Assembly (NCBI GenBank): GCA_026414995.1
Contig: JAOAHY010000002.1
Coordinates: 82,525-146,524 of the forward strand
DNA length: 64,000 bases
Reading direction: 5' to 3'
From: Caldisericia bacterium
GTDB lineage: Bacteria > Caldisericota > Caldisericia > B22-G15
The notes beneath the pieces are model-generated. The model worked only from the letters and a program-made list of their open reading frames with translations, did not search any database and was not told the DNA's origin. Both the position numbers and the translations under genes were made by a program. This document shows, piece by piece, positions 1 through 64,000 of this stretch (positions within the stretch are counted from its first letter, which is position 1; the number at the start of each line of letters is the position of its first letter).

Positions 1-106
1 GCCTAACTATACCATAAACCATAGTATATCCAAGTGATATTAATGCATAAATACTTCCAAGTTGAATACCATTTATTAATTGTTGTAAATTAAAAATTTT
101 TTCCAT
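1..106 (-). CDS. livH: Branched-chain amino-acid ABC transporter permease LivH, 5' end only
   Basis: This is the first 35 codons of a gene that runs off the left edge. The visible residues include QLINGIQLGSIYALISLGY followed by TMVYGIV, which closely match the start of LivH-type permeases: the first transmembrane helix and the conserved GYTMVYGI stretch. LivH forms half of the membrane channel of the LivJ/K-H-M-G-F importer for leucine, isoleucine and valine. A strong AAGGAG ribosome site lies at 111-116, a few bases before the ATG at 104-106. The gene follows the binding-protein gene on the same strand, with a hairpin in the 55-base gap. The rest of the transporter (livM, livG, livF) should lie beyond the window. 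Confidence 0.85.
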   Translation of the reverse strand, partial: MEKIFNLQQLINGIQLGSIYALISLGYTMVYGIVR

Positions 107-124
107 AGTGCTCCTTATAATAAA

Positions 125-149
125 TAGGGAGGGCTTCTTGCCCTCCCTA
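125..149 (-). terminator. Hairpin between the binding-protein gene and livH (leaky terminator or mRNA stabiliser)
   Basis: A perfect 10-bp inverted repeat (TAGGGAGGGC with its complement) encloses a 5-base loop. Read on the minus strand it is followed by a moderately U-rich stretch. Hairpins at this place are common in binding-protein transport operons, where they keep binding-protein mRNA more abundant than permease mRNA. A full terminator is less likely, because livH follows directly. Confidence 0.7.
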
Positions 150-160
150 AATTGAAAAAA

Positions 161-1315
161 TTATGGGTTTACAGTTGTCTTATAAACTTGTTGACCATTT
201 TTAATTTCAATAATAACTGCTGATTTAACAGGGTTTCTATTTTGGTCAAATGTAATTAAACCTGATACACCTTTGAAACTAATGTTTTTCATTGCATCTC
301 TTACTTTAGCTCCATCTGTTGAACCAGCATTTTGAATAGCTGTGAGCATTAAATTCATTGCGTCATAAGCTAGTGCTGCTAAAGCATCTGGGTCTTTTCC
401 AAATTTTGCTTTGTATCTTTTAACAAAATCTTGAACTTCTGCTCTTTGGTCATCTTTTGAGAAGTGGTTTGTAAAGAAACCACCTTCAACTGCTTGACCT
501 CCAATTTCAACTAACTTTGGTGAATCCCATCCATCACCACCTAAGAAATACCCTTTAAATCCAAGTTCTCTTGCCTGTTTCATTATTAAACCTGCGTCAT
601 TATAATAATCAGATATATAAATCAATTCTGCGCCTGCTTGAATTAACTTAGTTAATTGTGCTTTAAAATCTGTAGCTCCTGTTGGGTGAGATTCGAAACC
701 TACAATTTTACCTCCAAGTTTTATAAATTGATCTCTGAAGAACTCTGCTAAACCTTTTGTATAATCATTTCCAATATCAAAAACACAACCTGCTTTTCTT
801 ACACCTAAATCTTTATAAGCAAAATTAGCACCAACTGTTCCTTGGAATGGATCAATGAAACATGCTCTGAAAATATAATCACCAACTTCAGTAACTTTTG
901 GATTTGTTGATGTTGGTGAAATCATTGGAACTCCTTTTGCTTGACAAATTGGCGCACCTGCAAGAGAACACTTACTCATAACTGTTCCAACAATTCCAAC
1001 AACCTTATCTTGCTCAATTAGTTTTGTAAATACTGTGGCTGCTTCTGTAGGATCTCCTTTGTCATCCTCAAAAATAAGTTTAATTTTTTTGCCCAAAACA
1101 CCACCTTTTGCATTCCACTCTTCAACTGCTAACTCTTCACCTTCTCTTGTTGAGAGTCCAAAAGTTGCTGCCTCACCTGAAATAGGTCCAACTCCACCAA
1201 TTTTAATTTCTTCTTGGACCTGTGGTTTCTCCTCTTTTGGTTTGCAAGCATTATTTAAGCCTGCAACTCCTAAAATTAAAACTAAAACAACTAAAATTAA
1301 AGTTAACCTCCTCAT
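161..1315 (-). CDS. Branched-chain amino-acid ABC transporter substrate-binding lipoprotein (LivJ/LivK type)
   Basis: The 384-residue protein is a type I periplasmic binding protein. It starts with a basic, hydrophobic signal segment (MRRLTLILVVLVLILGVAG) followed by Cys24 in an imperfect lipobox (NNAC), so it is probably a membrane-anchored lipoprotein. The mature part opens with EIKIGGVGPISGEAATFG, and motifs such as YDAMNLMLTAI near the C terminus are typical of LivJ/LivK/Leu-Ile-Val binding proteins. It captures an extracellular amino acid or small amide for the permease encoded next to it. GGAGG lies just before the ATG. The exact ligand cannot be read from sequence; urea- and short-amide-binding relatives exist. 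Confidence 0.88.
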   Translation of the reverse strand: MRRLTLILVVLVLILGVAGLNNACKPKEEKPQVQEEIKIGGVGPISGEAATFGLSTREGEELAVEEWNAKGGVLGKKIKLIFEDDKGDPTEAATVFTKLIEQDKVVGIVGTVMSKCSLAGAPICQAKGVPMISPTSTNPKVTEVGDYIFRACFIDPFQGTVGANFAYKDLGVRKAGCVFDIGNDYTKGLAEFFRDQFIKLGGKIVGFESHPTGATDFKAQLTKLIQAGAELIYISDYYNDAGLIMKQARELGFKGYFLGGDGWDSPKLVEIGGQAVEGGFFTNHFSKDDQRAEVQDFVKRYKAKFGKDPDALAALAYDAMNLMLTAIQNAGSTDGAKVRDAMKNISFKGVSGLITFDQNRNPVKSAVIIEIKNGQQVYKTTVNP

Positions 1316-1347
1316 GGTGCCCTCCTTACTTGGGTATTAAATTAATT

Positions 1348-1375
1348 ATATTAGCATATAAAATATTTTTGTCAA
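1348..1375 (-). promoter_or_regulatory. Promoter of the binding protein/liv operon
   Basis: On the minus strand a perfect -35 box TTGACA (1370-1375) is separated by 16 bases from TAATAT (1348-1353). The -10 is preceded by TGC, giving an extended -10. The start codon lies about 30 bases downstream with a GGAGG site between them. Confidence 0.7.
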
Positions 1376-1446
1376 CTTAAATGAATTTTTATAATAAAAT
1401 ATTTATCTTAATTATTAAAAAATTATATTAAGACAAAATTCTATTT

Positions 1447-2583
1447 TTAATACTCTTCTTTTTCCTTTTTTGCTTCTTTCGATTCTTCTCCTTTAAAGTT
1501 TTTATATTTTAAGTACCAATTTTCACCTTGATCTTCTATTTCAATATTCGCAAAACTCTGGAAATAAGGATGTTCAAAGAATGGTACAGCCTTAACTGAT
1601 GCATCAAAAAGTTTGTAATATCTTTCAACACCTGTTGTTTTAAGCCATAAACTCATGCTTGCTGTATCAGGGAAAAATTTTGTAAATTCTTTCCAAACTG
1701 CTCTTCCAGCAAGAAAACCACTAGCACCACTTTCGCTTGCAATTTCAACATTAATTAAAAACTCCTCAATATCAACACCTGCTGATAAAATTACCCATGG
1801 TATTCTTGAAACATCTGTTATTGACTCACAAAATTCATATGCATCATCAATTGTAAAAACTGCATCTCTCTCTTTCCCATCAAAAGCACCCCAAGAAAAA
1901 TCATCAACATATTTAAGATCAACTGGAAATTCAAGTTTTAAAATATCAACACCATATTCTTCTTTTGAGAACTCCTCAACAGTTTTCAAAACAATTTCTG
2001 GTTTTTTTCTAATAAAGTTTGTTTCATTTTCTATTTCATCATCTTTAAATGGATAACTCATTGGTTCTAAAACAAATGGAAAATCTAATCTTCTGGCTTC
2101 ACTTCCTATCATTCTAACTATATTTTCTTGATTTTCTTTAATTTCAGGAGAAGAATCTGGTCTGTAGTATAAAAGAAGTTTTACTGCATCAGCTCCAGTT
2201 CTTTTAATTTTTTCTACACTCCATCCTTCAAGAATTGGAGTTAATTTTTCTCTATTTTTGTAGCCACTATCTTTAGTACCACTTTCTTCAATAGCAAGAA
2301 GAAGTGCTGAATCTCTATCTAGAAATTTTATTCCTTCTGGTAATCCATACTGTGGGTCTGTTAGAGTTGCAGAAAAATAAGGAGAAAGATATTCTATAAC
2401 AAGTCTTTTTGCAATAGCCATATCTTCATATTTTATCTCTTTTGAATCTTTACCAATTGTTTTTGCTAACATTTTCCTTAATGAACCTCTTTGATCTATT
2501 GCAAGCATTCTAAATCTGCCTGAATCATCTGCTAATCTTCTTAAACCTTTAAATTTTCCTGGTGTTAATAATCTTTTTTCCAT
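1447..2583 (-). CDS. LacD-like class I aldolase (tagatose-1,6-bisphosphate aldolase family)
   Basis: The 378-residue protein matches the LacD family, Schiff-base aldolases that cleave tagatose- or fructose-1,6-bisphosphate to dihydroxyacetone phosphate and glyceraldehyde 3-phosphate. Visible features are the N-terminal RMLAIDQRGSL segment, ADAVKLLLYYRPD, and DILKLEFPVDL, whose lysine corresponds to the Schiff-base lysine of LacD. It is longer than the usual ~326 residues and ends in a charged tail rich in E and K. I place the start at 2583, where AAAGGAGG precedes the ATG; an in-frame start 21 codons upstream would overlap iorB. It is the last gene of a run beginning at uvrB, with a sugar kinase of the LacC/FruK superfamily four genes upstream. 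The sugar specificity is not proven. Confidence 0.8.
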   Translation of the reverse strand: MEKRLLTPGKFKGLRRLADDSGRFRMLAIDQRGSLRKMLAKTIGKDSKEIKYEDMAIAKRLVIEYLSPYFSATLTDPQYGLPEGIKFLDRDSALLLAIEESGTKDSGYKNREKLTPILEGWSVEKIKRTGADAVKLLLYYRPDSSPEIKENQENIVRMIGSEARRLDFPFVLEPMSYPFKDDEIENETNFIRKKPEIVLKTVEEFSKEEYGVDILKLEFPVDLKYVDDFSWGAFDGKERDAVFTIDDAYEFCESITDVSRIPWVILSAGVDIEEFLINVEIASESGASGFLAGRAVWKEFTKFFPDTASMSLWLKTTGVERYYKLFDASVKAVPFFEHPYFQSFANIEIEDQGENWYLKYKNFKGEESKEAKKEKEEY

Positions 2584-2605
2584 TATCAATTCCTCCTTTA
2601 ATTTA

Positions 2606-3205
2606 TTATATCTTAAACATATTACCCTTTTCTCTTCCAAGTTCAAAAGAAATTTTATTTAATTCTAAACTTTTTCCTTTGAAATTATTTTCAAGGACTT
2701 TATAATAATTTTCCAATTTGAAATTTAGAGGATTTATATATGAAAAAAGACCAAAAATAAAAGAGTTTAGAGTATATGCAATTTTCATTTCTTCTAACAA
2801 TTTTGTTCCATTAATAATATAAAGTTTATCAGTTATCTTTCTTAAAGATTCATAAATTTTTTCTTTATCAGGATAAGTTGAGATTCCTAATGAAACAGTA
2901 AATGGTATTATTTCACTATCATTAATTAAAATAATTGAATTGTTTTTTATTTTATGAATATATCTTAAGATTTCAGATGGTTCTAATGAAATCAAAAGAT
3001 CGCCTTCTCCATCTTCAAAAATTGGACTTAAAATATTTCCAATTCTTACTTCAGAAAAAACTGAGCCACCCCTTTGAGCCATACCATGAATTTCACTCAT
3101 TAATGCATTATTATTTTCAAGAATTGAAACTTCACAAATCATCTCAGCAAGTTTTAAAACTCCTTGCCCACCAACACCAACAATTAAAATGTTATATTCA
3201 TTCAT
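2606..3205 (-). CDS. iorB: Indolepyruvate ferredoxin oxidoreductase, beta subunit
   Basis: This 199-residue protein is the small (gamma-type) subunit of the 2-oxoacid:ferredoxin oxidoreductase family. It carries the characteristic NILIVGVGGQGVLKLAEMI at the N terminus and EIHGMAQRGGSV shortly after. With IorA it oxidatively decarboxylates aryl pyruvates (from Trp, Phe, Tyr transamination) to acyl-CoA, reducing ferredoxin. The gene overlaps the 3' end of iorA by four bases, a sign of translational coupling, and has a GAGGTGAG ribosome site. It supports peptide or amino-acid fermentation by an anaerobe. Confidence 0.93.
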   Translation of the reverse strand: MNEYNILIVGVGGQGVLKLAEMICEVSILENNNALMSEIHGMAQRGGSVFSEVRIGNILSPIFEDGEGDLLISLEPSEILRYIHKIKNNSIILINDSEIIPFTVSLGISTYPDKEKIYESLRKITDKLYIINGTKLLEEMKIAYTLNSFIFGLFSYINPLNFKLENYYKVLENNFKGKSLELNKISFELGREKGNMFKI

Positions 3206-5061
3206 TTTCTCACCTCAATTGCATTAAATGGACAAACTTCAGCACAAACACCACAACCATCGCATAAAACTTCATTTATTTTTATTTTTTTATCTTCTAT
3301 ATAAATTGCAGGACACGAAAATTGTCTTACACAAATAAGACAATTTCTACATTTTTCATCATTTATTAAATATTTTATAGAGAACCCTTCTTTTCTCATT
3401 CTATCATCGCGAATTAAAGCACACTCTCTTCTAGCAACAATCACTTTAACTCCCTCCTCTTTAAGAGCTTCTTCAATTGCATTCATACTTTCTGTTAGAT
3501 TATAAGGATCAACTACCTTTACAAATTTTATTCCGATTCCTTTAATTAAATCCTCAATATTAACTTTTGGAGCAACATCTCCCATCCCGTCTATGCCTAT
3601 TCCTGGATTTGGTTGATGACCTGTCATTGCTGTTGTTTCATTGTCGAGAATAATAAGTAAAAAATTATCTTTATTATAAAAACCATTAACCAAAGGAGGA
3701 ATTCCTGCATGGAAAAACGTTGAATCTCCTATAAATGCAATAACTTTTTGTTTTGTTGATTTTGATAAACCACATGCAACACCAATTGAACTTCCCATAG
3801 AATAACATGTATCTGCCATATCAAATGGCTTCCCAATTCCAAGAGTATAACAACCTATGTCTGACGGAAAAATTGCATCCTTTATTTTTAACTTTCTTAA
3901 CACTTTAAAAACTGCATAATATGTTGCTCTATGTGGACATCCTGGACAAAGAACTGGAGGCCTTAAAGGTGGTGTTATTCCTTCAATTTTAAATAACTTT
4001 TTTTCATTTTCTTTTCCTAGGAAATTAAATAAATAATTTTTAACTCTATCTGGATTATATTCATAAAGATTTGTAAATATTTTTTCATCTTTTCCAAAAA
4101 TTTGTGTTTTTATATTATTTTTTTCTTTTATAACTCTTATCTCATTCTCCAAAAAAGGCTCTAATTCTTCAACAACTATTATATTTTCATAATTTTCTAA
4201 AAATTTTTTAATTTGTTCTTCAGGAATTGGATTTGTAAATCCAAGAGATAGAATATCAAATGGTAAATTATATTTATTCACAATATCAACAACATAATTT
4301 GAGGAAATACCAGAAGTAATTATTCCATATTTTCCATTATTTTTGATAACAAAATTAAAAGGTGAAACTTCTACTTCATATTTTATATTATTTATTTTTT
4401 CAACTAAATTTTTATGCAAAACTCTTGCATTTGCAGGAATTGGTACAAATCTATTAGGGTTTTTATTAAAATAAGGATTTCTATCAAGATATTCAATTTT
4501 TTCAAGTTCAACAACTCCTCTCATATGTGATAATCTAGTTGTTGATCTAATTAAAACTGGTATCTCATATTTCTCAGAAATCATAAAGGCATATTTAATT
4601 AACTTTCTTCCTTCATCAGGGTTTCTTGGTTCAAGCATAGGAACTCCTGCAAATTTAGCAAGAATTCTATTATCTTGCTCGTTTTGAGATGAAAACATGC
4701 TTGGATCATCACAAGAAATAATTACAAAACCACCAATTGTTCCAAGATACGCTGAACTCATAAATGAATCCATAGCAACATTAAGTCCTACATGTTTAAA
4801 AAATGTCATGCTTCTTATGCCAGAAAGAGAAGAAGATGCAGCAACTTCAAATGCAACTTTCTCATTAATTGAAAATTCAAAATAAAAATTCATCTCTTTT
4901 GCTATTTTACTTAATATATTTCCTATTTCAGAGGATGGTGTTCCAGGATAAGTTGCTGCAACTTTTCCTCCTCCTTCAAGAAAACCTCTTGCAAAACTTT
5001 CATTACCGAGAAGAAAAACTTTCTTCCCAGTCTCATTTGAAATTAATTCATTCAATTTCAT
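3202..5061 (-). CDS. iorA: Indolepyruvate ferredoxin oxidoreductase, alpha subunit
   Basis: The 619-residue protein has the standard IorA layout: an N-terminal pyrimidine-binding domain (LLGNESFARGFLEGG, AATYPGTPSSEI), a thiamine-diphosphate domain with CPGCPHRATYYA and AFIGDSTFFHAG, and a C-terminal pair of 4Fe-4S clusters (CRNCLICVRQFSCP and CDGCGVCAEVCP). Together with IorB it transfers electrons from aryl-pyruvate oxidation to ferredoxin. I place the start at 5061, preceded by AGGAGG; a start seven codons upstream would overlap folK-birA. The stop of the preceding gene lies only eight bases upstream, so the two are probably co-transcribed. Confidence 0.94.
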   Translation of the reverse strand: MKLNELISNETGKKVFLLGNESFARGFLEGGGKVAATYPGTPSSEIGNILSKIAKEMNFYFEFSINEKVAFEVAASSSLSGIRSMTFFKHVGLNVAMDSFMSSAYLGTIGGFVIISCDDPSMFSSQNEQDNRILAKFAGVPMLEPRNPDEGRKLIKYAFMISEKYEIPVLIRSTTRLSHMRGVVELEKIEYLDRNPYFNKNPNRFVPIPANARVLHKNLVEKINNIKYEVEVSPFNFVIKNNGKYGIITSGISSNYVVDIVNKYNLPFDILSLGFTNPIPEEQIKKFLENYENIIVVEELEPFLENEIRVIKEKNNIKTQIFGKDEKIFTNLYEYNPDRVKNYLFNFLGKENEKKLFKIEGITPPLRPPVLCPGCPHRATYYAVFKVLRKLKIKDAIFPSDIGCYTLGIGKPFDMADTCYSMGSSIGVACGLSKSTKQKVIAFIGDSTFFHAGIPPLVNGFYNKDNFLLIILDNETTAMTGHQPNPGIGIDGMGDVAPKVNIEDLIKGIGIKFVKVVDPYNLTESMNAIEEALKEEGVKVIVARRECALIRDDRMRKEGFSIKYLINDEKCRNCLICVRQFSCPAIYIEDKKIKINEVLCDGCGVCAEVCPFNAIEVRK

Positions 5062-5069
5062 ATATCCTC

Positions 5070-6305
5070 CTATGGTATACAATGCAAGGGTATATTTAAA
5101 ATTTTTCCTTCTAAATCTCTAACTTGTAAATTTTTATAATCTATAAATTTTATTCCATAAACTTTTATCTCTTTTCCAGTTAAATTAATAATAAATGGCT
5201 CTTCAAAAATATTAAAATTCTGTTCTATATCTTCTATAATAAGATTTAAATTTTCATTTTCAAAATTATTTAAATTTTTCTTTAATTCCTTTAAAAAAAG
5301 ACTTAAAATTTCATCAATAAAGAAAAATTTTTTTGTCTCTATATATAAAGAAGTTGTTCTATTTATTAAATCTTTTGGAAAATCATCAATATTTTGATTA
5401 ACATTTAAACCAACTCCTATAATTTCACCTAAGAGAAATTTATCTTTAAAATAACCCTCAGAAATTACACCGCAAACTTTTTTATCATTTAAATATAAAT
5501 CGTTAGGAATTTTTATTTTAATACTCTCTATTCCAATTTTTTTCAAAACTTTTGCCATAGAATAAGTAACTAAAATTGGTAAAAAATATATATAATTGAA
5601 TGGCTTTAAAGAGAGAGAAAAATAGAGTCCACCTTTTTCAGAAACCCAAAATGCCCCCTTTCTTCCTCTTCCTTTAGTTTGAGTTCTTGAAACAACAATT
5701 TTGTTTAGAGAAAAATTTTCTTTTAAATAATCTTGAGTTGATGTTATCTCATCAAAAATTTCTATTTTATAATCCTTTTCATCTATAACATCAATATTAA
5801 ATTCGCTATAAATTTCTTTAAGGAAGGCATAAGATTTAATTTTTTTTACACCTTTTTTATCTACTTTTTCATAAATTTCGTCTATTCTCCTTTTGTTTTT
5901 GGGATTGATTATGTATTTATTAATTTCAAAAAGAGGTATAACAACAAATCCTCTATTTTCAAAAAATTTATGTGGAACAATTAAATTTTCTTTTTCTATT
6001 ATTTTATCTCCATATAGAATTATATCTATATCAATTTCTCTTGGACCCCATTTAAAACTTTCACATCTTCCAACTTTTTTCTCAACTTCTTTAATAAATT
6101 TTATTAATAATTCTGGATCTAATTCAGTTTCTCCCTGAATTACAATATTCAAAAACTTATCTTGATCTTTATAGCCCCAAGGCTCTGTTTCATAAAGAGA
6201 AGAGATTTTTTTAATTTTGATTTTTTCTCTTATATAAAAAATTGCTCTCTTTAAGAAGTATTCTTTTGGCTCAATATTGCTTCCAAGAGATAAAAAAATC
6301 TCCAT
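5070..6305 (-). CDS. Fusion of HPPK (FolK) and biotin-protein ligase (BirA)
   Basis: One uninterrupted 411-residue reading frame carries two unrelated enzymes. Residues 1 to about 150 are 6-hydroxymethyl-7,8-dihydropterin pyrophosphokinase: it starts MEIFLSLGSNIEPK, has SSLYETEPWGYKDQDKFLN, and keeps the signature KWGPREIDIDIILYGD (residues 85-100) with its catalytic Arg and Asp residues. Residues from about 178 onward are biotin-[acetyl-CoA-carboxylase] ligase: DEITSTQDYLKE, GRGRKGAFW (212-220), PNDLYLNDKKVCGVISEG (267-284), GVGLNVNQ and a small C-terminal domain. There is no N-terminal repressor helix-turn-helix, so it would be a group I BirA. Both halves look intact. Such a fusion is unusual; a sequencing frameshift is not needed to explain it. 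It lies between the PfkB gene (directly adjacent) and iorA. Confidence 0.87.
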   Translation of the reverse strand: MEIFLSLGSNIEPKEYFLKRAIFYIREKIKIKKISSLYETEPWGYKDQDKFLNIVIQGETELDPELLIKFIKEVEKKVGRCESFKWGPREIDIDIILYGDKIIEKENLIVPHKFFENRGFVVIPLFEINKYIINPKNKRRIDEIYEKVDKKGVKKIKSYAFLKEIYSEFNIDVIDEKDYKIEIFDEITSTQDYLKENFSLNKIVVSRTQTKGRGRKGAFWVSEKGGLYFSLSLKPFNYIYFLPILVTYSMAKVLKKIGIESIKIKIPNDLYLNDKKVCGVISEGYFKDKFLLGEIIGVGLNVNQNIDDFPKDLINRTTSLYIETKKFFFIDEILSLFLKELKKNLNNFENENLNLIIEDIEQNFNIFEEPFIINLTGKEIKVYGIKFIDYKNLQVRDLEGKILNIPLHCIP

Positions 6306-7217
6306 TTAAATTTCTCTTAAAACAATTTCTCTTTCAACTTCAACTATATTTTTAGGTTTTTTCATTTTTTCAAAATTACTTTTTGTTGATATATAAAAAG
6401 CAAATTTTAAACTATCAAAAAAGTTAATTCCTTCATCTAGATAATAAGAAAGTGATGCAATAAAAGTATCTCTGATAAAATCATATGAAGTGTCTTTAAG
6501 GATCTCCTTAGATAAAAGATTAAAAAATTTATCTTCATAATTGAAAATAATATTTCCTTTATCAACAGTTATAATGAAATATTCTGGTCTTACATCATTA
6601 TAACTTTTAAACCTTTTAATTAAAGAAATAAAACTTGAACCAGTAAGAATATCAAAATCTTCTTTATCAATTCTTGCAATAGCTGGTTCTGCCCTTAATC
6701 CTTCTTTAAGCATCTCACCTTTTGCATCAAAAATAACTAATTTTTCTTTATCTTTTGAAATTTGAATTAAGTGTTTAAAAATGTCTTTACATATTCCATT
6801 TGGGGTTCCATCTGTTAAAAGAATTATATTATAATCTTTAACTTTATCTCTAAATTTATCCTCAAAATTCTTTATGTCTACTGGAGCAATGACAGGGTCC
6901 TTTTCATAAAAATCCGTCTCAACACCTCTTTCATCAAAAATTTCTAAGTGAACTGGGTTTTCCTCGTCTGAAAAAATATAATCAAAATCTATTTTTTCAG
7001 AAAATAAAGATTCCTTTATGAATTCTCCATTTTTACCACCAATAATACTTAACACTGAAACATTGCCACCTAATTTTTTAATATATCTTGCAGCATTAAT
7101 ACCTCTACCCCCAGGTTTTTTACTAACAATTTCCAATTGATTTTTACCACCAAGTTGAAATTTCTTAAGGTTTGCTTTTTCCTCGACAAAAGGGTTTAAA
7201 ATGACAGATAGTATCAT
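6306..7217 (-). CDS. PfkB-family sugar kinase, divergent (1-phosphofructokinase/LacC-like fold)
   Basis: The 303-residue protein has the N-terminal features of the PfkB/ribokinase family, closest to the FruK/LacC branch: MILSVILNPFVEE, then KPGGRGINAARYIKKLGG (first signature) and NVSVLSIIGGKNG. The second signature, normally DTxGAGDxF, reads DTSYDFIRDTFIA at residues 242-254. The likely catalytic Asp (250) survives, but the GAG anion hole is replaced and two residues appear to be inserted. It may therefore phosphorylate poorly or have a non-catalytic or altered role. It sits between uvrB (7-base gap) and folK-birA (no gap), so it is probably in the uvrB operon. Confidence 0.75.
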   Translation of the reverse strand: MILSVILNPFVEEKANLKKFQLGGKNQLEIVSKKPGGRGINAARYIKKLGGNVSVLSIIGGKNGEFIKESLFSEKIDFDYIFSDEENPVHLEIFDERGVETDFYEKDPVIAPVDIKNFEDKFRDKVKDYNIILLTDGTPNGICKDIFKHLIQISKDKEKLVIFDAKGEMLKEGLRAEPAIARIDKEDFDILTGSSFISLIKRFKSYNDVRPEYFIITVDKGNIIFNYEDKFFNLLSKEILKDTSYDFIRDTFIASLSYYLDEGINFFDSLKFAFYISTKSNFEKMKKPKNIVEVEREIVLREI

Positions 7218-7224
7218 AATTACA

Positions 7225-9225
7225 TCACTCCCTTTTAACTAATGTTTTTAGTCTCTTTTTTAATTCAAAAATTTTGTCTCTAATTTTTGCTGCCTCTTCA
7301 AATTCTAATGTTTCTGCTTTAAGATGCATCTCTTCTTCAAGTTGAGTTATTAGAGATTCAATATAATCTAAACTCATACTTTTTTCGCTCTCTTTAACAA
7401 AAATATCTATTTCTTCTTTTTCTTTATATGGTAAATCTATTAACTCTTTTACTGCTTTTCTAACACTTTCTGGTTTTATACCATGTTTAATATTATATTC
7501 CATCTGGACCTTTCTTCTTCTATTAGTTTCATCTATAGCTTTTTTCATAGATTCAGTTATTTCATCAGCATACATAATAACTTTACCACTAACATTTCTT
7601 GCTGCTCTACCAATAATTTGAATTAAAGATGTGTGAGATCTTAAAAATCCTTCTTTGTCAGCATCTAAAATTGCAACAAGTGACACTTCCGGAAGATCTA
7701 AACCTTCTCTAAGTAAATTTATTCCAACAAGACAATCAAATTCACCTTTTCTAAGGTCTCTTATAATTTCAGCTCTTTTTATTGTATCGATATCAGCATG
7801 AAGATATCTTACTTTTATTCCTCTTTCATAAAGATATGTTGCAAGATCTTCTGCGACCCTCTTTGTTAAAGTTGTAACTAAAACTCTTTCATTTCTACTA
7901 ACTCTCTCATTAACCTCTTTTATCAAATCTTCAATTTGATTGTCGCTCTTTCTAACCTCAACTTCAGGATCAATAAGACCAGTAGGTCTTATTAGTTGTT
8001 CTACTACTTGTTCTGAAATTGAAATTTCATAATCAGATGGAGTCGCAGAAACAAAAATTATCTGATTTGCTTTTTCTAAAAACTCTTCATATTTTAAAGG
8101 TCTATTATCAAGACATGATGGTAATCTAAATCCATATTCAACAAGAGTTTCTTTTCTTGATCTATCTCCATTATACATTCCCCTTAGTTGTGGAACTGTA
8201 ATGTGAGATTCGTCAATGAAAATAAGAAAATCTGATGGGAAGTAATCTATAATAGTATATGGTGGTTCACCAGGTTTTCTTCCTGATAGGTGTCTTGTAT
8301 AATTTTCAATTCCTTTAACATAACCTGTTTCAAGTAACATCTCAATATCAAAATTTGTTCTTTGTTGCAACCTTTCTGCCTCAAGATATTTTCCTTGTGA
8401 TAAGAAATACTCAACCCTTTCTTTCAATTCTTTCTTGATACTCTCAACTGCTTTAAAAATTCTTTCCTCTGTAGTTAAGAATTGTTTTGCTGGAAAAAAT
8501 ATAAAATTTTCGACTTCTTCAATTTTTGTTGATAATAGTGGATCAATTAAATAAATGTTATCTATTGTGTCTCCAAAAAATTCAATTCTAACTGCATAAT
8601 CAGTATCTATTGGAAAAATATCTACAATATCTCCTCTAACTCTAATTTTACCTCTTGAAAAATCAATATCATTTCTCTCATATTGAAGCATTACTAAATT
8701 TTTTATTAGTTCTTTTCTTGAAATTTTTTCTCTAACTCTTACTTCAATAAGTCCCTTTAAAAATTCAGTTGGATCATCCCAACCATAAATACACGAAACA
8801 GAGGAAACAACAATTGTATCTCTTCTTTCCATTAAACTTCTCAAAGTTTTATGTCTTAATTTAACAAGATCTTCATTTATATCAGCATCTTTCTCAATAT
8901 ATAAATCACTTTGTGGAACATATGCTTCAGGTTGATAATAGTCATAATAACTAACAAAATATTCAACCCTATTATATGGAAAAAGATCTCTAAATTCAGA
9001 GTATAGTTGTGCTGCTAGAGTTTTATTATGACAAATAATAAGTGTAGGTTTATTAACTTGAGCGATAACATTTGCCATAGTATAGGTTTTACCTGAACCT
9101 GTAACACCAAGAAGGGTTTGAAATCTAAACCCTTTCTTTACTCCTTCAACTAATTTTTCTATTGCCTGAGGCTGATCACCTTTTGGCTTATATTGAGAAA
9201 CAAGTTTAAAATTATCTTCGTTCAT
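7225..9225 (-). CDS. uvrB: Excinuclease ABC subunit B
   Basis: The 666-residue protein is a full-length UvrB, the damage-verifying helicase of nucleotide excision repair that works with UvrA and UvrC. It has the Walker A motif [12 protein letters not shown] near residue 40, the beta-hairpin region [15 protein letters not shown], the DESH helicase box ([16 protein letters not shown]), helicase motifs V/VI ([28 protein letters not shown]) and the C-terminal UVR/UvrC-binding motif ([18 protein letters not shown]). No Shine-Dalgarno sequence precedes the ATG. Instead TATAAT ends seven bases before it, which predicts a leaderless mRNA. It heads the run pfkB, folK-birA, iorA, iorB, lacD-like. Confidence 0.97.
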
Positions 9226-9232
9226 AAATGCA

Positions 9233-9238
9233 ATTATA
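9233..9238 (-). promoter_or_regulatory. -10 box of uvrB (predicted leaderless start)
   Basis: TATAAT on the minus strand is separated from the uvrB ATG by exactly seven bases, so the transcription start should fall on or next to the A of the start codon. No ribosome site is present. Confidence 0.6.
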
Positions 9239-9312
9239 ATTTTAAATGATTTTTTAAAAAACTCAAGAGAAAAAATTTGTTAAAAATTAAACAAAAGAAG
9301 AAATTTTTATTG

Positions 9313-9321
9313 TGATATAAT
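9313..9321 (+). promoter_or_regulatory. Extended -10 (TGATATAAT) of the MutL-family gene, predicted leaderless
   Basis: TGA precedes TATAAT (9316-9321), and the ATG of the next gene follows after eight bases without a ribosome site. Together with the uvrB box on the other strand this forms a divergent promoter pair in a 104-base gap. Confidence 0.6.
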
Positions 9322-9329
9322 TTTAAATT

Positions 9330-10685
9330 ATGAAAATAGATGTTCTTGTTGTTGAAATTGGTTCTACTATAACAAAAGTTTCTGCTTTCCAAAATTTAAA
9401 ATCAAAAAATCCAATTTATCTTGGAAAGGGTATTTCTTACACAACAGTTAACGAAGGAGACATAACAATTGGACTTAATAGAGCAATTGAGGATTTAAAA
9501 ATTAAACTTAATGCTTCTAAAATAAATTGGAAACATATGTATGGGAATTCATCAGCAGCAGGTGGACTTAAAATGACAGTTCATGGTCTTGTTCCTGAAA
9601 TGACAGCAAAAGCGGCAAAAGAAGCAGCTCTTGGTGCAGGTGCTATTACAAAAATGGTGACTGCAGGTCTTATTTCTCAATATGACTTGAAAAAAATTGA
9701 AGAGATAAAACCAAACATAATTCTTCTTTCAGGTGGTGTAGATTATGGTGAAACAAATATAGTTTTAGAAAATGCAAAAAGATTATCAAATTTAAACATT
9801 AAACCACCAATAATTTATGCTGGAAATATTGCTATTAGAGAAGAGGTAAAAAGAATTTTTGAAGAAAAAAATTTTAAAATTTATATAACAGAAAATGTAT
9901 ATCCTGAAATAGATAAATTAAATATAGAACCTGTGAGAAGAGTTATTCAAAAAGTTTTTGAGGAGCATATAATACATGCACCTGGTATGGAAAAAATAAG
10001 AGATTACATTGAAGGAGAGATAATTCCTACACCAGGTGCAGTTATGAATGCTTTTATTTTATTATATGAAGAAATTGGTGATGTGATGGGTTTTGATATT
10101 GGTGGAGCAACAACAGATGTTCACTCAGTTACAGAGGGTAAAATTGATAAAGATTCGGTAGTTATTTATCCAGAACCCTTAAATAAAAGAACAGTTGAAG
10201 GTGATCTTGGAGTTTATATATCAAGTGGAAATGTTTTAAATCTTATATCTGATTTAGAAAAAGAAAAATTAAATAAGTATATGAAATATCTTAAACCTAT
10301 ACCCAAAACAAAAAATGAAATTTATATAACAAAAAAACTCGGTGAGATTTGTCTTAAAACTTCTCTTATAAGACATGTTGGAGAGATAAGATTTTTATAT
10401 ACTCAATCAGGAAAAATTAAAGCAATTTATGGAAAAGATTTAAGAAATGTTAAATATGTTATTGGAACAGGCGGAGTTTTAACTCAAATACCATCAATGA
10501 AAAAAGAAATGGAAAATATTTTCAAAGGAATTATTGATGAAAGAATTCTTCTTCCAAAAAATCCTAAAATTTTAATTGATAAAAACTATATTTTTTCAAG
10601 TATTGGCACCATATCAAAATTATATAGAGAAGCATCTATAAAACTTCTCATTGAATCAATAGGTCTAAAAGACAAAATGTTTTAA
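9330..10685 (+). CDS. MutL/GlmL-family ASKHA ATPase
   Basis: The 451-residue protein belongs to the MutL (glutamate mutase L) family of actin/Hsp70-fold ATPases, not the mismatch-repair MutL. The N-terminal phosphate loop VVEIGSTITKVSAF and the second phosphate motif GFDIGGATTDVHSV (about residues 253-266) are the clearest marks, with NILLSGGVDYGE between them. Family members are encoded with B12-dependent aminomutases (glutamate mutase, ornithine or lysine aminomutase) and are thought to act as chaperones or reactivators. No mutase gene is visible here, so its partner is unknown. It is transcribed divergently from uvrB and appears monocistronic, because the TetR gene downstream has its own promoter. 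Confidence 0.85.
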   Translation: MKIDVLVVEIGSTITKVSAFQNLKSKNPIYLGKGISYTTVNEGDITIGLNRAIEDLKIKLNASKINWKHMYGNSSAAGGLKMTVHGLVPEMTAKAAKEAALGAGAITKMVTAGLISQYDLKKIEEIKPNIILLSGGVDYGETNIVLENAKRLSNLNIKPPIIYAGNIAIREEVKRIFEEKNFKIYITENVYPEIDKLNIEPVRRVIQKVFEEHIIHAPGMEKIRDYIEGEIIPTPGAVMNAFILLYEEIGDVMGFDIGGATTDVHSVTEGKIDKDSVVIYPEPLNKRTVEGDLGVYISSGNVLNLISDLEKEKLNKYMKYLKPIPKTKNEIYITKKLGEICLKTSLIRHVGEIRFLYTQSGKIKAIYGKDLRNVKYVIGTGGVLTQIPSMKKEMENIFKGIIDERILLPKNPKILIDKNYIFSSIGTISKLYREASIKLLIESIGLKDKMF

Positions 10686-10698
10686 TATTTTATCTCTA

Positions 10699-10727
10699 TT
10701 GACAGAATAAAAATTTACTATTATAAT
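10699..10727 (+). promoter_or_regulatory. Consensus sigma-70 promoter of the TetR regulator gene
   Basis: TTGACA (10699-10704) and TATAAT (10722-10727) match the vegetative consensus perfectly with a 17-base spacer. The operator palindrome begins at the next base. Confidence 0.85.
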
Positions 10728-10747
10728 TATACCAACTAGTCGGTATA
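10728..10747 (+). promoter_or_regulatory. TetR-family operator palindrome overlapping the transcription start
   Basis: TATACCAACTAGTCGGTATA is a 20-bp palindrome with one mismatched pair, centred on CTAG. It lies directly downstream of the -10 box and covers the expected transcription start. The ACCnACTAGTnGGT core is the kind of site bound by TetR/AcrR regulators, so autorepression of the adjacent tetR-SDR operon is the obvious reading. Confidence 0.8.
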
Positions 10748-10760
10748 AAGGAGTATAATA

Positions 10761-11369
10761 ATGAATATTAAGAAATTAAAAGGTGAAGGCACTAAAAAGA
10801 AAATAATTGAAGTTGCTACTTATCTTTTTAATGATAATGGATATGATAAAACGAGTGTTCAAGATATATGTGAAAAGGCAGGAGTTAGCAAAGGTGCCTT
10901 TTTTCATCATTTTCCAACTAAAGAATTTTTGTTCTTAGAAATTCTTAATGAATTTTTAGAAAAATTAGAAAAAAGAATGATTGATATTGAGAAAAAATCA
11001 GATAATATACCCCAAGCAATGATACAAATGACAAAAATTCTTGAAGAGATATTTATTATTTCAGAAGGCAAATTAACAATTTTTCTTGAATTTATGAAAC
11101 AATCTGAAAAAAATGAAGAAATAATGAAAAATCTTTCAATTCAATTTAAAAAATATGAAAATTATGTTGAAAACTTAATTGAGAAGGGAAAAAGAGAAGG
11201 AAGCATTAGAGATGATATTAATTCAAAATTTTTCTCATCATTAATTGTTTCCCTTTCTATAGGAATGATTTTTAGAAAATCTCTCTTTAAAAATGATAAA
11301 TTAGATTCATTGAATTCATCTAAAAAATTACTTGATTTTATCCTAAATTCAATTAAAAGGAGGATTTAA
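10761..11369 (+). CDS. TetR/AcrR-family transcriptional regulator
   Basis: The 202-residue protein starts with a canonical TetR DNA-binding domain (about residues 8-60): KKIIEVATYLFNDNGYDKTS, then VQDICEKAGVSKGAFFHHF and PTKEFLFLEIL. The C-terminal helical ligand-binding domain is not diagnostic. AAGGAG precedes the ATG. A perfect promoter and a 20-bp palindrome lie directly upstream, so it should repress its own operon, and the only other gene in that operon is the SDR protein immediately downstream. The inducer is unknown. Confidence 0.92.
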   Translation: MNIKKLKGEGTKKKIIEVATYLFNDNGYDKTSVQDICEKAGVSKGAFFHHFPTKEFLFLEILNEFLEKLEKRMIDIEKKSDNIPQAMIQMTKILEEIFIISEGKLTIFLEFMKQSEKNEEIMKNLSIQFKKYENYVENLIEKGKREGSIRDDINSKFFSSLIVSLSIGMIFRKSLFKNDKLDSLNSSKKLLDFILNSIKRRI

Positions 11370-11370
11370 A

Positions 11371-12357
11371 ATGAAAGTACTTGTAACAGGTGGTTTTGGA
11401 AATATAGGAAAGTATGTCATCAAAGAATTAATAAAAAGGAGAATAGATGTAAAAATATTTGACTTAAAAACAAAGAAAAATATAAAAATTGCTAAGAATT
11501 TATCTGGAATAGAAATTTTTTGGGGAGATATTACCAATAAGATTGATATTTTAAATGCACTAAGAGATGTTGACTATGTTGTTCATCTTGCATTTATTAT
11601 TCCTAAAATCTCTTCAACTGAAATTGATATTGATAAAAAACCAAACATTGCAGAAAAAATTAATGTATATGGTACAAAAAATTTGATTAGTTGTATGAAA
11701 GAACTTAAATATCCAGATAAAATTATATTTACATCATCAGTTCATGTTTATGGAATTACTCAACACCTTTGTCCTCCAAGAAAAGTTGAAGAAGATTTAA
11801 ATCCTAATGATCTATATTCTTATCATAAAGTTTTATGCGAAAAAATCATAAAGGAATCTAATTTGAAATATATTATTATGAGATTAGGCGCTTCAATTAC
11901 TCAAGATTTAAAAATCATTAATTTTGTTAGAGACTTATTCGAAATTCCACTTGATAATAGAATCGAGTATATTCATCCAGAAGATATAGGAGTTGCAATT
12001 GCAAATGCAATTGAAAGAAATGACCTTTGGGGCAAAATTTTTAACATTGGTGGTGGAAAAAGATGTCAATATCTTTATAAAGATTTTGTATCAAAAATTC
12101 TTGAAGCCATTGGAATAGGAATGCTGCCAGAAAATCTTTTCAGCAAAAATTATTTTGCTGTTGATTTTCTTGATACTGAAGAAAGTGAAAAATTACTCAA
12201 TTATCAAAAAAGAGATTTAAATGATTATATATGTGATTTAAAGAAAAAATTAAGTTATAGAAGATACTTAATAAAACTGTTTAGACCTTTTATAAGACAA
12301 TATATAATTTCTAAATCACCAAACTTTTTGCCAAAATGGTCTTTTAAGAATTTTTAA
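11371..12357 (+). CDS. NAD-dependent epimerase/dehydratase-like SDR protein
   Basis: The 328-residue protein is an extended short-chain dehydrogenase. It has the Rossmann glycine motif VLVTGGFGNIGKYVIKEL at the N terminus, DVDYVVHLAF, a catalytic Ser in IIFTSSVHVYG, and the YxxxK pair in LYSYHKVLCEK. The family covers UDP-sugar epimerases, dehydratases and related reductases; the substrate cannot be assigned. The last ~80 residues are basic and atypical. GGAGG precedes the ATG, and the gene starts two bases after the tetR stop, so it is probably the regulated gene of that operon. Its 3' end overlaps the convergent xdhC-like gene by 14 bases. Confidence 0.82.
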   Translation: MKVLVTGGFGNIGKYVIKELIKRRIDVKIFDLKTKKNIKIAKNLSGIEIFWGDITNKIDILNALRDVDYVVHLAFIIPKISSTEIDIDKKPNIAEKINVYGTKNLISCMKELKYPDKIIFTSSVHVYGITQHLCPPRKVEEDLNPNDLYSYHKVLCEKIIKESNLKYIIMRLGASITQDLKIINFVRDLFEIPLDNRIEYIHPEDIGVAIANAIERNDLWGKIFNIGGGKRCQYLYKDFVSKILEAIGIGMLPENLFSKNYFAVDFLDTEESEKLLNYQKRDLNDYICDLKKKLSYRRYLIKLFRPFIRQYIISKSPNFLPKWSFKNF

Positions 12358-13108
12358 TCTTTATAATTTCTGCAATTATACTTATTGCTATTTCATCAGG
12401 CGTTATAGCATTTATCTCTAATCCAATAGGTGAATGAATTTTATTTATTTTCTCCTCAGGAAAACCCTCATATTTTAATTTTTCTCTAAATTCATTTGCT
12501 TTATTTTTGCTTGCAATTAATCCCAAATAGAATGGCTCTTTTTCTTTTCTCAAAATCTCTTTAACAACACCAAAATCTATGTTATGTGCTCTTGAAACTA
12601 TAACAATAAAATCTCTTTCTTTTATTTCCATATTTTTTGCAAATTCAATCATATTTTCTTTGAAAACTTTAGCATTTGGAAATCTGTCTTCTTTTGCATA
12701 TTCCTCTCTATCATCAACTACAATTATTTTAAAAGGAAGATATTTTAAAAAATTATAGAGTGAATATCCAACATGACCTGCGCCAAAAATGTAAATTTTA
12801 TCTTTTATTCCAATTACATCAATAAATGCTGTAATGCTTCCTCCACAACTCATTCCAAGTTCTCTCAGCTCTTTCGTAATAATTTTCGGTTTTTCTTCTT
12901 CTATTGCTTTTACTGCCTCTTTTGTTAAAAAATATTCAAGATTTCCTCCGCCAACTGTTCCTAAGGTTTCTCCATTTTTTGTAACAAGCATTTTAAAACC
13001 AGGTTTGCCAGGAGATGACCCTTGAGAATCAACTATTGTAACTATTGAAAAAATCTCTCCTTTTTCAAGCAATTCATTTCCCTTTTTGAAAATATCTACT
13101 TCATGCAT
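12344..13108 (-). CDS. XdhC/CoxI-family molybdenum-enzyme maturation protein
   Basis: The 254-residue protein has the two parts of the XdhC family: an N-terminal CoxI-like segment (FSIVTIVDSQGSSPGKPGFK, GTVGGGNLEYFL) and a C-terminal Rossmann domain (IYIFGAGHVGYSLYNFLKY, PFKIIVVDDREEY). XdhC proteins bind molybdenum cofactor, help sulfurate it and insert it into xanthine-dehydrogenase-type hydroxylases. The gene overlaps the MocA-like gene by eight bases and follows an AAGGAGGAG site. No molybdenum hydroxylase is visible in the window, so the client enzyme must be elsewhere. Confidence 0.9.
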   Translation of the reverse strand: MHEVDIFKKGNELLEKGEIFSIVTIVDSQGSSPGKPGFKMLVTKNGETLGTVGGGNLEYFLTKEAVKAIEEEKPKIITKELRELGMSCGGSITAFIDVIGIKDKIYIFGAGHVGYSLYNFLKYLPFKIIVVDDREEYAKEDRFPNAKVFKENMIEFAKNMEIKERDFIVIVSRAHNIDFGVVKEILRKEKEPFYLGLIASKNKANEFREKLKYEGFPEEKINKIHSPIGLEINAITPDEIAISIIAEIIKIKNS

Positions 13109-13715
13109 TATGCTCCTCCTTTTCTTTTATATAAACTTCATATGTATCAATGTCTTTAACTGTATCTGGATCATTAGTTTCTAAATCAAGAACAAGATTT
13201 TTATTTCTTGCATTATAAATTATATCTCTTAAACCCTCTTTTTCAGGGTCAAGAGACAAAATTTTATCTTTAAATTTCATAGAAATAAAAGTTGGATGAC
13301 CTCTTTCACCTTTATAACAAGAAACAATAATTGGAAAACTATCTTTTTTTACCTCATCTATAAGTAATTTTACTGTCTCTTTTTTTAAAAATGGTTGATC
13401 CCCTAAAAAAACTATAAAACCATCAAAATCAGATGGAACAATCTTTAAAACTTCTTGTATTGATGTTAGCATTCCCTTTTTATAATTTTCATTTATTATA
13501 ACATCAAATTTATCTGTTAATAATGTTTTTATAGAATTATAAATCTTTTTATTCTCATAACCCAAAACTATATAAATTTTATCTAAATCGCTATCTTTAA
13601 GAGTTTCAATTATTGTTCCTAAAATAGTTGAATTTTTCCAAGGAAGGAGTTGTTTTATTCTTCCTTCCATTCTTCTTCCCTCTCCTGCCGATATTACAAT
13701 TCCAAAAATTTTCAT
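13101..13715 (-). CDS. MobA/MocA-like molybdenum cofactor nucleotidyltransferase
   Basis: The 204-residue protein is a GT-A-fold NTP transferase. The N-terminal VISAGEGRRMEGRIKQLLPW is the nucleotide-binding loop, where MocA/MobA typically have AGxSxRMGxxK, and VFLGDQPFLKKETV holds the metal-binding Asp in the usual GDxP context. MocA makes molybdopterin cytosine dinucleotide for the hydroxylases served by XdhC, and the overlap with the xdhC-like gene supports that role over MobA. It starts with an ATGA overlap on the preceding gene, preceded by GGAGG. Confidence 0.82.
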   Translation of the reverse strand: MKIFGIVISAGEGRRMEGRIKQLLPWKNSTILGTIIETLKDSDLDKIYIVLGYENKKIYNSIKTLLTDKFDVIINENYKKGMLTSIQEVLKIVPSDFDGFIVFLGDQPFLKKETVKLLIDEVKKDSFPIIVSCYKGERGHPTFISMKFKDKILSLDPEKEGLRDIIYNARNKNLVLDLETNDPDTVKDIDTYEVYIKEKEEHNA

Positions 13716-14341
13716 TTAGCATAAACCTCCTTTAATATATTATTTATCAAATCATTAAATCTCTCAATGGACAAAATTATAATTTTTTTGTTATATCTTT
13801 TTAAAACAAAAAGTTCATCTATCTTTAAAATATATCCTAAATCTTTTAAATATTTTTTTATTTTTTCTTTAGTTTTCTCTTCATACAAAAGTAGAATAAA
13901 ATCACTCTTTATAATCAATTCATCAATTGATGATAAAATTTGGCTTTCTTCAGGAATAGTTAAATTAATTTCATCTAAATTAATTTTATATTCTTTTAAA
14001 AAATTAAAAAATTCAACTGGAGTTTTATCATTAATATCTATCTCATCTCTAACCAAAATTATTGAAGTGATAAAATTTTTAATATTACATAAAGTAATAA
14101 AATCACTATTGAAAATTATATTTATAATTTTTGACTTTAAAAAATTATTTTCTTTAATAATTTCTATCTCTAAAAATTTTTCATTTTTTATTATAAAACC
14201 CTCTTTTGAGAAATTTATTTTAGCATCTTCTATTTGACTTCTGAATAAATCAAAATTTAAAGTTAAAAAGCAATCTATTTTTGATAAAATTTCTACTTTA
14301 TTATCAAAAATTTTTATCTTAATATTTTCATTATTTAACAT
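13712..14341 (-). CDS. Unknown protein, possibly a degenerate molybdopterin-binding (MoCF-like) protein
   Basis: I do not recognise this 209-residue protein with confidence. It has no signal peptide or membrane helix and is rich in Ile, Lys and Asn. The middle and C-terminal part (KTPVEFFNFLKEYKINLDEI, then LIIKSDFILLLYEEKTKEKI and KKYLKDLGYILKIDELFVLK) has the order of elements seen in MoaB/MogA-type domains (time-ordered substrate segment, DxxxxxSDhhhh strand, C-terminal beta element), but the GGTG-type catalytic loop is absent. Its overlap with the MocA-like gene (four bases) and the lipid-kinase gene (eleven bases) puts it in a molybdenum-cofactor context. That functional link is inference only. 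Confidence 0.6.
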   Translation of the reverse strand: MLNNENIKIKIFDNKVEILSKIDCFLTLNFDLFRSQIEDAKINFSKEGFIIKNEKFLEIEIIKENNFLKSKIINIIFNSDFITLCNIKNFITSIILVRDEIDINDKTPVEFFNFLKEYKINLDEINLTIPEESQILSSIDELIIKSDFILLLYEEKTKEKIKKYLKDLGYILKIDELFVLKRYNKKIIILSIERFNDLINNILKEVYAK

Positions 14342-15230
14342 TAAGACCTGTTAATATTTTTATTTTTTTGTTATCAATCTCAAATGTTTTAGGCAATCCA
14401 CCAAAAAGATCACCATCTGCTTGTGTTTTAACAAAATTTTCTCCTTCAACTTCAATTTTTTTACACTTTAAAGATTCCACCCCGCTTATTTTTATATGAC
14501 CTCCACCAAGATAAACCTTTGGAAAGTGATATAAAAATCTTAATTTTGGCATCTTATGAAAGATAATTACATCTAAATAACCATCTTTTATATCAGATAA
14601 AGGAGAAATTTGCATTCCTCCTCCACCATATTTTCCGTTTGCAATTGTTATTAAATATGCTTTAACTTTTTTAATTTTTCCATCAATTTTTAATACAAAT
14701 TCAGGTAATTTCCAATAATATAAAACATAAAAAAGGCCGAGAAGATAAGATAAAATTCCTAAACCTCTAAATTTTTTATTTGCAATATATGTTACTTCAG
14801 CATCAAGACCAATTCCAGAAAAATTTAAAAACCTTGTGCTATCAAGTTTTGGATGATCTATTTCAACAATATTTCCATCGTCTAAAATTAATTGAAGTGC
14901 TTTAAATGGGTTTTTTGGAATATTTAAACTTCTTGGAAGATCTCTTCCTCTTCCTGCTGGAATAATTCCTAATACACAATCATTATTTTCAATACCTTGA
15001 GCAATTTCTCTTGTTGTACCATCACCACCAACTGAAATTATATACTTGAAACCTCTTTTTATTGCTTCCTTTGCTATTTCTGTAGCGTGTCCAGGATACT
15101 CTGTTATCATATACTCAAATTTAATTTTTAATTTTTCTAGAAATTTTTTAATCTTTTTCCAAATTTTAAGTGATTTCCCAACGCCTGCAACTGGATTAAT
15201 AATAAAATAGTAAATTTTATTTTCATCCAT
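14331..15230 (-). CDS. Diacylglycerol kinase-family lipid kinase
   Basis: The 299-residue protein belongs to the DagK/YegS/sphingosine-kinase fold. It opens with YYFIINPVAGVGKSLKIWKK, keeps the ATP-binding GGDGTTREIAQGI, and has GIIPAGRGRDLPRSL and LNFSGIGLDAEVTY typical of the family. It probably phosphorylates diacylglycerol or another lipid alcohol at the membrane. I place the start at the ATG at 15230, because GGAGGTG (15241-15247) lies ten bases upstream; the in-frame TTG upstream is itself part of that ribosome site. It overlaps the end of the amidohydrolase gene by eight bases. Confidence 0.88.
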   Translation of the reverse strand: MDENKIYYFIINPVAGVGKSLKIWKKIKKFLEKLKIKFEYMITEYPGHATEIAKEAIKRGFKYIISVGGDGTTREIAQGIENNDCVLGIIPAGRGRDLPRSLNIPKNPFKALQLILDDGNIVEIDHPKLDSTRFLNFSGIGLDAEVTYIANKKFRGLGILSYLLGLFYVLYYWKLPEFVLKIDGKIKKVKAYLITIANGKYGGGGMQISPLSDIKDGYLDVIIFHKMPKLRFLYHFPKVYLGGGHIKISGVESLKCKKIEVEGENFVKTQADGDLFGGLPKTFEIDNKKIKILTGLNVK

Positions 15231-16704
15231 AAACCTTTTCACCTCCAATGTAAACTTCTTTTACTTTTGCATTTAACTTTAATGGATCTCCTTCAAAAAT
15301 TATAAAATCTCCTAATTTACCATATTTTAAACTACCAATTTTATTTTCCATATTCACACTTTTTGCTGGATTAATTGTGTATGCTTTAAATGCAGAAATT
15401 ATATCAATCTCTTCATTTCTATAAAACTCTCTTCCATTGATTATCCTTTCTGTAGAAACTCTTATTCCTCTTAATGGATCAATATCCTCAATTGGTGCAT
15501 CTGTTCCAAAACAAAGAGTTTGATTTAAATCTAAAAATGTTTTAAATGTGTAAGTATATTTTCCTCTTTCACCTAAAAACTTATTTACTTTATAGAAATC
15601 AAGAATTATATGTGATGGTTGAACAGACAAAAAGAAATTACCTTTTTTTAAATCATTAAAAAAATTTTCTGAAACTATTTGAGCATGTTCAATTCTATTA
15701 TATTTATTAATTCCAACCTCTAAAAAAGATTTCAAAACAAGTTCATTTGCCAAATCACCAATTGCATGTACCCATAAACAAAAGCCTTTTTCATTTATTT
15801 TTTTAACTAAATCTTTTAATTCTTCATAATCGTAATAACTTAATCCTTTATTTTGAGGTTCATCTATAAAGCCTTCTTTCATAAAACACGTTTTTGAGCC
15901 TAAAGAACCATCCATAAAGATCTTTATTCCACCAATTTTTAAAAAATCATCACCAAAGAAACTTCTTAATCCAATTTTTGAAAAGTCTTCAAATTTATTA
16001 ATAGGAATCGCATTAAATATTCTTAATTTATATTTTTTTTCAATAAGGTGCTCTAAAATATCACCATCCATATTGCATATTGCTGTAATTCCATAGGAGT
16101 AGAGTCTTTTAATACCATTTTCAATAAAATTTTTATAATCAACTTTATCTTTGAATCTTTCAAGAACATAATCACCTGCTCTATCTCTTAAAATTCCTGT
16201 AGGTTCACCATTTTCATCAATTTCAACTTTTCCACCTTTAAAGATACTGTCTTTTGTAATATTTAAAAAATTTAAAACAGATGTGTTTACCCATACAGAA
16301 TGTCCATCTCTTCTCTTTAAAATGACAAATCTATTACCAAATATCTCATCAAGATATTTTTTATTAGGTTTAACTTCCCATTTTTCATCATCCCATCCAA
16401 ATCCAAATATAACATTTTCTTTTGTATCTTTTTCTTTAAGTTTTTTTATAACTAAATCAAAATTATCTAAATTTGTTAAATTAATTTCAAAAAGAGATTT
16501 TGAAAATAAACCTAGATGAATATGTGAATCAAAAAAACTGGGTAAAACAAAATTTCCCTTTAAGTCTATTAATTCTTTTTTAAATGGAAGGGTTAAATCG
16601 TTCTCGTCACCTAAATATAAAATTTTATCATTACAAACCACAAGGGTCTTTTTTAAATCAAAATTTTCATCATAAATTCTTCCATTATAAAAAACTTTTA
16701 TCAT
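15223..16704 (-). CDS. YtcJ-like metal-dependent amidohydrolase
   Basis: The 493-residue protein belongs to the amidohydrolase-3 (YtcJ) group. Metal ligands are visible in SFFDSHIHLGLF (HxH), LWVHAIGDLANELV, NRIEHAQIV and CFGTDAPIEDIDP, and the last is followed by LRGIRVSTERI as in YtcJ relatives. A small beta-sandwich is formed by the N- and C-terminal segments (IYDENFDLKKTLVVCNDKI, GKLGDFIIFEGDPL). The substrate is unknown; members hydrolyse N-acylated or cyclic amides. The gene starts seven bases after the stop of the membrane protein upstream and overlaps the lipid-kinase gene, so all six genes down to the XdhC-like gene probably form one transcript. Confidence 0.88.
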   Translation of the reverse strand: MIKVFYNGRIYDENFDLKKTLVVCNDKILYLGDENDLTLPFKKELIDLKGNFVLPSFFDSHIHLGLFSKSLFEINLTNLDNFDLVIKKLKEKDTKENVIFGFGWDDEKWEVKPNKKYLDEIFGNRFVILKRRDGHSVWVNTSVLNFLNITKDSIFKGGKVEIDENGEPTGILRDRAGDYVLERFKDKVDYKNFIENGIKRLYSYGITAICNMDGDILEHLIEKKYKLRIFNAIPINKFEDFSKIGLRSFFGDDFLKIGGIKIFMDGSLGSKTCFMKEGFIDEPQNKGLSYYDYEELKDLVKKINEKGFCLWVHAIGDLANELVLKSFLEVGINKYNRIEHAQIVSENFFNDLKKGNFFLSVQPSHIILDFYKVNKFLGERGKYTYTFKTFLDLNQTLCFGTDAPIEDIDPLRGIRVSTERIINGREFYRNEEIDIISAFKAYTINPAKSVNMENKIGSLKYGKLGDFIIFEGDPLKLNAKVKEVYIGGEKVYG

Positions 16705-16710
16705 TTACTT

Positions 16711-17265
16711 TTAAAAAAGATATACTATAAAAATTATAAAGTATATTAATGAAGTAACCAATAGACTTCTTTTAATTGATAGATTATAAATAAATCTTAT
16801 TCCTAAAAAGGTATATAAAAAGAGTAAAATTCTTGGAGGATAATAAAAGAAAAATAGTGTTTTATTAAAAGTATCTTCTTTATAGTAAGAAAATAAATAA
16901 ATTAATCCATACATCATTTTATTTAAAGTTGGATAAAAGAAAATAACCATTATAATGAAAAGAACAAAAGATGGTATAAATATTAGCAATGTATCAATTA
17001 AACAAAGTATAAATTTCCTATCTATCCCAAACATTTTTATAAAAACTTTTATAAATAAAGAAATAAAAATTATGAATACTATGTTAAAAATAATTTGTGT
17101 TGTTGCCCCATAAAAGACCCTTTTATTTTCAATTAATTTGTTTAGATAAAAAATTAAAAACAAAAAAAGTGCTAAATAAAATGGAACTAAACTTTTAAGA
17201 AATTTTCCATCTTTTACCCCCTGAAAACACTTTTTAGGATTTAAAAAAATTAAAATAAGTTCCAT
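16711..17265 (-). CDS. Yip1-like integral membrane protein
   Basis: The 184-residue protein has an N-terminal LNPKKCFQGVKDGKFLKSL, which resembles the short cytoplasmic segment that opens bacterial Yip1-domain proteins, followed by about five hydrophobic helices (for example SLVPFYLALFLFLIFYL, IIFNIVFIIFISLFIKVF, LLIFIPSFVLFIIMVIFF). The function of bacterial Yip1-like proteins is unknown. There is no ribosome site. Instead an extended -10 (TGTTATAAA) ends six bases before the ATG, predicting leaderless initiation. It is the first gene of the run that ends with the XdhC-like gene. Confidence 0.65.
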   Translation of the reverse strand: MELILIFLNPKKCFQGVKDGKFLKSLVPFYLALFLFLIFYLNKLIENKRVFYGATTQIIFNIVFIIFISLFIKVFIKMFGIDRKFILCLIDTLLIFIPSFVLFIIMVIFFYPTLNKMMYGLIYLFSYYKEDTFNKTLFFFYYPPRILLFLYTFLGIRFIYNLSIKRSLLVTSLIYFIIFIVYLF

Positions 17266-17271
17266 GGAAAA

Positions 17272-17280
17272 TTTATAACA
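17272..17280 (-). promoter_or_regulatory. Extended -10 (TGTTATAAA) for the Yip1-like operon, predicted leaderless
   Basis: On the minus strand TGT precedes TATAAA (17272-17277), and the ATG follows after six bases. The groEL terminator lies only 20 bases upstream on the same strand, so a separate promoter is needed here. Confidence 0.55.
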
Positions 17281-17300
17281 TAAAAATTTAAAAATAAAAA

Positions 17301-17325
17301 GGGCTCTGGATTAAAACCAGAGCCC
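17301..17325 (-). terminator. Rho-independent terminator of groES-groEL
   Basis: The 9-bp GC-rich stem GGGCTCTGG/CCAGAGCCC has a 7-base loop and, on the minus strand, is followed by TTTTTATTTTTAAATTTTTA. It lies 28 bases downstream of the groEL stop. Confidence 0.92.
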
Positions 17326-17352
17326 TAAGAAAAGTTTTCTTTTTAATTTTTA

Positions 17353-18969
<1,617 letters not shown>

Positions 18970-18976
18970 TCACCTC

Positions 18977-19264
18977 CTACTCTATTATTGCTAAAATATC
19001 CCTATCAGATAAAATCAAATATTCCTTATCTTCAATTTTTACCTCAGTTCCTGCATATTTTGAGTAAATCACAGTATCCCCCACTTTAACTTCCATTGGA
19101 CTTCTTTGTCCATTATCAAGAACTTTACCAGGACCTACTGCAATAACTTTACCCTTTTGAGGTTTTTCTTTTGCTGTATCTGGTAAAACTATTCCAGATT
19201 TTGTTTTTTCTTCTTCTTTTTCAGGCTCAACTATAATCTTGTCACCAATTGGTTTTAATTTCAT
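18977..19264 (-). CDS. groS: Co-chaperonin GroES
   Basis: The 95-residue protein has the standard GroES sequence: [39 protein letters not shown] and the C-terminal [16 protein letters not shown]. It caps the GroEL cage. GGAGGTGA precedes the ATG. A CIRCE element lies in the untranslated leader and a consensus promoter further upstream, so the operon should be heat-induced through HrcA, whose gene is not in the window. Confidence 0.98.
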
Positions 19265-19279
19265 ATGCTCACCTCCTTA

Positions 19280-19306
19280 TTAGCACTTTAATATATAGAG
19301 TGCTAA
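19280..19306 (-). promoter_or_regulatory. CIRCE element (HrcA operator) of groES-groEL
   Basis: The two 9-base arms are TTAGCACTT and GAGTGCTAA, separated by nine bases, which is the classical TTAGCACTC-N9-GAGTGCTAA with a single mismatch. It lies between the transcription start and the groES ribosome site, as usual for HrcA-controlled chaperonin operons. Confidence 0.93.
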
Positions 19307-19318
19307 ATCTAATATAAA

Positions 19319-19346
19319 ATTATAAAAGGGATTATTTTTTTGTCAA
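19319..19346 (-). promoter_or_regulatory. Vegetative promoter of groES-groEL
   Basis: On the minus strand TTGACA (19341-19346) and TATAAT (19319-19324) both match the consensus perfectly, with a 16-base spacer. The expected start lies just upstream of the CIRCE element. Confidence 0.85.
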
Positions 19347-19375
19347 GAGTTTTGATATTATTTTAAATTGCTATA

Positions 19376-19882
19376 TTAACTCTCTTCAATCATTTCACTC
19401 CATTTTTTACTCAACTCATCCCTTCTCGGTTTATAAACTGCTTCAAAAAAGTATCTTTGAGACAAAAGAACACCCTTATCATATGATGAGACAATTTCAA
19501 TTGCTTCTTTCCAAGCTTTATCAAATTTTCCTTTAAATCTTTTTTCAATTTCTTTTTCAAAATCTTCTTCGGTTTGAATCTCCCCACCAATTGTATAGTA
19601 AATTTTTCCATCTATTTCTACAGCATATGCCATCTCATCACCTATTGTCTCAATTTTAAAAGATTCTTTAATTTTCTTTAATTTTTCTTCACTTAATCTT
19701 TTCCTTTTTAGAAATAATTCACTTGGAGTTATTTCTTTAGCACCTTTAAAACCCTTTTTTGCTGCAGCGTAAAAAATTGCTCTATTTAAACCAAAACTTT
19801 TTGCAGTGTTTATTTCTTTTCCTAAAACATATGCTCTTGCTGCTTGAAGTGTTGCCATAACTTGAAATCTTCCAATTGCCAT
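19376..19882 (-). CDS. Unknown 168-residue protein coupled to the primase-ligase gene
   Basis: I do not recognise this protein. It has no signal peptide or membrane helix. The N-terminal third (FQVMATLQAARAYVLGKEIN, then TAKSFGLNRAIFYAAAKKGF) looks helical and contains a run of small residues; the centre is strongly charged (LFLKRKRLSEEKLKKIKESF); a predicted beta pair follows (AYAVEIDGKIYYTIGGEIQ), and the C terminus is again helical. AAGGAGG precedes the ATG. It begins two bases after the stop of the primase-ligase gene, so the two are almost certainly co-expressed. A role with DNA or with the ligase is inference from position. Confidence 0.8.
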   Translation of the reverse strand: MAIGRFQVMATLQAARAYVLGKEINTAKSFGLNRAIFYAAAKKGFKGAKEITPSELFLKRKRLSEEKLKKIKESFKIETIGDEMAYAVEIDGKIYYTIGGEIQTEEDFEKEIEKRFKGKFDKAWKEAIEIVSSYDKGVLLSQRYFFEAVYKPRRDELSKKWSEMIEES

Positions 19883-19884
19883 TT

Positions 19885-21177
19885 TTACCTCCTTAAGCCC
19901 TTAATTTTTTTCCAATATAAAGTTACAATTGGAGAATTATTTCCTATAATATATTTACTATTTATTTCTTTTATAACAATTCCTTCATGTCCCAAAGAAA
20001 TGGCTTCTTTTAAATCTTTTTCTATATCTGACAATTCTTTAAATTTTAAAATTTCAACTCCTTCTCCAAATTTTATTTTATTTAAAATCTCTTTTCTTTT
20101 AATTAAAGGTAAATTTCCTAAAAAATCCCCTTTATAATAGATTATGTCGAAAACAAAAATTATTGGTTTTGCTCTGTTTGTCTCTGAAAAAAGAGAAGGA
20201 ATAAACCTTCTTCCTTTATCAGAATATAACTCACAATCTAAAATTGTTCCATCTGGAACATTTTCAAAAATATCTTTTGAAATTTTTAATTTATAACTCC
20301 AATCTGGATTTTTTTCTAATCTTCTTCCAAAAAATAAAACATTTCCTTTGTCTTTTATTACCTCTAGCCTCCATCCATCAATTTTTGGTTCAACAATCCA
20401 ATCGCCATTTAAATTCTCTCCAAAATATTGAATTGGTTGCATAAGCCAAACTGGTTTTATTTTTTCTTTATTTTCTTTTCCTCTATTTAAAATAAAATTT
20501 AAAAGTTTTTCATCTTCCTCTATTTTAATTGGTTTATCAATCCAATATGAAACTCTATGGGGTCTATCTTTAGTTTCAACTCCTTTTATACTTTTTGTTC
20601 CAATAACTTTAACTATTCTTGGAAGATCATACATATTATCAATTTTCAAATTAAGTTCTTGAATTTCTTTTTTAAATTTATCTCTTATAAAATTTTCAAA
20701 CCAAAGAAGAGAATCTTCAATATCATATCTATTTTCATCATTAATCACATAATAAGGAATTACAAAAAACAACGACACCCCATTTCCAGTCATACCTCTG
20801 AATAGTTTTTTAAAACTATTATTATTAAAAAAATCCTTTATTTTTTCTGATAAAAAAATTGCCCTATTAAGTTCATCATCATCTGATGGTAGATTTTTGG
20901 GTCTTATTGGATCAATATCGATAACAGTCAAATTTAGTCCAACAATATCTTCTTTTCTTGCAGCAAATTTAATGTCTATTTTTCTATCTCTAATACCAGC
21001 ATAAATATTTCTTTTTCCGTTAAATAAAATGCATTCTTTTAAAAAATCACTCTCATTATTGACAAACTTAACAATAGGATATACTCCTTCTTTAAGAATC
21101 CTTAATTCAGTTGGACCTTTATGATTAAGTAGTTTATAAGTAAGTTTTATATCATCTAAATTGATCCCTTCATTCAT
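19885..21177 (-). CDS. Primase-like (AEP) domain fused to an ATP-dependent ligase adenylation domain
   Basis: This 430-residue protein combines two nucleic-acid domains. Residues ~30-230 resemble an archaeo-eukaryotic primase: VIDIDP at 85-90 has the metal-binding DxD (Asp87, Asp89), TGNGVSLFF at 130-138 matches the second motif but has Ser135 where a catalytic His is expected, and LPRIVKVIGTKSIKG at 185-199 resembles the third. Residues ~245-430 form a nucleotidyltransferase with all ligase motifs: EPKIDGWR (Lys265), FFGRR, LDCELY, VFDIIYYKG, EGIVIKE and LYWKKIKG. The protein ends right after motif V, so the OB-fold is missing, as is the phosphoesterase domain of LigD; no Ku gene is near. 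A repair or RNA-templated end-joining role is possible but unproven. The next gene is two bases downstream. Confidence 0.78.
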   Translation of the reverse strand: MNEGINLDDIKLTYKLLNHKGPTELRILKEGVYPIVKFVNNESDFLKECILFNGKRNIYAGIRDRKIDIKFAARKEDIVGLNLTVIDIDPIRPKNLPSDDDELNRAIFLSEKIKDFFNNNSFKKLFRGMTGNGVSLFFVIPYYVINDENRYDIEDSLLWFENFIRDKFKKEIQELNLKIDNMYDLPRIVKVIGTKSIKGVETKDRPHRVSYWIDKPIKIEEDEKLLNFILNRGKENKEKIKPVWLMQPIQYFGENLNGDWIVEPKIDGWRLEVIKDKGNVLFFGRRLEKNPDWSYKLKISKDIFENVPDGTILDCELYSDKGRRFIPSLFSETNRAKPIIFVFDIIYYKGDFLGNLPLIKRKEILNKIKFGEGVEILKFKELSDIEKDLKEAISLGHEGIVIKEINSKYIIGNNSPIVTLYWKKIKGLRR

Positions 21178-21204
21178 TTCTCTAAATTCATTTTATAAAA
21201 TTTA

Positions 21205-21213
21205 TGCTATAAT
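21205..21213 (+). promoter_or_regulatory. Extended -10 (TGCTATAAT) for the HD-GYP/bpsA-region operon
   Basis: TGC precedes TATAAT (21208-21213), 16 bases before the earliest plausible ATG at 21230. It lies in the short gap between the divergent primase-ligase and HD-GYP genes. Confidence 0.55.
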
Positions 21214-21229
21214 ATTAAATTGTTTTTTT

Positions 21230-22162
21230 ATGTTTAATATGAAGGATATGATAGATATACTAAAAAAGCAGATAGGTTCTTTAAAAGATTTTTTAGAACT
21301 TAATTATATTTCTTTAAAAACAAAAAATGGAGAAATTTATATTGGAGAAAAATCCAATGGATTTATCAAATATAAAATTAAAATTGACGAAAATACAACT
21401 TTTGAAGTAGCAAGAAATGAAGATTTTGATGAAAAAGAAATTTCTGTTTTAAATTTTTTTGTAAAAATTACCTTTGATACATATTTAAAGGAAGGATATT
21501 TAAATTTAATGGATAACGAGAACCATAATTATTATAAAGTGAATGGATTTTTAAATTATATAAATCAAAGTAATATAACATTAAAAGATGAACTTGTCAA
21601 AATTTTAATTGAAACGATAAAAGTAAAAGACCAGGAAACATATGAGCATTCAAAAGGAGTCGCTTATTATTCAAAATTGATATCATCAAAATTTTTTAAT
21701 GATGAAAATAAAATAAAAGATATTGAAATAGCAGCACTTCTTCATGATATTGGAAAAATTTCTATTAAAGAACAAATTTTGTTTAAACCATCAAGTTTAA
21801 GGGAAGATGAATTTGAAGAGATAAAAAAACATCCAGAAATTGGATATAAAATTGTTTCAAAAAGCGATGTCTTAAAGGATGTTGCTAATTTTATTCTTTT
21901 ACATCATGAATGGGAAAATGGAATGGGTTATCCTTTTGGACTAAAAGGAGATAAAATTCCAATAGAAGCGAAAATTGTATCAGTTTCTGATTATATTGAA
22001 GCAAATCTTCAAGGAAGAAATTATACAAAAAGAAAAACAATATCAGAATTAATTAGAGATTTAGAATCACTTAAAGGTACAAAATTTAATGAAGAAATAG
22101 TAAATAAAGCAATTGAAGTTTTAAAAATAATAGAGGAAGACGGTGCAAGTATTATATATTAA
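21230..22162 (+). CDS. HD-GYP domain protein (probable cyclic-di-GMP phosphodiesterase)
   Basis: The 310-residue protein has an unassigned N-terminal region (~residues 1-115) and a C-terminal HD-GYP domain: YEHSKGVAYYSKLISSKF, IAALLHDIGKISIKEQIL, HPEIGYKIV, and the diagnostic LLHHEWENGMGYPFGLKGD, which holds the HHExxxGxGYP signature. Such proteins hydrolyse cyclic-di-GMP. Start choice is uncertain: ATGs at 21230, 21239 and 21248 are all in frame and none has a well-spaced ribosome site; I take the first because it lies just after the predicted transcription start. It overlaps the YjbQ gene by 20 bases. Confidence 0.85.
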   Translation: MFNMKDMIDILKKQIGSLKDFLELNYISLKTKNGEIYIGEKSNGFIKYKIKIDENTTFEVARNEDFDEKEISVLNFFVKITFDTYLKEGYLNLMDNENHNYYKVNGFLNYINQSNITLKDELVKILIETIKVKDQETYEHSKGVAYYSKLISSKFFNDENKIKDIEIAALLHDIGKISIKEQILFKPSSLREDEFEEIKKHPEIGYKIVSKSDVLKDVANFILLHHEWENGMGYPFGLKGDKIPIEAKIVSVSDYIEANLQGRNYTKRKTISELIRDLESLKGTKFNEEIVNKAIEVLKIIEEDGASIIY

Positions 22163-22541
22163 AACAAGAAAAAGAGTCGAAGCAATTGATATAACTGAGT
22201 CAATTTTGAATTTTGTTAAGGAAAGCGGTATTCAAAATGGTATTTTAATAGTTTATGTTCCTCACACAACTTGCGGTTTAACAATTAATGAAAATGCAGA
22301 TCCAAGTGTAATAGAAGATATTTTAAATAAAACTAGTGAACTTATTCCCAGAGTATCAAATTATAAGCATTTTGAAGGAAATTCAGACTCTCACATAAAA
22401 TCAGCTATTTTTGGCATATCTCATCAACTTTTAATAGAAAATGGAAAAGTTTTGCTTGGCACATGGCAAGGAATATTTTTATTAGAATTTGATGGTCCAA
22501 GAGAAAGAAAGGTGTATTTGAAAATAATAAAAAATGGATGA
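22143..22541 (+). CDS. YjbQ/UPF0047 family protein
   Basis: The 132-residue protein matches the YjbQ family over its whole length: KTRKRVEAIDITESILNFV, then VYVPHTTCGLTINENADPSV with the conserved HTTC-type loop, GNSDSHIKSAIFG and LLGTWQGIFLLEFDGPRERK at the end. Some members have thiamine-phosphate synthase activity in vitro; the physiological role is unsettled. It starts with GTG inside the HD-GYP gene and its end overlaps the CbiX-like gene by eight bases, so the three are translationally coupled. Confidence 0.9.
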   Translation: MQVLYIKTRKRVEAIDITESILNFVKESGIQNGILIVYVPHTTCGLTINENADPSVIEDILNKTSELIPRVSNYKHFEGNSDSHIKSAIFGISHQLLIENGKVLLGTWQGIFLLEFDGPRERKVYLKIIKNG

Positions 22542-23049
22542 AAATTATTGTTTAATTATAATTGGTGAAGGAGACATTCCTTCAGATTTTCCAAAATTTG
22601 AACTCAAAGAGTTTTTGTCATTAAAATCAAAAATAGATTCTAATTTTGAATTAAATGAATTTGAAAGAAAAAGATTTGAAGAACTTAAAATAAAAATTAA
22701 AAATTGGAAAAGAAACTTTAGAAATGATGAATATTATCATACATTATTTGATTTAACTAATTTAATTTTTAATAAATTTAAAATAAAAACATTCTTCGCT
22801 TTTTTAGATTATTGTGAACCAGATTTACAAACTTCAATTGAAAATGCAATAAATTATAACTACAAAAAGATTTATCTTTTTTCAACAAAATTAATTCTTA
22901 AAAAAATTGAATTACTTAAAATTCAAGATGAAATTAATCTAATTAAGATGAAGTATAAGGATTTGGAAATAGTTAACTTAGTAGAATTAAATTTAAATGA
23001 TATTTCAGAATTTATCTTAAAAAACCTAAAAATTAAAGAGGTAAAATGA
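22534..23049 (+). CDS. Divergent CbiX/sirohydrochlorin-chelatase-like protein
   Basis: The 171-residue protein shows the outline of one CbiX domain. It starts CLIIIGEGDIPSDFPKFE, parallel to the family's LLVGHGxxxxDFP segment but with Glu in place of the metal-binding His. Near residue 92, FFAFLDYCEPDLQTSIENA and NYNYKKIYLFSTKL match the conserved strand-helix-strand (VAFLExAEPSLEEAI, RIVVVPLFL). No other tetrapyrrole gene is near. Loss of the histidine suggests altered or lost chelatase function. The assignment rests on pattern recognition of two segments. It lies between YjbQ and the AEC transporter. Confidence 0.5.
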   Translation: MDENYCLIIIGEGDIPSDFPKFELKEFLSLKSKIDSNFELNEFERKRFEELKIKIKNWKRNFRNDEYYHTLFDLTNLIFNKFKIKTFFAFLDYCEPDLQTSIENAINYNYKKIYLFSTKLILKKIELLKIQDEINLIKMKYKDLEIVNLVELNLNDISEFILKNLKIKEVK

Positions 23050-23050
23050 G

Positions 23051-23941
23051 TTGATAACGAAAATAATTTCTTTTTTAATTTTGATTTTTCTTGGATTTTT
23101 TTTAAAAAAGATTAAATTTTTAAATGAAAATGAAGGAGAGTTATTAAGAAAAATATTATTCAATGTTTCGCTTCCATCTCTTGTGATTTTTTCAATATTG
23201 ACTTCAAATTTTTCTGGCAGTTTTTATAAACTTTTCTTTATTGTTCCAGTTTCAATGATAATACAATTCTTTATAACATTTATTTTAGGTTCAATTTACT
23301 TTAAAGATAAAAAAGAACTTGCAACATTAATTTTAATTTGTGTTATGGGAAATACTGCTTTTTTAGGATATCCTCTTGTTGAAATGTTTTTTGGTACAAA
23401 AAATCTTCCATTTGGAATTTTCTATGATCAAGTTCACTTTTATACTTTTTTAATTATCATATATCCTCTTATATCTTATATTTCTAGAAGTGAAAATAGA
23501 GGCATAAAATCTTCTTTTATAACACCTCCTGTTATATCTTTTCTTATATCTCTTATCTTAAGAAATTTTACAATGCCTCAAATTGTTATTGAATCCCTCA
23601 ATGTTTTAAAACAATCAGTCACTCCTCTTGTTCTTTTATATCTTGGTATAAATCTTGATTTAAATATAACAAAAAAAGATTTAACATATCTTATTCCAGT
23701 AATAATATTAAAACTTATACTTCTTCCATATATAACTTTTTTTGTTACAAATTTTTTTAAAGTAGAAGAGATTATAAAAAATGTATCACTTCTTCAATCA
23801 ATGATGCCAACTATGATGGCAACAATTATATTTGGTTCACAAATTGGATTAAATAAAAAAATTATTGCAAAAGCAGTTGGAATAACAACAATTTTTTCTT
23901 CATTAACAATATCTATTTTATCAAAGGCTTTAATAGGTTAA
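23051..23941 (+). CDS. AEC-family (auxin efflux carrier-like) transporter
   Basis: The 296-residue protein is an integral membrane protein with about ten helices, starting at its extreme N terminus. Family marks are LLRKILFNVSLPSLVIFSIL, the short central loop RSENRGIKSSFITPPVISFL, and VTPLVLLYLGINLDL. Bacterial AEC proteins export or import small organic acids and related anions; the substrate is not predictable. The start is TTG at 23051, with GAGGT eight bases upstream and the preceding stop one base away. A 44-base gap follows before bpsA. Confidence 0.85.
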   Translation: MITKIISFLILIFLGFFLKKIKFLNENEGELLRKILFNVSLPSLVIFSILTSNFSGSFYKLFFIVPVSMIIQFFITFILGSIYFKDKKELATLILICVMGNTAFLGYPLVEMFFGTKNLPFGIFYDQVHFYTFLIIIYPLISYISRSENRGIKSSFITPPVISFLISLILRNFTMPQIVIESLNVLKQSVTPLVLLYLGINLDLNITKKDLTYLIPVIILKLILLPYITFFVTNFFKVEEIIKNVSLLQSMMPTMMATIIFGSQIGLNKKIIAKAVGITTIFSSLTISILSKALIG

Positions 23942-23985
23942 AATATAGAAAGTAGTATTTAAACTAAAAGAAAAGGAGGTGAGAG

Positions 23986-24996
23986 ATGGATAGATTAAGA
24001 GAAGAGATTCTTTTCATACTCTCAAGAAAAAATGGAGATTTTTTTGAAATAATATCAAAAAGTAATTTTACAGCAAAAGAAGTTATGGATGAACTTAAAA
24101 AAATGAAAGATGAGGGTTTGATAGAAGAGAAAAATGGAGTATTTGAATTAAAAAATAAAATAGAGATTAAAATCTCAACTGATTTTGTTTGTGATAAATG
24201 TAAAGGGAGAAGAGTTTATGATAAAGAGGGGTTATGGAAAAATCTAAAAAAGAAATATGAAGAAATTGCTAAATTAAGACCAAAACCAGTTCAAGTTTAT
24301 GATCAAGGGGTAATTGATTCTGAAACTGCAATTGGAAGATTTTTATATATGTTAACAAGGGGAGATGTTTACAAAAAGAAAATTTTGATATTAGGTGATG
24401 ATGATTTAATGGGAATTTTATTTTCATTATCAAATATAACTGATGAAATTGTTGTTCTTGAAATAGACAAAAGATTAGTAAATTTTATAAACGAAATTAA
24501 AAAAGATTATAAATTAAATAATTTGACCGCTTATGAATATGATGCAAGAGAAAAACTTCCTGAAAATTTTGTTGATAAATTTGATACATTCTTCACTGAC
24601 CCAGTTGAAACAGTAGAAGGTCTTTTAATTTTTGTCTCCAGAACTTTAGCAGGTCTTAAAGGAAATGGCAATGCAGGTTATTTTGGGCTTACATCAATAG
24701 AATCAAATGGAGAAAAGTGGTTAAAGATACAGAGAGGATTAAATGATATGAATCTTGTAATAACAGATATAGTTAGAAATTTCTCATTTTATGAATTAAG
24801 TGATGATATTTTAAAAAGTGACCTTTTAATTGTTAAAGAAAATCCATTCAATATACAAAATCCAAAATTTTACTGGTATAACTCTCATCTATATAGGGTT
24901 GAAGTTGTTGGAACAAAGAAACCGAAATATATTGATAGTGTTAATTTGGGAAGAGAATTATATTTTGATGAATATACATATGTTGTAAAACCATGA
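23986..24996 (+). CDS. bpsA: N4-bis(aminopropyl)spermidine (branched-chain polyamine) synthase
   Basis: The 336-residue protein matches BpsA (formerly DUF43). It has an N-terminal winged-helix-like part (FTAKEVMDELKKMKDEGLIE), the CDKCKGRR zinc pair, and a Rossmann aminopropyltransferase core: KKILILGDDDLMGILFSL carries the GDDD motif required for activity, VVLEIDKRLVNFINEI binds the nucleoside, and DTFFTDPVETVEG is the second catalytic segment. The enzyme transfers two aminopropyl groups from decarboxylated S-adenosylmethionine to spermidine. Branched polyamines stabilise nucleic acids in thermophiles, so this gene is good evidence for a hot habitat. AAGGAGGTGAG precedes the ATG; the stop overlaps the alr start by four bases. 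Confidence 0.93.
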   Translation: MDRLREEILFILSRKNGDFFEIISKSNFTAKEVMDELKKMKDEGLIEEKNGVFELKNKIEIKISTDFVCDKCKGRRVYDKEGLWKNLKKKYEEIAKLRPKPVQVYDQGVIDSETAIGRFLYMLTRGDVYKKKILILGDDDLMGILFSLSNITDEIVVLEIDKRLVNFINEIKKDYKLNNLTAYEYDAREKLPENFVDKFDTFFTDPVETVEGLLIFVSRTLAGLKGNGNAGYFGLTSIESNGEKWLKIQRGLNDMNLVITDIVRNFSFYELSDDILKSDLLIVKENPFNIQNPKFYWYNSHLYRVEVVGTKKPKYIDSVNLGRELYFDEYTYVVKP

Positions 24997-26159
24997 GTGA
25001 CGAAAATGTTTTATTACGGCCCTTTTGGGCAGAAATTAATCTCGATAATTTAAAGAAAAATTACCTTTTTCTAAGAAGCATTGTTAAAGATAAAAAGTTA
25101 ATTTCTGTTGTTAAAGCAGATGCATATGGTCATGGAGCACCTGAAATAGCAGGTGAGCTTGAAATTTTAGGAAGTGACTATTTTGCTGTTGCTACACTTG
25201 AAGAAGGAATTGAATTAAGAACAAGAGGAATATCAAAACCTATACTTATTTTTGGATATATTTTTCCAAAACAAGCTGATTATATAGTGAATTTTTCATT
25301 AACTCCAACTTTATATTCACTTGATTTTGCAAAAGAACTTAATAATATTTGTGAAATAACAAAAGAAAAAGTTAATGTACATATAAAAATTGATACTGGA
25401 ATGGGCAGAGTAGGAATTCTCTGGAATGAAGCAGTTCCTTTTATAAAAGAAGTTTTAAAATTTAAAAACATTTATATTGAAGGTTTATATGCTCACTTTT
25501 CTTCAGCAGATGAAAAAGATAAAACATTCACAATACTTCAATATGAAAGATTTATGAAAGTTATAAATGAACTTGAAAAAGAAAACATAAAAATTCCTTT
25601 AAAACATCATGGTAATTCAGCTACTGTAATTGACCTTCCAGAATATATTTTAGATGGAGTAAGATGTGGAATATCTCTTTATGGATTAAGACCATCAGAT
25701 GAAGTTAAAAAAGTAAAACTTTATCCTGTAATGAGTTTACATTCGAAAATTATTTTTTTAAAAAAAGTTCCTCCAGGAACTCCAATTAGTTATGGAAGAA
25801 CCTATATTACAAAAAAGGAGAGTATAATAGGTACACTTCCGTTTGGTTATGCAGATGGTTATCCAAGAATTTTATCTAATAAAGGTGAGGTAGTTTTTAA
25901 GGGAAGAAGAGCAAAAATAGTTGGAAGAGTAACTATGGATCAAGTCATGATTGACCTTACAAAATTTAAAGATGCTAAAGTTGGTGATGATGTTATAATA
26001 ATGGGGAAAGAAGGAAGGGAAGAAATTACTGCAGATGAGATAGCAAAAAAATGTAAAACTATAAATTATGAAATTGTAACAAGAATTGGGAAGAGAGTGC
26101 CAAGAGTTTATATAAAGAATGGAGAAGTTATAAAAATAAAAACTCTTTTAGATAGATAA
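24993..26159 (+). CDS. alr: Alanine racemase
   Basis: The 388-residue protein is a typical PLP-dependent alanine racemase making D-Ala for peptidoglycan. LISVVKADAYGHGAPEIA holds the Schiff-base lysine (Lys41), and ISYGRTYITKKESIIGTL holds the second catalytic tyrosine; KIDTGMGRVGI and GGN-type PLP contacts (HHGNSATVIDLPE) are also present. The start overlaps the bpsA stop by four bases (ATGA). Presence of alr implies a cell wall with peptidoglycan. Confidence 0.96.
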   Translation: MSDENVLLRPFWAEINLDNLKKNYLFLRSIVKDKKLISVVKADAYGHGAPEIAGELEILGSDYFAVATLEEGIELRTRGISKPILIFGYIFPKQADYIVNFSLTPTLYSLDFAKELNNICEITKEKVNVHIKIDTGMGRVGILWNEAVPFIKEVLKFKNIYIEGLYAHFSSADEKDKTFTILQYERFMKVINELEKENIKIPLKHHGNSATVIDLPEYILDGVRCGISLYGLRPSDEVKKVKLYPVMSLHSKIIFLKKVPPGTPISYGRTYITKKESIIGTLPFGYADGYPRILSNKGEVVFKGRRAKIVGRVTMDQVMIDLTKFKDAKVGDDVIIMGKEGREEITADEIAKKCKTINYEIVTRIGKRVPRVYIKNGEVIKIKTLLDR

Positions 26160-26171
26160 AGGAGGTTTACA

Positions 26172-27203
26172 ATGGAAAAGAAAAAAGAAATTAAAAAGAA
26201 AGAGAGTGGATTAAAAACATATTTTATAATTTCAGGTGCAATAATAGTTGCTTTTGTAATATTAATTTCAATATTTTCTTTCTTTAATAGAGAAATCCCC
26301 CTTGATAAAGCACTTAAAGAAATTTTTGGAAAAGATTATAAAGTTTTAGAGTCCAAAAGTTATACTTTACCAGATGATCCTAATTTTGCTCTTTCAATTG
26401 ACACAGTAGTTAATTCAAAAGGAACAATTGTTGGAAAGTATTCTTTACTTACAATTAAAGATCTTTCATTAAAAAACATTGATAACAGCATAAAGGTTGT
26501 TGTGTGTTTTGATGATAATGGTAAAATTTCTAAAATAAAACCTCTAAGCAAAATAAAAACAGAAAAAGAAACAAATTGGAATGAATTTTTCTCAAAATTT
26601 ATAGGAAAAGATTATAAAGATTTACTCTCAACTGCAATACCACTACCTGCTGAAAATGGGGAGCTTGCAACTACATTTAAAGATAAGTTAGTAAAGAGCT
26701 CTGCAATTTCTTATATAAATCAGTTTGGTGTTGAAGCATATACATCTTTAAAAACAAATCAAACAGAAAATGAAACAAAAAGATTACTGATTGGAGATAA
26801 AATTCCATCTTTTGAAGCAACTGATATAAATGGAGAAAAAATTTCAAGTGAATTAATAAAAGGTAGAAAAACAGTTATAGTTTCAACAAATGCAACATGT
26901 GGTTCATGTATTGAAAAAACACATGCTTTTGATGAACTTATATATAAAGTTGGAAAAAATAAAAATTTTAACTATATACTCATATCTGAAACAGCAAAAG
27001 ATAAAACTATTAATGAATATTTAACAAAAACAAAAAACAAAAATATGAAAATAATAATTGATACTTCTCAGGAACTTCTAAGAAAATTAACAATTGAATT
27101 TACACCTGATGTTTTATTAGTTGATATTGATGGAACTGTTGTTTATCACAATTTTCCTAATTCTCAAGATATAGAACAAAAATTAACTGAATTTCTTAAA
27201 TAA
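26172..27203 (+). CDS. Membrane-anchored thioredoxin-like (TlpA/AhpC-type) protein
   Basis: The 343-residue protein has one N-terminal membrane anchor (residues ~17-38, YFIISGAIIVAFVILISIF) and an external part. Residues ~205-343 form a thioredoxin-fold domain: IGDKIPSFEATDINGEKIS, then STNATCGSCIEKTHAFDEL with a CGSC redox pair (Cys243, Cys246), and TPDVLLVDIDGTVVYH near the end. The region ~45-195 is of uncertain type; it loosely resembles FMN-binding-domain repeats (DNGKISKIKPLS, FFSKFIGKDYKDLL). It starts after GGAGG, twelve bases from alr, and abuts the next gene, a thioredoxin-CcdA fusion that could keep it reduced. Confidence 0.78.
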   Translation: MEKKKEIKKKESGLKTYFIISGAIIVAFVILISIFSFFNREIPLDKALKEIFGKDYKVLESKSYTLPDDPNFALSIDTVVNSKGTIVGKYSLLTIKDLSLKNIDNSIKVVVCFDDNGKISKIKPLSKIKTEKETNWNEFFSKFIGKDYKDLLSTAIPLPAENGELATTFKDKLVKSSAISYINQFGVEAYTSLKTNQTENETKRLLIGDKIPSFEATDINGEKISSELIKGRKTVIVSTNATCGSCIEKTHAFDELIYKVGKNKNFNYILISETAKDKTINEYLTKTKNKNMKIIIDTSQELLRKLTIEFTPDVLLVDIDGTVVYHNFPNSQDIEQKLTEFLK

Positions 27204-28382
27204 ATGAAACTAAAAATATTATTAGTTATATTTTTGATTTTAATTTCATTTTTCTCTTTTAATATAAATTATCTTCTAACTAAAAATAGTGAGGTTATAA
27301 TTTATTATTTTTATATTGAAGGATGTCCTGAATGTGCTAGAGTTACACCTTTTCTTGAAACACTTGATGCAAGATTTAATAATTTAAATATAACAAAATT
27401 GAATATTGCTGAAACCAAAAATCAGGAATTAAGAGCAAAACTTGACGACTACTACAATGTGCCAGATGATAAAAAAGGAGTTGTTCCAGCAATTTTTATA
27501 GGAAGAAGTTTCTATATTAGAGAAAAAGATATATTTGATAATTTAAGTAAAAAAATAGAAAGTTTTGACTATTCAGAAAACGAATTTTTACTTGAAGCAC
27601 TTTCAAAAGATATTTCTGGAAAAGAGAAAATAAAAGAGTATTTTGAGAAGTTTGGTGTTTTTGTAATTCTTTTTGCAGGATTAATTGATGGAGTAAATCC
27701 ATGCGCATTTGCAGTTTTAATATTTTTTATAACTTTTCTTTTGACAACAGGAAGAAAAAGAGAAGATATATTAAAAGTAGGCTTCTTTTTTACTCTTGGT
27801 GTTTTTATTGCATATTTTATTTCTGGAGTTGGAATATTTAGAGTTATACAAAAATATTCTATAGTTGGGATATTTTCAAAGATTTTGTATCTTATAACAG
27901 CAGTTCTTGTTTTTACTTTTGCTGTTCTTTCATATACAGATTACTTAAAAATAAAAAGCGGGAAAGGTGAAGAAATAACTCTACAACTTCCAGGTTTTTT
28001 CAAAAAAACAGCTAGAAACATGATTAAAAAGAATTTAAACACTTCTTTTATATCACTTTCAGCATTTTTAGTTGCATTTCCAATATCCATTATAGAATTT
28101 TTATGTACAGGTCAAACATATCTTCCAACTATTGTTTATATAATTGGAATTCCAGAACTCAAAACAAAAGGAATATTGTATCTAATAATCTATAATTTTA
28201 TGTTTGTTGTTCCTTTAATTCTCATCTTTCTTGGGGTTTATTTTGGTCTCTCACAAAGAGCATTAGGAAAATTGATGAGAGAAAATGTAGGAAAAATTAA
28301 ATTAATTATGTCAATAATTTTCTTTATACTTAGTGGATATCTATTCTATCTTGTCTTAAAATCTTTTGGAATTATATTTTAA
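27204..28382 (+). CDS. Thioredoxin-like domain fused to a CcdA/DsbD-like membrane domain
   Basis: The 392-residue protein begins with a membrane segment (KILLVIFLILISFFSF), followed by an external thioredoxin/glutaredoxin-like domain with YYFYIEGCPECARVTPF (Cys41, Cys44) and the cis-Pro segment GVVPAIFIG. From residue ~150 it has about six transmembrane helices that begin with FAGLIDGVNPCAFAVLIFFI, the conserved DGxNPC segment of CcdA/ScsB-type electron carriers (Cys167); a second membrane cysteine lies in EFLCTGQTYLPTI. It should move reducing equivalents across the membrane to external thiol proteins, plausibly the neighbour encoded directly upstream (no gap). Confidence 0.85.
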   Translation: MKLKILLVIFLILISFFSFNINYLLTKNSEVIIYYFYIEGCPECARVTPFLETLDARFNNLNITKLNIAETKNQELRAKLDDYYNVPDDKKGVVPAIFIGRSFYIREKDIFDNLSKKIESFDYSENEFLLEALSKDISGKEKIKEYFEKFGVFVILFAGLIDGVNPCAFAVLIFFITFLLTTGRKREDILKVGFFFTLGVFIAYFISGVGIFRVIQKYSIVGIFSKILYLITAVLVFTFAVLSYTDYLKIKSGKGEEITLQLPGFFKKTARNMIKKNLNTSFISLSAFLVAFPISIIEFLCTGQTYLPTIVYIIGIPELKTKGILYLIIYNFMFVVPLILIFLGVYFGLSQRALGKLMRENVGKIKLIMSIIFFILSGYLFYLVLKSFGIIF

Positions 28383-28387
28383 AGTTT

Positions 28388-28393
28388 TATAAT
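28388..28393 (+). promoter_or_regulatory. -10 box of the GerM-repeat gene (predicted leaderless)
   Basis: TATAAT is followed by seven bases and the ATG at 28401, with no ribosome site. It lies in the 18-base gap after the CcdA-like gene, so it would be an internal promoter of the long plus-strand run. Confidence 0.5.
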
Positions 28394-28400
28394 TAATTAG

Positions 28401-29762
28401 ATGAGAAAAAAAGTAATTAAAAGAAGGGTATACAAAGAAAGAAGATTGGCGCTTTTACTTATTTTAATTTTTATTGTTATTTTTCTTTTTTCATTAAGAT
28501 TTTTCTCATTTAACCCACAAAATGAAAATGTTAAAATTTATTTTTATGACAAAAAATCAAATGAACTTGTTTTTGAAAAAAGAGTAATACCAAAATTTAG
28601 AAATTTGCCTGAAAAAATTAAAAGACTTGCTGAAGAAGTTATAAAGGGTCCAAAATCTGAGACACTTGAAAGAGTTGTCGATCCTAATACTAAGGTTATA
28701 TCAATTGATATTGATAAGGATAGAGCAATAATCTCTTTTTCAAAAGAAATAAAAAATAGAGTATTAGATGGAATTTCAGGTGAGGCAGCATCTATTTATT
28801 CATTTGTTAACACAATAATTGGCAATAGTTCACTAAGGAGCGTTGATATTCTTATTGAAAATAAAAGAGAAAATTTTTATTGGGATTCAATATCTATTTC
28901 TTCACCACTTAATTTTCTTTCATCAAAACTCCCTTCAGGGAGAAAAATTTTTCTTTATTATTATGATAAAAATTTAGAATTTCCAATTCTTATTCAATCT
29001 GAAATTCAAGAACCAAAAGATACACTTGAATGGGCGAAATTAATTTTTGATAAATTGAAAAGTGGACCTCCATTAAAATATGAAAACTACCTTTCTAAAA
29101 CTATTCCTGATGTTGCAACCTTAAAAGATATAAAAATAGAAGGAGATAAGTTAGTTCTAAATTTAAACCCTGATATTCTTTCATATAAAGGTTTTGGCTC
29201 TTCATCAGAAATAGCATTTATGTATTCTATAACTTTATCAATGACTGAAATTCCAGGAATTAAAAAAGTACAATTTCTTGTTGATGGAAAAATTGTTGAA
29301 ACAATTGGAGGAAACTTTGAAACATTAAAACCCATCACTAGATGGTATTATGATTTAAACCCACCTCCTGAAAATATGTATGGATATCCAGTTTATTATA
29401 TTTTAAAAATAAAAGATGTCTCTTTTATATCACCCCAAGTTATTTTTACAAACAAAAAAGACGCAGTAAAACTTATATTTGAAAAACTTCTTACACCTAA
29501 TAATCCTTTTTTGACATACCTTCCTAAAGATGCTAAATTAAATTCTTATACGATTAAAAATGAAATTTTGTCTTTGGATTTAAATTTTGATCCATCAAAA
29601 ATTGATTCAAAAGAAAAAGAAGAATTATTAATTAAGCAAATTGTTTTAACATTTTTTGATTCAATGAATATTAAGGAAATAAATATATCAATAAACGGTA
29701 AAAAAATTAAACTACCATTTGGTACTGACCTTTCTAAAAGTTTTACAAAAGATTCTTTATGA
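28401..29762 (+). CDS. Membrane-anchored protein with three tandem GerM-like domains
   Basis: The 453-residue protein has one N-terminal membrane segment (ALLLILIFIVIFLFSLRFF) and then three repeats of a GerM-type domain. The first (~50-160) shows VKIYFYDKKSNELVFEKRVI, GPKSETLERVVDPNTKVISI and SIYSFVNTIIG; the second (~185-305) repeats FDKLKSGPP, DKLVLNLNPDI and SSEIAFMYSITLSMTEIPGI; the third (~345-440) is weaker (LIFEKLLTPNNPF, NEILSLDLNFD). GerM domains occur in spore-germination and cell-wall amidase-associated proteins, so a cell-envelope role is likely. No sporulation genes are visible. Its stop overlaps the ribK start by four bases. Confidence 0.78.
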   Translation: MRKKVIKRRVYKERRLALLLILIFIVIFLFSLRFFSFNPQNENVKIYFYDKKSNELVFEKRVIPKFRNLPEKIKRLAEEVIKGPKSETLERVVDPNTKVISIDIDKDRAIISFSKEIKNRVLDGISGEAASIYSFVNTIIGNSSLRSVDILIENKRENFYWDSISISSPLNFLSSKLPSGRKIFLYYYDKNLEFPILIQSEIQEPKDTLEWAKLIFDKLKSGPPLKYENYLSKTIPDVATLKDIKIEGDKLVLNLNPDILSYKGFGSSSEIAFMYSITLSMTEIPGIKKVQFLVDGKIVETIGGNFETLKPITRWYYDLNPPPENMYGYPVYYILKIKDVSFISPQVIFTNKKDAVKLIFEKLLTPNNPFLTYLPKDAKLNSYTIKNEILSLDLNFDPSKIDSKEKEELLIKQIVLTFFDSMNIKEINISINGKKIKLPFGTDLSKSFTKDSL

Positions 29763-30121
29763 AGATAAAAGGAGTTATAACATCAGGTTATAGAGAAGGA
29801 TCTAAATATGTAAAAATTTATAAAGATAAAATAAAAAATGCTATTGGAATAAACCCTTATGAAGGAACACTCAACATTAAAGTAGAATTTGATATAAAAA
29901 CCTTAAAATTTAAAGAAAAAATTAAAATTGATGGTTTTAATGGATTTGGAGCAATTTATATAATTCCTTGTAAAGTTAATAATTTTAATGCATATATTGT
30001 AATACCAGAAAAAACAAAACATAAAAAAACACTTGAAATTATATCTGATGTTTCGTTAAGAGATAAGGGAAATTTTAAAGATGGTGATAAAGTTTTTATT
30101 GAATTTGAAAATTTAGATTAA
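29759..30121 (+). CDS. ribK: Archaeal-type CTP-dependent riboflavin kinase (DUF120 family)
   Basis: The 120-residue protein matches the DUF120/RibK family along its length: IKGVITSGYREGSKYVKIY (the GxxxSGxGEGxYYV opening), IGINPYEGTLNIKVEF (the conserved PYPGTLN segment), and VIPEKTKHKKTLEIISDVSL with LRDKGNFKDGDKVFIEF at the end, parallel to the archaeal T-x-H and LRxxLxLxDGD segments. Archaeal RibK makes FMN from riboflavin with CTP instead of ATP. In a genome that is otherwise bacterial (groESL, uvrB, alr) this is unusual. It overlaps the GerM gene by four bases and is the last gene of the run. Confidence 0.88.
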   Translation: MKIKGVITSGYREGSKYVKIYKDKIKNAIGINPYEGTLNIKVEFDIKTLKFKEKIKIDGFNGFGAIYIIPCKVNNFNAYIVIPEKTKHKKTLEIISDVSLRDKGNFKDGDKVFIEFENLD

Positions 30122-30123
30122 AA

Positions 30124-30702
30124 TTAAACAACCTTTTTTACAACCAATTTTGAAATGAGTTTCAAACAATCCATAACACCAATTCCTTGAACTGCAACTG
30201 CTTCAAAAAAGGGAAATGAATTGATATTTAATGCTTTATTTAGATCATCAACTGAAACAATATTTGGTAAATCTCTTTTGTTATATTGAAAAACAATTGG
30301 AGTATCCTCTAAGGATAAACCATATTCTCTCATATTTTCAATCATATCTTTAAATGATTCTAAATTTTTTTCAAAAATTTCCTGTTGAGAATCGGCAACA
30401 AAAACAATTCCATCTGTTGCTCTGAGAATTGTTTTTCTAGTTAAAGAGTAAATTGCTTGTCCAGGTACTGTATATAGCGAAAGTTTTATCGTATAACCCT
30501 TTATATTTCCTAGATCAAGTGGTAAAAAATCAAAAAATAGAGTTCTTTCATCCTGAGTAGCAATAGATGTAAATTTACCCTTAAGGTCCTGTGGTAATTT
30601 TTCATAAATAAATCTTAAATTTGTTGTTTTACCACTCATTGCAGGACCATAATATACAATTTTAAAAGTTATCTCTTTTGTGGAATAGTTAATTAATGCC
30701 AT
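30124..30702 (-). CDS. mglA: MglA-like small GTPase
   Basis: The 192-residue protein is a bacterial Ras-like GTPase of the MglA group. The P-loop is KIVYYGPAMSGKTTNLRFIY, the switch region FFDFLPLDLG is followed by LYTVPGQAIYSLTRKTIL (the TVPGQ motif typical of MglA), and the guanine-specificity motif is FQYNKRDLP. MglA sets the pole of motility machinery or other surface structures when bound to GTP. The upstream Roadblock protein is its likely GAP. The three genes DUF4388, Roadblock and mglA form an operon in that order. Confidence 0.93.
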   Translation of the reverse strand: MALINYSTKEITFKIVYYGPAMSGKTTNLRFIYEKLPQDLKGKFTSIATQDERTLFFDFLPLDLGNIKGYTIKLSLYTVPGQAIYSLTRKTILRATDGIVFVADSQQEIFEKNLESFKDMIENMREYGLSLEDTPIVFQYNKRDLPNIVSVDDLNKALNINSFPFFEAVAVQGIGVMDCLKLISKLVVKKVV

Positions 30703-30718
30703 TGATGTGTATTAAATA

Positions 30719-31204
30719 TTAAAAGAGGTTTTCGAGTTTATTCTCAATCTCTTCTTCTAGTCCCTCTTTTTCTTCTATTTTTCTTTCTTTTGATATTGTA
30801 ACATTCTTTAAAAATGGAGAAATTTCTGAATGTATTTTCTTTGACCAAAATCTTATGGCACCTACAGGAGCGTTATTATCAAAAACAATTATTAATAGAA
30901 CCTGAGGAACAAGAAGAGATATATGAATGTTAGTTTCTTCTCCCTGATGAAAAGTTACTGTAAACTCTTTTTCACCTAAAAGTTTTGCAAGTTCATTTGT
31001 GGCAGAAAAAAGTCCTGCTGAAAGTGCACAAATATTTGAAGCATCTCTTCTAGAAATTGATCCATGTTTTGTTATCAGTTGTCCTGATCTATCAGAAAGC
31101 AATATATGTTTTGCTTGAGAATCAGCAAGTGTTTGTGCTAAATAATCATCTACTCTTTTTAAATCTTCATCTGAAATTATAACTGAACTTAAACCTTCAG
31201 CCAT
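30719..31204 (-). CDS. Roadblock/LC7 domain protein (MglB-like)
   Basis: The 161-residue protein is a single Roadblock/LC7 domain: VDDYLAQTLADSQAKHILLS, DRSGQLITKHGSISRRDA, and ISALSAGL-like NICALSAGLFSATNELAKLL, followed by FTVTFHQGEETNIHISLL and VLLIIVFDNNAPVGAIRFW. MglB, the best-known relative, is a GTPase-activating partner of MglA, whose gene lies 16 bases downstream. The last ~30 residues are an acidic, coiled extension (EEKEGLEEEIENKLENLF). A GGAG-type site precedes the ATG. Confidence 0.9.
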   Translation of the reverse strand: MAEGLSSVIISDEDLKRVDDYLAQTLADSQAKHILLSDRSGQLITKHGSISRRDASNICALSAGLFSATNELAKLLGEKEFTVTFHQGEETNIHISLLVPQVLLIIVFDNNAPVGAIRFWSKKIHSEISPFLKNVTISKERKIEEKEGLEEEIENKLENLF

Positions 31205-31207
31205 TAT

Positions 31208-31738
31208 CTACTCCTTTCTAAACGAAATTATACCTTTTTTATACAAACCTTCAACAATATTAATAATTTTAATCTTTTCTGTTCCCATCTCTTCAATTAT
31301 ATCACAACATCTCTTTTTTCCATCAATTAAATTTAAAAATCTCCATTCATCAACATTTATTGAAAAATTTTCAACTTCTACCTTCTCATTTAAAACAGGA
31401 ACTAAATTTAATAAATCCTCTTTTGTTTTAAATTCATCTTGAAGAGATATTGCTTCTAGAACAGATTTTGAAGTATCCTCATCAATGGTTGGTGCAGGAA
31501 GGATAATATTCTCAACAAATCTAAATGATCCTTTATTCCAATTTAAAATTTCAATAAGTGCTTCTTTTCCTATATTATCAATTGAGTGTGCATGAATAAG
31601 TTTTCCATTTTTGAAAAAAAGTTCCCCCTTTTCTCTTGTGGGTAAAACAATCTCAAGTTTTCCAGTTTTACCCATATTTGAAAGAGTCTGAATTAATTCT
31701 AAAATTCCTAAAACTCCAATATCTCCTTTCAGTTCCAT
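31208..31738 (-). CDS. DUF4388 (PATAN-like) domain protein
   Basis: The 176-residue protein has a typical DUF4388 N-terminal domain: LKGDIGVLGILELIQTLSNM, KTGKLEIVLPTREKGELFF, KNGKLIHAHSIDNIGKEAL and ILNWNKGSFRFVE. The C-terminal half (VDEWRFLNLIDGKKRCCDII, IVEGLYKKGIISF) resembles a winged-helix fold. DUF4388 proteins are found with response regulators and with Roadblock/MglA systems and are thought to be adaptor modules. AAGGTGG precedes the ATG. It is the first gene of the MglA operon. Confidence 0.88.
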   Translation of the reverse strand: MELKGDIGVLGILELIQTLSNMGKTGKLEIVLPTREKGELFFKNGKLIHAHSIDNIGKEALIEILNWNKGSFRFVENIILPAPTIDEDTSKSVLEAISLQDEFKTKEDLLNLVPVLNEKVEVENFSINVDEWRFLNLIDGKKRCCDIIEEMGTEKIKIINIVEGLYKKGIISFRKE

Positions 31739-31773
31739 AACTTAACCACCTTCATTTTTTTTATTTTTATGTT

Positions 31774-31779
31774 ATTATA
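31774..31779 (-). promoter_or_regulatory. Candidate -10 box of the DUF4388-Roadblock-mglA operon
   Basis: TATAAT on the minus strand lies 35 bases before the DUF4388 start codon, leaving a short leader that holds the ribosome site. No good -35 box is visible. Confidence 0.4.
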
Positions 31780-31815
31780 CAATAAAATAAAAAATATTTA
31801 TATATGAGGTGAATA

Positions 31816-32082
31816 ATGGGAATACCTATTGGTCCCAGAGTAAGAAGGGTTGGTGTAATGATTTTGACATCGTCAAACTTTTTAATTAAAGGCAAAATTT
31901 CTGTCCCTGAAGATATGAGATTTTCTGATGCTTTAAATAAATTTTTAAAAGAGACAAAATTTATACCAATTGTTGAACCTGAAATTTTAGATTCAAATCA
32001 AAATTTAATTGGGAAAGGGGATTTTTCACTTGTAAATAAAGATTTAATTATTGCAATATATCCCCTTGAAAAAGGTTTATAA
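31816..32082 (+). CDS. Small unknown protein (88 residues)
   Basis: I cannot assign this protein. It has no membrane helix; a predicted all-beta core is suggested by VRRVGVMILTSSNFLIKGKI, SVPEDMRFSDALNKFLKE, FIPIVEPEILDSNQN and LINKDLIIAIYPLEKG-type strands. The rFSDALN segment resembles small families (such as DUF6812) that share an r-x-sDxLN motif. A GAGGTG site precedes the ATG. It is divergent from the MglA operon and lies before clpC, which has its own promoter. Confidence 0.7.
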   Translation: MGIPIGPRVRRVGVMILTSSNFLIKGKISVPEDMRFSDALNKFLKETKFIPIVEPEILDSNQNLIGKGDFSLVNKDLIIAIYPLEKGL

Positions 32083-32141
32083 TTAACATATCATTCTTAA
32101 ATTTTTCATCTTTAAATTTCGCTCATTTAGAAATTATTTAG

Positions 32142-32150
32142 TGTTATAAT
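32142..32150 (+). promoter_or_regulatory. Extended -10 (TGTTATAAT) of clpC
   Basis: TGT precedes TATAAT (32145-32150); the ribosome site GGAGGTG and the ATG at 32174 follow. No CtsR-type or CIRCE operator is visible in the gap. Confidence 0.6.
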
Positions 32151-32173
32151 TAATTTGAGAACTGGAGGTGAAC

Positions 32174-34648
32174 ATGGAATTTTGGGATTATCTAACAGAT
32201 AACTCAAGGCAAGTATTCTACCTTGCTCAAGAGGAAGCCCAAAGATTGAACAATAATTATATTGGAACAGAACATCTTTTACTTGGCTTAATTAGACTTG
32301 AAAATACAACTGCTGCAAAAGCACTTTCTCGCTTTAATTTAGATTATTCAATTCTTGCATCAAAAATAAGAGAGATGGTTTCTGGACTATCTACTGAGGA
32401 AGATTATTATTCTTCTAAAAGAATAATTTTAACCCCAAGAGTTAAAAGAATTCTTGAGTTATCTAAAATGATTGCTCAAGAAATTGGAGAATATTATGTT
32501 GATACAGAACATATACTTTTAGGAATGATAGAAGAAGGGGAGGGAATGGCTATAAAAGTTCTTGAAGAACTTGGTGTTGAAACTGAAAAATTAAAAGAAG
32601 AGATTTATGAGTTAATTGAAGAAAGAAAATATGGAAAGAGAGTTGAAGACAGAAGAGATAGAACTAAAGAAAGAACAAAAACTCCAACATTAGATCAATT
32701 CTCTAGGGACTTAACTCTCCTTGCTCAACAGAATAAGCTTGATCCTGTAATTGGAAGAGAAAAAGAGATAAGCAGAGTAATTGAAATTCTATCAAGAAGA
32801 ACAAAAAATAATCCTGTGCTTATTGGAGACCCAGGAGTTGGAAAAACAGCAATAGTTGAGGGTCTTGCACAAAAAATTGTAAAATCTGAAGTCCCAGAAC
32901 CACTTAAAAATAAAAGAGTTATTGCATTAGACCTTCCTTCTCTTGTTGCAGGAACAAAATATAGAGGTGAGTTTGAAGAGAGAATGAAAAGAGTTTTACA
33001 AGAAATCAAAAGAAGTCAAGGTGAAGTTATATTATTTATAGATGAAATTCATACTCTTGTTGGTGCTGGAAGCGCTGAAGGAGCAATAGATGCATCAAAT
33101 ATTTTAAAACCAGAGTTAGCAAGAGGTGAGATTCAATGTATTGGAGCAACAACATTAAAAGATTATAGAAAATATATTGAAAAAGATTCTGCCCTTGAAA
33201 GAAGATTTCAACCTGTTTTTGTTGAAGAACCAACTCCTGAACAGACAATTGAAATCTTAAAAGGATTGAGAAGTAAATATGAAGATCATCATAAAGTTAA
33301 AATTTTAGACGAAACATTAATTGAAGCGGTAAAACTTTCAACAAGGTATATAACTTCAAGATTTTTACCAGATAAAGCAATTGACCTAATTGATGAAGCA
33401 AGTGCAAAAGTAAGACTTAGGTTGTCACTAAAACCACAAGAAATCATTGAACTTGAGAATAAAATAAAAGAAGCAAAAGAGAAGAAAAATAAAGCAATAA
33501 GCGAACAGAAATTTGAACTTGCAGCAAAATATAGAGATGAAGAGAGTAAACTAAGATTAAAACTTGAAGAGGTTAAAGAAAATATAAGAAAATCAAGAGA
33601 GATTGAAAGACCAGAAGTTAAACCTGAGGATGTAGCAGAAGTCGTTTCAATGTGGACAGGAATTCCAGTTAAAAGGTTAATGGTTGAAGAAAAAGAAAGA
33701 TTATTAAAACTTGAAGAGGAATTACACAAAAGAATTGTTGATCAGAATGAAGCGGTTGAAGCAGTATCTAAAGCAATTAGAAGAGCAAAGGCTGGTCTTA
33801 AAGACCCTAATAGACCAATTGGATCATTCTTATTTTTAGGTCCAACTGGTGTTGGAAAAACAGAACTCTCCAAAGCACTTGCAGAAATTCTCTTTGATAG
33901 CGAAGATGCTTTAATTAGACTTGATATGTCTGAATATATGGAAAAATTTAATGTTTCTAGACTCATAGGTTCACCTCCAGGTTATGTTGGATATGAAGAA
34001 GGTGGCCAATTAACTGAAGCAGTTAGAAGAAGACCTTATTCAATAATACTTTTTGATGAAATTGAAAAAGCACATCCTGATGTTTTTAATATTCTTTTAC
34101 AAATTTTAGATACAGGGAGATTAACTGATAGCCAAGGTCATGTGGTAGATTTTAGAAATACAATAATAATTCTTACTTCAAATCTTGGAACATCATATGA
34201 TTCTGCTAAAAAATTTGGTTTTGTAAAAGAAGATGAAATAGATTATAAAGAGATGAAGCAAAGAGTTCTTTCTGAACTTAAAAATACATTCAGACCAGAG
34301 TTTTTGAATAGAATTGATGAAATTGTTATATTTAACTATCTCTCAAAGGATGATGTTAAAAAGATACTTGATATTATGCTTAAAAGAATAAAAGATGAAT
34401 TAAAAGATAGAAGCATAACAATTCAATTGACTGATGATGCTAAAGACTTTATTATTGAAAGAGGGTTTGATAGAAACTTTGGGGCAAGAAATTTATGGAG
34501 AACAATCCTCAAGGAGGTTGAAAACCCACTCTCTGAAAAGCTACTTAAAGGTGAATTTGAAGATGGAGATACGATCCTTATAGATAAAGATACTGATTCA
34601 TTAACTTTTAGAAAAATTGAAGAAAAAGAAAGTATCTCTCAGGGATAA
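32174..34648 (+). CDS. clpC: ClpC-type AAA+ unfoldase of the Clp protease
   Basis: The 824-residue protein has two N-terminal Clp_N repeats ([40 protein letters not shown]), a first AAA+ domain with [18 protein letters not shown], a short UVR-type middle segment ([17 protein letters not shown]), and a second AAA+ domain with [18 protein letters not shown]. In the second domain the loop [10 protein letters not shown] matches the VGF/IGF-type tripeptide that docks on ClpP, so this is a true protease partner. I use the ATG at 32174, since the GTG six bases upstream lies inside the GGAGGTG ribosome site. holA starts inside its 3' end. Confidence 0.95.
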
Positions 34649-35585
34649 TTATTTAAAAACAATCAATGAAATTATAAAAGGGGAGCTTTTCCCCTTTTAT
34701 ATTTTATTAGGAGATAATTTTTATTTAAAAAATCAACTATTAGAAAAAATTAAAGTTGCTCTAAAAGTTGAGAAAATAAATATAATAGATGGAGAGATTG
34801 ATAAAAAAACGATTCTTGATTATCTTGAATCTTCGTCCTTTTTTTTCTCTTCTCTTCTATTTTACATAAAAGATGCTGACAAAATTGAGGATTTCAAGTG
34901 GGAGGATTTTAGTTCGAGAAAAAATAGAATAATAATTTTTGAATCAAAAGAAGGGAAAATTCCGGAGCCTCCTTTATATTTAGAAGAAAAAGTAAAATAT
35001 GTTTTTGATGAACCACTTGAAGAGAATGTTTTAAAAAAGTGGGTTTTAAAAAAATTTGATGAAAATGGTAAAAAAATTGATGAAAAAATTGCTTCTAAAA
35101 TGATTTTTGAACTTCAAGGAAATTTAGATCTTTTGTATACAGAAATAGAAAAACTTTCTCTTCTTGAAAATGAGACAATTACTGAAGAAGATATCGACTA
35201 TTTCACTTATAAAATAAATATACCAAGCATTTATGAAATAATAGCAAGTTATCTTAAGGGAAGGAAAAGAAAATTTTTAAATCTTTTAAACGATTTAATT
35301 CAAACTGGTGAACCATTTGAGAGAATTTTTTATCTCTTGCTTAATAGAATTATAAATTTAATTGATATAAAAATTGCAAACATAAAAGGTGTTAGTGAAA
35401 AAAATATAAGAGAGAGTTTAAAACTCTCTCCTTTTCAAATTTCATCTTTAACTCTTGAGTCAAAAGAATATTCTTTTGAAGAACTTTTTGATTTCTTAAA
35501 AGATTTACTTGAAATTGAAAAAAGCATTAAATTAAGTAAAGGTTATCTTAAAGAAAAACTTGAACTTGATTCAATTAAAAGATAA
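34617..35585 (+). CDS. holA: DNA polymerase III delta subunit (clamp-loader)
   Basis: The 322-residue protein fits HolA in length and pattern: an N-terminal [20 protein letters not shown] (the family's YLLxGxExxLxxxxxxxI), [20 protein letters not shown], and the helical region [20 protein letters not shown] with [19 protein letters not shown]. It opens the sliding clamp. Its position between clpC and rpsT agrees, since holA-rpsT is a widely conserved pair. The start is probably TTG at 34617, overlapping clpC by 32 bases without a clear ribosome site, so coupling is likely. A terminator-like hairpin lies inside its first 30 codons. Confidence 0.85.
34674..34700 (+). terminator. Terminator-like hairpin inside the 5' end of holA
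   Basis: An 11-bp stem (ATAAAAGGGGA with its complement) has a 5-base loop and is followed by ATTTTATT. It begins 26 bases after the clpC stop, a normal place for a terminator, yet it encodes conserved holA residues. It may attenuate transcription into holA. Confidence 0.5.
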
Positions 35586-35587
35586 CT

Positions 35588-35842
35588 TTAAAATCTTGAA
35601 ACTTCTTTCATTAATCTACTTTTTTTTCTTGCAGCACTATTTTTATGTAAAACTCCTTTACTTACAGCATGATCAATAAAAGATATAGCAACTCTTGATT
35701 TCTCTAAAAATTCTTCTTTTGTTGTGGCTTTCATTGCTTCTTTTATTAAATTCTTAACTCTTGTTTTATAATATCTATTCCTTGCTTCTCTTTTTAAACT
35801 CTTTTTTGCATTCTTTATACCAGATTTAATTCTTTTTGCCAT
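35588..35842 (-). CDS. rpsT: Small ribosomal subunit protein S20
   Basis: The 84-residue basic protein is S20: MAKRIKSGIKNAKKSLKREA, RNRYYKTRVKNLIKEAMKAT and the C-terminal HAVSKGVLHKNSAARKKSRL. It binds 16S rRNA early in 30S assembly. AAAGGAG precedes the ATG. Its end lies two bases from the convergent holA end, a common arrangement. Confidence 0.97.
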   Translation of the reverse strand: MAKRIKSGIKNAKKSLKREARNRYYKTRVKNLIKEAMKATTKEEFLEKSRVAISFIDHAVSKGVLHKNSAARKKSRLMKEVSRF

Positions 35843-35879
35843 CTTAAGTTACTCCTTTCAAGATAAAATCAACTTATAT

Positions 35880-35888
35880 ATTTTATCA
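35880..35888 (-). promoter_or_regulatory. Extended -10 (TGATAAAAT) of rpsT
   Basis: On the minus strand TGA precedes TAAAAT, 37 bases before the rpsT start codon, leaving a short leader with a strong ribosome site. Confidence 0.5.
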
Positions 35889-35898
35889 AAATATTAAC

Positions 35899-36414
35899 TT
35901 ATTTCAACCTACTAAGTTTCATTTCACAAATATTACAAAATTTTTTATCTTTTTTATCTACATCCAAAATAGAAAGAGAGAAACTCATAACACATCTTTT
36001 ATTTAAACAGTGATTTAAACCAAAAGTGTGACCTATTTCATGAACTGCCTCTTTTACACATCTTTCAACAAATTTATCAATATCTTTATCATATAATCTA
36101 AAAATTGAAATTATTGAATATTTTCCATTAAGTTCTGCGCTACCAAATAAAAAATTATAACCTTCGTCGAAAATATCCTCACTTATAACTCCTAAAATTT
36201 TATCTCCCTCATTTATATGTTTCTCTCTTAAATAATTTATTAATTTACTAGCATAATATTGATTTCTAATATAATTTTTTTGAATGTCTTTAGGAGTTAA
36301 ATTTTTACTGATAATTACATCAAAATTAAAAATTTCTTTTAAATTTTCTTTGATTTCTTCTAAAATAAAATAAGGTGGATCAATTATAGGTATAATCTTT
36401 ATTTTTCCTTTCAT
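35899..36414 (-). CDS. amzA: Archaemetzincin-family zinc metalloprotease
   Basis: The 171-residue protein carries the complete archaemetzincin signature: HEIGHTFGLNHCLNKRC at residues 125-141 (three zinc-binding His and catalytic Glu126), the Met-turn VMSF (Met143), and the paired cysteines CNIC at 160-163, which with Cys136 and Cys141 form the second zinc site. These are small cytosolic proteases, common in archaea and found sporadically in bacteria; substrates are unknown. No ribosome site is present, and an extended -10 ends six bases before the ATG, so it should be leaderless. It is divergent from the parvulin operon. Confidence 0.93.
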   Translation of the reverse strand: MKGKIKIIPIIDPPYFILEEIKENLKEIFNFDVIISKNLTPKDIQKNYIRNQYYASKLINYLREKHINEGDKILGVISEDIFDEGYNFLFGSAELNGKYSIISIFRLYDKDIDKFVERCVKEAVHEIGHTFGLNHCLNKRCVMSFSLSILDVDKKDKKFCNICEMKLSRLK

Positions 36415-36420
36415 AATAAT

Positions 36421-36429
36421 ATTTTAACA
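36421..36429 (-). promoter_or_regulatory. Extended -10 (TGTTAAAAT) of amzA, predicted leaderless
   Basis: TGT precedes TAAAAT (36421-36426 on the minus strand), and the ATG follows after six bases. It forms a back-to-back pair with the parvulin promoter only ten bases away. Confidence 0.55.
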
Positions 36430-36438
36430 AAAATAATG

Positions 36439-36447
36439 TGATATAAT
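36439..36447 (+). promoter_or_regulatory. Extended -10 (TGATATAAT) of the parvulin operon
   Basis: TGA precedes TATAAT (36442-36447). The transcription start should fall near 36454, upstream of the AAGGAGGT ribosome site at 36457-36464. This decides the start of the next gene in favour of 36475. Confidence 0.6.
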
Positions 36448-36474
36448 TCTATGGACAAGGAGGTATTTAGGATC

Positions 36475-38025
36475 ATGGGAAGACTTAAAAAGATTAAGGA
36501 AGAGAGAAGAAAACTTAAAAAAGAAGGTGTTTTAGATAAAAATAAAATAAAAAATATAATTTTTAAATCTATTGCTCTATTTTTAATTGCTATAATAGCA
36601 GTATTTGGTATAACATTTTTAATCGCATACAAAGATAGAGATATTTATGCAAAAGTAGGTTCAACTGTAATTAAAAATAGTGAACTTAACTCAAGAATTG
36701 AAGCAGTAAAAAATCAATATAAAAGTTATGGAATAGATCCTGAAGATGAACAATATAAATCAATTTTTGAATCAGTAGTAGAGAGCGTTAAAGAAGAACT
36801 TATTAATCAAGCAATTTTTGAAGAATATGCAAAAAGAAATAATATTAAACCAACAGATGAAGAAATAAAAACAAGAGTTGATAAAGAGATTGAGAATATT
36901 AAAAGTGGTTTCAAGTCAGAAGAGGAATATCAAAATGCTGTCAAACAATCAAGATTTAAAACAGAAGAAGCTTTAAGAGAAGAGTTAAAAAAGTATGTTA
37001 TACCAGACATTCTTGAAGCAAAAGCACTTCAAGAAGTTTATTCACAAATAAAAATTACTGATGAAGATGCTTTAAAATATTTCAATGAAGTTACTCAAGT
37101 AAGAGCTAGACATATCTTAATTAAAGTTGATGAAAATGCTGATGAAAAAACAGTAGAAGAGAAGAAAAATCTTGCAGAGTCTATTAGACAGAGAATTTTA
37201 AAGGGAGAAGATTTTGCAAAATTAGCAAAAGAGTATTCAGAAGATGAGGGAACAAAAGATAAAGGTGGAGATTTAGGTTTCTTTGGTAAAGGTCAGATGG
37301 TTCAAGAGTTTGAAAATTTAGCATTTTCATTAAAACCTGGAGAAATTAGTGAATTAGTAAAGACAAAATATGGATTTCACATAATTCAAGTTCTTGAAAC
37401 AAAAACAAAAGGAGAGTCTTATGATCAACCTGAAAAAGTTAAAGCAAAACATATTTTAATTAAAGTTGATAAAAATGCAGCACAAGAAGAAATTCAGAAA
37501 AAACAAAATTTAGCTAATGAAATTTATAACAAATTATTAAAAGGTGAAAGCTTTGATAAACTTGCAAAAGAGTATTCTGAAGATGAAAATACAAAAAATA
37601 ATGGAGGAGACTTAGGAGAAGTTGCAAAAGGTACGAAAGGAGATACCTGGGATAATGTAGTTTTTAATTTAAAAAAGGGAAGTTTTTCGAAACCTTTTGA
37701 GACAGATGAGGGTCTTGAAATAGTTTATGTATACGAAAAAATTCCATTCAAAAAAGCAAAATTTGAAGATGTAAAGGATGATATAATAAAAACACTTGAG
37801 AGCCAAAAAAGAAATGAATTAAAAAATCAATGGTTAAGCGAAAGAAAAAGTGAATATGGAGTAAAATATGGAAGCATGTGGACAGAAGTTACAAATTATA
37901 TGAAAAAAACCTTCTTTGATCCCCTTAAAAATATAATATCAAAATTAAGAAGTTCAATACAACAAAATACTGGAACAACTTCAACACAAAATCAATCTAA
38001 TAATAGTGAAGAGAATAAACCATAA
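36475..38025 (+). CDS. Membrane-anchored foldase with two parvulin domains (SurA/PrsA-like)
   Basis: The 516-residue protein has a charged cytoplasmic N terminus, one membrane helix ([19 protein letters not shown]), a helical SurA_N-like chaperone region with [18 protein letters not shown], and two PpiC-type peptidyl-prolyl isomerase domains. Each domain starts with [15 protein letters not shown] or [14 protein letters not shown] and contains [19 protein letters not shown] or [19 protein letters not shown]; the first ends with YGFHIIQV. It should help exported proteins fold. The start at 36475 follows AAGGAGGT; the ATG at 36451 lies at the predicted transcription start and would put the ribosome site inside the gene. 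The next two genes are in the same run. Confidence 0.87.
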
Positions 38026-38033
38026 ATAAAATT

Positions 38034-39122
38034 ATGAAAGTAAAAAGAAGAAAGATTTTAAAAATTAATTTAATGAAATTTTTTGTTCCAATAGCTATAG
38101 TTTTAATAATTGGAATTTTCACTTTTGATATTTATTCAAAAAGAGACATAGCAGCAATTGTTTGTGGTGAAAAAATTTACAAGGGAGAAGTAGAAGCAGC
38201 AGTTAATAGAAAAATTAAAGAGTATCAAAGTGATAAAATTACTCTTACAGATATTGAAATAGCAGCAATAAGAAAACAAATTTTAAATGACCTAATTGAA
38301 GATGTTCTTCTTGATACATATGCAAAAGAACACAATATAACAGTTACTGAAGAAGAGATAAAAAACGAAATACAAAGAATGAGAGAATATACAGGTCTAT
38401 CTGAAGATGAAGTTTATAAACAAGCATTAAGTAAATACCAACTTCTTGAATCAGATATTAATGAAATGGTAAGAAGTGCTCTTCTTGCTGATAAAGTTTA
38501 TTACGAAGTAATAAAAGATTTAAATATAAGTGATGAGGAATTATGGGAATATTTCATTAAAAGAGTAAAATTTTATGATGGTTCAAGAAGAGTTTCTCAT
38601 ATATTTATTGTTGTTGATACACAAAAAGACACAATTGATGATATAAATTCTAAATTTGAAAAAATGAAAAAAATAAGAGAAGAAATTTTGAAAGGAAAAA
38701 AATTTGAAGACCTTGTAAAAGAGTATTCAGAAGATTTGTCGACAAAAGATAAAGGTGGAGATCTTTTCTGGTTTAGAAAAGGTACAATTTCTGATTCAGA
38801 GATATCAAAAGTAGTTTTTTCTTTAAATAAAGGAGAAATTTCTGAAGTTGTTAAAAGTCAATATGGATTTCATATATTTAAAATTACAGATTCTGTACCA
38901 GAAAATCTTTCGTCTCTAAAGGAGGTGGAGATTAAAAATTATTTTGAAAAAATAAAGGAGTTAGTTAAAATTGACGCACTTTATCAAAAAAGTGATGAAA
39001 AAATAAAGGAATTTAATAAATCTTTATGGGAAATTTATAAAAAAAGAATTAAAATTGGAAATACATGGGATAAAATTATAAATATAATGAATAATTTTTT
39101 AAAAAAATTAGAGGGTAGTTAA
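38034..39122 (+). CDS. Membrane-anchored foldase with one parvulin domain
   Basis: The 362-residue protein is a shorter relative of its upstream neighbour: one N-terminal membrane helix (FFVPIAIVLIIGIFTFDIY), a helical region with QILNDLIEDVLLDTYAKEHN, and one PpiC domain from about residue 180 (RRVSHIFIVVDTQKD, FEDLVKEYSEDLSTKDKGGD, ISEVVKSQYGFHIFKI). It is probably an extracytoplasmic chaperone or isomerase. It starts eight bases after the previous stop with no obvious ribosome site, and ends against the next gene. Confidence 0.87.
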   Translation: MKVKRRKILKINLMKFFVPIAIVLIIGIFTFDIYSKRDIAAIVCGEKIYKGEVEAAVNRKIKEYQSDKITLTDIEIAAIRKQILNDLIEDVLLDTYAKEHNITVTEEEIKNEIQRMREYTGLSEDEVYKQALSKYQLLESDINEMVRSALLADKVYYEVIKDLNISDEELWEYFIKRVKFYDGSRRVSHIFIVVDTQKDTIDDINSKFEKMKKIREEILKGKKFEDLVKEYSEDLSTKDKGGDLFWFRKGTISDSEISKVVFSLNKGEISEVVKSQYGFHIFKITDSVPENLSSLKEVEIKNYFEKIKELVKIDALYQKSDEKIKEFNKSLWEIYKKRIKIGNTWDKIINIMNNFLKKLEGS

Positions 39123-39998
39123 ATGAAAAAAAGTATAATTATTTTAATTGTTGTAATTGCCTTAATTTTAATTGGTGGTTTCATTTTTTTCACAGGGACT
39201 CATATAGAAGGTATAGTTTATGATGCCCAAACAAATAAAAGAATAGAAGACGCTTTAGTTACAATTAATGGAATAAAATTTAAAACAGATATAGATGGAA
39301 AGTTTAGAGCATATTCACCTCCATTAAACAAAGTTATTACTGTTGAAAAAAGTGGTTACAAAACATTTAGGGAAGTTTTTCCTGCAAAATTTGGAATTCA
39401 AATAATTGAGATAGGAATAAAACCATACACTTTTGATGAAATATTTTCTGATTTTAAAAACAAATTAGGAACAATCAAAAGTTATCATTATACATATGAA
39501 ATTCAAAGCGAATTAGATGGTTTAACAGAAAAAATGGTAATGGAACTATATCAAGGAGTTGATGCAACTCATTTTATTTCTAAAAAAGAAAATGAATCCT
39601 TTTTAGAAATTTATATTTTTAATGATTTCATTTATTATAGAGATAGTGAAACAAAGAGTTTTGAAAAAATAGAAAAAGTAAAATTCCAAGAAAATATACC
39701 AGTTTTGACTTTAAAAGATATTTTTGAACTATTTTCAATTAAATCTACCCCATCATCTTTTTCATTTTTAAAAGAAACAAAAATCGAAAATGAAGATGTC
39801 CTAATTTTTAGCGCAAAATGGGAAGATCTTTTTTCAACATCAGAAGGAAAAATCTATTTAAGAAAAAAGGATAATATAGTTATAAAAATGGAGTTTGTGG
39901 ATACTGGAGTAAATGAAGAAGGGAAAAATGTAAAAACAACAATCAATTTTAATCTTAAAGATATTAATAAAGATATAAAAATTAATCCTCCTCAATAA
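39123..39998 (+). CDS. Membrane-anchored protein with carboxypeptidase-regulatory-like and lipoprotein-carrier-like domains
   Basis: The 291-residue protein has an N-terminal membrane segment (SIIILIVVIALILIGGFIFF), a short beta domain of the carboxypeptidase-regulatory/PEGA type (IEGIVYDAQTNKRIEDALVT, KTDIDGKFRAYSP, SGYKTF), then a ~190-residue region with SYHYTYEIQSELDGLTEKMV and IYLRKKDNIVIKMEF, which resembles the LolA/LppX-like beta structure of cell-envelope proteins. Function is unknown; an envelope role follows from the anchor. The GAGG ribosome site lies within the end of the parvulin gene directly upstream. Confidence 0.72.
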   Translation: MKKSIIILIVVIALILIGGFIFFTGTHIEGIVYDAQTNKRIEDALVTINGIKFKTDIDGKFRAYSPPLNKVITVEKSGYKTFREVFPAKFGIQIIEIGIKPYTFDEIFSDFKNKLGTIKSYHYTYEIQSELDGLTEKMVMELYQGVDATHFISKKENESFLEIYIFNDFIYYRDSETKSFEKIEKVKFQENIPVLTLKDIFELFSIKSTPSSFSFLKETKIENEDVLIFSAKWEDLFSTSEGKIYLRKKDNIVIKMEFVDTGVNEEGKNVKTTINFNLKDINKDIKINPPQ

Positions 39999-40038
39999 CT
40001 TAAAAAAATCTTTTAAATTTCTTTATTAATAATACCTC

Positions 40039-40066
40039 TTGACAAATTTTAATTATTTATTATAAT
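40039..40066 (+). promoter_or_regulatory. Consensus promoter of the Hsp20 gene
   Basis: TTGACA (40039-40044) and TATAAT (40061-40066) match the vegetative consensus exactly, with a 16-base spacer. No CIRCE element is present in the leader, so heat control, if any, must differ from groESL. Confidence 0.8.
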
Positions 40067-40105
40067 AATAATTGATAATAAATTTCTGAAAAGGAGGTGA
40101 TGCAT

Positions 40106-40555
40106 ATGGCAATAAGAAGATGGGAACCATGGGATATTGATATCTTTTCAGATTTTGAAAAATTAAGAAGGGAGATTGATAGAATGTTTGAAGAATTTAT
40201 ACCTTTAAGAAGAGAAAGAGAAATTACCTTCAGACCCAGTGTTGATTTAATTGAAACAGATAATGAAATCATTCTAAAAGCAGAACTTCCAGGACTAAAA
40301 AAAGACAACATTGAGGTAACTGTTACTGAGGATGAAGTTCACTTAAAAGGAGAAAAAAAAGAAGAGATGGAAACCAAAAAAGAGAATTATTTAAGAAAAG
40401 AAATTTGTTTTGGAAAATTTGAAAGAGTTATCTCCCTCCCAACAGAAGTTGATCCTGAAAAAGTTGAAGCAGAATTTAAAGATGGAATTTTAGAAATTAA
40501 AATGCCTAAGAAAGAAGAGGCAAAAAGAAAAATTAAGAAGATTGAATTGAAATAA
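40106..40555 (+). CDS. Hsp20/alpha-crystallin small heat-shock protein
   Basis: The 149-residue protein has the alpha-crystallin domain in its second half: SVDLIETDNEIILKAELPGL, EDEVHLKGEKKEE, CFGKFERVISLPTEVDPEKV and EFKDGILEIKMPK. It holds unfolding proteins for refolding by ATP-dependent chaperones. The start is the ATG at 40106, eight bases after GGAGG (40093-40097); the GTG and ATG just upstream lie inside or too close to that site. A consensus promoter precedes it and a terminator follows. Confidence 0.96.
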   Translation: MAIRRWEPWDIDIFSDFEKLRREIDRMFEEFIPLRREREITFRPSVDLIETDNEIILKAELPGLKKDNIEVTVTEDEVHLKGEKKEEMETKKENYLRKEICFGKFERVISLPTEVDPEKVEAEFKDGILEIKMPKKEEAKRKIKKIELK

Positions 40556-40565
40556 ATTATAATAA

Positions 40566-40617
40566 TAGGGAACTCCTAATGAAATTTATTAATCTTTAGG
40601 GGTTCCCTATTTTTTTA
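40566..40617 (+). terminator. Terminator of the Hsp20 gene, overlapping the acyl carrier protein gene
   Basis: A 14-bp stem (TAGGGAACTCCTAA with TTAGGGGTTCCCTA, one T-G wobble) has a 16-base loop and is followed by seven T residues on the plus strand. The right arm forms the last codons and stop of the minus-strand acyl carrier protein gene. On that strand the tail is AT-rich but less T-rich, so it may also end that transcript. Confidence 0.9.
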
Positions 40618-40853
40618 TTATATAAAAATTCCACAACACTATTTAAATCACTAAGTTTTTCTAACTCTTCATCCAAAACTTCAATATTAAACTCTTTTTC
40701 AACTCTTTCAACAAGATCAAGAATGCTTAGAGAATCCATTTCAAGATCTTCAATAAATTTTGGATTATCTTTACTTAAAACTTTAGATTTCTTTATATGA
40801 ACTCCATTAATTAAAATATCAAGAATTTTTTCTTTAATCTTTTCCTTATCCAT
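40596..40853 (-). CDS. Acyl carrier protein-like protein
   Basis: The 85-residue acidic protein has the four-helix carrier pattern with the phosphopantetheine attachment site DLEMDSLSILDLVERVEKEF (Ser41 in DSL), followed by NIEVLDEELEKLSDLNSVVE. It could be the ACP of fatty-acid synthesis or a carrier for another acyl pathway; no fatty-acid genes are adjacent. GGAGG precedes the ATG. Its last three residues (Gly-Asn-Pro) and stop are encoded by one arm of the neighbouring terminator. Confidence 0.88.
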   Translation of the reverse strand: MDKEKIKEKILDILINGVHIKKSKVLSKDNPKFIEDLEMDSLSILDLVERVEKEFNIEVLDEELEKLSDLNSVVEFLYNKKIGNP

Positions 40854-40886
40854 AATATCCTCCTTTAAACTTAATTTATATTATAA

Positions 40887-40892
40887 TATAAT
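40887..40892 (+). promoter_or_regulatory. -10 box of the PAS/GGDEF/HD-GYP gene (near-leaderless)
   Basis: TATAAT lies nine bases before the ATG at 40902 with no ribosome site. A second overlapping TATAAT starts at 40882. The leader would be at most a few bases. Confidence 0.5.
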
Positions 40893-40901
40893 TTTTAATA
40901 T

Positions 40902-43900
40902 ATGGATATTAATAATAAAAATTTTAAAGATAATTTAAAAGATAGTTTTGAAAAATTTAAAAGGTTTTTTTATAGCCATCCTGAACCTCTTGTTTTTATA
41001 GACAAAAATGGATTCATTATTGATATAAATCCAAAATTTACAGAGGTTTTTGGTTTTTCTTTAGAAGAACTCAAAGGAAAAAATATAAATGATTCATTTT
41101 TTTTACCAGAAAATTTATATGAAGAGGGTAAAGAACTTGACGAAATAGCTATAAAAACAGGATATATTAATTTTGAGACAAAAAGAAAGAAAAAGGATGG
41201 GTCAATTATACCTGTTTCAATTTCTGGTTCTCCAATATCAATTAATGGTGATATAAAAGGTATTATAGGTTTATATATTGATTTAAGTGAAAAGAAAAAG
41301 AGAGAGGAGGAGTTTAAATATCTTTCAACCCATGATAATTTAACGGGTTTATACAATAAATCATTTTTTGAAGAAAGATTTAAAATAGAAAAGGAAAGGG
41401 CTAAAAGATATAATGAAAAATTTGCGGTTCTTTTTGTTGATTTATTTGATTTTAAATATATAAATGATAAATATGGCCATAGTTTCGGTGATAGAGTTTT
41501 AAAAGAGATTTCAAAAAAATTTTTACAAAATATTAGAAAGACAGATTTGATAGCAAGGGCTGGAGGAGATGAATTTCTAATATTAATAACAAATGTAAAA
41601 AATCTTGACAGTCTAATGTTTATTATAAAAAGATTAATTGATACATTTGAGAGTTTTATAATAGATGACACAAAATTAAATATTGGCTTAAATATAGGAA
41701 TCTCTATATATCCAGATGATGGAGAAGAATTGGATGAGTTAATTAAAAAGGCTGATTTAGCAATGTATCATTCAAAGTCAATGGGAAAAAATACTTTTTC
41801 TTTTTATTCAAAAGAGTTAAATGTTAAAAAAATAACAATAGAACCTAGAAAATTAGAAAGAAAGTTTGAATCGATATTTAATAATATACCTATTGGAATA
41901 ATTCTTTTTGATAACAATGGTTTGATTAATTTTGCAAATAAAAAGATAGATGAATTATTAAATTTATCAAATGAGACTATTATTGGTAAAAATATTAAGG
42001 AAATTTTACATTTAGAAGAAGGTTTAAGATTAAATGAGTTTTTTGAAAATAAAATTAATGAGTTCCAAACTGAATTAAAATACAAAATAGATGATTTTGA
42101 AACTAAATTTTTAAAAATTAATTTTTATAATTTTATTGACAAAGAATTTAATGTTAAGTATAATCTCTTAACAATACAAGATATAACAAAAGAAAAACTA
42201 TTAAATCATGATTTAAAAAAAGAGAGGGAGTTTCTTGCAACAATTCTTGAAAATGTAGATGCAATTGTTTTAATTTTAAATGAAAAAGGTGATATAAAAT
42301 ATATTAATAAAAAAGGCGAAGAAGTTTTAGGTTATAAAATAGATGAAATTATAAATAAAAATTGGTTTGATTATTTCTTACCAGATAATATAAAAAATAG
42401 TGTTTATAGTTTTTTTGAAAATATTATACAAGAAAAACCAACAGATTATAAAATTAAAATTAATCCAATAAAAACTAGATCTGGTGAAATTAAAGTAGTG
42501 TTGTGGAAAAATAGTTTAATATATGATTCCCTTAAAAATGAAAAATTAATCATTTCATCTGGTATTGATATAACAAATGAATTAAAACTTCAAAAAGAAT
42601 TAAAAGAAAAGGAAGAACTTTTAAATAAAATTTTAGATTCTTCATCAGAAATGATTTTTGTAAAAGATTTAGAAGGTAGATACATTTATGCAAATGAAGA
42701 GTTTTCTAAAAAATTTAATCTATCGTTAAATGAAATAATTGGAAAAAGAGATATTGATTTGTTTTCAGAAGATGATATCAAAAAAATTAAAAAAATAGAT
42801 AATTTAGTAATACAAGAAAAGAGAAAAATTGTTACTGAAGATACTCTTACATATGGAAACAAGAAATTTGAAGTAAAGATAACTAAATCACCTCTTTTTG
42901 ATGAAAGCGGAAATGTAATTGGAATTGTTGGATATTCTGAAGATATTACTGATTTAAAAGAGTACGAAAGAGATAGAGATAACTTAATTGAATCTCTAAG
43001 AGAAGAATTAAAATTTCAAGAAAATTTAAGAAATATCTCTTTTATATTACATTCACAAGAAAATTTAAAATCTCTTCTTAATCAAATTCTCATAGAAATA
43101 GAAAAGATAAAACCATCAACATCTTCAAATATTGCTTTCTTAGAAGGAGATTTTCTTATTAATGTAGCGATAAGAGGTTATGAAAAATATGGAATTGAAG
43201 ATTATGTTAAAAATTTCAAATTAAATATAAATGAATTTACAATTGAAAGATTTGTTGTAGAAAACAAGAAGCCATACATAATATATGACACAGAAAAAGA
43301 TGGTCAATGGAAAATTTTAGAAAAGACAAGATTTATAAAATCTCACTTAATAGTTCCTATTCTTGTAAAAGATAAATTAATAGGGGTCATAAGATTAGAC
43401 TCAGATAAAGAAAACACTTTTTCAACAAGAGATGCTGATAGGTTAACTATCCTTGCTGGTTCTCTTGGACTCGCAATAGAAAATATTAAAAATTTAGAAA
43501 AACTTAAAAATTTTTTAAATCAGATTTTTAACTTAGTAACTAAAATTACAGAATTAAAAGATCCATATACAGCAGGGCATCAGAAAAATGTTAGTGAAAT
43601 TTCAGTTAAAATAGCAGAAAAACTCGGTCTTGATTTAGAAAAAATAGAAATAATAAGAACAGCATCTTTAGTTCACGATTTAGGAAAAATTATTTTACCT
43701 CTTGAAATTTTAACAAAACCATTTAAATTAACACCAAAAGAATATGAACTTATAAAAGAACACCCAAAATTTGGATATGAATTATTAAAAGAAGTTGAAA
43801 TTCCATATCCAATTGGAGAAATTATTCTAGAGCATCATGAAAGAATAAATGGTTCAGGTTATCCGAAAGGTTTAAAAGGAGATGAAATTCTTTTTGAAGC

Positions 43901-44075
43901 AAAAATAATTGCAGTTGCAGATGTTTTTGATGCAATGAACTCTCATAGACCTTATAGACCTAAACACTCAATTGATGAGATCATAAAAGAATTAACTTTA
44001 AATAAAGGAATTTTATATGAACCAAAAGTTGTTGATGCTATTTTAGAACTTTACAATGAAAATAAATTATTATAA
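40902..44075 (+). CDS. Multi-sensor protein PAS-GGDEF-PAS-PAS-PAS-GAF-HD-GYP
   Basis: The 1057-residue cytosolic protein combines both sides of cyclic-di-GMP turnover. In order it has PAS (~20-130), GGDEF (~140-300) with an intact ARAGGDEFLILI (GGDEF at 221-225) and the inhibitory RxxD site RKTD five residues before it, three more PAS domains (~325-690), GAF (~705-860, with SHLIVPILVKDKLIGVIRLD) and HD-GYP (~870-1055) with SLVHDLGKIILPLEIL, EHHERINGSGYPKGLKGDE and AVADVFDAMNSHRPYRP. Both catalytic signatures look intact, so it may make or degrade the messenger depending on its sensors. It has its own near-leaderless promoter. Confidence 0.94.
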   Translation: MDINNKNFKDNLKDSFEKFKRFFYSHPEPLVFIDKNGFIIDINPKFTEVFGFSLEELKGKNINDSFFLPENLYEEGKELDEIAIKTGYINFETKRKKKDGSIIPVSISGSPISINGDIKGIIGLYIDLSEKKKREEEFKYLSTHDNLTGLYNKSFFEERFKIEKERAKRYNEKFAVLFVDLFDFKYINDKYGHSFGDRVLKEISKKFLQNIRKTDLIARAGGDEFLILITNVKNLDSLMFIIKRLIDTFESFIIDDTKLNIGLNIGISIYPDDGEELDELIKKADLAMYHSKSMGKNTFSFYSKELNVKKITIEPRKLERKFESIFNNIPIGIILFDNNGLINFANKKIDELLNLSNETIIGKNIKEILHLEEGLRLNEFFENKINEFQTELKYKIDDFETKFLKINFYNFIDKEFNVKYNLLTIQDITKEKLLNHDLKKEREFLATILENVDAIVLILNEKGDIKYINKKGEEVLGYKIDEIINKNWFDYFLPDNIKNSVYSFFENIIQEKPTDYKIKINPIKTRSGEIKVVLWKNSLIYDSLKNEKLIISSGIDITNELKLQKELKEKEELLNKILDSSSEMIFVKDLEGRYIYANEEFSKKFNLSLNEIIGKRDIDLFSEDDIKKIKKIDNLVIQEKRKIVTEDTLTYGNKKFEVKITKSPLFDESGNVIGIVGYSEDITDLKEYERDRDNLIESLREELKFQENLRNISFILHSQENLKSLLNQILIEIEKIKPSTSSNIAFLEGDFLINVAIRGYEKYGIEDYVKNFKLNINEFTIERFVVENKKPYIIYDTEKDGQWKILEKTRFIKSHLIVPILVKDKLIGVIRLDSDKENTFSTRDADRLTILAGSLGLAIENIKNLEKLKNFLNQIFNLVTKITELKDPYTAGHQKNVSEISVKIAEKLGLDLEKIEIIRTASLVHDLGKIILPLEILTKPFKLTPKEYELIKEHPKFGYELLKEVEIPYPIGEIILEHHERINGSGYPKGLKGDEILFEAKIIAVADVFDAMNSHRPYRPKHSIDEIIKELTLNKGILYEPKVVDAILELYNENKLL

Positions 44076-44109
44076 AATTGAATTAATTATAATATAAGGA
44101 GGAATAACT

Positions 44110-44577
44110 ATGGAGACAAAAACTATAAAATTAGGTGATAAATTTATAGATTTTACATTAAAAGACCAAGAGGGAAATAAAATAACTATTTCATCTTTTT
44201 CTGGTAAAAAAATTCTTTTATCATTTCATCCACTTGCATGGACCTCTATATGTGCTGAGCAAATGAAGGATCTTGAAAAAAATTATGAAGAATTTTTAAA
44301 ATATAATACTATTCCAATTGGAATTAGTGTTGATCCAGTTCCAACAAAAAAAGCATGGGCAGATTATCTTGGTCTTAAAAATTTAAAAATTCTATCAGAT
44401 TTTTGGCCACATGGAGATGTATCAAAACTTTATGGAATTTTTAGAGATAAAGAGGGATTTTCTGAAAGAGCAAATATATTAATTGATGAAAATGGAAAAA
44501 TAATTTTTATAAAAATTTATGAATTAAGTAAATTACCAGACCTTAATGAGATTTTTGATACTTTAAGATCACTTTAA
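44110..44577 (+). CDS. Peroxiredoxin (AhpC/TSA family)
   Basis: The 155-residue protein is a thioredoxin-fold peroxidase: IKLGDKFIDFTLKDQEGNKI, then SFHPLAWTSICAEQMKDLEK with the peroxidatic Cys48, and GISVDPVPTKKAWADYLGL. No other cysteine is present, so it is of 1-Cys type and needs an external reductant. It is closest in outline to AhpE/BCP-like enzymes. AAGGAGG precedes the ATG and a TATAAT lies just upstream (44088-44093), so it may have its own promoter. The M14 peptidase gene follows after three bases. Confidence 0.9.
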   Translation: METKTIKLGDKFIDFTLKDQEGNKITISSFSGKKILLSFHPLAWTSICAEQMKDLEKNYEEFLKYNTIPIGISVDPVPTKKAWADYLGLKNLKILSDFWPHGDVSKLYGIFRDKEGFSERANILIDENGKIIFIKIYELSKLPDLNEIFDTLRSL

Positions 44578-44580
44578 TTT

Positions 44581-47088
44581 ATGAAAAAATTAATTAAAGG
44601 GCTAATTCTCTTTTTATTAATTTTCTCATTTGTTCCATTAACTTCTCTTGTTAGAGCAAAAACTCCTTATTTTCTTATTCTTTTAGATCAAAAACTTACA
44701 AAAGAGCCAATTTCTCTTGAATTTATAAAAGAAACTAAAAATGGTTTTTTATATTTATATAACGGAACTCAAAAGATAAATGTTCCATACAAAATAGTAA
44801 GAGAAATAAGAGAAGATTCAACTGGCTATCATAAATTAAGTGATGTAATTGAGAAATTAAATTTTTACTCTGAAAGGTATAAAGAAATTACTGAATTAAA
44901 ATTAATTGGAAAAACTTTTGAAAATAGAGAAATTTATGCATTAAAAATTTCAACTAAAGATATTAAAGATAAACCAAAAATTCTAATTGTAGGATGCCAT
45001 CATGCAAGAGAGTGGATGAGTGTTGAAATTCCAATAAAAATAATCGAGTATTTACTTTTAAATTTTGAAAATAATGAAGAGGTAAAAAATTGGATTAAAA
45101 ATTATGAAATTTGGATCATTCCAGTTTTAAACCCAGATGGTTTTGATTACTCTATTAATAGCAATAGAATGTGGAGAAAAAATAGAGTAATTAATTTGGA
45201 TAATTCAAGAGGAGTTGATAATAATAGAAATTATGGTTATATGTGGGGACTTTCTGATGGCTCATCTGGAATTCCTTCATCTGAAACATATAGAGGAAAA
45301 GCTCCATTTTCTGAACTTGAAAACATAGCCATAAGAGAATTTGTTTATGAAAATCCTCCATCAATTACTTTATCATATCACTCTTTTTCTGAACTAATTT
45401 TATATCCATGGGGTTATACATCTGAACCGCCTCAAGATAAAGAATTTCTTGAAAAAATAGCAGTTGAAATGGCAAAAACAACTGGATCTCCTAATGATAA
45501 TGATTATCCAGGACCTTATGATTATTATCCTATGCAATCAAGTTTTCTTTATCCCACAAGTGGTGATTTAACAGATTTTTTATATGGAGATTTAGGTACA
45601 TTTGCATATACGATAGAATTAAATTCAGTTCAAGAATTTTTTGACCCCCCATCAGAACTTATTGAACCAACATGGGAACAGACAAAAGGGATATTTTTTG
45701 TAGCAATGTATTATGTTGACAAGATTGGACTTTTAAAGTTAAAAATAGTTGATGAACAAGGAAATCCTTATGAAGGAGAGATCACAATTTTAGAAAAGGG
45801 GCTAAAGAAAAAAACTCAAAAGAAAGGTATTTTTAATTATGTTTTGCAAAATGGTGAATATACAATTTCTATAAAAGGTAAAAAATATATAGTTTATATT
45901 AAAAATGGAGAAGTATCAGAATACTTTATAAATTTGGGTGAAATAAAAATTAATAACAATTTAATTGATTTTGGAACAATTGAATACAAAGAAAAGTTAG
46001 AGTTTAATTTTGAAGTAGAAGGTGAAGGCAAAATTGAAACTAATGAAAAGGTTTTTTTAAATAAGTATGAATTTTCAGGAAAAGAAAAAATAGAGGGATT
46101 TATTGATACAAAGGATCTTGAATTAGACAAAGACTATGAATTTTTTGTTAAACTAATCGGAAAATCAGAAACAAAAGAGATAAAAATAAAGTTCCGCTTT
46201 ATTAAAGATATAACTCCACCTGAAATAATTTTAAATATAGAAAATGGATATATAACAAATAAAGGTACAATAACAATATCAGGTATTACAGAAAATGATG
46301 CAAAAGTTTTTTATTTTGATAGAGAAATTCCTCTTAATGAAAAAGGGGGATTTAATTTAGAGATAAATCTTGTTGAAGGAATAAATGAATTAAAATTTAC
46401 TGCTTTTGATATATATGGAAATTCAAAAGATTATTATTTAAACATAATTTATGACAAAACTCCTCCTGAGGTCACCTTTTTTGTCCCAGATGTTTTTAAA
46501 ACGACCTCAGATAAAATTTTATTAAATGGTATCATTAATGAAAAATCAAATATTTACATAAATAATATTCACTTTGGAATTTTTGAAAAAGGTGGTTTTA
46601 AAATTGAATACATTTTAGATAAAGAGTTAAATATTTTAAATATTGAAATAGAAGATTTAGCAAAAAATAAAACAAAATTCATTAAAACAATTTTTAAATT
46701 AGAAAAAAAGATAGTTGAGCTTTTTATTTCAAATAAAAAGTTTATTTTAAATGGAGTTGAAAAAGAAATAGATATATCTCCATTTATTTTAAACGGAAGA
46801 ACCTATGTTCCAATAAGATTTATTGTTGAAGCATTTGGTGGAAATATAAATTATAATGATAAAGATAAGAGCATATTATTCATACTTCATGATAAATCTG
46901 TTTTAATGTTTGTTGATAAGAAAAATTATTTTGTTAATTTTAAGGAATTCATTATGGACTCTCCTCCAATAATTGTTAAACCTGGAAGAGTTATGGTTCC
47001 CTTAAGATTTATTGCTGAAGCAATTGGTGCAAACATAATTTGGAATGATAAAGAAAGAAAAGTAATAATTTCTTATCCTGAGATTTAA
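44581..47088 (+). CDS. Secreted M14 zinc carboxypeptidase with Ig-like and copper-amine-oxidase-N domains
   Basis: The 835-residue protein has a signal peptide (LIKGLILFLLIFSFVPLTSL), then an M14 carboxypeptidase domain (~80-380): the zinc ligands are in IVGCHHAREWMSVEI (His141, Glu144) and LSYHSFSELILYPWGYT, substrate binding in NPDGFDYSINSNRMWRKNR, and the catalytic Glu in FAYTIELNS. Several beta-sandwich repeats follow, including two starting with DITPPEIILNIENGY and YDKTPPEVTFFVPDV. The C terminus (~715-835) is a copper-amine-oxidase-N-like domain with two repeats (VPIRFIVEAFGGNINYNDKD; VPLRFIAEAIGANIIWNDKE), often used for surface attachment. It probably trims external peptides, which fits amino-acid import and fermentation. 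Confidence 0.92.
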   Translation: MKKLIKGLILFLLIFSFVPLTSLVRAKTPYFLILLDQKLTKEPISLEFIKETKNGFLYLYNGTQKINVPYKIVREIREDSTGYHKLSDVIEKLNFYSERYKEITELKLIGKTFENREIYALKISTKDIKDKPKILIVGCHHAREWMSVEIPIKIIEYLLLNFENNEEVKNWIKNYEIWIIPVLNPDGFDYSINSNRMWRKNRVINLDNSRGVDNNRNYGYMWGLSDGSSGIPSSETYRGKAPFSELENIAIREFVYENPPSITLSYHSFSELILYPWGYTSEPPQDKEFLEKIAVEMAKTTGSPNDNDYPGPYDYYPMQSSFLYPTSGDLTDFLYGDLGTFAYTIELNSVQEFFDPPSELIEPTWEQTKGIFFVAMYYVDKIGLLKLKIVDEQGNPYEGEITILEKGLKKKTQKKGIFNYVLQNGEYTISIKGKKYIVYIKNGEVSEYFINLGEIKINNNLIDFGTIEYKEKLEFNFEVEGEGKIETNEKVFLNKYEFSGKEKIEGFIDTKDLELDKDYEFFVKLIGKSETKEIKIKFRFIKDITPPEIILNIENGYITNKGTITISGITENDAKVFYFDREIPLNEKGGFNLEINLVEGINELKFTAFDIYGNSKDYYLNIIYDKTPPEVTFFVPDVFKTTSDKILLNGIINEKSNIYINNIHFGIFEKGGFKIEYILDKELNILNIEIEDLAKNKTKFIKTIFKLEKKIVELFISNKKFILNGVEKEIDISPFILNGRTYVPIRFIVEAFGGNINYNDKDKSILFILHDKSVLMFVDKKNYFVNFKEFIMDSPPIIVKPGRVMVPLRFIAEAIGANIIWNDKERKVIISYPEI

Positions 47089-47089
47089 T

Positions 47090-48892
47090 TTAACCCATAC
47101 CTCCACCAGAACCACCTCCGCCTCCTCCCCCTCCACCTGAAAATCCACCACCGCCACCACCTCCTGAACTCCAAGAACTACTTGATGTTTTATATGCAGA
47201 TGCAGTTGCAGTTGCAATTTGAGATATTGCAGAATTTAAAGAGTTAAGACCGTAATTTATATTTGAAAAATGAGATGCTGTTGCAAATGCTATTAATTTT
47301 CCATTTTCAATATCTTCAATTTGAGGGAAAATAATTTTTAATGCCTTTAGAACAGTTTTTGCAACACCTAAAACTGTTCCATAAATTAAATATTTTTCCC
47401 ATAAAACTATTGACTTTGGACCATAATCTTTAAGATTTGAAAAATCACTTAAAAATCTCTTAAATGCATTCCATTTATCAAAATCTTCTTTTCCTTTAAA
47501 TGACCTTCTTCTCATTGCAGCAGCACCAATTATAATATAAATTGGAGTTAAAATTAACCATATAAGATAAAGAAAATTTTTAAATAATATTGTTAAGATA
47601 AATGCAACTATTGGAATTAAACATCCTAATCCAACAATAATTGAACTTTTCTTCTCGCTAACTTTATCAAAAAAGTCATATTTTGAAGATTCATTTTTAA
47701 TCTCCTCTTTAAATTTTTCAAAACTATAATAATATTTTTCTCTATTTTTCTTGATTTTTTTATTCAAATCTTTTATTGTAAATGAATCACCTTTATCAAA
47801 TAAAATTTTATCTATTAAGACTTTTTCAAATTCTGAAAGTTCTTGTTCTTTTTTTTGATAATTTTCTCTATCAAGTATAAAAGTAATATCTTTTCTTGAA
47901 GTAGGAATTTCTTCTAAATCAATAATTCCTTTATGAATTAAATCCATAACTGTTGCTTTTAAAAAAGAGTCTTGGAAATTTCCAAAAGTCATAAGATGTC
48001 CTAAAATAGCAGGTTTTATATCACTTGGTGGTTCCCTAAAATATTCAAAATTTTTTGTTATATTATATTCTTTTCCATATTTTAAATATTGTCTTAAAAG
48101 AAGAATAACAAAAAGAATTAAACCTAAAAAGGGGAGCCAGACATTCACTTTTGCTAAAACTCTTTTTCTATTAGCTTCATTTGCCCATTTTTTCTCTTCG
48201 GCTATTACTTTTTCTTTTATAAACCCTTTTATTTTGTTCTGAGTTATAAAATAGTTAGAAGGGATAAGAATTCTTGCTTCAACAAAAGTATTTGGAGGAA
48301 CATCTTCAACATAAAGAAATATTTTTTTATCATCTATCTTTTTAATTTCACCCCAAAGTGGTCCATGAGCCCAAATAAGATATTCACTAACAGGAACAGG
48401 AGTTACTAAATTTATTGTTGATTCAAATTTTCCAATTTTCTTATCCCATCCTTCTCCTTGTAGTTTCCAATAAAATTCTCCAAAATCTTCATAAACTTTT
48501 ATTAATCCACTTAACTTATAAATAAATCTAAATGTTTTTGTTTCATCTATAGCAGTATAATAAAAATTAATTCTATAATAACTTCCTCTATCCTCTATAT
48601 AATAGGAATAAGGTGTATTTGATGTGTCCTTTTTATAAATTTTATTTCCTTCATAAATTTCAAATAATTCAAGATTTTCATAGCCAGCTTTTGGCAAATC
48701 ATAAAACCCATAAGAAAAACTACCCTGAAATGAATAAGTTCTTTCTTCAACGAAATTTGCACTACCATCTTTATTAATTGTTACATCAATTTTTACTTGA
48801 GGTATTGAATAATCTTTTGCATAAGAGATATTAAATTTTAATATAAATATTAAAGAAAATAAAAAAAATATAATAAGAATCTTTTTTTTCAT
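47090..48892 (-). CDS. DUF2207 domain membrane protein with glycine-rich tail
   Basis: The 600-residue protein has a signal segment (ILIIFFLFSLIFILKFNISY), an external DUF2207 domain (IPQVKIDVTINKDGSANFVE, FSYGFYDLPKAG, FVEARILIPSNYF), one membrane helix (VWLPFLGLILFVILLLR), a cytoplasmic winged-helix-like part (PAILGHLMTFGNFQDSFLKA) and a second membrane pair (IIVGLGCLIPIVAFILTILF). It ends in SSSWSSGGGGGGGFSGGGG and further glycine-rich sequence, the tail usual in this family. Function is unknown. AAAGGAG precedes the ATG. Its end lies one base from the convergent peptidase gene. Confidence 0.93.
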   Translation of the reverse strand: MKKKILIIFFLFSLIFILKFNISYAKDYSIPQVKIDVTINKDGSANFVEERTYSFQGSFSYGFYDLPKAGYENLELFEIYEGNKIYKKDTSNTPYSYYIEDRGSYYRINFYYTAIDETKTFRFIYKLSGLIKVYEDFGEFYWKLQGEGWDKKIGKFESTINLVTPVPVSEYLIWAHGPLWGEIKKIDDKKIFLYVEDVPPNTFVEARILIPSNYFITQNKIKGFIKEKVIAEEKKWANEANRKRVLAKVNVWLPFLGLILFVILLLRQYLKYGKEYNITKNFEYFREPPSDIKPAILGHLMTFGNFQDSFLKATVMDLIHKGIIDLEEIPTSRKDITFILDRENYQKKEQELSEFEKVLIDKILFDKGDSFTIKDLNKKIKKNREKYYYSFEKFKEEIKNESSKYDFFDKVSEKKSSIIVGLGCLIPIVAFILTILFKNFLYLIWLILTPIYIIIGAAAMRRRSFKGKEDFDKWNAFKRFLSDFSNLKDYGPKSIVLWEKYLIYGTVLGVAKTVLKALKIIFPQIEDIENGKLIAFATASHFSNINYGLNSLNSAISQIATATASAYKTSSSSWSSGGGGGGGFSGGGGGGGGGSGGGMG

Positions 48893-48932
48893 ATAAAATT
48901 CTCCTTTAAATAAATTTATTCAATTTTATCAT

Positions 48933-49163
48933 TTATTTAACTATTTCTCCACTAAATGTGAAACTCCCCTTTTTTAATCTTATATAAATTTTAGTATCAA
49001 CTCCAATTAAATTACCACATTCACAAAAATATTTATCATTAATTTTAACAATATGATAAACTTCTTTTATTCTATTTTTCCATAGATGAAGGAGTCTACC
49101 TTCTCCAATTTTTTCATATTTACATAATTTCTTTTTACATTTAGAACATCTAAGGGTAAGCAT
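48933..49163 (-). CDS. Small zinc-ribbon protein (76 residues)
   Basis: I do not recognise the family, but the small basic protein has two metal-binding pairs, LRCSKCKKKLCKYEK near the N terminus and FCECGNLIGVDTKIYIRL near residue 48, the pattern of a zinc ribbon. It could bind nucleic acid or protein. It starts two bases after the stop of a 36-residue membrane-protein ORF on the same strand, with no obvious ribosome site. A similar zinc-ribbon/DUF2207 order with the next gene (40 bases downstream) may be coincidental. Confidence 0.68.
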   Translation of the reverse strand: MLTLRCSKCKKKLCKYEKIGEGRLLHLWKNRIKEVYHIVKINDKYFCECGNLIGVDTKIYIRLKKGSFTFSGEIVK

Positions 49164-49165
49164 AA

Positions 49166-49276
49166 TTAAAATGCGATTTTAATACAACTTTTAATTAAAA
49201 ATATCAAAATTATTAATAAAACAATGAAAACAATTATTCTAAATAAACAACTAATTAAACAATATCCATTTTCCAT
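49166..49276 (-). CDS. Small single-helix membrane protein (36 residues), probably leaderless
   Basis: This short reading frame encodes MENGYCLISCLFRIIVFIVL followed by LIILIFLIKSCIKIAF, a single transmembrane helix with cysteines on both sides (Cys6, Cys10, Cys31). TAAAAT ends six bases before the ATG, the same spacing as at other predicted leaderless genes in the window. The stop lies two bases before the ATG of the zinc-ribbon gene. It fills most of an otherwise empty 132-base gap. No homolog can be recognised, so its reality rests on position and composition. Confidence 0.45.
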   Translation of the reverse strand: MENGYCLISCLFRIIVFIVLLIILIFLIKSCIKIAF

Positions 49277-49282
49277 ATGATA

Positions 49283-49288
49283 ATTTTA
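49283..49288 (-). promoter_or_regulatory. Candidate -10 box (TAAAAT) for the small membrane-protein gene
   Basis: TAAAAT on the minus strand is six bases before the ATG at 49276. In so AT-rich a sequence such a match carries limited weight on its own. Confidence 0.35.
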
Positions 49289-49295
49289 AAATAAT

Positions 49296-50396
49296 TTATA
49301 AAGATTTTAAACCACTCCCTGTTAAAATACACACTATATTCTCTTTTTTCTTTAATCTTTTTATATATTTTTTTAATCCTAAATATTGAACTGCTGATGT
49401 TGGTTCAACGAAAATTCCCCTTTTTGAAAGTTCAGTTTGAGCTAATATAATCTCTTCTTCTTTTGCAATCAACACTTCTCCTTGTGTTTCATAGATTACT
49501 TTTAAAATCTCTTTCCCTCTTAAAGGTTCTGCTATAGCAATTCCTTCTGCAATTGTATACTTTTTATTAAATTTATCTATTTTAATACTTTTCTTTTTAT
49601 AAGCTTCATAAATAGGTGCGCAATTTTCAGATTGAACACAAATTATTTTTGGATATTTATTTATTAAACCGCTTTCTTTTAAATCTTTAAAACCTCTATA
49701 AATACCTAAAAGAAGCGAACCATTTCCAACTGGTATTATTAAAGAATCGGGCAAAGAAAATTCTAATTGTTCAAAAATTTCATAAATAATTGTTTTTGTT
49801 CCCTGAATAAAATATGGGTTTAAAAAATGACTTGCATAATAAAAATTTTTGGCATACTCTTTTGCTTTAATATGAACCTCTTCTCTTGAAAAAGGTAAAA
49901 TATGTAAATTAGCACCAAATATTTCTATTTGTTTAATCTTATTTTTAGATGCACTATTAGGAACAAATATATCACATTCAATACCTCCTAAAGCACAATA
50001 TGAAGCAATAGATGCACCAGCATTTCCAGATGAATCTTCCACAACTCTTTTTACTCCAAGTTCTTTAACCTTACTTATTAAAACAGTAGACCCTCTATCT
50101 TTAAAAGATCCAGTTGGAAATAAAAAATCAAGTTTAAAATAAATTTCATTATCTTCAATATTTAATTTAATTATTGGTGTAAAACCTTCATTAAAAGAAA
50201 CTAAATTTTTCTCATCCCTGATTGGTAAAAATTTTCTATATCTCCAAAGACCATATTTATTTTTATCAATGGTTTCTATTTTGAACTTAGGATTAAATTC
50301 TAAATCTAAAGAACCACCACAATCACATATAACCTTTTTATCCTCTTCTCTATAAACTCTTCCACATTCTGAACATTTAAGATTTGGTTTCACCAT
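49296..50396 (-). CDS. thrC: Threonine synthase-like PLP enzyme
   Basis: The 366-residue protein has an N-terminal zinc-ribbon (LKCSECGRVYREEDKKVICD with CGGSLDLEF) and a fold-type II PLP domain: FPTGSFKDRGSTVLISKVKE has the Schiff-base lysine, VEDSSGNAGASIASYCALGG binds substrate and VGNGSLLLGIYRGF binds phosphate. The zinc ribbon and the DRGS-type segment match archaeal/thermophile threonine synthases (O-phosphohomoserine to threonine); cysteate synthase is a close alternative. It starts four bases after the stop of the HD-GYP gene without a ribosome site, so coupling is likely. Confidence 0.88.
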   Translation of the reverse strand: MVKPNLKCSECGRVYREEDKKVICDCGGSLDLEFNPKFKIETIDKNKYGLWRYRKFLPIRDEKNLVSFNEGFTPIIKLNIEDNEIYFKLDFLFPTGSFKDRGSTVLISKVKELGVKRVVEDSSGNAGASIASYCALGGIECDIFVPNSASKNKIKQIEIFGANLHILPFSREEVHIKAKEYAKNFYYASHFLNPYFIQGTKTIIYEIFEQLEFSLPDSLIIPVGNGSLLLGIYRGFKDLKESGLINKYPKIICVQSENCAPIYEAYKKKSIKIDKFNKKYTIAEGIAIAEPLRGKEILKVIYETQGEVLIAKEEEIILAQTELSKRGIFVEPTSAVQYLGLKKYIKRLKKKENIVCILTGSGLKSL

Positions 50397-50400
50397 TTAT

Positions 50401-53355
50401 TTATTCTGAATTTATTTCTTTGTTAATAATTAATTCCTCAAATATATCAACTATAATTGGATCATACAAAATTCCCTTTTTTTCTTTTAATTCTTTTAAT
50501 GCTTCTTCACAACTAAAAGCTGGTCTATAAGGTCTATGTGATGTCATTGCTTCATAAACATCGCAAACAGCAATAATTCTTGCTTCAAGAAGAATATCAT
50601 CATCTTTTAAGCCTAATGGATATCCTGAACCATCGAATCTCTCATGGTGCTGCAAAACAATATCTGCAATTGGACTTAAATATTCAACTCTTTTTATAAT
50701 TTCATAACCATTGTGTGAATGCTCTTTTACAAGAGAAAATTCATTTTCAGATAGTTTGCCACCCTTATTTAAAACCTCAGTTGGTATTGTTAATTTGCCT
50801 ATATCATGCATAAATGATGCTAATCTTATTTTTTCAACAACATCTTCTGGTAAATTTAATTTCTTTGCAATTTTTTCTGCAAGATATGCGACTCTTCCTT
50901 GATGACCCAATGTGTAAGGGTCTTTCATCTCTGTTATTTTAGTTACTAAATTTAAAACATTATCAAGTGATTTTGCAAGTTTCTTTCTACTTTCTTCTAA
51001 TTCTTCTTTTAATCTTTTTTCTTCAGTTATATCTCTTAAAATACCAAAAGAATACAAAAATTTTCCATTTTCATCATAAACTGCTGATGCAAATAGTTGT
51101 CCCCAAAATATATTACCATCTTTTCTTATATATCTTTTTTCAATATTAAAATAATCTATTTCTTTATTAATAAGTTTTTTAAATAACTCATATTGTCTTT
51201 TATAATCTTCAGGAAAAGTAATATCTTTCCATGTTAGTTTCTTTAATTCTTCTTCAGAATAACCTAATAAATTTAAATAAACATTATTATATGCTATATA
51301 ATTGTCGTTTTCATCAACTATTGCAACACCAAGAGGATTTTTTTCAAAAAATAGTCTAAATTTTTTCTCACTTTCATAAAGAGCATTTTCTAAAATTTTA
51401 CTTTCCGTTATATCTTCAATCATCGCAAATTCAAATTGAAATTCTCCTTTTTCATCAAAAAGTGCTGCGCAGTTTAATCTTGCAAAGATTATTTCACCAT
51501 CTTTTCTTACAAATCTCTTTTCAATTGTATAAAAATCTATCTCTTTATTTATCAATTTTTGGAAGTTTTCCCAATCTTTATCAATATCATCAGGATAAGT
51601 ATATTCTTTCCAAGAAATCTTTGATAATTCATCTAAACTATAACCTACCATCTTTAAAAATGCATCATTTGAGGCCAAAAGTTTACCATCTCTATCAGAC
51701 ATAGTAATTCCGATAGGAGATTTTTCAAATAGTGTTCTAAATCTTTTCTCGCTTTCTTTTAATTTAATTTCCATCTCTTTTCTTATGGTTATATCCTCAG
51801 TCATTGCTATTTCATAAAGAAAGTTTCCTTTTTCATCATCAACTCTAACAACTTTTAAATTCATCCAAAATATTTCACCATTTTTCCTAATTCCTCTTTT
51901 CTCAAGAGAATAAGAATAAAGTTCTCCTTTAACTAATTTATTAAATTTTTCTAAATCTTCTTGAAGGTCTTCTGGATAAGTTAAATCCATCCATTTAATA
52001 TTTTTTAATTCATGAAGTTTATAACCCATTATCTCTTCCCACTTTGGGTTGCAGTAAATAATTTCACCATTTTTATCTGTTAAAGTAATTCCAACTGGTG
52101 AATTCTCAAAAAGAACTTTAAATTTTTTCTCAGTTTCAAATAATTCTTCTTTTGTTTTAACACTTTCTGTTATATCTGTAACAATACCTTGAATTATTTT
52201 AACTCGTGGTATCTCAGCTCTTAAAATAGATATATTAATGCTAGCCCATTTTATTTCACCATTTTTATTTATAAATCTAAATATCTCTGTGTATGCTTGA
52301 TTTTCATTTTTATTAACATTTGAAATTAAATTTTGAATTTTTTCAAAATCATCTTTATAAATATAGTTTTCTAAATTTATATTTTTATTAATAAACTCAT
52401 TTTTATTAAATCCAGTTATGTTTTCAAAATTTCCTTCAATTTCAATAACTTTTAAATTGTTTGATTCAAGAGTTGCAGTAAAAATAAACCCTTTAATGTT
52501 GTTTAACAATGCCCTTCTATTCTCGTTCTCTTTTAGTCTTTGAATTACAACAGATATATTATCAGCAATAAAAGAGATCAAATTTAAATCTTCATCTGTA
52601 TAATAAACTTCTTTTTCATAAATTTGTAAAGCTATTACTCCAATAAATTTATCAAATACTTTTAAAGGAGCACCAATGTAAAACTCTGGACAAGTTCCAT
52701 AAAAAATTATTTCTCCTTTATCTCTTAGTTTTTCTATCTCTTCTCTTTTTAAAAGAAATGGTTTTTCATTTTTTAAAATATATTCAGTAATTCCACCTCT
52801 TCTTTTTCTTGGTTCAGGTTTTTCATCTTTTAAATCAACAAAATATGGGAAATAAATGTATTCACCACTTTCATCTATTAAAGAGATGTAAAAGTTTTCT
52901 GCATATAAGTACTCTTTTATTAATTTATGAATCTCCTCAAAAAATTCTTTAAGATTAGTTGTTCTAAAACCAAAAAATGAAATTTTATAAAGAATTTTTG
53001 TTAAAATATCTTTTCTTTTTTCATCAGTTATATCCTTTAAAATTAATAAATTTTTTTGTTCTTCTAATTCAACTATAATAATTTTAAAAAATTTATAATT
53101 ACCTTTTTTTGTTTTTAATTTAATTGATAAGGATTCTCTATCTTTATTTTTTAAAAATTCTACAAAATTAGGATACTCTTTATCATCATAAAATAACTCT
53201 TTTATTTCTTTTCCAATGATTTCATCTTCAGTATATCCAAGTAATTCTTTTATATTTTTACTTATTAACAATATCTTTCCATTATCTAATAATATGGAGA
53301 TATGGTCTTTTAAATTATTAAAAATAGTTATTATAGATTCGTTGATTTTGTTCAT
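50401..53355 (-). CDS. Multi-sensor HD-GYP protein (PAS-GAF-PAS x4-HD-GYP)
   Basis: The 984-residue cytosolic protein has an N-terminal PAS (~1-115), a GAF (~120-275, LIREEIEKLRD-type region with APLKVFDKFIGVIALQIYEK), four PAS domains (~285-775) and a C-terminal HD-GYP phosphodiesterase domain with SFMHDIGKLTIPTEVL, QHHERFDGSGYPLGLKDDDI and AVCDVYEAMTSHRPYRP. The last three PAS repeats are very alike (SPVGITLTDKNGEIIYCN; SPIGITMSDRDGKLLASN; NPLGVAIVDENDNYIAYN), pointing to tandem duplication. There is no GGDEF domain, but a GGDEF protein is encoded directly upstream. An extended -10 ends seven bases before the ATG and no ribosome site is seen. Confidence 0.93.
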   Translation of the reverse strand: MNKINESIITIFNNLKDHISILLDNGKILLISKNIKELLGYTEDEIIGKEIKELFYDDKEYPNFVEFLKNKDRESLSIKLKTKKGNYKFFKIIIVELEEQKNLLILKDITDEKRKDILTKILYKISFFGFRTTNLKEFFEEIHKLIKEYLYAENFYISLIDESGEYIYFPYFVDLKDEKPEPRKRRGGITEYILKNEKPFLLKREEIEKLRDKGEIIFYGTCPEFYIGAPLKVFDKFIGVIALQIYEKEVYYTDEDLNLISFIADNISVVIQRLKENENRRALLNNIKGFIFTATLESNNLKVIEIEGNFENITGFNKNEFINKNINLENYIYKDDFEKIQNLISNVNKNENQAYTEIFRFINKNGEIKWASINISILRAEIPRVKIIQGIVTDITESVKTKEELFETEKKFKVLFENSPVGITLTDKNGEIIYCNPKWEEIMGYKLHELKNIKWMDLTYPEDLQEDLEKFNKLVKGELYSYSLEKRGIRKNGEIFWMNLKVVRVDDEKGNFLYEIAMTEDITIRKEMEIKLKESEKRFRTLFEKSPIGITMSDRDGKLLASNDAFLKMVGYSLDELSKISWKEYTYPDDIDKDWENFQKLINKEIDFYTIEKRFVRKDGEIIFARLNCAALFDEKGEFQFEFAMIEDITESKILENALYESEKKFRLFFEKNPLGVAIVDENDNYIAYNNVYLNLLGYSEEELKKLTWKDITFPEDYKRQYELFKKLINKEIDYFNIEKRYIRKDGNIFWGQLFASAVYDENGKFLYSFGILRDITEEKRLKEELEESRKKLAKSLDNVLNLVTKITEMKDPYTLGHQGRVAYLAEKIAKKLNLPEDVVEKIRLASFMHDIGKLTIPTEVLNKGGKLSENEFSLVKEHSHNGYEIIKRVEYLSPIADIVLQHHERFDGSGYPLGLKDDDILLEARIIAVCDVYEAMTSHRPYRPAFSCEEALKELKEKKGILYDPIIVDIFEELIINKEINSE

Positions 53356-53362
53356 CTATTTA

Positions 53363-53371
53363 ATTATAACA
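53363..53371 (-). promoter_or_regulatory. Extended -10 (TGTTATAAT) of the HD-GYP gene, predicted leaderless
   Basis: TGT precedes TATAAT (53363-53368), and the ATG at 53355 follows after seven bases. It lies in the 22-base gap behind the GGDEF gene. Confidence 0.6.
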
Positions 53372-53377
53372 AATTCT

Positions 53378-54619
53378 TTATTTTAATTTTTTTAATTTTA
53401 TGTCTATTAATTTCTTATCAACATATTTTAAAGATTCTATTAAATTTTCATAATCTAAATAATTAATACTATAAGAAAAGGATAATGGATGATTAAAATT
53501 ATTAATTGAAATGTTTTGTTTTAATCTTTCAACTGCTAATTCACCATTTTCAAAGGAACAATTATTTAAAATTATTAAAAATTCATCTCCCCCATATCTC
53601 ACAATAATATCATTGGCTCTAAATGTCTCTTTTAATTTTTTACCAAAAAACCTTAAAACCTCATCACCATGTAAATGTCCATATTGATCATTTATATTTT
53701 TAAAATTATCTATATCAATCATTATAACTAAGTCCTTTTTGTTATTTATTATTTTATTTTTTATTTTCTGTTCAATAAGTTCATTAAAGTAATTTCTTGA
53801 CAAAACACCCGTTAATTGATCATAATGAGCAAGGTTTCTATATTTTTCTTTTTCTAAATTTAACTCTTTAGTTAAATTTTCTATTGTAAAAATTAAAAAT
53901 TTTGAATTAATTCCAACAAGAATAATAAGATAAGAAATAAATCTAAATAGATGTCCAAGCATATTAAAAAAACCATAAACATCTGTGTATAATGTAAAAC
54001 TCAACTCCCCAAGTATTGTAAAAATTATTGTATAAATATATGCTTTAATAAAATTTTCAGGTATATTTCTTTTTAAAACTATATAAATCAATACAACAGT
54101 TAAAAGGATAACAATTATATATTCCATTGAAATTTTAAAAGGTGTTAAACCTGAACCTTCTATAAAACATACTGGAAATTTTCTTAAAAATATTAATATT
54201 AAAGAGGTTGCTGTAAAAATAGATAAAAATATAAAATTATAAAAAGCTTTTAACTTTTTATTAAATATAACTATGGAAGACAAACCAAGAGCCTCAATTG
54301 TTCTTCCCAAAATCCATAATTGTGTTGGAAGATTGGCATTGTAGGTTTTAAAAACACCCATACCTTTATACGCTAAAGTGTGTAATATATCAACTATTAT
54401 TACAAATCCATAAAGAATTCCTAAATTTAAAATAAAATCATTCTTTAAATATCTATAGGTTGAATAAGAAAGAAAAGCGATACAAAATGCTGTTAAAATT
54501 GCAAAAAGTTCTATTATAGAGTGAAACAATAAATAATTTATTCTTGCAATAAACCAAAAGATAATTAAAAAGATTATTGGTATTAAATATTGATAATATA
54601 TTTTATTATTTTTATTCAT
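53378..54619 (-). CDS. Membrane-bound GGDEF diguanylate cyclase (MASE-like sensor)
   Basis: The 413-residue protein has about eight transmembrane helices in its first ~250 residues (for example YLIPIIFLIIFWFIARINYL and IIELFAILTAFCIAFLSYS), followed by a linker and a GGDEF domain: YDQLTGVLSRNYFNELIEQK, DIDNFKNINDQYGHLHGD and VRYGGDEFLIIL. The active site is intact and an inhibitory RxxD (RAND) lies five residues before it. The membrane part has the pattern of MASE-type sensor domains (DILHTLAYKGMGVFKTYNAN). The start is the ATG at 54619; a longer frame would read back through tRNA-Leu. It probably pairs with the HD-GYP phosphodiesterase encoded downstream. Confidence 0.9.
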   Translation of the reverse strand: MNKNNKIYYQYLIPIIFLIIFWFIARINYLLFHSIIELFAILTAFCIAFLSYSTYRYLKNDFILNLGILYGFVIIVDILHTLAYKGMGVFKTYNANLPTQLWILGRTIEALGLSSIVIFNKKLKAFYNFIFLSIFTATSLILIFLRKFPVCFIEGSGLTPFKISMEYIIVILLTVVLIYIVLKRNIPENFIKAYIYTIIFTILGELSFTLYTDVYGFFNMLGHLFRFISYLIILVGINSKFLIFTIENLTKELNLEKEKYRNLAHYDQLTGVLSRNYFNELIEQKIKNKIINNKKDLVIMIDIDNFKNINDQYGHLHGDEVLRFFGKKLKETFRANDIIVRYGGDEFLIILNNCSFENGELAVERLKQNISINNFNHPLSFSYSINYLDYENLIESLKYVDKKLIDIKLKKLK

Positions 54620-54647
54620 CACTTTTATTTTTAAAATTTTAAATTTT

Positions 54648-54732
54648 TGGTGCCGGGACCGGGACTTGAACCCGGACGGGTCTCCCCATACGCACCTCAA
54701 ACGTACGCGTCTGCCAATTCCGCCATCCCGGC
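54648..54732 (-). tRNA. tRNA-Leu (anticodon GAG)
   Basis: The 85-base minus-strand sequence folds as a class II tRNA: acceptor stem GCCGGGA/TCCCGGC, a 5-bp anticodon stem around loop TTGAGGT (anticodon GAG, reading CUC/CUU), a long variable arm, T stem CCGGG/CCCGG with TTCAAGT loop, and an encoded CCA end. The long variable arm and anticodon identify it as leucine. It lies between secG and the GGDEF gene. Confidence 0.96.
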
Positions 54733-54745
54733 ATCAGAATAAAAA

Positions 54746-54967
54746 TTATACCCCTAAAATGGTTAAAGTCAAGGAGAGAATTCCAAAGGCTATTGCACCA
54801 ATTAATGCAATTTTACTTAAAATTGCATCTTTCTTTTTTTGAAGGTGAAAAAGGTGTGCTCCACCTGAAATTGCTCCTAAACCTGCTCCTTTAGGGGTTT
54901 GGAAAACTATCGAAAGAATTGTAACAACACAAACAACAAGTTGAATAAATAGCAAAAGTTCTCTCAC
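54746..54967 (-). CDS. secG: Preprotein translocase subunit SecG
   Basis: The 73-residue protein has two membrane helices (LLLFIQLVVCVVTILSIVFQ and IALIGAIAFGILSLTLTILG) around the conserved cytoplasmic loop TPKGAGLGAISGGAHLF, which fits SecG. It assists SecYE in protein export. It starts two bases after the ClpE-like gene and ends 13 bases before tRNA-Leu; secG next to a tRNA-Leu gene is a common arrangement in bacteria. Confidence 0.93.
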   Translation of the reverse strand: MRELLLFIQLVVCVVTILSIVFQTPKGAGLGAISGGAHLFHLQKKKDAILSKIALIGAIAFGILSLTLTILGV

Positions 54968-54969
54968 TC

Positions 54970-57558
54970 TTAGTTTACCTCCTTTTTAAATACAAACTTA
55001 TCATTCTCAAAATCAACTATTATTGTATCACCTTTTTCAAATTCTTTTTCAAGTAATTTTTTGGCTATCTCATTCTCAATTTCTCTTTGAATTGTTCTTC
55101 TTAAAGGTCTTGCACCAAAAATTGGATCAAATCCAATTTCAGCAATTTTTTCAATTGCTCTATCTGTAATTTTAAGGTCTAATCCTTGTGCCTTAATTGT
55201 TCTTCTTACTCTTTCAATTAAAAGATTAACAATTTCCTTAATCTGTTCTTTTGTTAACTTATGAAAAACTATTATTTCATCAATTCTATTTAAAAATTCA
55301 GGTCTAAATTTATATTTTAGTAAATTTAAAACTTCATTCTTTGCTTTTTCAAAATTTTCTTTATCATTTGGATCAACTTTTAAAAGAATATCACTTCCAA
55401 GGTTAGATGTCATTATTATTATTGTATTTTTAAAATCAACAGTTCTTCCTTTTGAATCTGTTAATCTTCCATCATCTAGAATTTGAAGTAGAATATTGAA
55501 AACATCAGGATGTGCCTTTTCAATTTCATCCAAAAGTATAACTGAATATGGTCTTCTTCTAACTAATTCTGTAAGTTGACCTCCTTCTTCATAACCTACA
55601 TAACCTGGTGGTGCTCCTATAAGTTTTGAAACAGTATGTTTTTCCATAAATTCACTCATATCTAATCTTATCATTGCATTTTCATCACCAAAAAGAAACT
55701 CTGCAAGAGTTTTTGCAAGTTCAGTTTTTCCTACACCAGTTGGTCCTAAAAATAAAAATGAGCCAATCGGTTTATTCGGATCCTTAAGACCTGCTCTTGC
55801 CCTTCTTATCGCTTCTGATACCGCTCTTATGGCTTCTTCTTGACCTATAATTCTTTTATGAAGATGTTCTTCCATTCTTTTTAACTTACTAATCTCTTCC
55901 TCAACTAATTTTGTTACAGGAATATTTGTCCATTCAGAAACAACCTGTGCAATATCTTCTCCAGTTACAACTGGTACTTTAGAACCTTTTTCTTTATTCC
56001 AATTTTTCTTTAACTCTTCTAGTTTCTTTTTAAGTTCATCTTCTAATTTCTTTAATTTAGCTGCCTTCTCATAATCTTCAGCCTTTATTTTTGCTTCTTT
56101 TTCCCTTACCACTTTTTTAAGTTCATCTTCTATTTTTTTCAAATCATCTGGCTCTTTTTTTTCATCAAACTTCACTTTAGATGCTGCTTCATCAATTAAG
56201 TCAATCGCTTTATCTGGTAAAAATCTATCTGTTATATATTTGTCTGATAAAGTTGCTGCTTGAACAATTGCTTCATCTGTAATTTTGACTCCATGATATG
56301 CTTCATATTTATCTCTTAAACCTTTTAATATTTCGATTGTTTCTTCAACTGTAGGTTCAGATACTAATACTGGTTGAAATCTTCTTTCAAGCGCAGGATC
56401 CTTTTCAATATACTTTCTATATTCATTTATTGTTGTAGCACCTATACATTGCATCTCCCCTCTTGCAAGTGCTGGTTTTAATATATTTGAAGCATCAACT
56501 GCACCTTCTGCACCTCCAGCACCAACAACTGTATGAAGTTCATCAATAAAAACTATAATTTCTCCTTGTGATTCTCTTATTTCATCAAGTATTTTCTTTA
56601 ATCTCTCTTCAAATTCTCCTCTATATTTTGTTCCAGCAATTATTGCTGGAATATCAAGCGCGACAACTCTTTTATCTTTTAAAATATCTGGGACCTTTCC
56701 TTGAACAATTCTTTGAGCGATTCCCTCAACTATTGCTGTTTTTCCTACACCTGGTTCACCAATTAGTACAGGATTATTTTTAGTTCTTCTAGAAAGAATT
56801 CTTAAAGTTCTTGTTATTTCTTTTTCTCTTCCAATAACAGGATCTAATTTCCCCTCTTTTGCAAGTTTTGTAAGATCTCTTGAAAATTGATCTAAAGTAG
56901 TAGTTTTAGAATATCTTCTCTCTTTAAATTTTCTATCTCTTTTTTCAAGATAAGATAAAATTCTATCACGAGATAAACCTTTATCTTTTAAAATTCTTCC
57001 AGCAATTCCTTCGCCTTCTTCAATTAGACCAAGAAGAAGGTGTTCTGGTCCAATATAATCACTTCCTAAACCACTCGCCTCTTTTTGTGCAAGATCGATT
57101 ACTCTTTTAACTCTTGGTGACAATGATATCTCTTTAGTTTTTTTATCTTTCTTTTTCATAGTAGAAAGAACTTCTGTTTCAAGTTCTTTGAGGTCAATGT
57201 TTAAATCAAAAAGAAGGTTTTTTATATAATCACTTTTTCTTAAAAGAGCAAGTAGAAGATGTTCAGTTTTAATCTCTTCTTCCCCAAGTTCAGTTGCTAT
57301 ATTTTGTGATTCAAGTATTACTTCTTCTGCTTCACCAGTAAATTCATAAGTTACTGCACTCTCTTTTGGAACTGAGAAGAACTTTGAAAATTCATCTTCG
57401 AAAAAAGAATCAAAAGGAGAGAAAAAAGAAATTTCGTCTTTAACATATCCATGTTCTCTTGCACACTCTTCACATATATGAATAACTCTTTTTTCACCAT
57501 CAACTATCCTAGTTATTGTAAAATCTGCTTCTCTTCTATGGCATATATCACAAATCAT
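54970..57558 (-). CDS. ClpE/ClpB-like AAA+ ATPase with N-terminal zinc finger, no ClpP loop
   Basis: The 862-residue protein begins with a McsA/ClpE-like zinc finger ([11 protein letters not shown] and [13 protein letters not shown]), followed by Clp_N repeats ([33 protein letters not shown]), AAA+ 1 ([18 protein letters not shown]), a short UVR-type middle segment ([20 protein letters not shown]) and AAA+ 2 ([19 protein letters not shown]). In AAA+ 2 the segment after [15 protein letters not shown] goes straight to the [11 protein letters not shown] helix without the xGF ClpP-docking tripeptide seen in the ClpC encoded at 32174-34648. It may therefore act as a disaggregase rather than a protease partner. 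It overlaps rpiB by four bases, with GGAGG before the ATG. Confidence 0.9.
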
Positions 57559-58013
57559 GTTTTACCTCCACAAAAATTTTTATTCTCAATATCTTTTATT
57601 TTATTTAATCTCCTTTCATGTCTTTCGCCCTCAAAATTTTCCTCTAAAAAAGTTTTAACTATCTCTATCGCATCATCTAATTTTGTTGTTCTTCCACCAA
57701 TACATAAAACATTTGCATTATTATGTCTTCTTGCTAAACTTGCTGTTATTTTGTCATAACACAATGATGCATAGACTCCTTTAAATTTATTTGCAGTGAT
57801 ACTCATCCCTATTCCAGTGCCACATATAAGAATTCCAAAATCAACTTCTTTTTTTAATATTAATTCACAAACTTTTTTAGCAAAATCAGGGTAATCAACA
57901 GATTCAGTTGAGTTTGTTCCAACATCAATTGTGTCATACTCAACACAAAGAAACTTCTTTAATTCCTCCTTAAGTTCAAATCCTGCATGATCTGAACCAA
58001 TTGCAATTCTCAT
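57555..58013 (-). CDS. rpiB: Ribose-5-phosphate isomerase B
   Basis: The 152-residue protein is a RpiB/LacAB-family sugar-phosphate isomerase: [58 protein letters not shown] (active-site Cys and loop) and [20 protein letters not shown]. It interconverts ribose 5-phosphate and ribulose 5-phosphate. GGAGTGA precedes the ATG. It ends in an ATGA overlap with the ClpE-like gene and starts three bases after the plsY-tsaC fusion gene. Confidence 0.95.
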
Positions 58014-58016
58014 AAT

Positions 58017-59237
58017 TCACTCCTTAAATAATGATAAAATTTCATCCTTTTTTATTTTTCCTTCTCTTAATATTTTTATTTCATAATCAATAATTTCTAT
58101 AACAGTTGATGGAATCTCGCCTAATTCTCCTCCATCCACTATAAAATCAACAACACCCATAAAAATTCTTTTCAAGCCATCTATGTCTTTTGGAGTTTTC
58201 TCTCCAGAAATATTTGCACTTGTAGTTGCAAGTGGAAAATCTAAAGAATTAAGAAGACTTATTATAAATTGATCATCTGGAATTCTTATTCCAATTGTTT
58301 CAAATTTTTTTAGTGATATTGAAAAAGATGGATTCTTCTTTTTAAGAACAATTGTTATCATACCTGGGATATATTTTTCAATTATTTTTATGCATTTATC
58401 ATTAACAATTCCATAATTTTTAATCTCATCTCTATTTTTTACAAAAAGGACTAAAGGTTTATTTAAGTCTCTTTTTTTTATTTTATAAATTCTTTTAATT
58501 GCTTCTTTATTTAGAGCATTTACACATAAACCATAAACTGTATCAGTTGGAATAATTCCAACTCCTCCATTTTCAAGAATTTTTTTGATTTCATTTATAT
58601 TTTTAATACTTTTCTCAAAAATTTTTGTTTCTCTAATTTTTTCTTTTTCACCAAATTTTGATTCTATTCCATAAAAAATTCTCTCAATATTATCTCTATG
58701 TTTATAAATTCCTAAAATTGAGAGAATAATTGATAAATAAGAATATTCAAAATTTTTAAAGATAACAAATATAAATGGAAGAAAAATAAGAGAAATTATT
58801 GATGAAATTGAAACAATTCTTTTAATTATTAAAGTTATGATAAAAATTAAAATTTCAATAACAGCAACAATTGGATTTAAACCAACAATTAATCCCAAGG
58901 TAGATGCGATTCCCTTTCCTCCCTTAAATTTTAAAAATATTGAAAAATCATGACCTAAAACTCCAGCAAAACCAGATAAAAAGAGAAAAATAGGGTCAAA
59001 TTTGAAAAGATATTTTCCTAATAAAACTGGCAAAAGACCTTTTGAAAGATCAAAAAGTCCTGAAATAAGAGCCACAGAAACTCCTGCAACTCTTAAAACA
59101 TTTGTTGCTCCAATATTTCCACTTCCAATTTTTCTAATATCAACTCCTTTTGTCTTTTTTACAAAAATAAGACCAAAAGGAATCGAGCCATAAATATAAA
59201 ATAATATTAAAATTAAAATCTTAAATATGATATTCAT
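58017..59237 (-). CDS. Fusion of PlsY (glycerol-3-phosphate acyltransferase) and TsaC/YrdC (threonylcarbamoyl-AMP synthase)
   Basis: One continuous 406-residue frame joins two enzymes. Residues 1-~195 are PlsY, an integral membrane acyltransferase that starts phospholipid synthesis from acyl-phosphate: YGSIPFGLIFVKKTKGVDIR, GSGNIGATNVLRVAG, LGHDFSIFLKFKGGKGIAST (the GN and GGKG motifs) and IYKHRDNIERI. Residues ~210-406 are TsaC (Sua5/YrdC), the first enzyme of tRNA t6A modification: GGVGIIPTDTVYGLCVNALN, KKRDLNKPLVLFV, IGIRIPDD, PLATTSANISGEKTPKD and IPSTVIEI. All key motifs are intact. I start at the ATG at 59237 (a TTG directly precedes it); TATTAT with a TGA before it ends eight bases upstream, so it may be leaderless. 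Confidence 0.9.
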   Translation of the reverse strand: MNIIFKILILILFYIYGSIPFGLIFVKKTKGVDIRKIGSGNIGATNVLRVAGVSVALISGLFDLSKGLLPVLLGKYLFKFDPIFLFLSGFAGVLGHDFSIFLKFKGGKGIASTLGLIVGLNPIVAVIEILIFIITLIIKRIVSISSIISLIFLPFIFVIFKNFEYSYLSIILSILGIYKHRDNIERIFYGIESKFGEKEKIRETKIFEKSIKNINEIKKILENGGVGIIPTDTVYGLCVNALNKEAIKRIYKIKKRDLNKPLVLFVKNRDEIKNYGIVNDKCIKIIEKYIPGMITIVLKKKNPSFSISLKKFETIGIRIPDDQFIISLLNSLDFPLATTSANISGEKTPKDIDGLKRIFMGVVDFIVDGGELGEIPSTVIEIIDYEIKILREGKIKKDEILSLFKE

Positions 59238-59245
59238 CAAATTTA

Positions 59246-59254
59246 ATAATATCA
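59246..59254 (-). promoter_or_regulatory. Extended -10 (TGATATTAT) of the plsY-tsaC fusion gene
   Basis: On the minus strand TGA precedes TATTAT (59246-59251), eight bases before the ATG, with no ribosome site between. It would serve the run plsY-tsaC, rpiB, clpE-like, secG. Confidence 0.45.
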
Positions 59255-59278
59255 GAAATTTTTATTTTTAGAAGAAAT

Positions 59279-60421
59279 TTAACTTAAATCATCTTTACCT
59301 TTAATTAAATTTTTCTTTAGTAAAATTTTTGGAACAAACACTTCTTTTTCTCTAAATAAATAAACTGTTTTTTTACAAATTGAAACAAGAAAAAGCATAG
59401 TTGGTACTTCAATTAACACACCAACAACTGTTGCTAAAGATGAACCAGATGAAAGTCCATATAATGTTGTTGAAGTTGCAATTGCAACTTCAAAGTGGTT
59501 TGATGCACCAATTAGACTAACTGGTGCAGCATCTCTATAAGATAAATTAAAAACTCTTGATAAAAAGAAATAACCTAATGAAAAAATTAATAATGTTTGA
59601 ATGAAAAGTGGAATTGCAATCCAAAGAATAGTTAAGGGGTTTTTAATAATAATTTCACCTTTAAGTGAAAATAAAAGTATTAAAGTTAATAAAAGTGCGA
59701 CAATGCTAATTGGTGTTAAATATTTTATAAAATTTTTTTTAAACCAATCTATTCCCTTTTTCTTAATTATATATTTTCTTGAAAAATAACCAGCAACAAG
59801 AGGTAAAGCAACATAAATTAAAACAGAAAGTAAAATTGTTTCCCAAGGGATTGGCATTTTATTAACTTTAAGTAAAAAACTTCCAAGAGGAGCATATAAA
59901 AAAAGCATTGTAAGAGAGTTTATTGCAACCATTACAAGTGTTAGACCATCATTTCCATTGGCAAGATAACTCCAAACAAGAACCATCGCTGTACATGGAG
60001 CAATTCCAAGAAGTATAGTACCAGAAATATAACTCCTATACAAATAAACTTGATCACCTGTTTTTACAATTTCAACTCCAGGTAAAAAGTTTTTAAATAA
60101 AACTCCTATAAAAAAAGAGGCAATTAGATACATAGTAAATGGTTTTATTGCCCAATTTATAAAAAGTGTTAAAAGAACAGGTTTAAGAGATTTTCCTGCT
60201 TTAACTACCTCTCCAAAATCAATTTTAACCATAATTGGATACATCATAAAGAAAAGACATATAGCAATAGGAATTGAAACTTGGTATATAGATAGAGAAT
60301 CAAGTTTATAAGCAAATGATGGGAAAAATCTACCAATTAAAATACCAAGGATTATACATAAAATTACCCATATAGTAAGATACTTTTCAAAAAAAGATAA
60401 AGGTTGAGACTTGCTCTCCAT
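59279..60421 (-). CDS. acr3: Arsenite efflux transporter, ACR3 family
   Basis: The 380-residue membrane protein has about ten helices and the ACR3 hallmarks: [20 protein letters not shown] at the start, [38 protein letters not shown] with the essential cysteine, [16 protein letters not shown], and [20 protein letters not shown]. It exports arsenite (and sometimes antimonite) using the proton gradient. No arsR or arsC lies next to it. GGAGG precedes the ATG, and an extended -10 about 85-90 bases upstream leaves a long leader in which no known operator is recognised. Confidence 0.94.
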
Positions 60422-60505
60422 AGGTACCTCCTAATTAAAATTTGATAAACTTGTTGTTTTATTTAAAAATCACTTATGCTCTCTTTTAAAAAACAAACCT
60501 TTTAA

Positions 60506-60514
60506 ATTATAACA
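60506..60514 (-). promoter_or_regulatory. Extended -10 (TGTTATAAT) of the ACR3 gene
   Basis: On the minus strand TGT precedes TATAAT (60506-60511). The ATG at 60421 lies 84 bases further on, giving an ~80-base leader, longer than at most genes here. Confidence 0.55.
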
Positions 60515-60530
60515 TACCATAAAAAAATTT

Positions 60531-60539
60531 TGATAAAAT
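60531..60539 (+). promoter_or_regulatory. Extended -10 (TGATAAAAT) of the P-type ATPase gene
   Basis: TGA precedes TAAAAT (60534-60539). GGAGG follows, then the TTG start codon at 60561. It is divergent from the ACR3 promoter. Confidence 0.5.
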
Positions 60540-60560
60540 AATAAAAGTTGGAGGTTATTT

Positions 60561-63140
60561 TTGGAAAGAATTTGGAAGATTAAAAAAGAAGATATTGAAA
60601 CTTTATTAAAGACAAATTTTGAATTTGGTTTATCTCAAGAAGAGGCAAAAGAAAGATTAAAAATTTATGGATATAACGAACTCCCTGAAAAAAGACCAAA
60701 ATCAATATTTGTAAGAATATATGATCAGATTAAAAATTTTCTTGTATTAATTTTAATTTTTTCATCAATAATATCTGTTTTCTTAGGAGAATTAATAGAT
60801 GGAATAGCAATAATTGCAATAGTGATAATAAATGCTTTTATTGGTATTTATCAAGAAATTAATGCTGAAAAAAGTTTAAAAGCGTTAAAAAAATTATCGT
60901 CACCAACAACAAAAGTTATAAGAGAAGGAAAAATAATTCAAATTAAAACAAGAGAGCTTGTTCCAGGTGATATAGTTATTTTAGAAACAGGAGACAAGGT
61001 TGGAGCAGATTTAAGAATAATTGAGCAGAAAAATTTAAAAGTAGAAGAGGCATTTTTAACTGGAGAATCATTTCCTGTTGAAAAGCATGAATTTGAAATA
61101 GATATAGATAATTTACCAGTTCACGATAGAAAAAATATAGTCTTTTCAGGTTCTACTGTTGTTTATGGAAGAGGAAAAGGTGTTGTTTTTGCAACAGGAG
61201 TAAATACAGAAATTGGAAAAATAGGGAAAACTCTTGAAGAGATGGAAGAAGAAAAAACTCCACTTGAAATTAAATTAGATCAACTCGGAAAAACTTTAGG
61301 TCAAATATTTCTTTTAGCATGTCTTGGAGTTTTTGTTTTATCAACTTTAAGAGGTCTTCCTTTTATGCTTTCATTTATGACCTCTGTCGCATTGGCTGTT
61401 GCAGCAGTACCAGAAGGGCTTCCAGCTGTTGTAACAATTGTTCTTGCACTTGGAGTTAAAACGATGGCAACAAAAAGAGCAATTGTTAGAAATTTATCAT
61501 CTGTAGAAACACTTGGCTCTGTTACAACAATTCTTTCAGATAAAACAGGAACTCTTACAAAAAATGAGTTAAATGTTGTTAAAGAAGTGATCTTTGGACC
61601 TAAAGACTTCTTTTATCTTGCAATAACTTTATGTAATGATGCAAAAATTCAAGAAGGCGAAAGAGATTTCGGAGATCCAACAGAAGTTGCACTTCTTAAG
61701 CATTCATTAAAAAAAGGATATAAAAAAGAGGAGTTAGAAAAGAAATTTCTTAGAATTGATGAAATTCCTTTTGATTCTAATAGAAAACTTATGACAACAA
61801 TTAACACAGATGGAGAAAATAAGTTTGTTTTTACAAAAGGAGCTCCTGAAATTTTATTATCAAGATGCTCTTATTACCATGATGGAATTGAAATAAAACC
61901 AATTGAAGAAATTTTAGATGAAATTTTGATTGAAAATGAAAAAATGGGAAAAGAGGGTTTAAGAGTTTTAGGAGTTGCTTACAAAAGAATTCAAGATGAA
62001 AAAAAGGAAAATTATGAAAAGAACCTTATCTTTTTAGGACTTATTGCTATGGAGGATTCTCCAAGAGAAGAAGTTTATAAAGCAATTGAAGAATCAAAAA
62101 GAGCAGGAATTAAAGTTAAAATGGTTACTGGAGACCATAAAATTACTGCGCTTAGCATTGGAAAAAGATTAAAAATAATAGATGATGAGTTAGAAGCAAT
62201 TGATGAAAAAGAACTTAATGAAAATGAAAATTTAATAGAAATTATAAATAAGAAAAATGTTTTTGCAAGGGTTTCTCCACACACAAAATTAAAAATTGTT
62301 GAGGAATTAAAAAACTTAGGAGAGAAGGTTGCTGTTACAGGTGATGGAATAAATGATGCACTTGCTCTTAAAAAAGCAGATGTAGGTATAGCAATGGGCA
62401 TAACTGGAACCGATGTTTCGAAAGAAGCATCTGATATTGTTTTAACAGATGATAATTTTGCAACAATAGTTGAAGCTATAAGAGAAGGAAGAAGAATATA
62501 TTCAAACATTAAAAAAGTTGTGATATTTTTATTGAGTTGTAATATAGGAGAAGTTTTAATAATATTATTTGCGACTCTTTTTAATCTTCCAATTCCTTTT
62601 AAACCTATTCACCTTCTTTATCTAAATTTAATTTCAGATGCATTTCCTGCACTTGCTCTTGGTGTTGAACCAGAAGAAGAAGGAATAATGGATTTGCCAC
62701 CAAGAAAACCCAATGAGAAAATTCTAAATAAAAATAATATGATTGGCATTTTAGTTAGTGCTTTTGTTGAAGCAGTTATAACTATTTTTGCATTCTTAAA
62801 CATTTTAAGAAGCGGTGGAACTTTATCTGAGGCTCAAACTACAGCACTGATTACATTAATAATTGCTGAATTAATAAGAGCATATGCAAATAAAACAGAA
62901 TTTAAACCTGTTAAATTGAAAAATCTTTTAAATAACAAATTTTTAAATTATTCAATTTTTATCTCAATTGCTTTATCATTAATAATAATATATATACCAT
63001 TCTTTGATAAAATTTTCTCTCTTTCTCCTTTAAAACCAATTTTCTTTGAATATTTTCCCCTTGCTTTTCTTCCTGGAATAACATATGAAATTGTTAAATA
63101 TTTTCAATCAAAAAAACTATTCAAAGAAAATTTTAAATAA
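60561..63140 (+). CDS. P-type cation ATPase, Ca2+/IIA type
   Basis: The 859-residue protein has the P-IIA pattern: an N-terminal cation-ATPase segment (FGLSQEEAKERLKIYGYNEL), actuator motif LTGESFPVEKHE, membrane motif AAVPEGLPAVVTIVLALGVK (PEGLP is typical of Ca2+ pumps), phosphorylation site LSDKTGTLTKNELNV, the hinge VTGDGINDALALKKADVGIA, and C-terminal helices with HLLYLNLISDAFPALALGVE. It expels Ca2+ or possibly Mn2+. The start is TTG with GGAGG seven bases upstream. Its 3' end overlaps the convergent ZIP gene by 24 bases. Confidence 0.95.
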   Translation: MERIWKIKKEDIETLLKTNFEFGLSQEEAKERLKIYGYNELPEKRPKSIFVRIYDQIKNFLVLILIFSSIISVFLGELIDGIAIIAIVIINAFIGIYQEINAEKSLKALKKLSSPTTKVIREGKIIQIKTRELVPGDIVILETGDKVGADLRIIEQKNLKVEEAFLTGESFPVEKHEFEIDIDNLPVHDRKNIVFSGSTVVYGRGKGVVFATGVNTEIGKIGKTLEEMEEEKTPLEIKLDQLGKTLGQIFLLACLGVFVLSTLRGLPFMLSFMTSVALAVAAVPEGLPAVVTIVLALGVKTMATKRAIVRNLSSVETLGSVTTILSDKTGTLTKNELNVVKEVIFGPKDFFYLAITLCNDAKIQEGERDFGDPTEVALLKHSLKKGYKKEELEKKFLRIDEIPFDSNRKLMTTINTDGENKFVFTKGAPEILLSRCSYYHDGIEIKPIEEILDEILIENEKMGKEGLRVLGVAYKRIQDEKKENYEKNLIFLGLIAMEDSPREEVYKAIEESKRAGIKVKMVTGDHKITALSIGKRLKIIDDELEAIDEKELNENENLIEIINKKNVFARVSPHTKLKIVEELKNLGEKVAVTGDGINDALALKKADVGIAMGITGTDVSKEASDIVLTDDNFATIVEAIREGRRIYSNIKKVVIFLLSCNIGEVLIILFATLFNLPIPFKPIHLLYLNLISDAFPALALGVEPEEEGIMDLPPRKPNEKILNKNNMIGILVSAFVEAVITIFAFLNILRSGGTLSEAQTTALITLIIAELIRAYANKTEFKPVKLKNLLNNKFLNYSIFISIALSLIIIYIPFFDKIFSLSPLKPIFFEYFPLAFLPGITYEIVKYFQSKKLFKENFK

Positions 63141-63848
63141 AATCATCAATGATATCCCAATTAAAATAAATATTGATTTTTCGATATTATTTTTGATTGA
63201 GACCTTTTTGTGAAGTTCAGGAATTAAGTCTGTTAATGAGAGGTATAAAAAGTTACCTGCAGTTATACCAATAATATATGGAATTAAAAATTTAAATTTT
63301 TCAAGTAAGAAGAACCCAAAAACACCACCAAAAATTGAAGTTAAAGATATAAAAAAATTTAATTTAAGTGCATTTTTCGGAGTAAGACCACCATAAATTA
63401 ATACTCCATAATCTCCTAACTCTTGAGGAACTTCATGAAAAATTACATTAAGAGTAGTTATTAAACCGATATTAAGATTCACTAAAAAACTCGATGCAAT
63501 TAAAACTCCATCAATAAAATTATGAAGAGAATCACCAAGAAGGTTTATTGGAACAAAAGTATGCTCTTCACATCCAAACTCGTGGCAATGTCTCCATTTT
63601 AAAAAAGTTTCAAGAATAAAAAAAAGAAAAATTCCAAAAATAATTGAATAGATAGAATTAAAATTCTCTTCAAGAGCTTCAGGTATGAGATGAAGAACTC
63701 CTCCTGTAATTAAAGCACCTGTTGAAAAACTTACAAGATAAAAACTAATTTTTTCTAAATTTTTAAAATTTTTATTTATAAAAAATATTCCAATCAAAGA
63801 TATTAAACTAATTATAAAAGTTGAAATTATTACATAAATAAATATCAC
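63117..63848 (-). CDS. ZIP-family divalent metal transporter
   Basis: The 243-residue protein has eight hydrophobic segments and the ZIP metal-binding helices: LGDSLHNFIDGVLIASSFLV (HNxxDG) and TLNVIFHEVPQELGDYGVLI (HExPxELGD). A His/Cys-containing loop (KWRHCHEFGCEEHTF) lies between helices three and four. It probably imports or exports Zn2+, Mn2+ or Fe2+. The start is GTG at 63848 with TATAAT ending seven bases before it and no ribosome site, so it is a candidate leaderless GTG start. It converges with the P-type ATPase gene. Confidence 0.92.
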   Translation of the reverse strand: MIFIYVIISTFIISLISLIGIFFINKNFKNLEKISFYLVSFSTGALITGGVLHLIPEALEENFNSIYSIIFGIFLFFILETFLKWRHCHEFGCEEHTFVPINLLGDSLHNFIDGVLIASSFLVNLNIGLITTLNVIFHEVPQELGDYGVLIYGGLTPKNALKLNFFISLTSIFGGVFGFFLLEKFKFLIPYIIGITAGNFLYLSLTDLIPELHKKVSIKNNIEKSIFILIGISLMILFKIFFE

Positions 63849-63855
63849 AATTAAA

Positions 63856-63861
63856 ATTATA
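63856..63861 (-). promoter_or_regulatory. -10 box of the ZIP transporter gene (predicted leaderless GTG)
   Basis: TATAAT on the minus strand ends seven bases before the GTG start codon, the same spacing as at uvrB and the HD-GYP gene. Confidence 0.5.
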
Positions 63862-63875
63862 ATAAATTTTTAAAT

Positions 63876-64000
63876 TTATGATTTAAAAAAAATTTTAATA
63901 ACCCCTAAAACATAATTAATATCATAATCAGTATGTTCATAAGTTATCTGAAATCTAATAAGTTCCTCTCCTTTTGGAACAATTGGATAGTTTAAACCAG
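63876..64000 (-). CDS. C-terminal end of an alpha-oxoamine synthase-family protein (Kbl/BioF-like)
   Basis: The last 41 codons of a gene that runs off the right edge encode GLNYPIVPKGEELIRFQITY, then EHTDYDINYVLGVIKIFFKS. The VPxGxxLIRFQI-x-EHT-x-xDI pattern is typical of the C terminus of 2-amino-3-ketobutyrate CoA ligase and 8-amino-7-oxononanoate synthase, PLP enzymes joining an amino acid to an acyl-CoA. Which member this is cannot be decided from the fragment. It ends 28 bases before the ZIP gene on the same strand. Confidence 0.75.
   Translation of the reverse strand, partial: GLNYPIVPKGEELIRFQITYEHTDYDINYVLGVIKIFFKS

Follow-up and report, generated by a model that had tools for sequence, protein, structure and literature searches.

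How might an ATP-dependent ligase that stops short of its OB domain work, and what does the small gene that directly follows it contribute? The question is raised by two reading frames on the minus strand of the window, as we call the whole 64,000-nucleotide stretch of Caldisericia DNA that was analysed. ORF A (19885-21177, 430 aa) encodes an AEP-type (primase-polymerase) domain followed by a ligase adenylation domain, here called LIG, and ORF B (19376-19882, 168 aa), whose product we call B, starts 2 bases 3' of it. These are the coordinates given in an earlier note made from the letters of this DNA, and the motif positions it listed in ORF A all agree with the sequence. ORF B has its own Shine-Dalgarno sequence, AAGGAGG, inside the end of ORF A (19894-19888, minus strand), and the two frames are therefore likely to be translationally coupled. 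The host, a heat-loving Caldisericota relative with a genome of 1.27 Mb, carries the pair as single chromosomal copies, here adjoining groES-groEL. A CIRCE element (HrcA operator), TTAGCACTC-N9-AAGTGCTAA, lies between ORF B and groES (19280-19306, minus strand), so that groES-groEL are under heat-shock control of their own rather than being simply co-transcribed with A and B. The host genome encodes the replicative NAD ligase LigA, and a genome-wide search found no Ku in it, which extends the earlier note's remark that none was nearby. A second ATP-dependent ligase of the host, one of the usual long kind, has a stop or frame change near a contig end (G000:C15:32293-32650, L002) and is either a pseudogene or an assembly error.

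The C-terminal part of ORF A, residues 241-430 (19888..20457, minus strand), is an ATP-dependent ligase nucleotidyltransferase (adenylation) domain. Its motifs I (KIDGWR, 265-270), III (LDCELY, 313-318), IIIa (VFDII, 342-346), IV (EGIVIK, 398-403) and V (YWKKIK, 421-426) are all intact, and the chain ends at residue 430, four residues past motif V. The Pfam profile DNA_ligase_A_M matches residues 253-414 with an E value of 5e-24; related nucleotidyltransferase profiles are weaker, with the NHEJ-ligase profile among the best matches. Foldseek with the model of ORF A finds DNA ligase catalytic cores (E 5.6e-13). The predicted adenylylated lysine, K265 of KxDG (20383..20385, minus strand), is invariant in 24 of 24 aligned relatives, E316, E398, K424 and K426 are likewise invariant in the alignment of the domain, and F343 is also conserved. 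LIG has all the residues required for AMP loading and transfer. All 24 aligned relatives, however, end at motif V or at most about 10 residues beyond it, and the OB domain and motif VI are absent from every one of them. This indicates that the OB domain is missing from the whole LIG family, so that the bare end after motif V, described earlier for ORF A, is a family trait. The OB domain of known ligases caps ATP and grips DNA (PMC8656161).

The LIG-B pair is not confined to this locus. A single-sequence search of genome contigs with ORF A gave no match; a search of 85,000 species genomes with a profile of B gave 230 relatives, 80 of which were retained for analysis. In bacteria, the LIG beside B is usually a free-standing protein of about 190 aa that begins GPVWLMQPIPYFGE and ends after motif V, and the two genes range over Caldisericota, WOR-3/Caldifarciminota, Thermodesulfobacteriota, Chloroflexota and others. 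Among 45 bacterial loci, one per genome (8 from Caldisericota and 37 others), LIG is the gene immediately upstream of B in 36 loci and runs convergently towards it in 2, which makes 38 adjacent pairs; it lies elsewhere in the genome in 3 (G149, G150, G152), and 4 have no intact LIG, although most of the module genomes are metagenome assemblies and absences are accordingly soft. The coupling of the small gene to an OB-less ligase, proposed in the earlier note for this one locus, thus holds across many genomes. The pattern which that note had set against its own reading, a small gene never adjacent and an OB-fold supplied elsewhere, was looked for and did not appear.

Co-occurrence can also be counted within phyla. 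Of 147 genomes in the WOR-3 phylum, 37 carry B and 33 carry LIG: 32 have both, 5 have B only, 1 has LIG only and 109 have neither. In 10 of the 32, the two genes are unlinked, being on separate contigs or more than 400 bases from each other. Fisher's test gives 6e-26 for this co-occurrence and 2e-10 with adjacent pairs left out, and the distances of LIG are correlated with those of B (Mantel r 0.58, n=33), values that overstate significance because the genomes are related. For Caldisericota the co-occurrence is 8/8 versus 0/46. Though inflated by kinship, the association is far from chance. In the sister species (G002), the pair is kept together with its neighbours, at 78% identity for A and 88% for B; in other Caldisericota the neighbours differ and A and B remain together, at 43-55% and 68-76%, respectively. 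Throughout, the identity of B exceeds that of A (68-88% versus 43-78%). Since the pair is kept in the sister species, across the phylum and beyond it, its presence here is not accidental: OB-less LIG plus B is a constant bacterial unit, conserved and co-inherited. Ku is absent from 44 of the 45 module genomes (a B. subtilis control was positive), and, given the host's LigA, neither classic NHEJ nor replication explains the module. Two of the loci have disrupted copies. At G117:C1, a partial LIG lies beside B (2463102-2463383 and 1420772-1421338 noted) and a whole LIG lies 1 Mb away, reflecting either a relocation or a duplication, with the pair still kept. In one Hydrothermota genome (L092:8001-8512, G168:C126), LIG is intact and B is broken into frames of 70 and 87 aa.

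Searches of Pfam, NCBIfam, PHROG and PADLOC place B (19376..19882, minus strand) in no family at a credible E value, and it has no PDB or viral (BFVD) fold match at E below 0.2. In an alignment of 81 members from bacteria and archaea, a near-invariant hairpin, GRFQVMAxLQAARA...AKSFGLNRAIFYAAAKRGF, is followed by a small beta meander and C-terminal helices; in this B, the hyperconserved N-terminal helical hairpin spans residues 4-46 and the C-terminal region carries YKPxRD. The predicted secondary structure is in keeping with this arrangement, with two helices at the N-terminus, a meander of three to four strands and further helices at the C-terminus (AlphaFold pLDDT 90). The protein is basic, with a median pI of 9.6 in the family and a pI of 10.8 for the N-terminal 64 residues of this member. 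That B is so conserved amid differing partners suggests a ligand universal to these lineages, for which nucleic acid is the simplest candidate. Several identifications of B were tried and rejected. An OB fold was ruled out by the predicted secondary structure and by the lack of a PDB or BFVD fold match; weak matches to uppS, Spore_GerAC, MoaD and the aCascade small subunit were at chance level; and the C-terminal PxRD is not a transplanted ligase motif VI, because archaeal B proteins without LIG keep it. A B homologue (45%) is encoded at L121:5932-6477 on an 87-kb viral contig, on which a large terminase, seemingly intein-containing, lies at L121:942-3602.

The N-terminal part of ORF A, residues 1-235 (20473..21177, minus strand), is a stretch to which no database assigns a name. 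It has the motif I (hhhDhD) and motif III (hD) of the AEP superfamily, with DID at 87-89 (D87/D89) and D180, and a downstream basic motif, K198/R205/R208. D87, D89, D180, R187, K198, R205 and R208 are invariant among 10 AEP family members, of which 7 match PHROG 2478, 'DNA polymerase/primase' (best E 6e-6). In the AlphaFold model (pLDDT 90), D87/D89 lie at a strand end, GNG precedes the next long strand and D180 ends a later strand, a sequence of strands that is the AEP order. In hhalign, the bacterial and archaeal AEPs give a weak pairwise E of 0.0076, with the three motifs in register. With the whole of ORF A, the best 50 Foldseek matches listed are all ligases and none is an AEP, so that the AEP fold rests on motifs, profile matches and strand order; on these grounds we assign the domain as AEP-type, as had been proposed. 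Motif II, GNGVS (residues 131-135; 20773..20787, minus strand), has Ser135 at the usual His position. This substitution, which the earlier note had seen, is family-wide: the His is replaced by Ser, Cys or Ala in every bacterial AEP copy examined, whereas it is present in all archaeal AEP domains aligned. With the metal-binding Asp residues kept but the His lost, the domain may polymerise differently or not at all, and the loss throughout the bacterial family makes a priming role doubtful.

The AEP-LIG fusion is confined to Caldisericota, with seven genomes, and Aminicenantes, with one (L047). In G004, a same-family genome, the frame that precedes LIG and B is lipoprotein-like, and nothing of the AEP part can be traced. 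The same AEP is encoded as a separate protein of about 234-256 aa in seven more bacterial genomes (G103, G104, G105, G149, G157, G167 and G168), all of which carry B and LIG; three of these copies are 43-49% identical. The remaining module genomes lack the AEP, either fused or separate. The AEP is an optional part of the module, and the confinement of its free genes to genomes with B and LIG is Rosetta-stone evidence pointing to a functional link. That the primase-ligase fusion is the essence of the system, as it had first seemed, is not supported, most relatives being LIG and B alone. Three further AEP loci were observed. On a WOR-3 chromosome (L127:5332-6704), the gene that begins 5 bases after a free AEP gene weakly resembles HhH-GPD proteins (base-excision repair). 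In a Caldisericum sp. (L030:732-2074, same contig as L041), the first ~60 AEP residues lie in another frame with stops beside intact LIG and B, owing to AEP decay or an assembly error. At L032:40-2934, a 964-aa protein combines an N-terminal AEP relative (motif II GNGAY, no His) with a P-loop region, and is possibly a mobile-element primase-helicase.

We give an even chance to the proposal that A and B represent, in Caldisericota, a ligase module of two subunits that repairs breaks or gaps independently of Ku, acting on nucleic acid that is most likely DNA, with B in the place of the OB or DNA-binding part. The catalytic subunit would be the bare adenylation domain, loading AMP on Lys265 with neither OB domain nor motif VI; basic B would bind nucleic acid and/or cap the active site, in trans, doing the job of the OB domain (and, for breaks, of Ku) in known ligases; and in some lineages the AEP, fused or co-encoded, would fill or hold the gap or end ahead of sealing. 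The module would thereby serve Ku-independent gap or break repair alongside LigA. B is so regularly kept with an OB-less ligase that it is the obvious candidate for an OB substitute, and the earlier suggestion that the 168-residue protein stands in for the missing parts gives the best fit to its adjacency and co-inheritance. From the same pattern we infer a physical LIG-B complex, a DNA substrate, a nucleic-acid-binding B and a repair process. Counting against the two-subunit model are the archaeal B proteins that occur in the absence of LIG, the five genomes of the WOR-3 phylum that have B without LIG, and the missing motif-II His, which weakens the case for polymerisation by the AEP.

The module resembles several known systems without coinciding with any. 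LigD and archaeo-prokaryotic NHEJ (Ku + Pol + PE + Lig) also join an AEP to an ATP-dependent ligase adenylation domain, and in archaeal NHEJ the parts can be separate genes, as in this module. Unlike LigD, however, the ORF A chain has neither OB domain nor phosphoesterase, the partner is B instead of Ku, which 44 of the 45 module genomes lack, the AEP is often absent, and, where LigD Pol has DxD, SxGxH and D, this AEP keeps DxD and D and has lost the His. Minimal ATP-dependent ligases (Chlorella virus ligase, LigE and T7 ligase) share the covalent nucleotidyltransferase core with motifs I-V. To our knowledge, all three have the OB domain in the same chain, whereas LIG is without it in every relative aligned and is accompanied by a separate conserved protein. 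PrimPol-PV1 and other mobile-element AEPs (PolpTN2, RepB' and PHROG 2478) likewise keep motifs I and III with a relaxed motif II, and in some PrimPol-PV1 families Gln or Tyr replaces the motif-II His (PMC5862659). The AEP studied here differs from that group in having Ser, Cys or Ala at the position, no helicase and a fusion to a ligase; PrimPol-PV1 has a motif IV Arg in the flange region, and the invariant K198/R205/R208 lie past motif III in the sequence.

LIG and B could instead seal broken RNA or RNA/DNA hybrids, with the AEP adding ribonucleotides or merely binding. The RNA_ligase Pfam profile matches ORF A at 1e-5 and locus L054 at 4e-9, and one report (PMC7072297) describes a preference of LigD-type AEPs for ribonucleotides. 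The DNA ligase profile is nevertheless far stronger on ORF A, and the best solved relatives in the structure search are archaeal DNA ligases, so we regard a role in RNA repair as unlikely. We hold it rather improbable that LIG does not ligate at all and only transfers AMP, onto nucleic-acid 5' ends or onto a protein such as B, in a capping- or AMPylation-like reaction. Adenylation and OB domains have been called the minimal requirement for ligase activity (PMC4606414), and this family keeps every adenylation motif while always lacking OB domain and motif VI; but all five ligase motifs are kept, IV and V included, OB functions supplied by a partner would give the same pattern, and the AEP fusion points towards end processing. 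That the unit is part of a mobile element or a phage, as a replication primase/ligase or in defence, is very unlikely: the viral contig with B, the AEP relatives in two phage records and in the 964-aa P-loop-bearing protein, and the patchy distribution are outweighed by single chromosomal copies (here beside groES-groEL), the lack of any match to PADLOC models of known anti-phage defence, and the absence of a plasmid match for the AEP part and of a match in phage records for B.

The two-subunit ligase module must also accommodate archaea, where B occurs in the Asgard group, Bathyarchaeota, Thermoplasmatota, Nitrososphaerota and Thermoproteota. There it either stands alone or forms the C-terminal part of a fusion protein of about 450 aa. 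The B domain of the fusion is homologous (E about 1e-31 to 1e-36), and the AEP at its N-terminus has complete motifs (WDVDG, SGRGIHVHLN and MDIQR). In joining B's family to an AEP these fusions resemble the bacterial module, but their AEP belongs to a different, PriS/LigD-Pol-like lineage with intact SGxGxH, giving weak matches to DNA_primase_S (best 0.0026) and LigD_Prim-Pol (0.011); a free-standing archaeal paralogue matches profiles of these types at 4e-4. The archaeal AEP is present in 20 of the 31 archaeal genomes searched. The LIG family was not found in the archaeal genomes searched, which have ordinary ligases or none detected, indicating that B has a function for which this ligase is not required. 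Such a hyperconserved, basic protein, alone in many LIG-less archaea, could be an independent informational protein (for example, RNA- or ribosome-associated) tied to LIG by a shared operon only, yet this is highly improbable, as co-occurrence persists in the 10 genomes with unlinked genes and archaea fuse B to an AEP. With one AEP fused to LIG in bacteria and another to B in archaea, B is tied to AEPs in two ways. In five archaeal genomes (L182:4200-5962, L183:5029-6707, L184:3741-5823, L185:4960-6637 and L189:4825-6437), a free AEP gene (about 300 aa, SGxGxH intact) has as its neighbour a gene for a KaiC/RecA-like ATPase, and the two are possibly a separate conserved pair. Conserved archaeal neighbours (c11), considered as AEP candidates, were rejected by sequence as cation-efflux-like.

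A wider proposal, which we put forward tentatively, is that these genes belong to an ancient, previously undescribed bacterial-archaeal repair machine, in which B, with a new fold, would be the constant nucleic-acid-binding subunit. In bacteria B would recruit a bare adenylation domain and form with it a ligase that needs both subunits, in archaea it would recruit a primase-polymerase, and the outcome would be Ku-free end joining or gap repair. The open-access literature, to which our search was confined (subscription papers lay outside it), yielded nothing on an OB-less ligase family of this kind, on a Caldisericum primase-ligase or on B. LIG and B travelling together through several bacterial phyla, with B alone or primase-fused in archaea, look like an undescribed two-part machine, probably for DNA repair. 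Ligases are thought to need the adenylation and OB domains together as their catalytic core; a ligase family that never has the OB domain over several bacterial phyla, and is inherited with a single unknown protein, leads one to expect a ligase in two pieces, one of them a new kind of DNA-handling subunit. The system can be tested, since a complete genome of the genus Caldisericum (G018, single contig) has a copy. Since B is also fused to primase-like domains in archaea, testing it would inform repair in many uncultured thermophiles and in lineages that do without Ku-LigD end joining.
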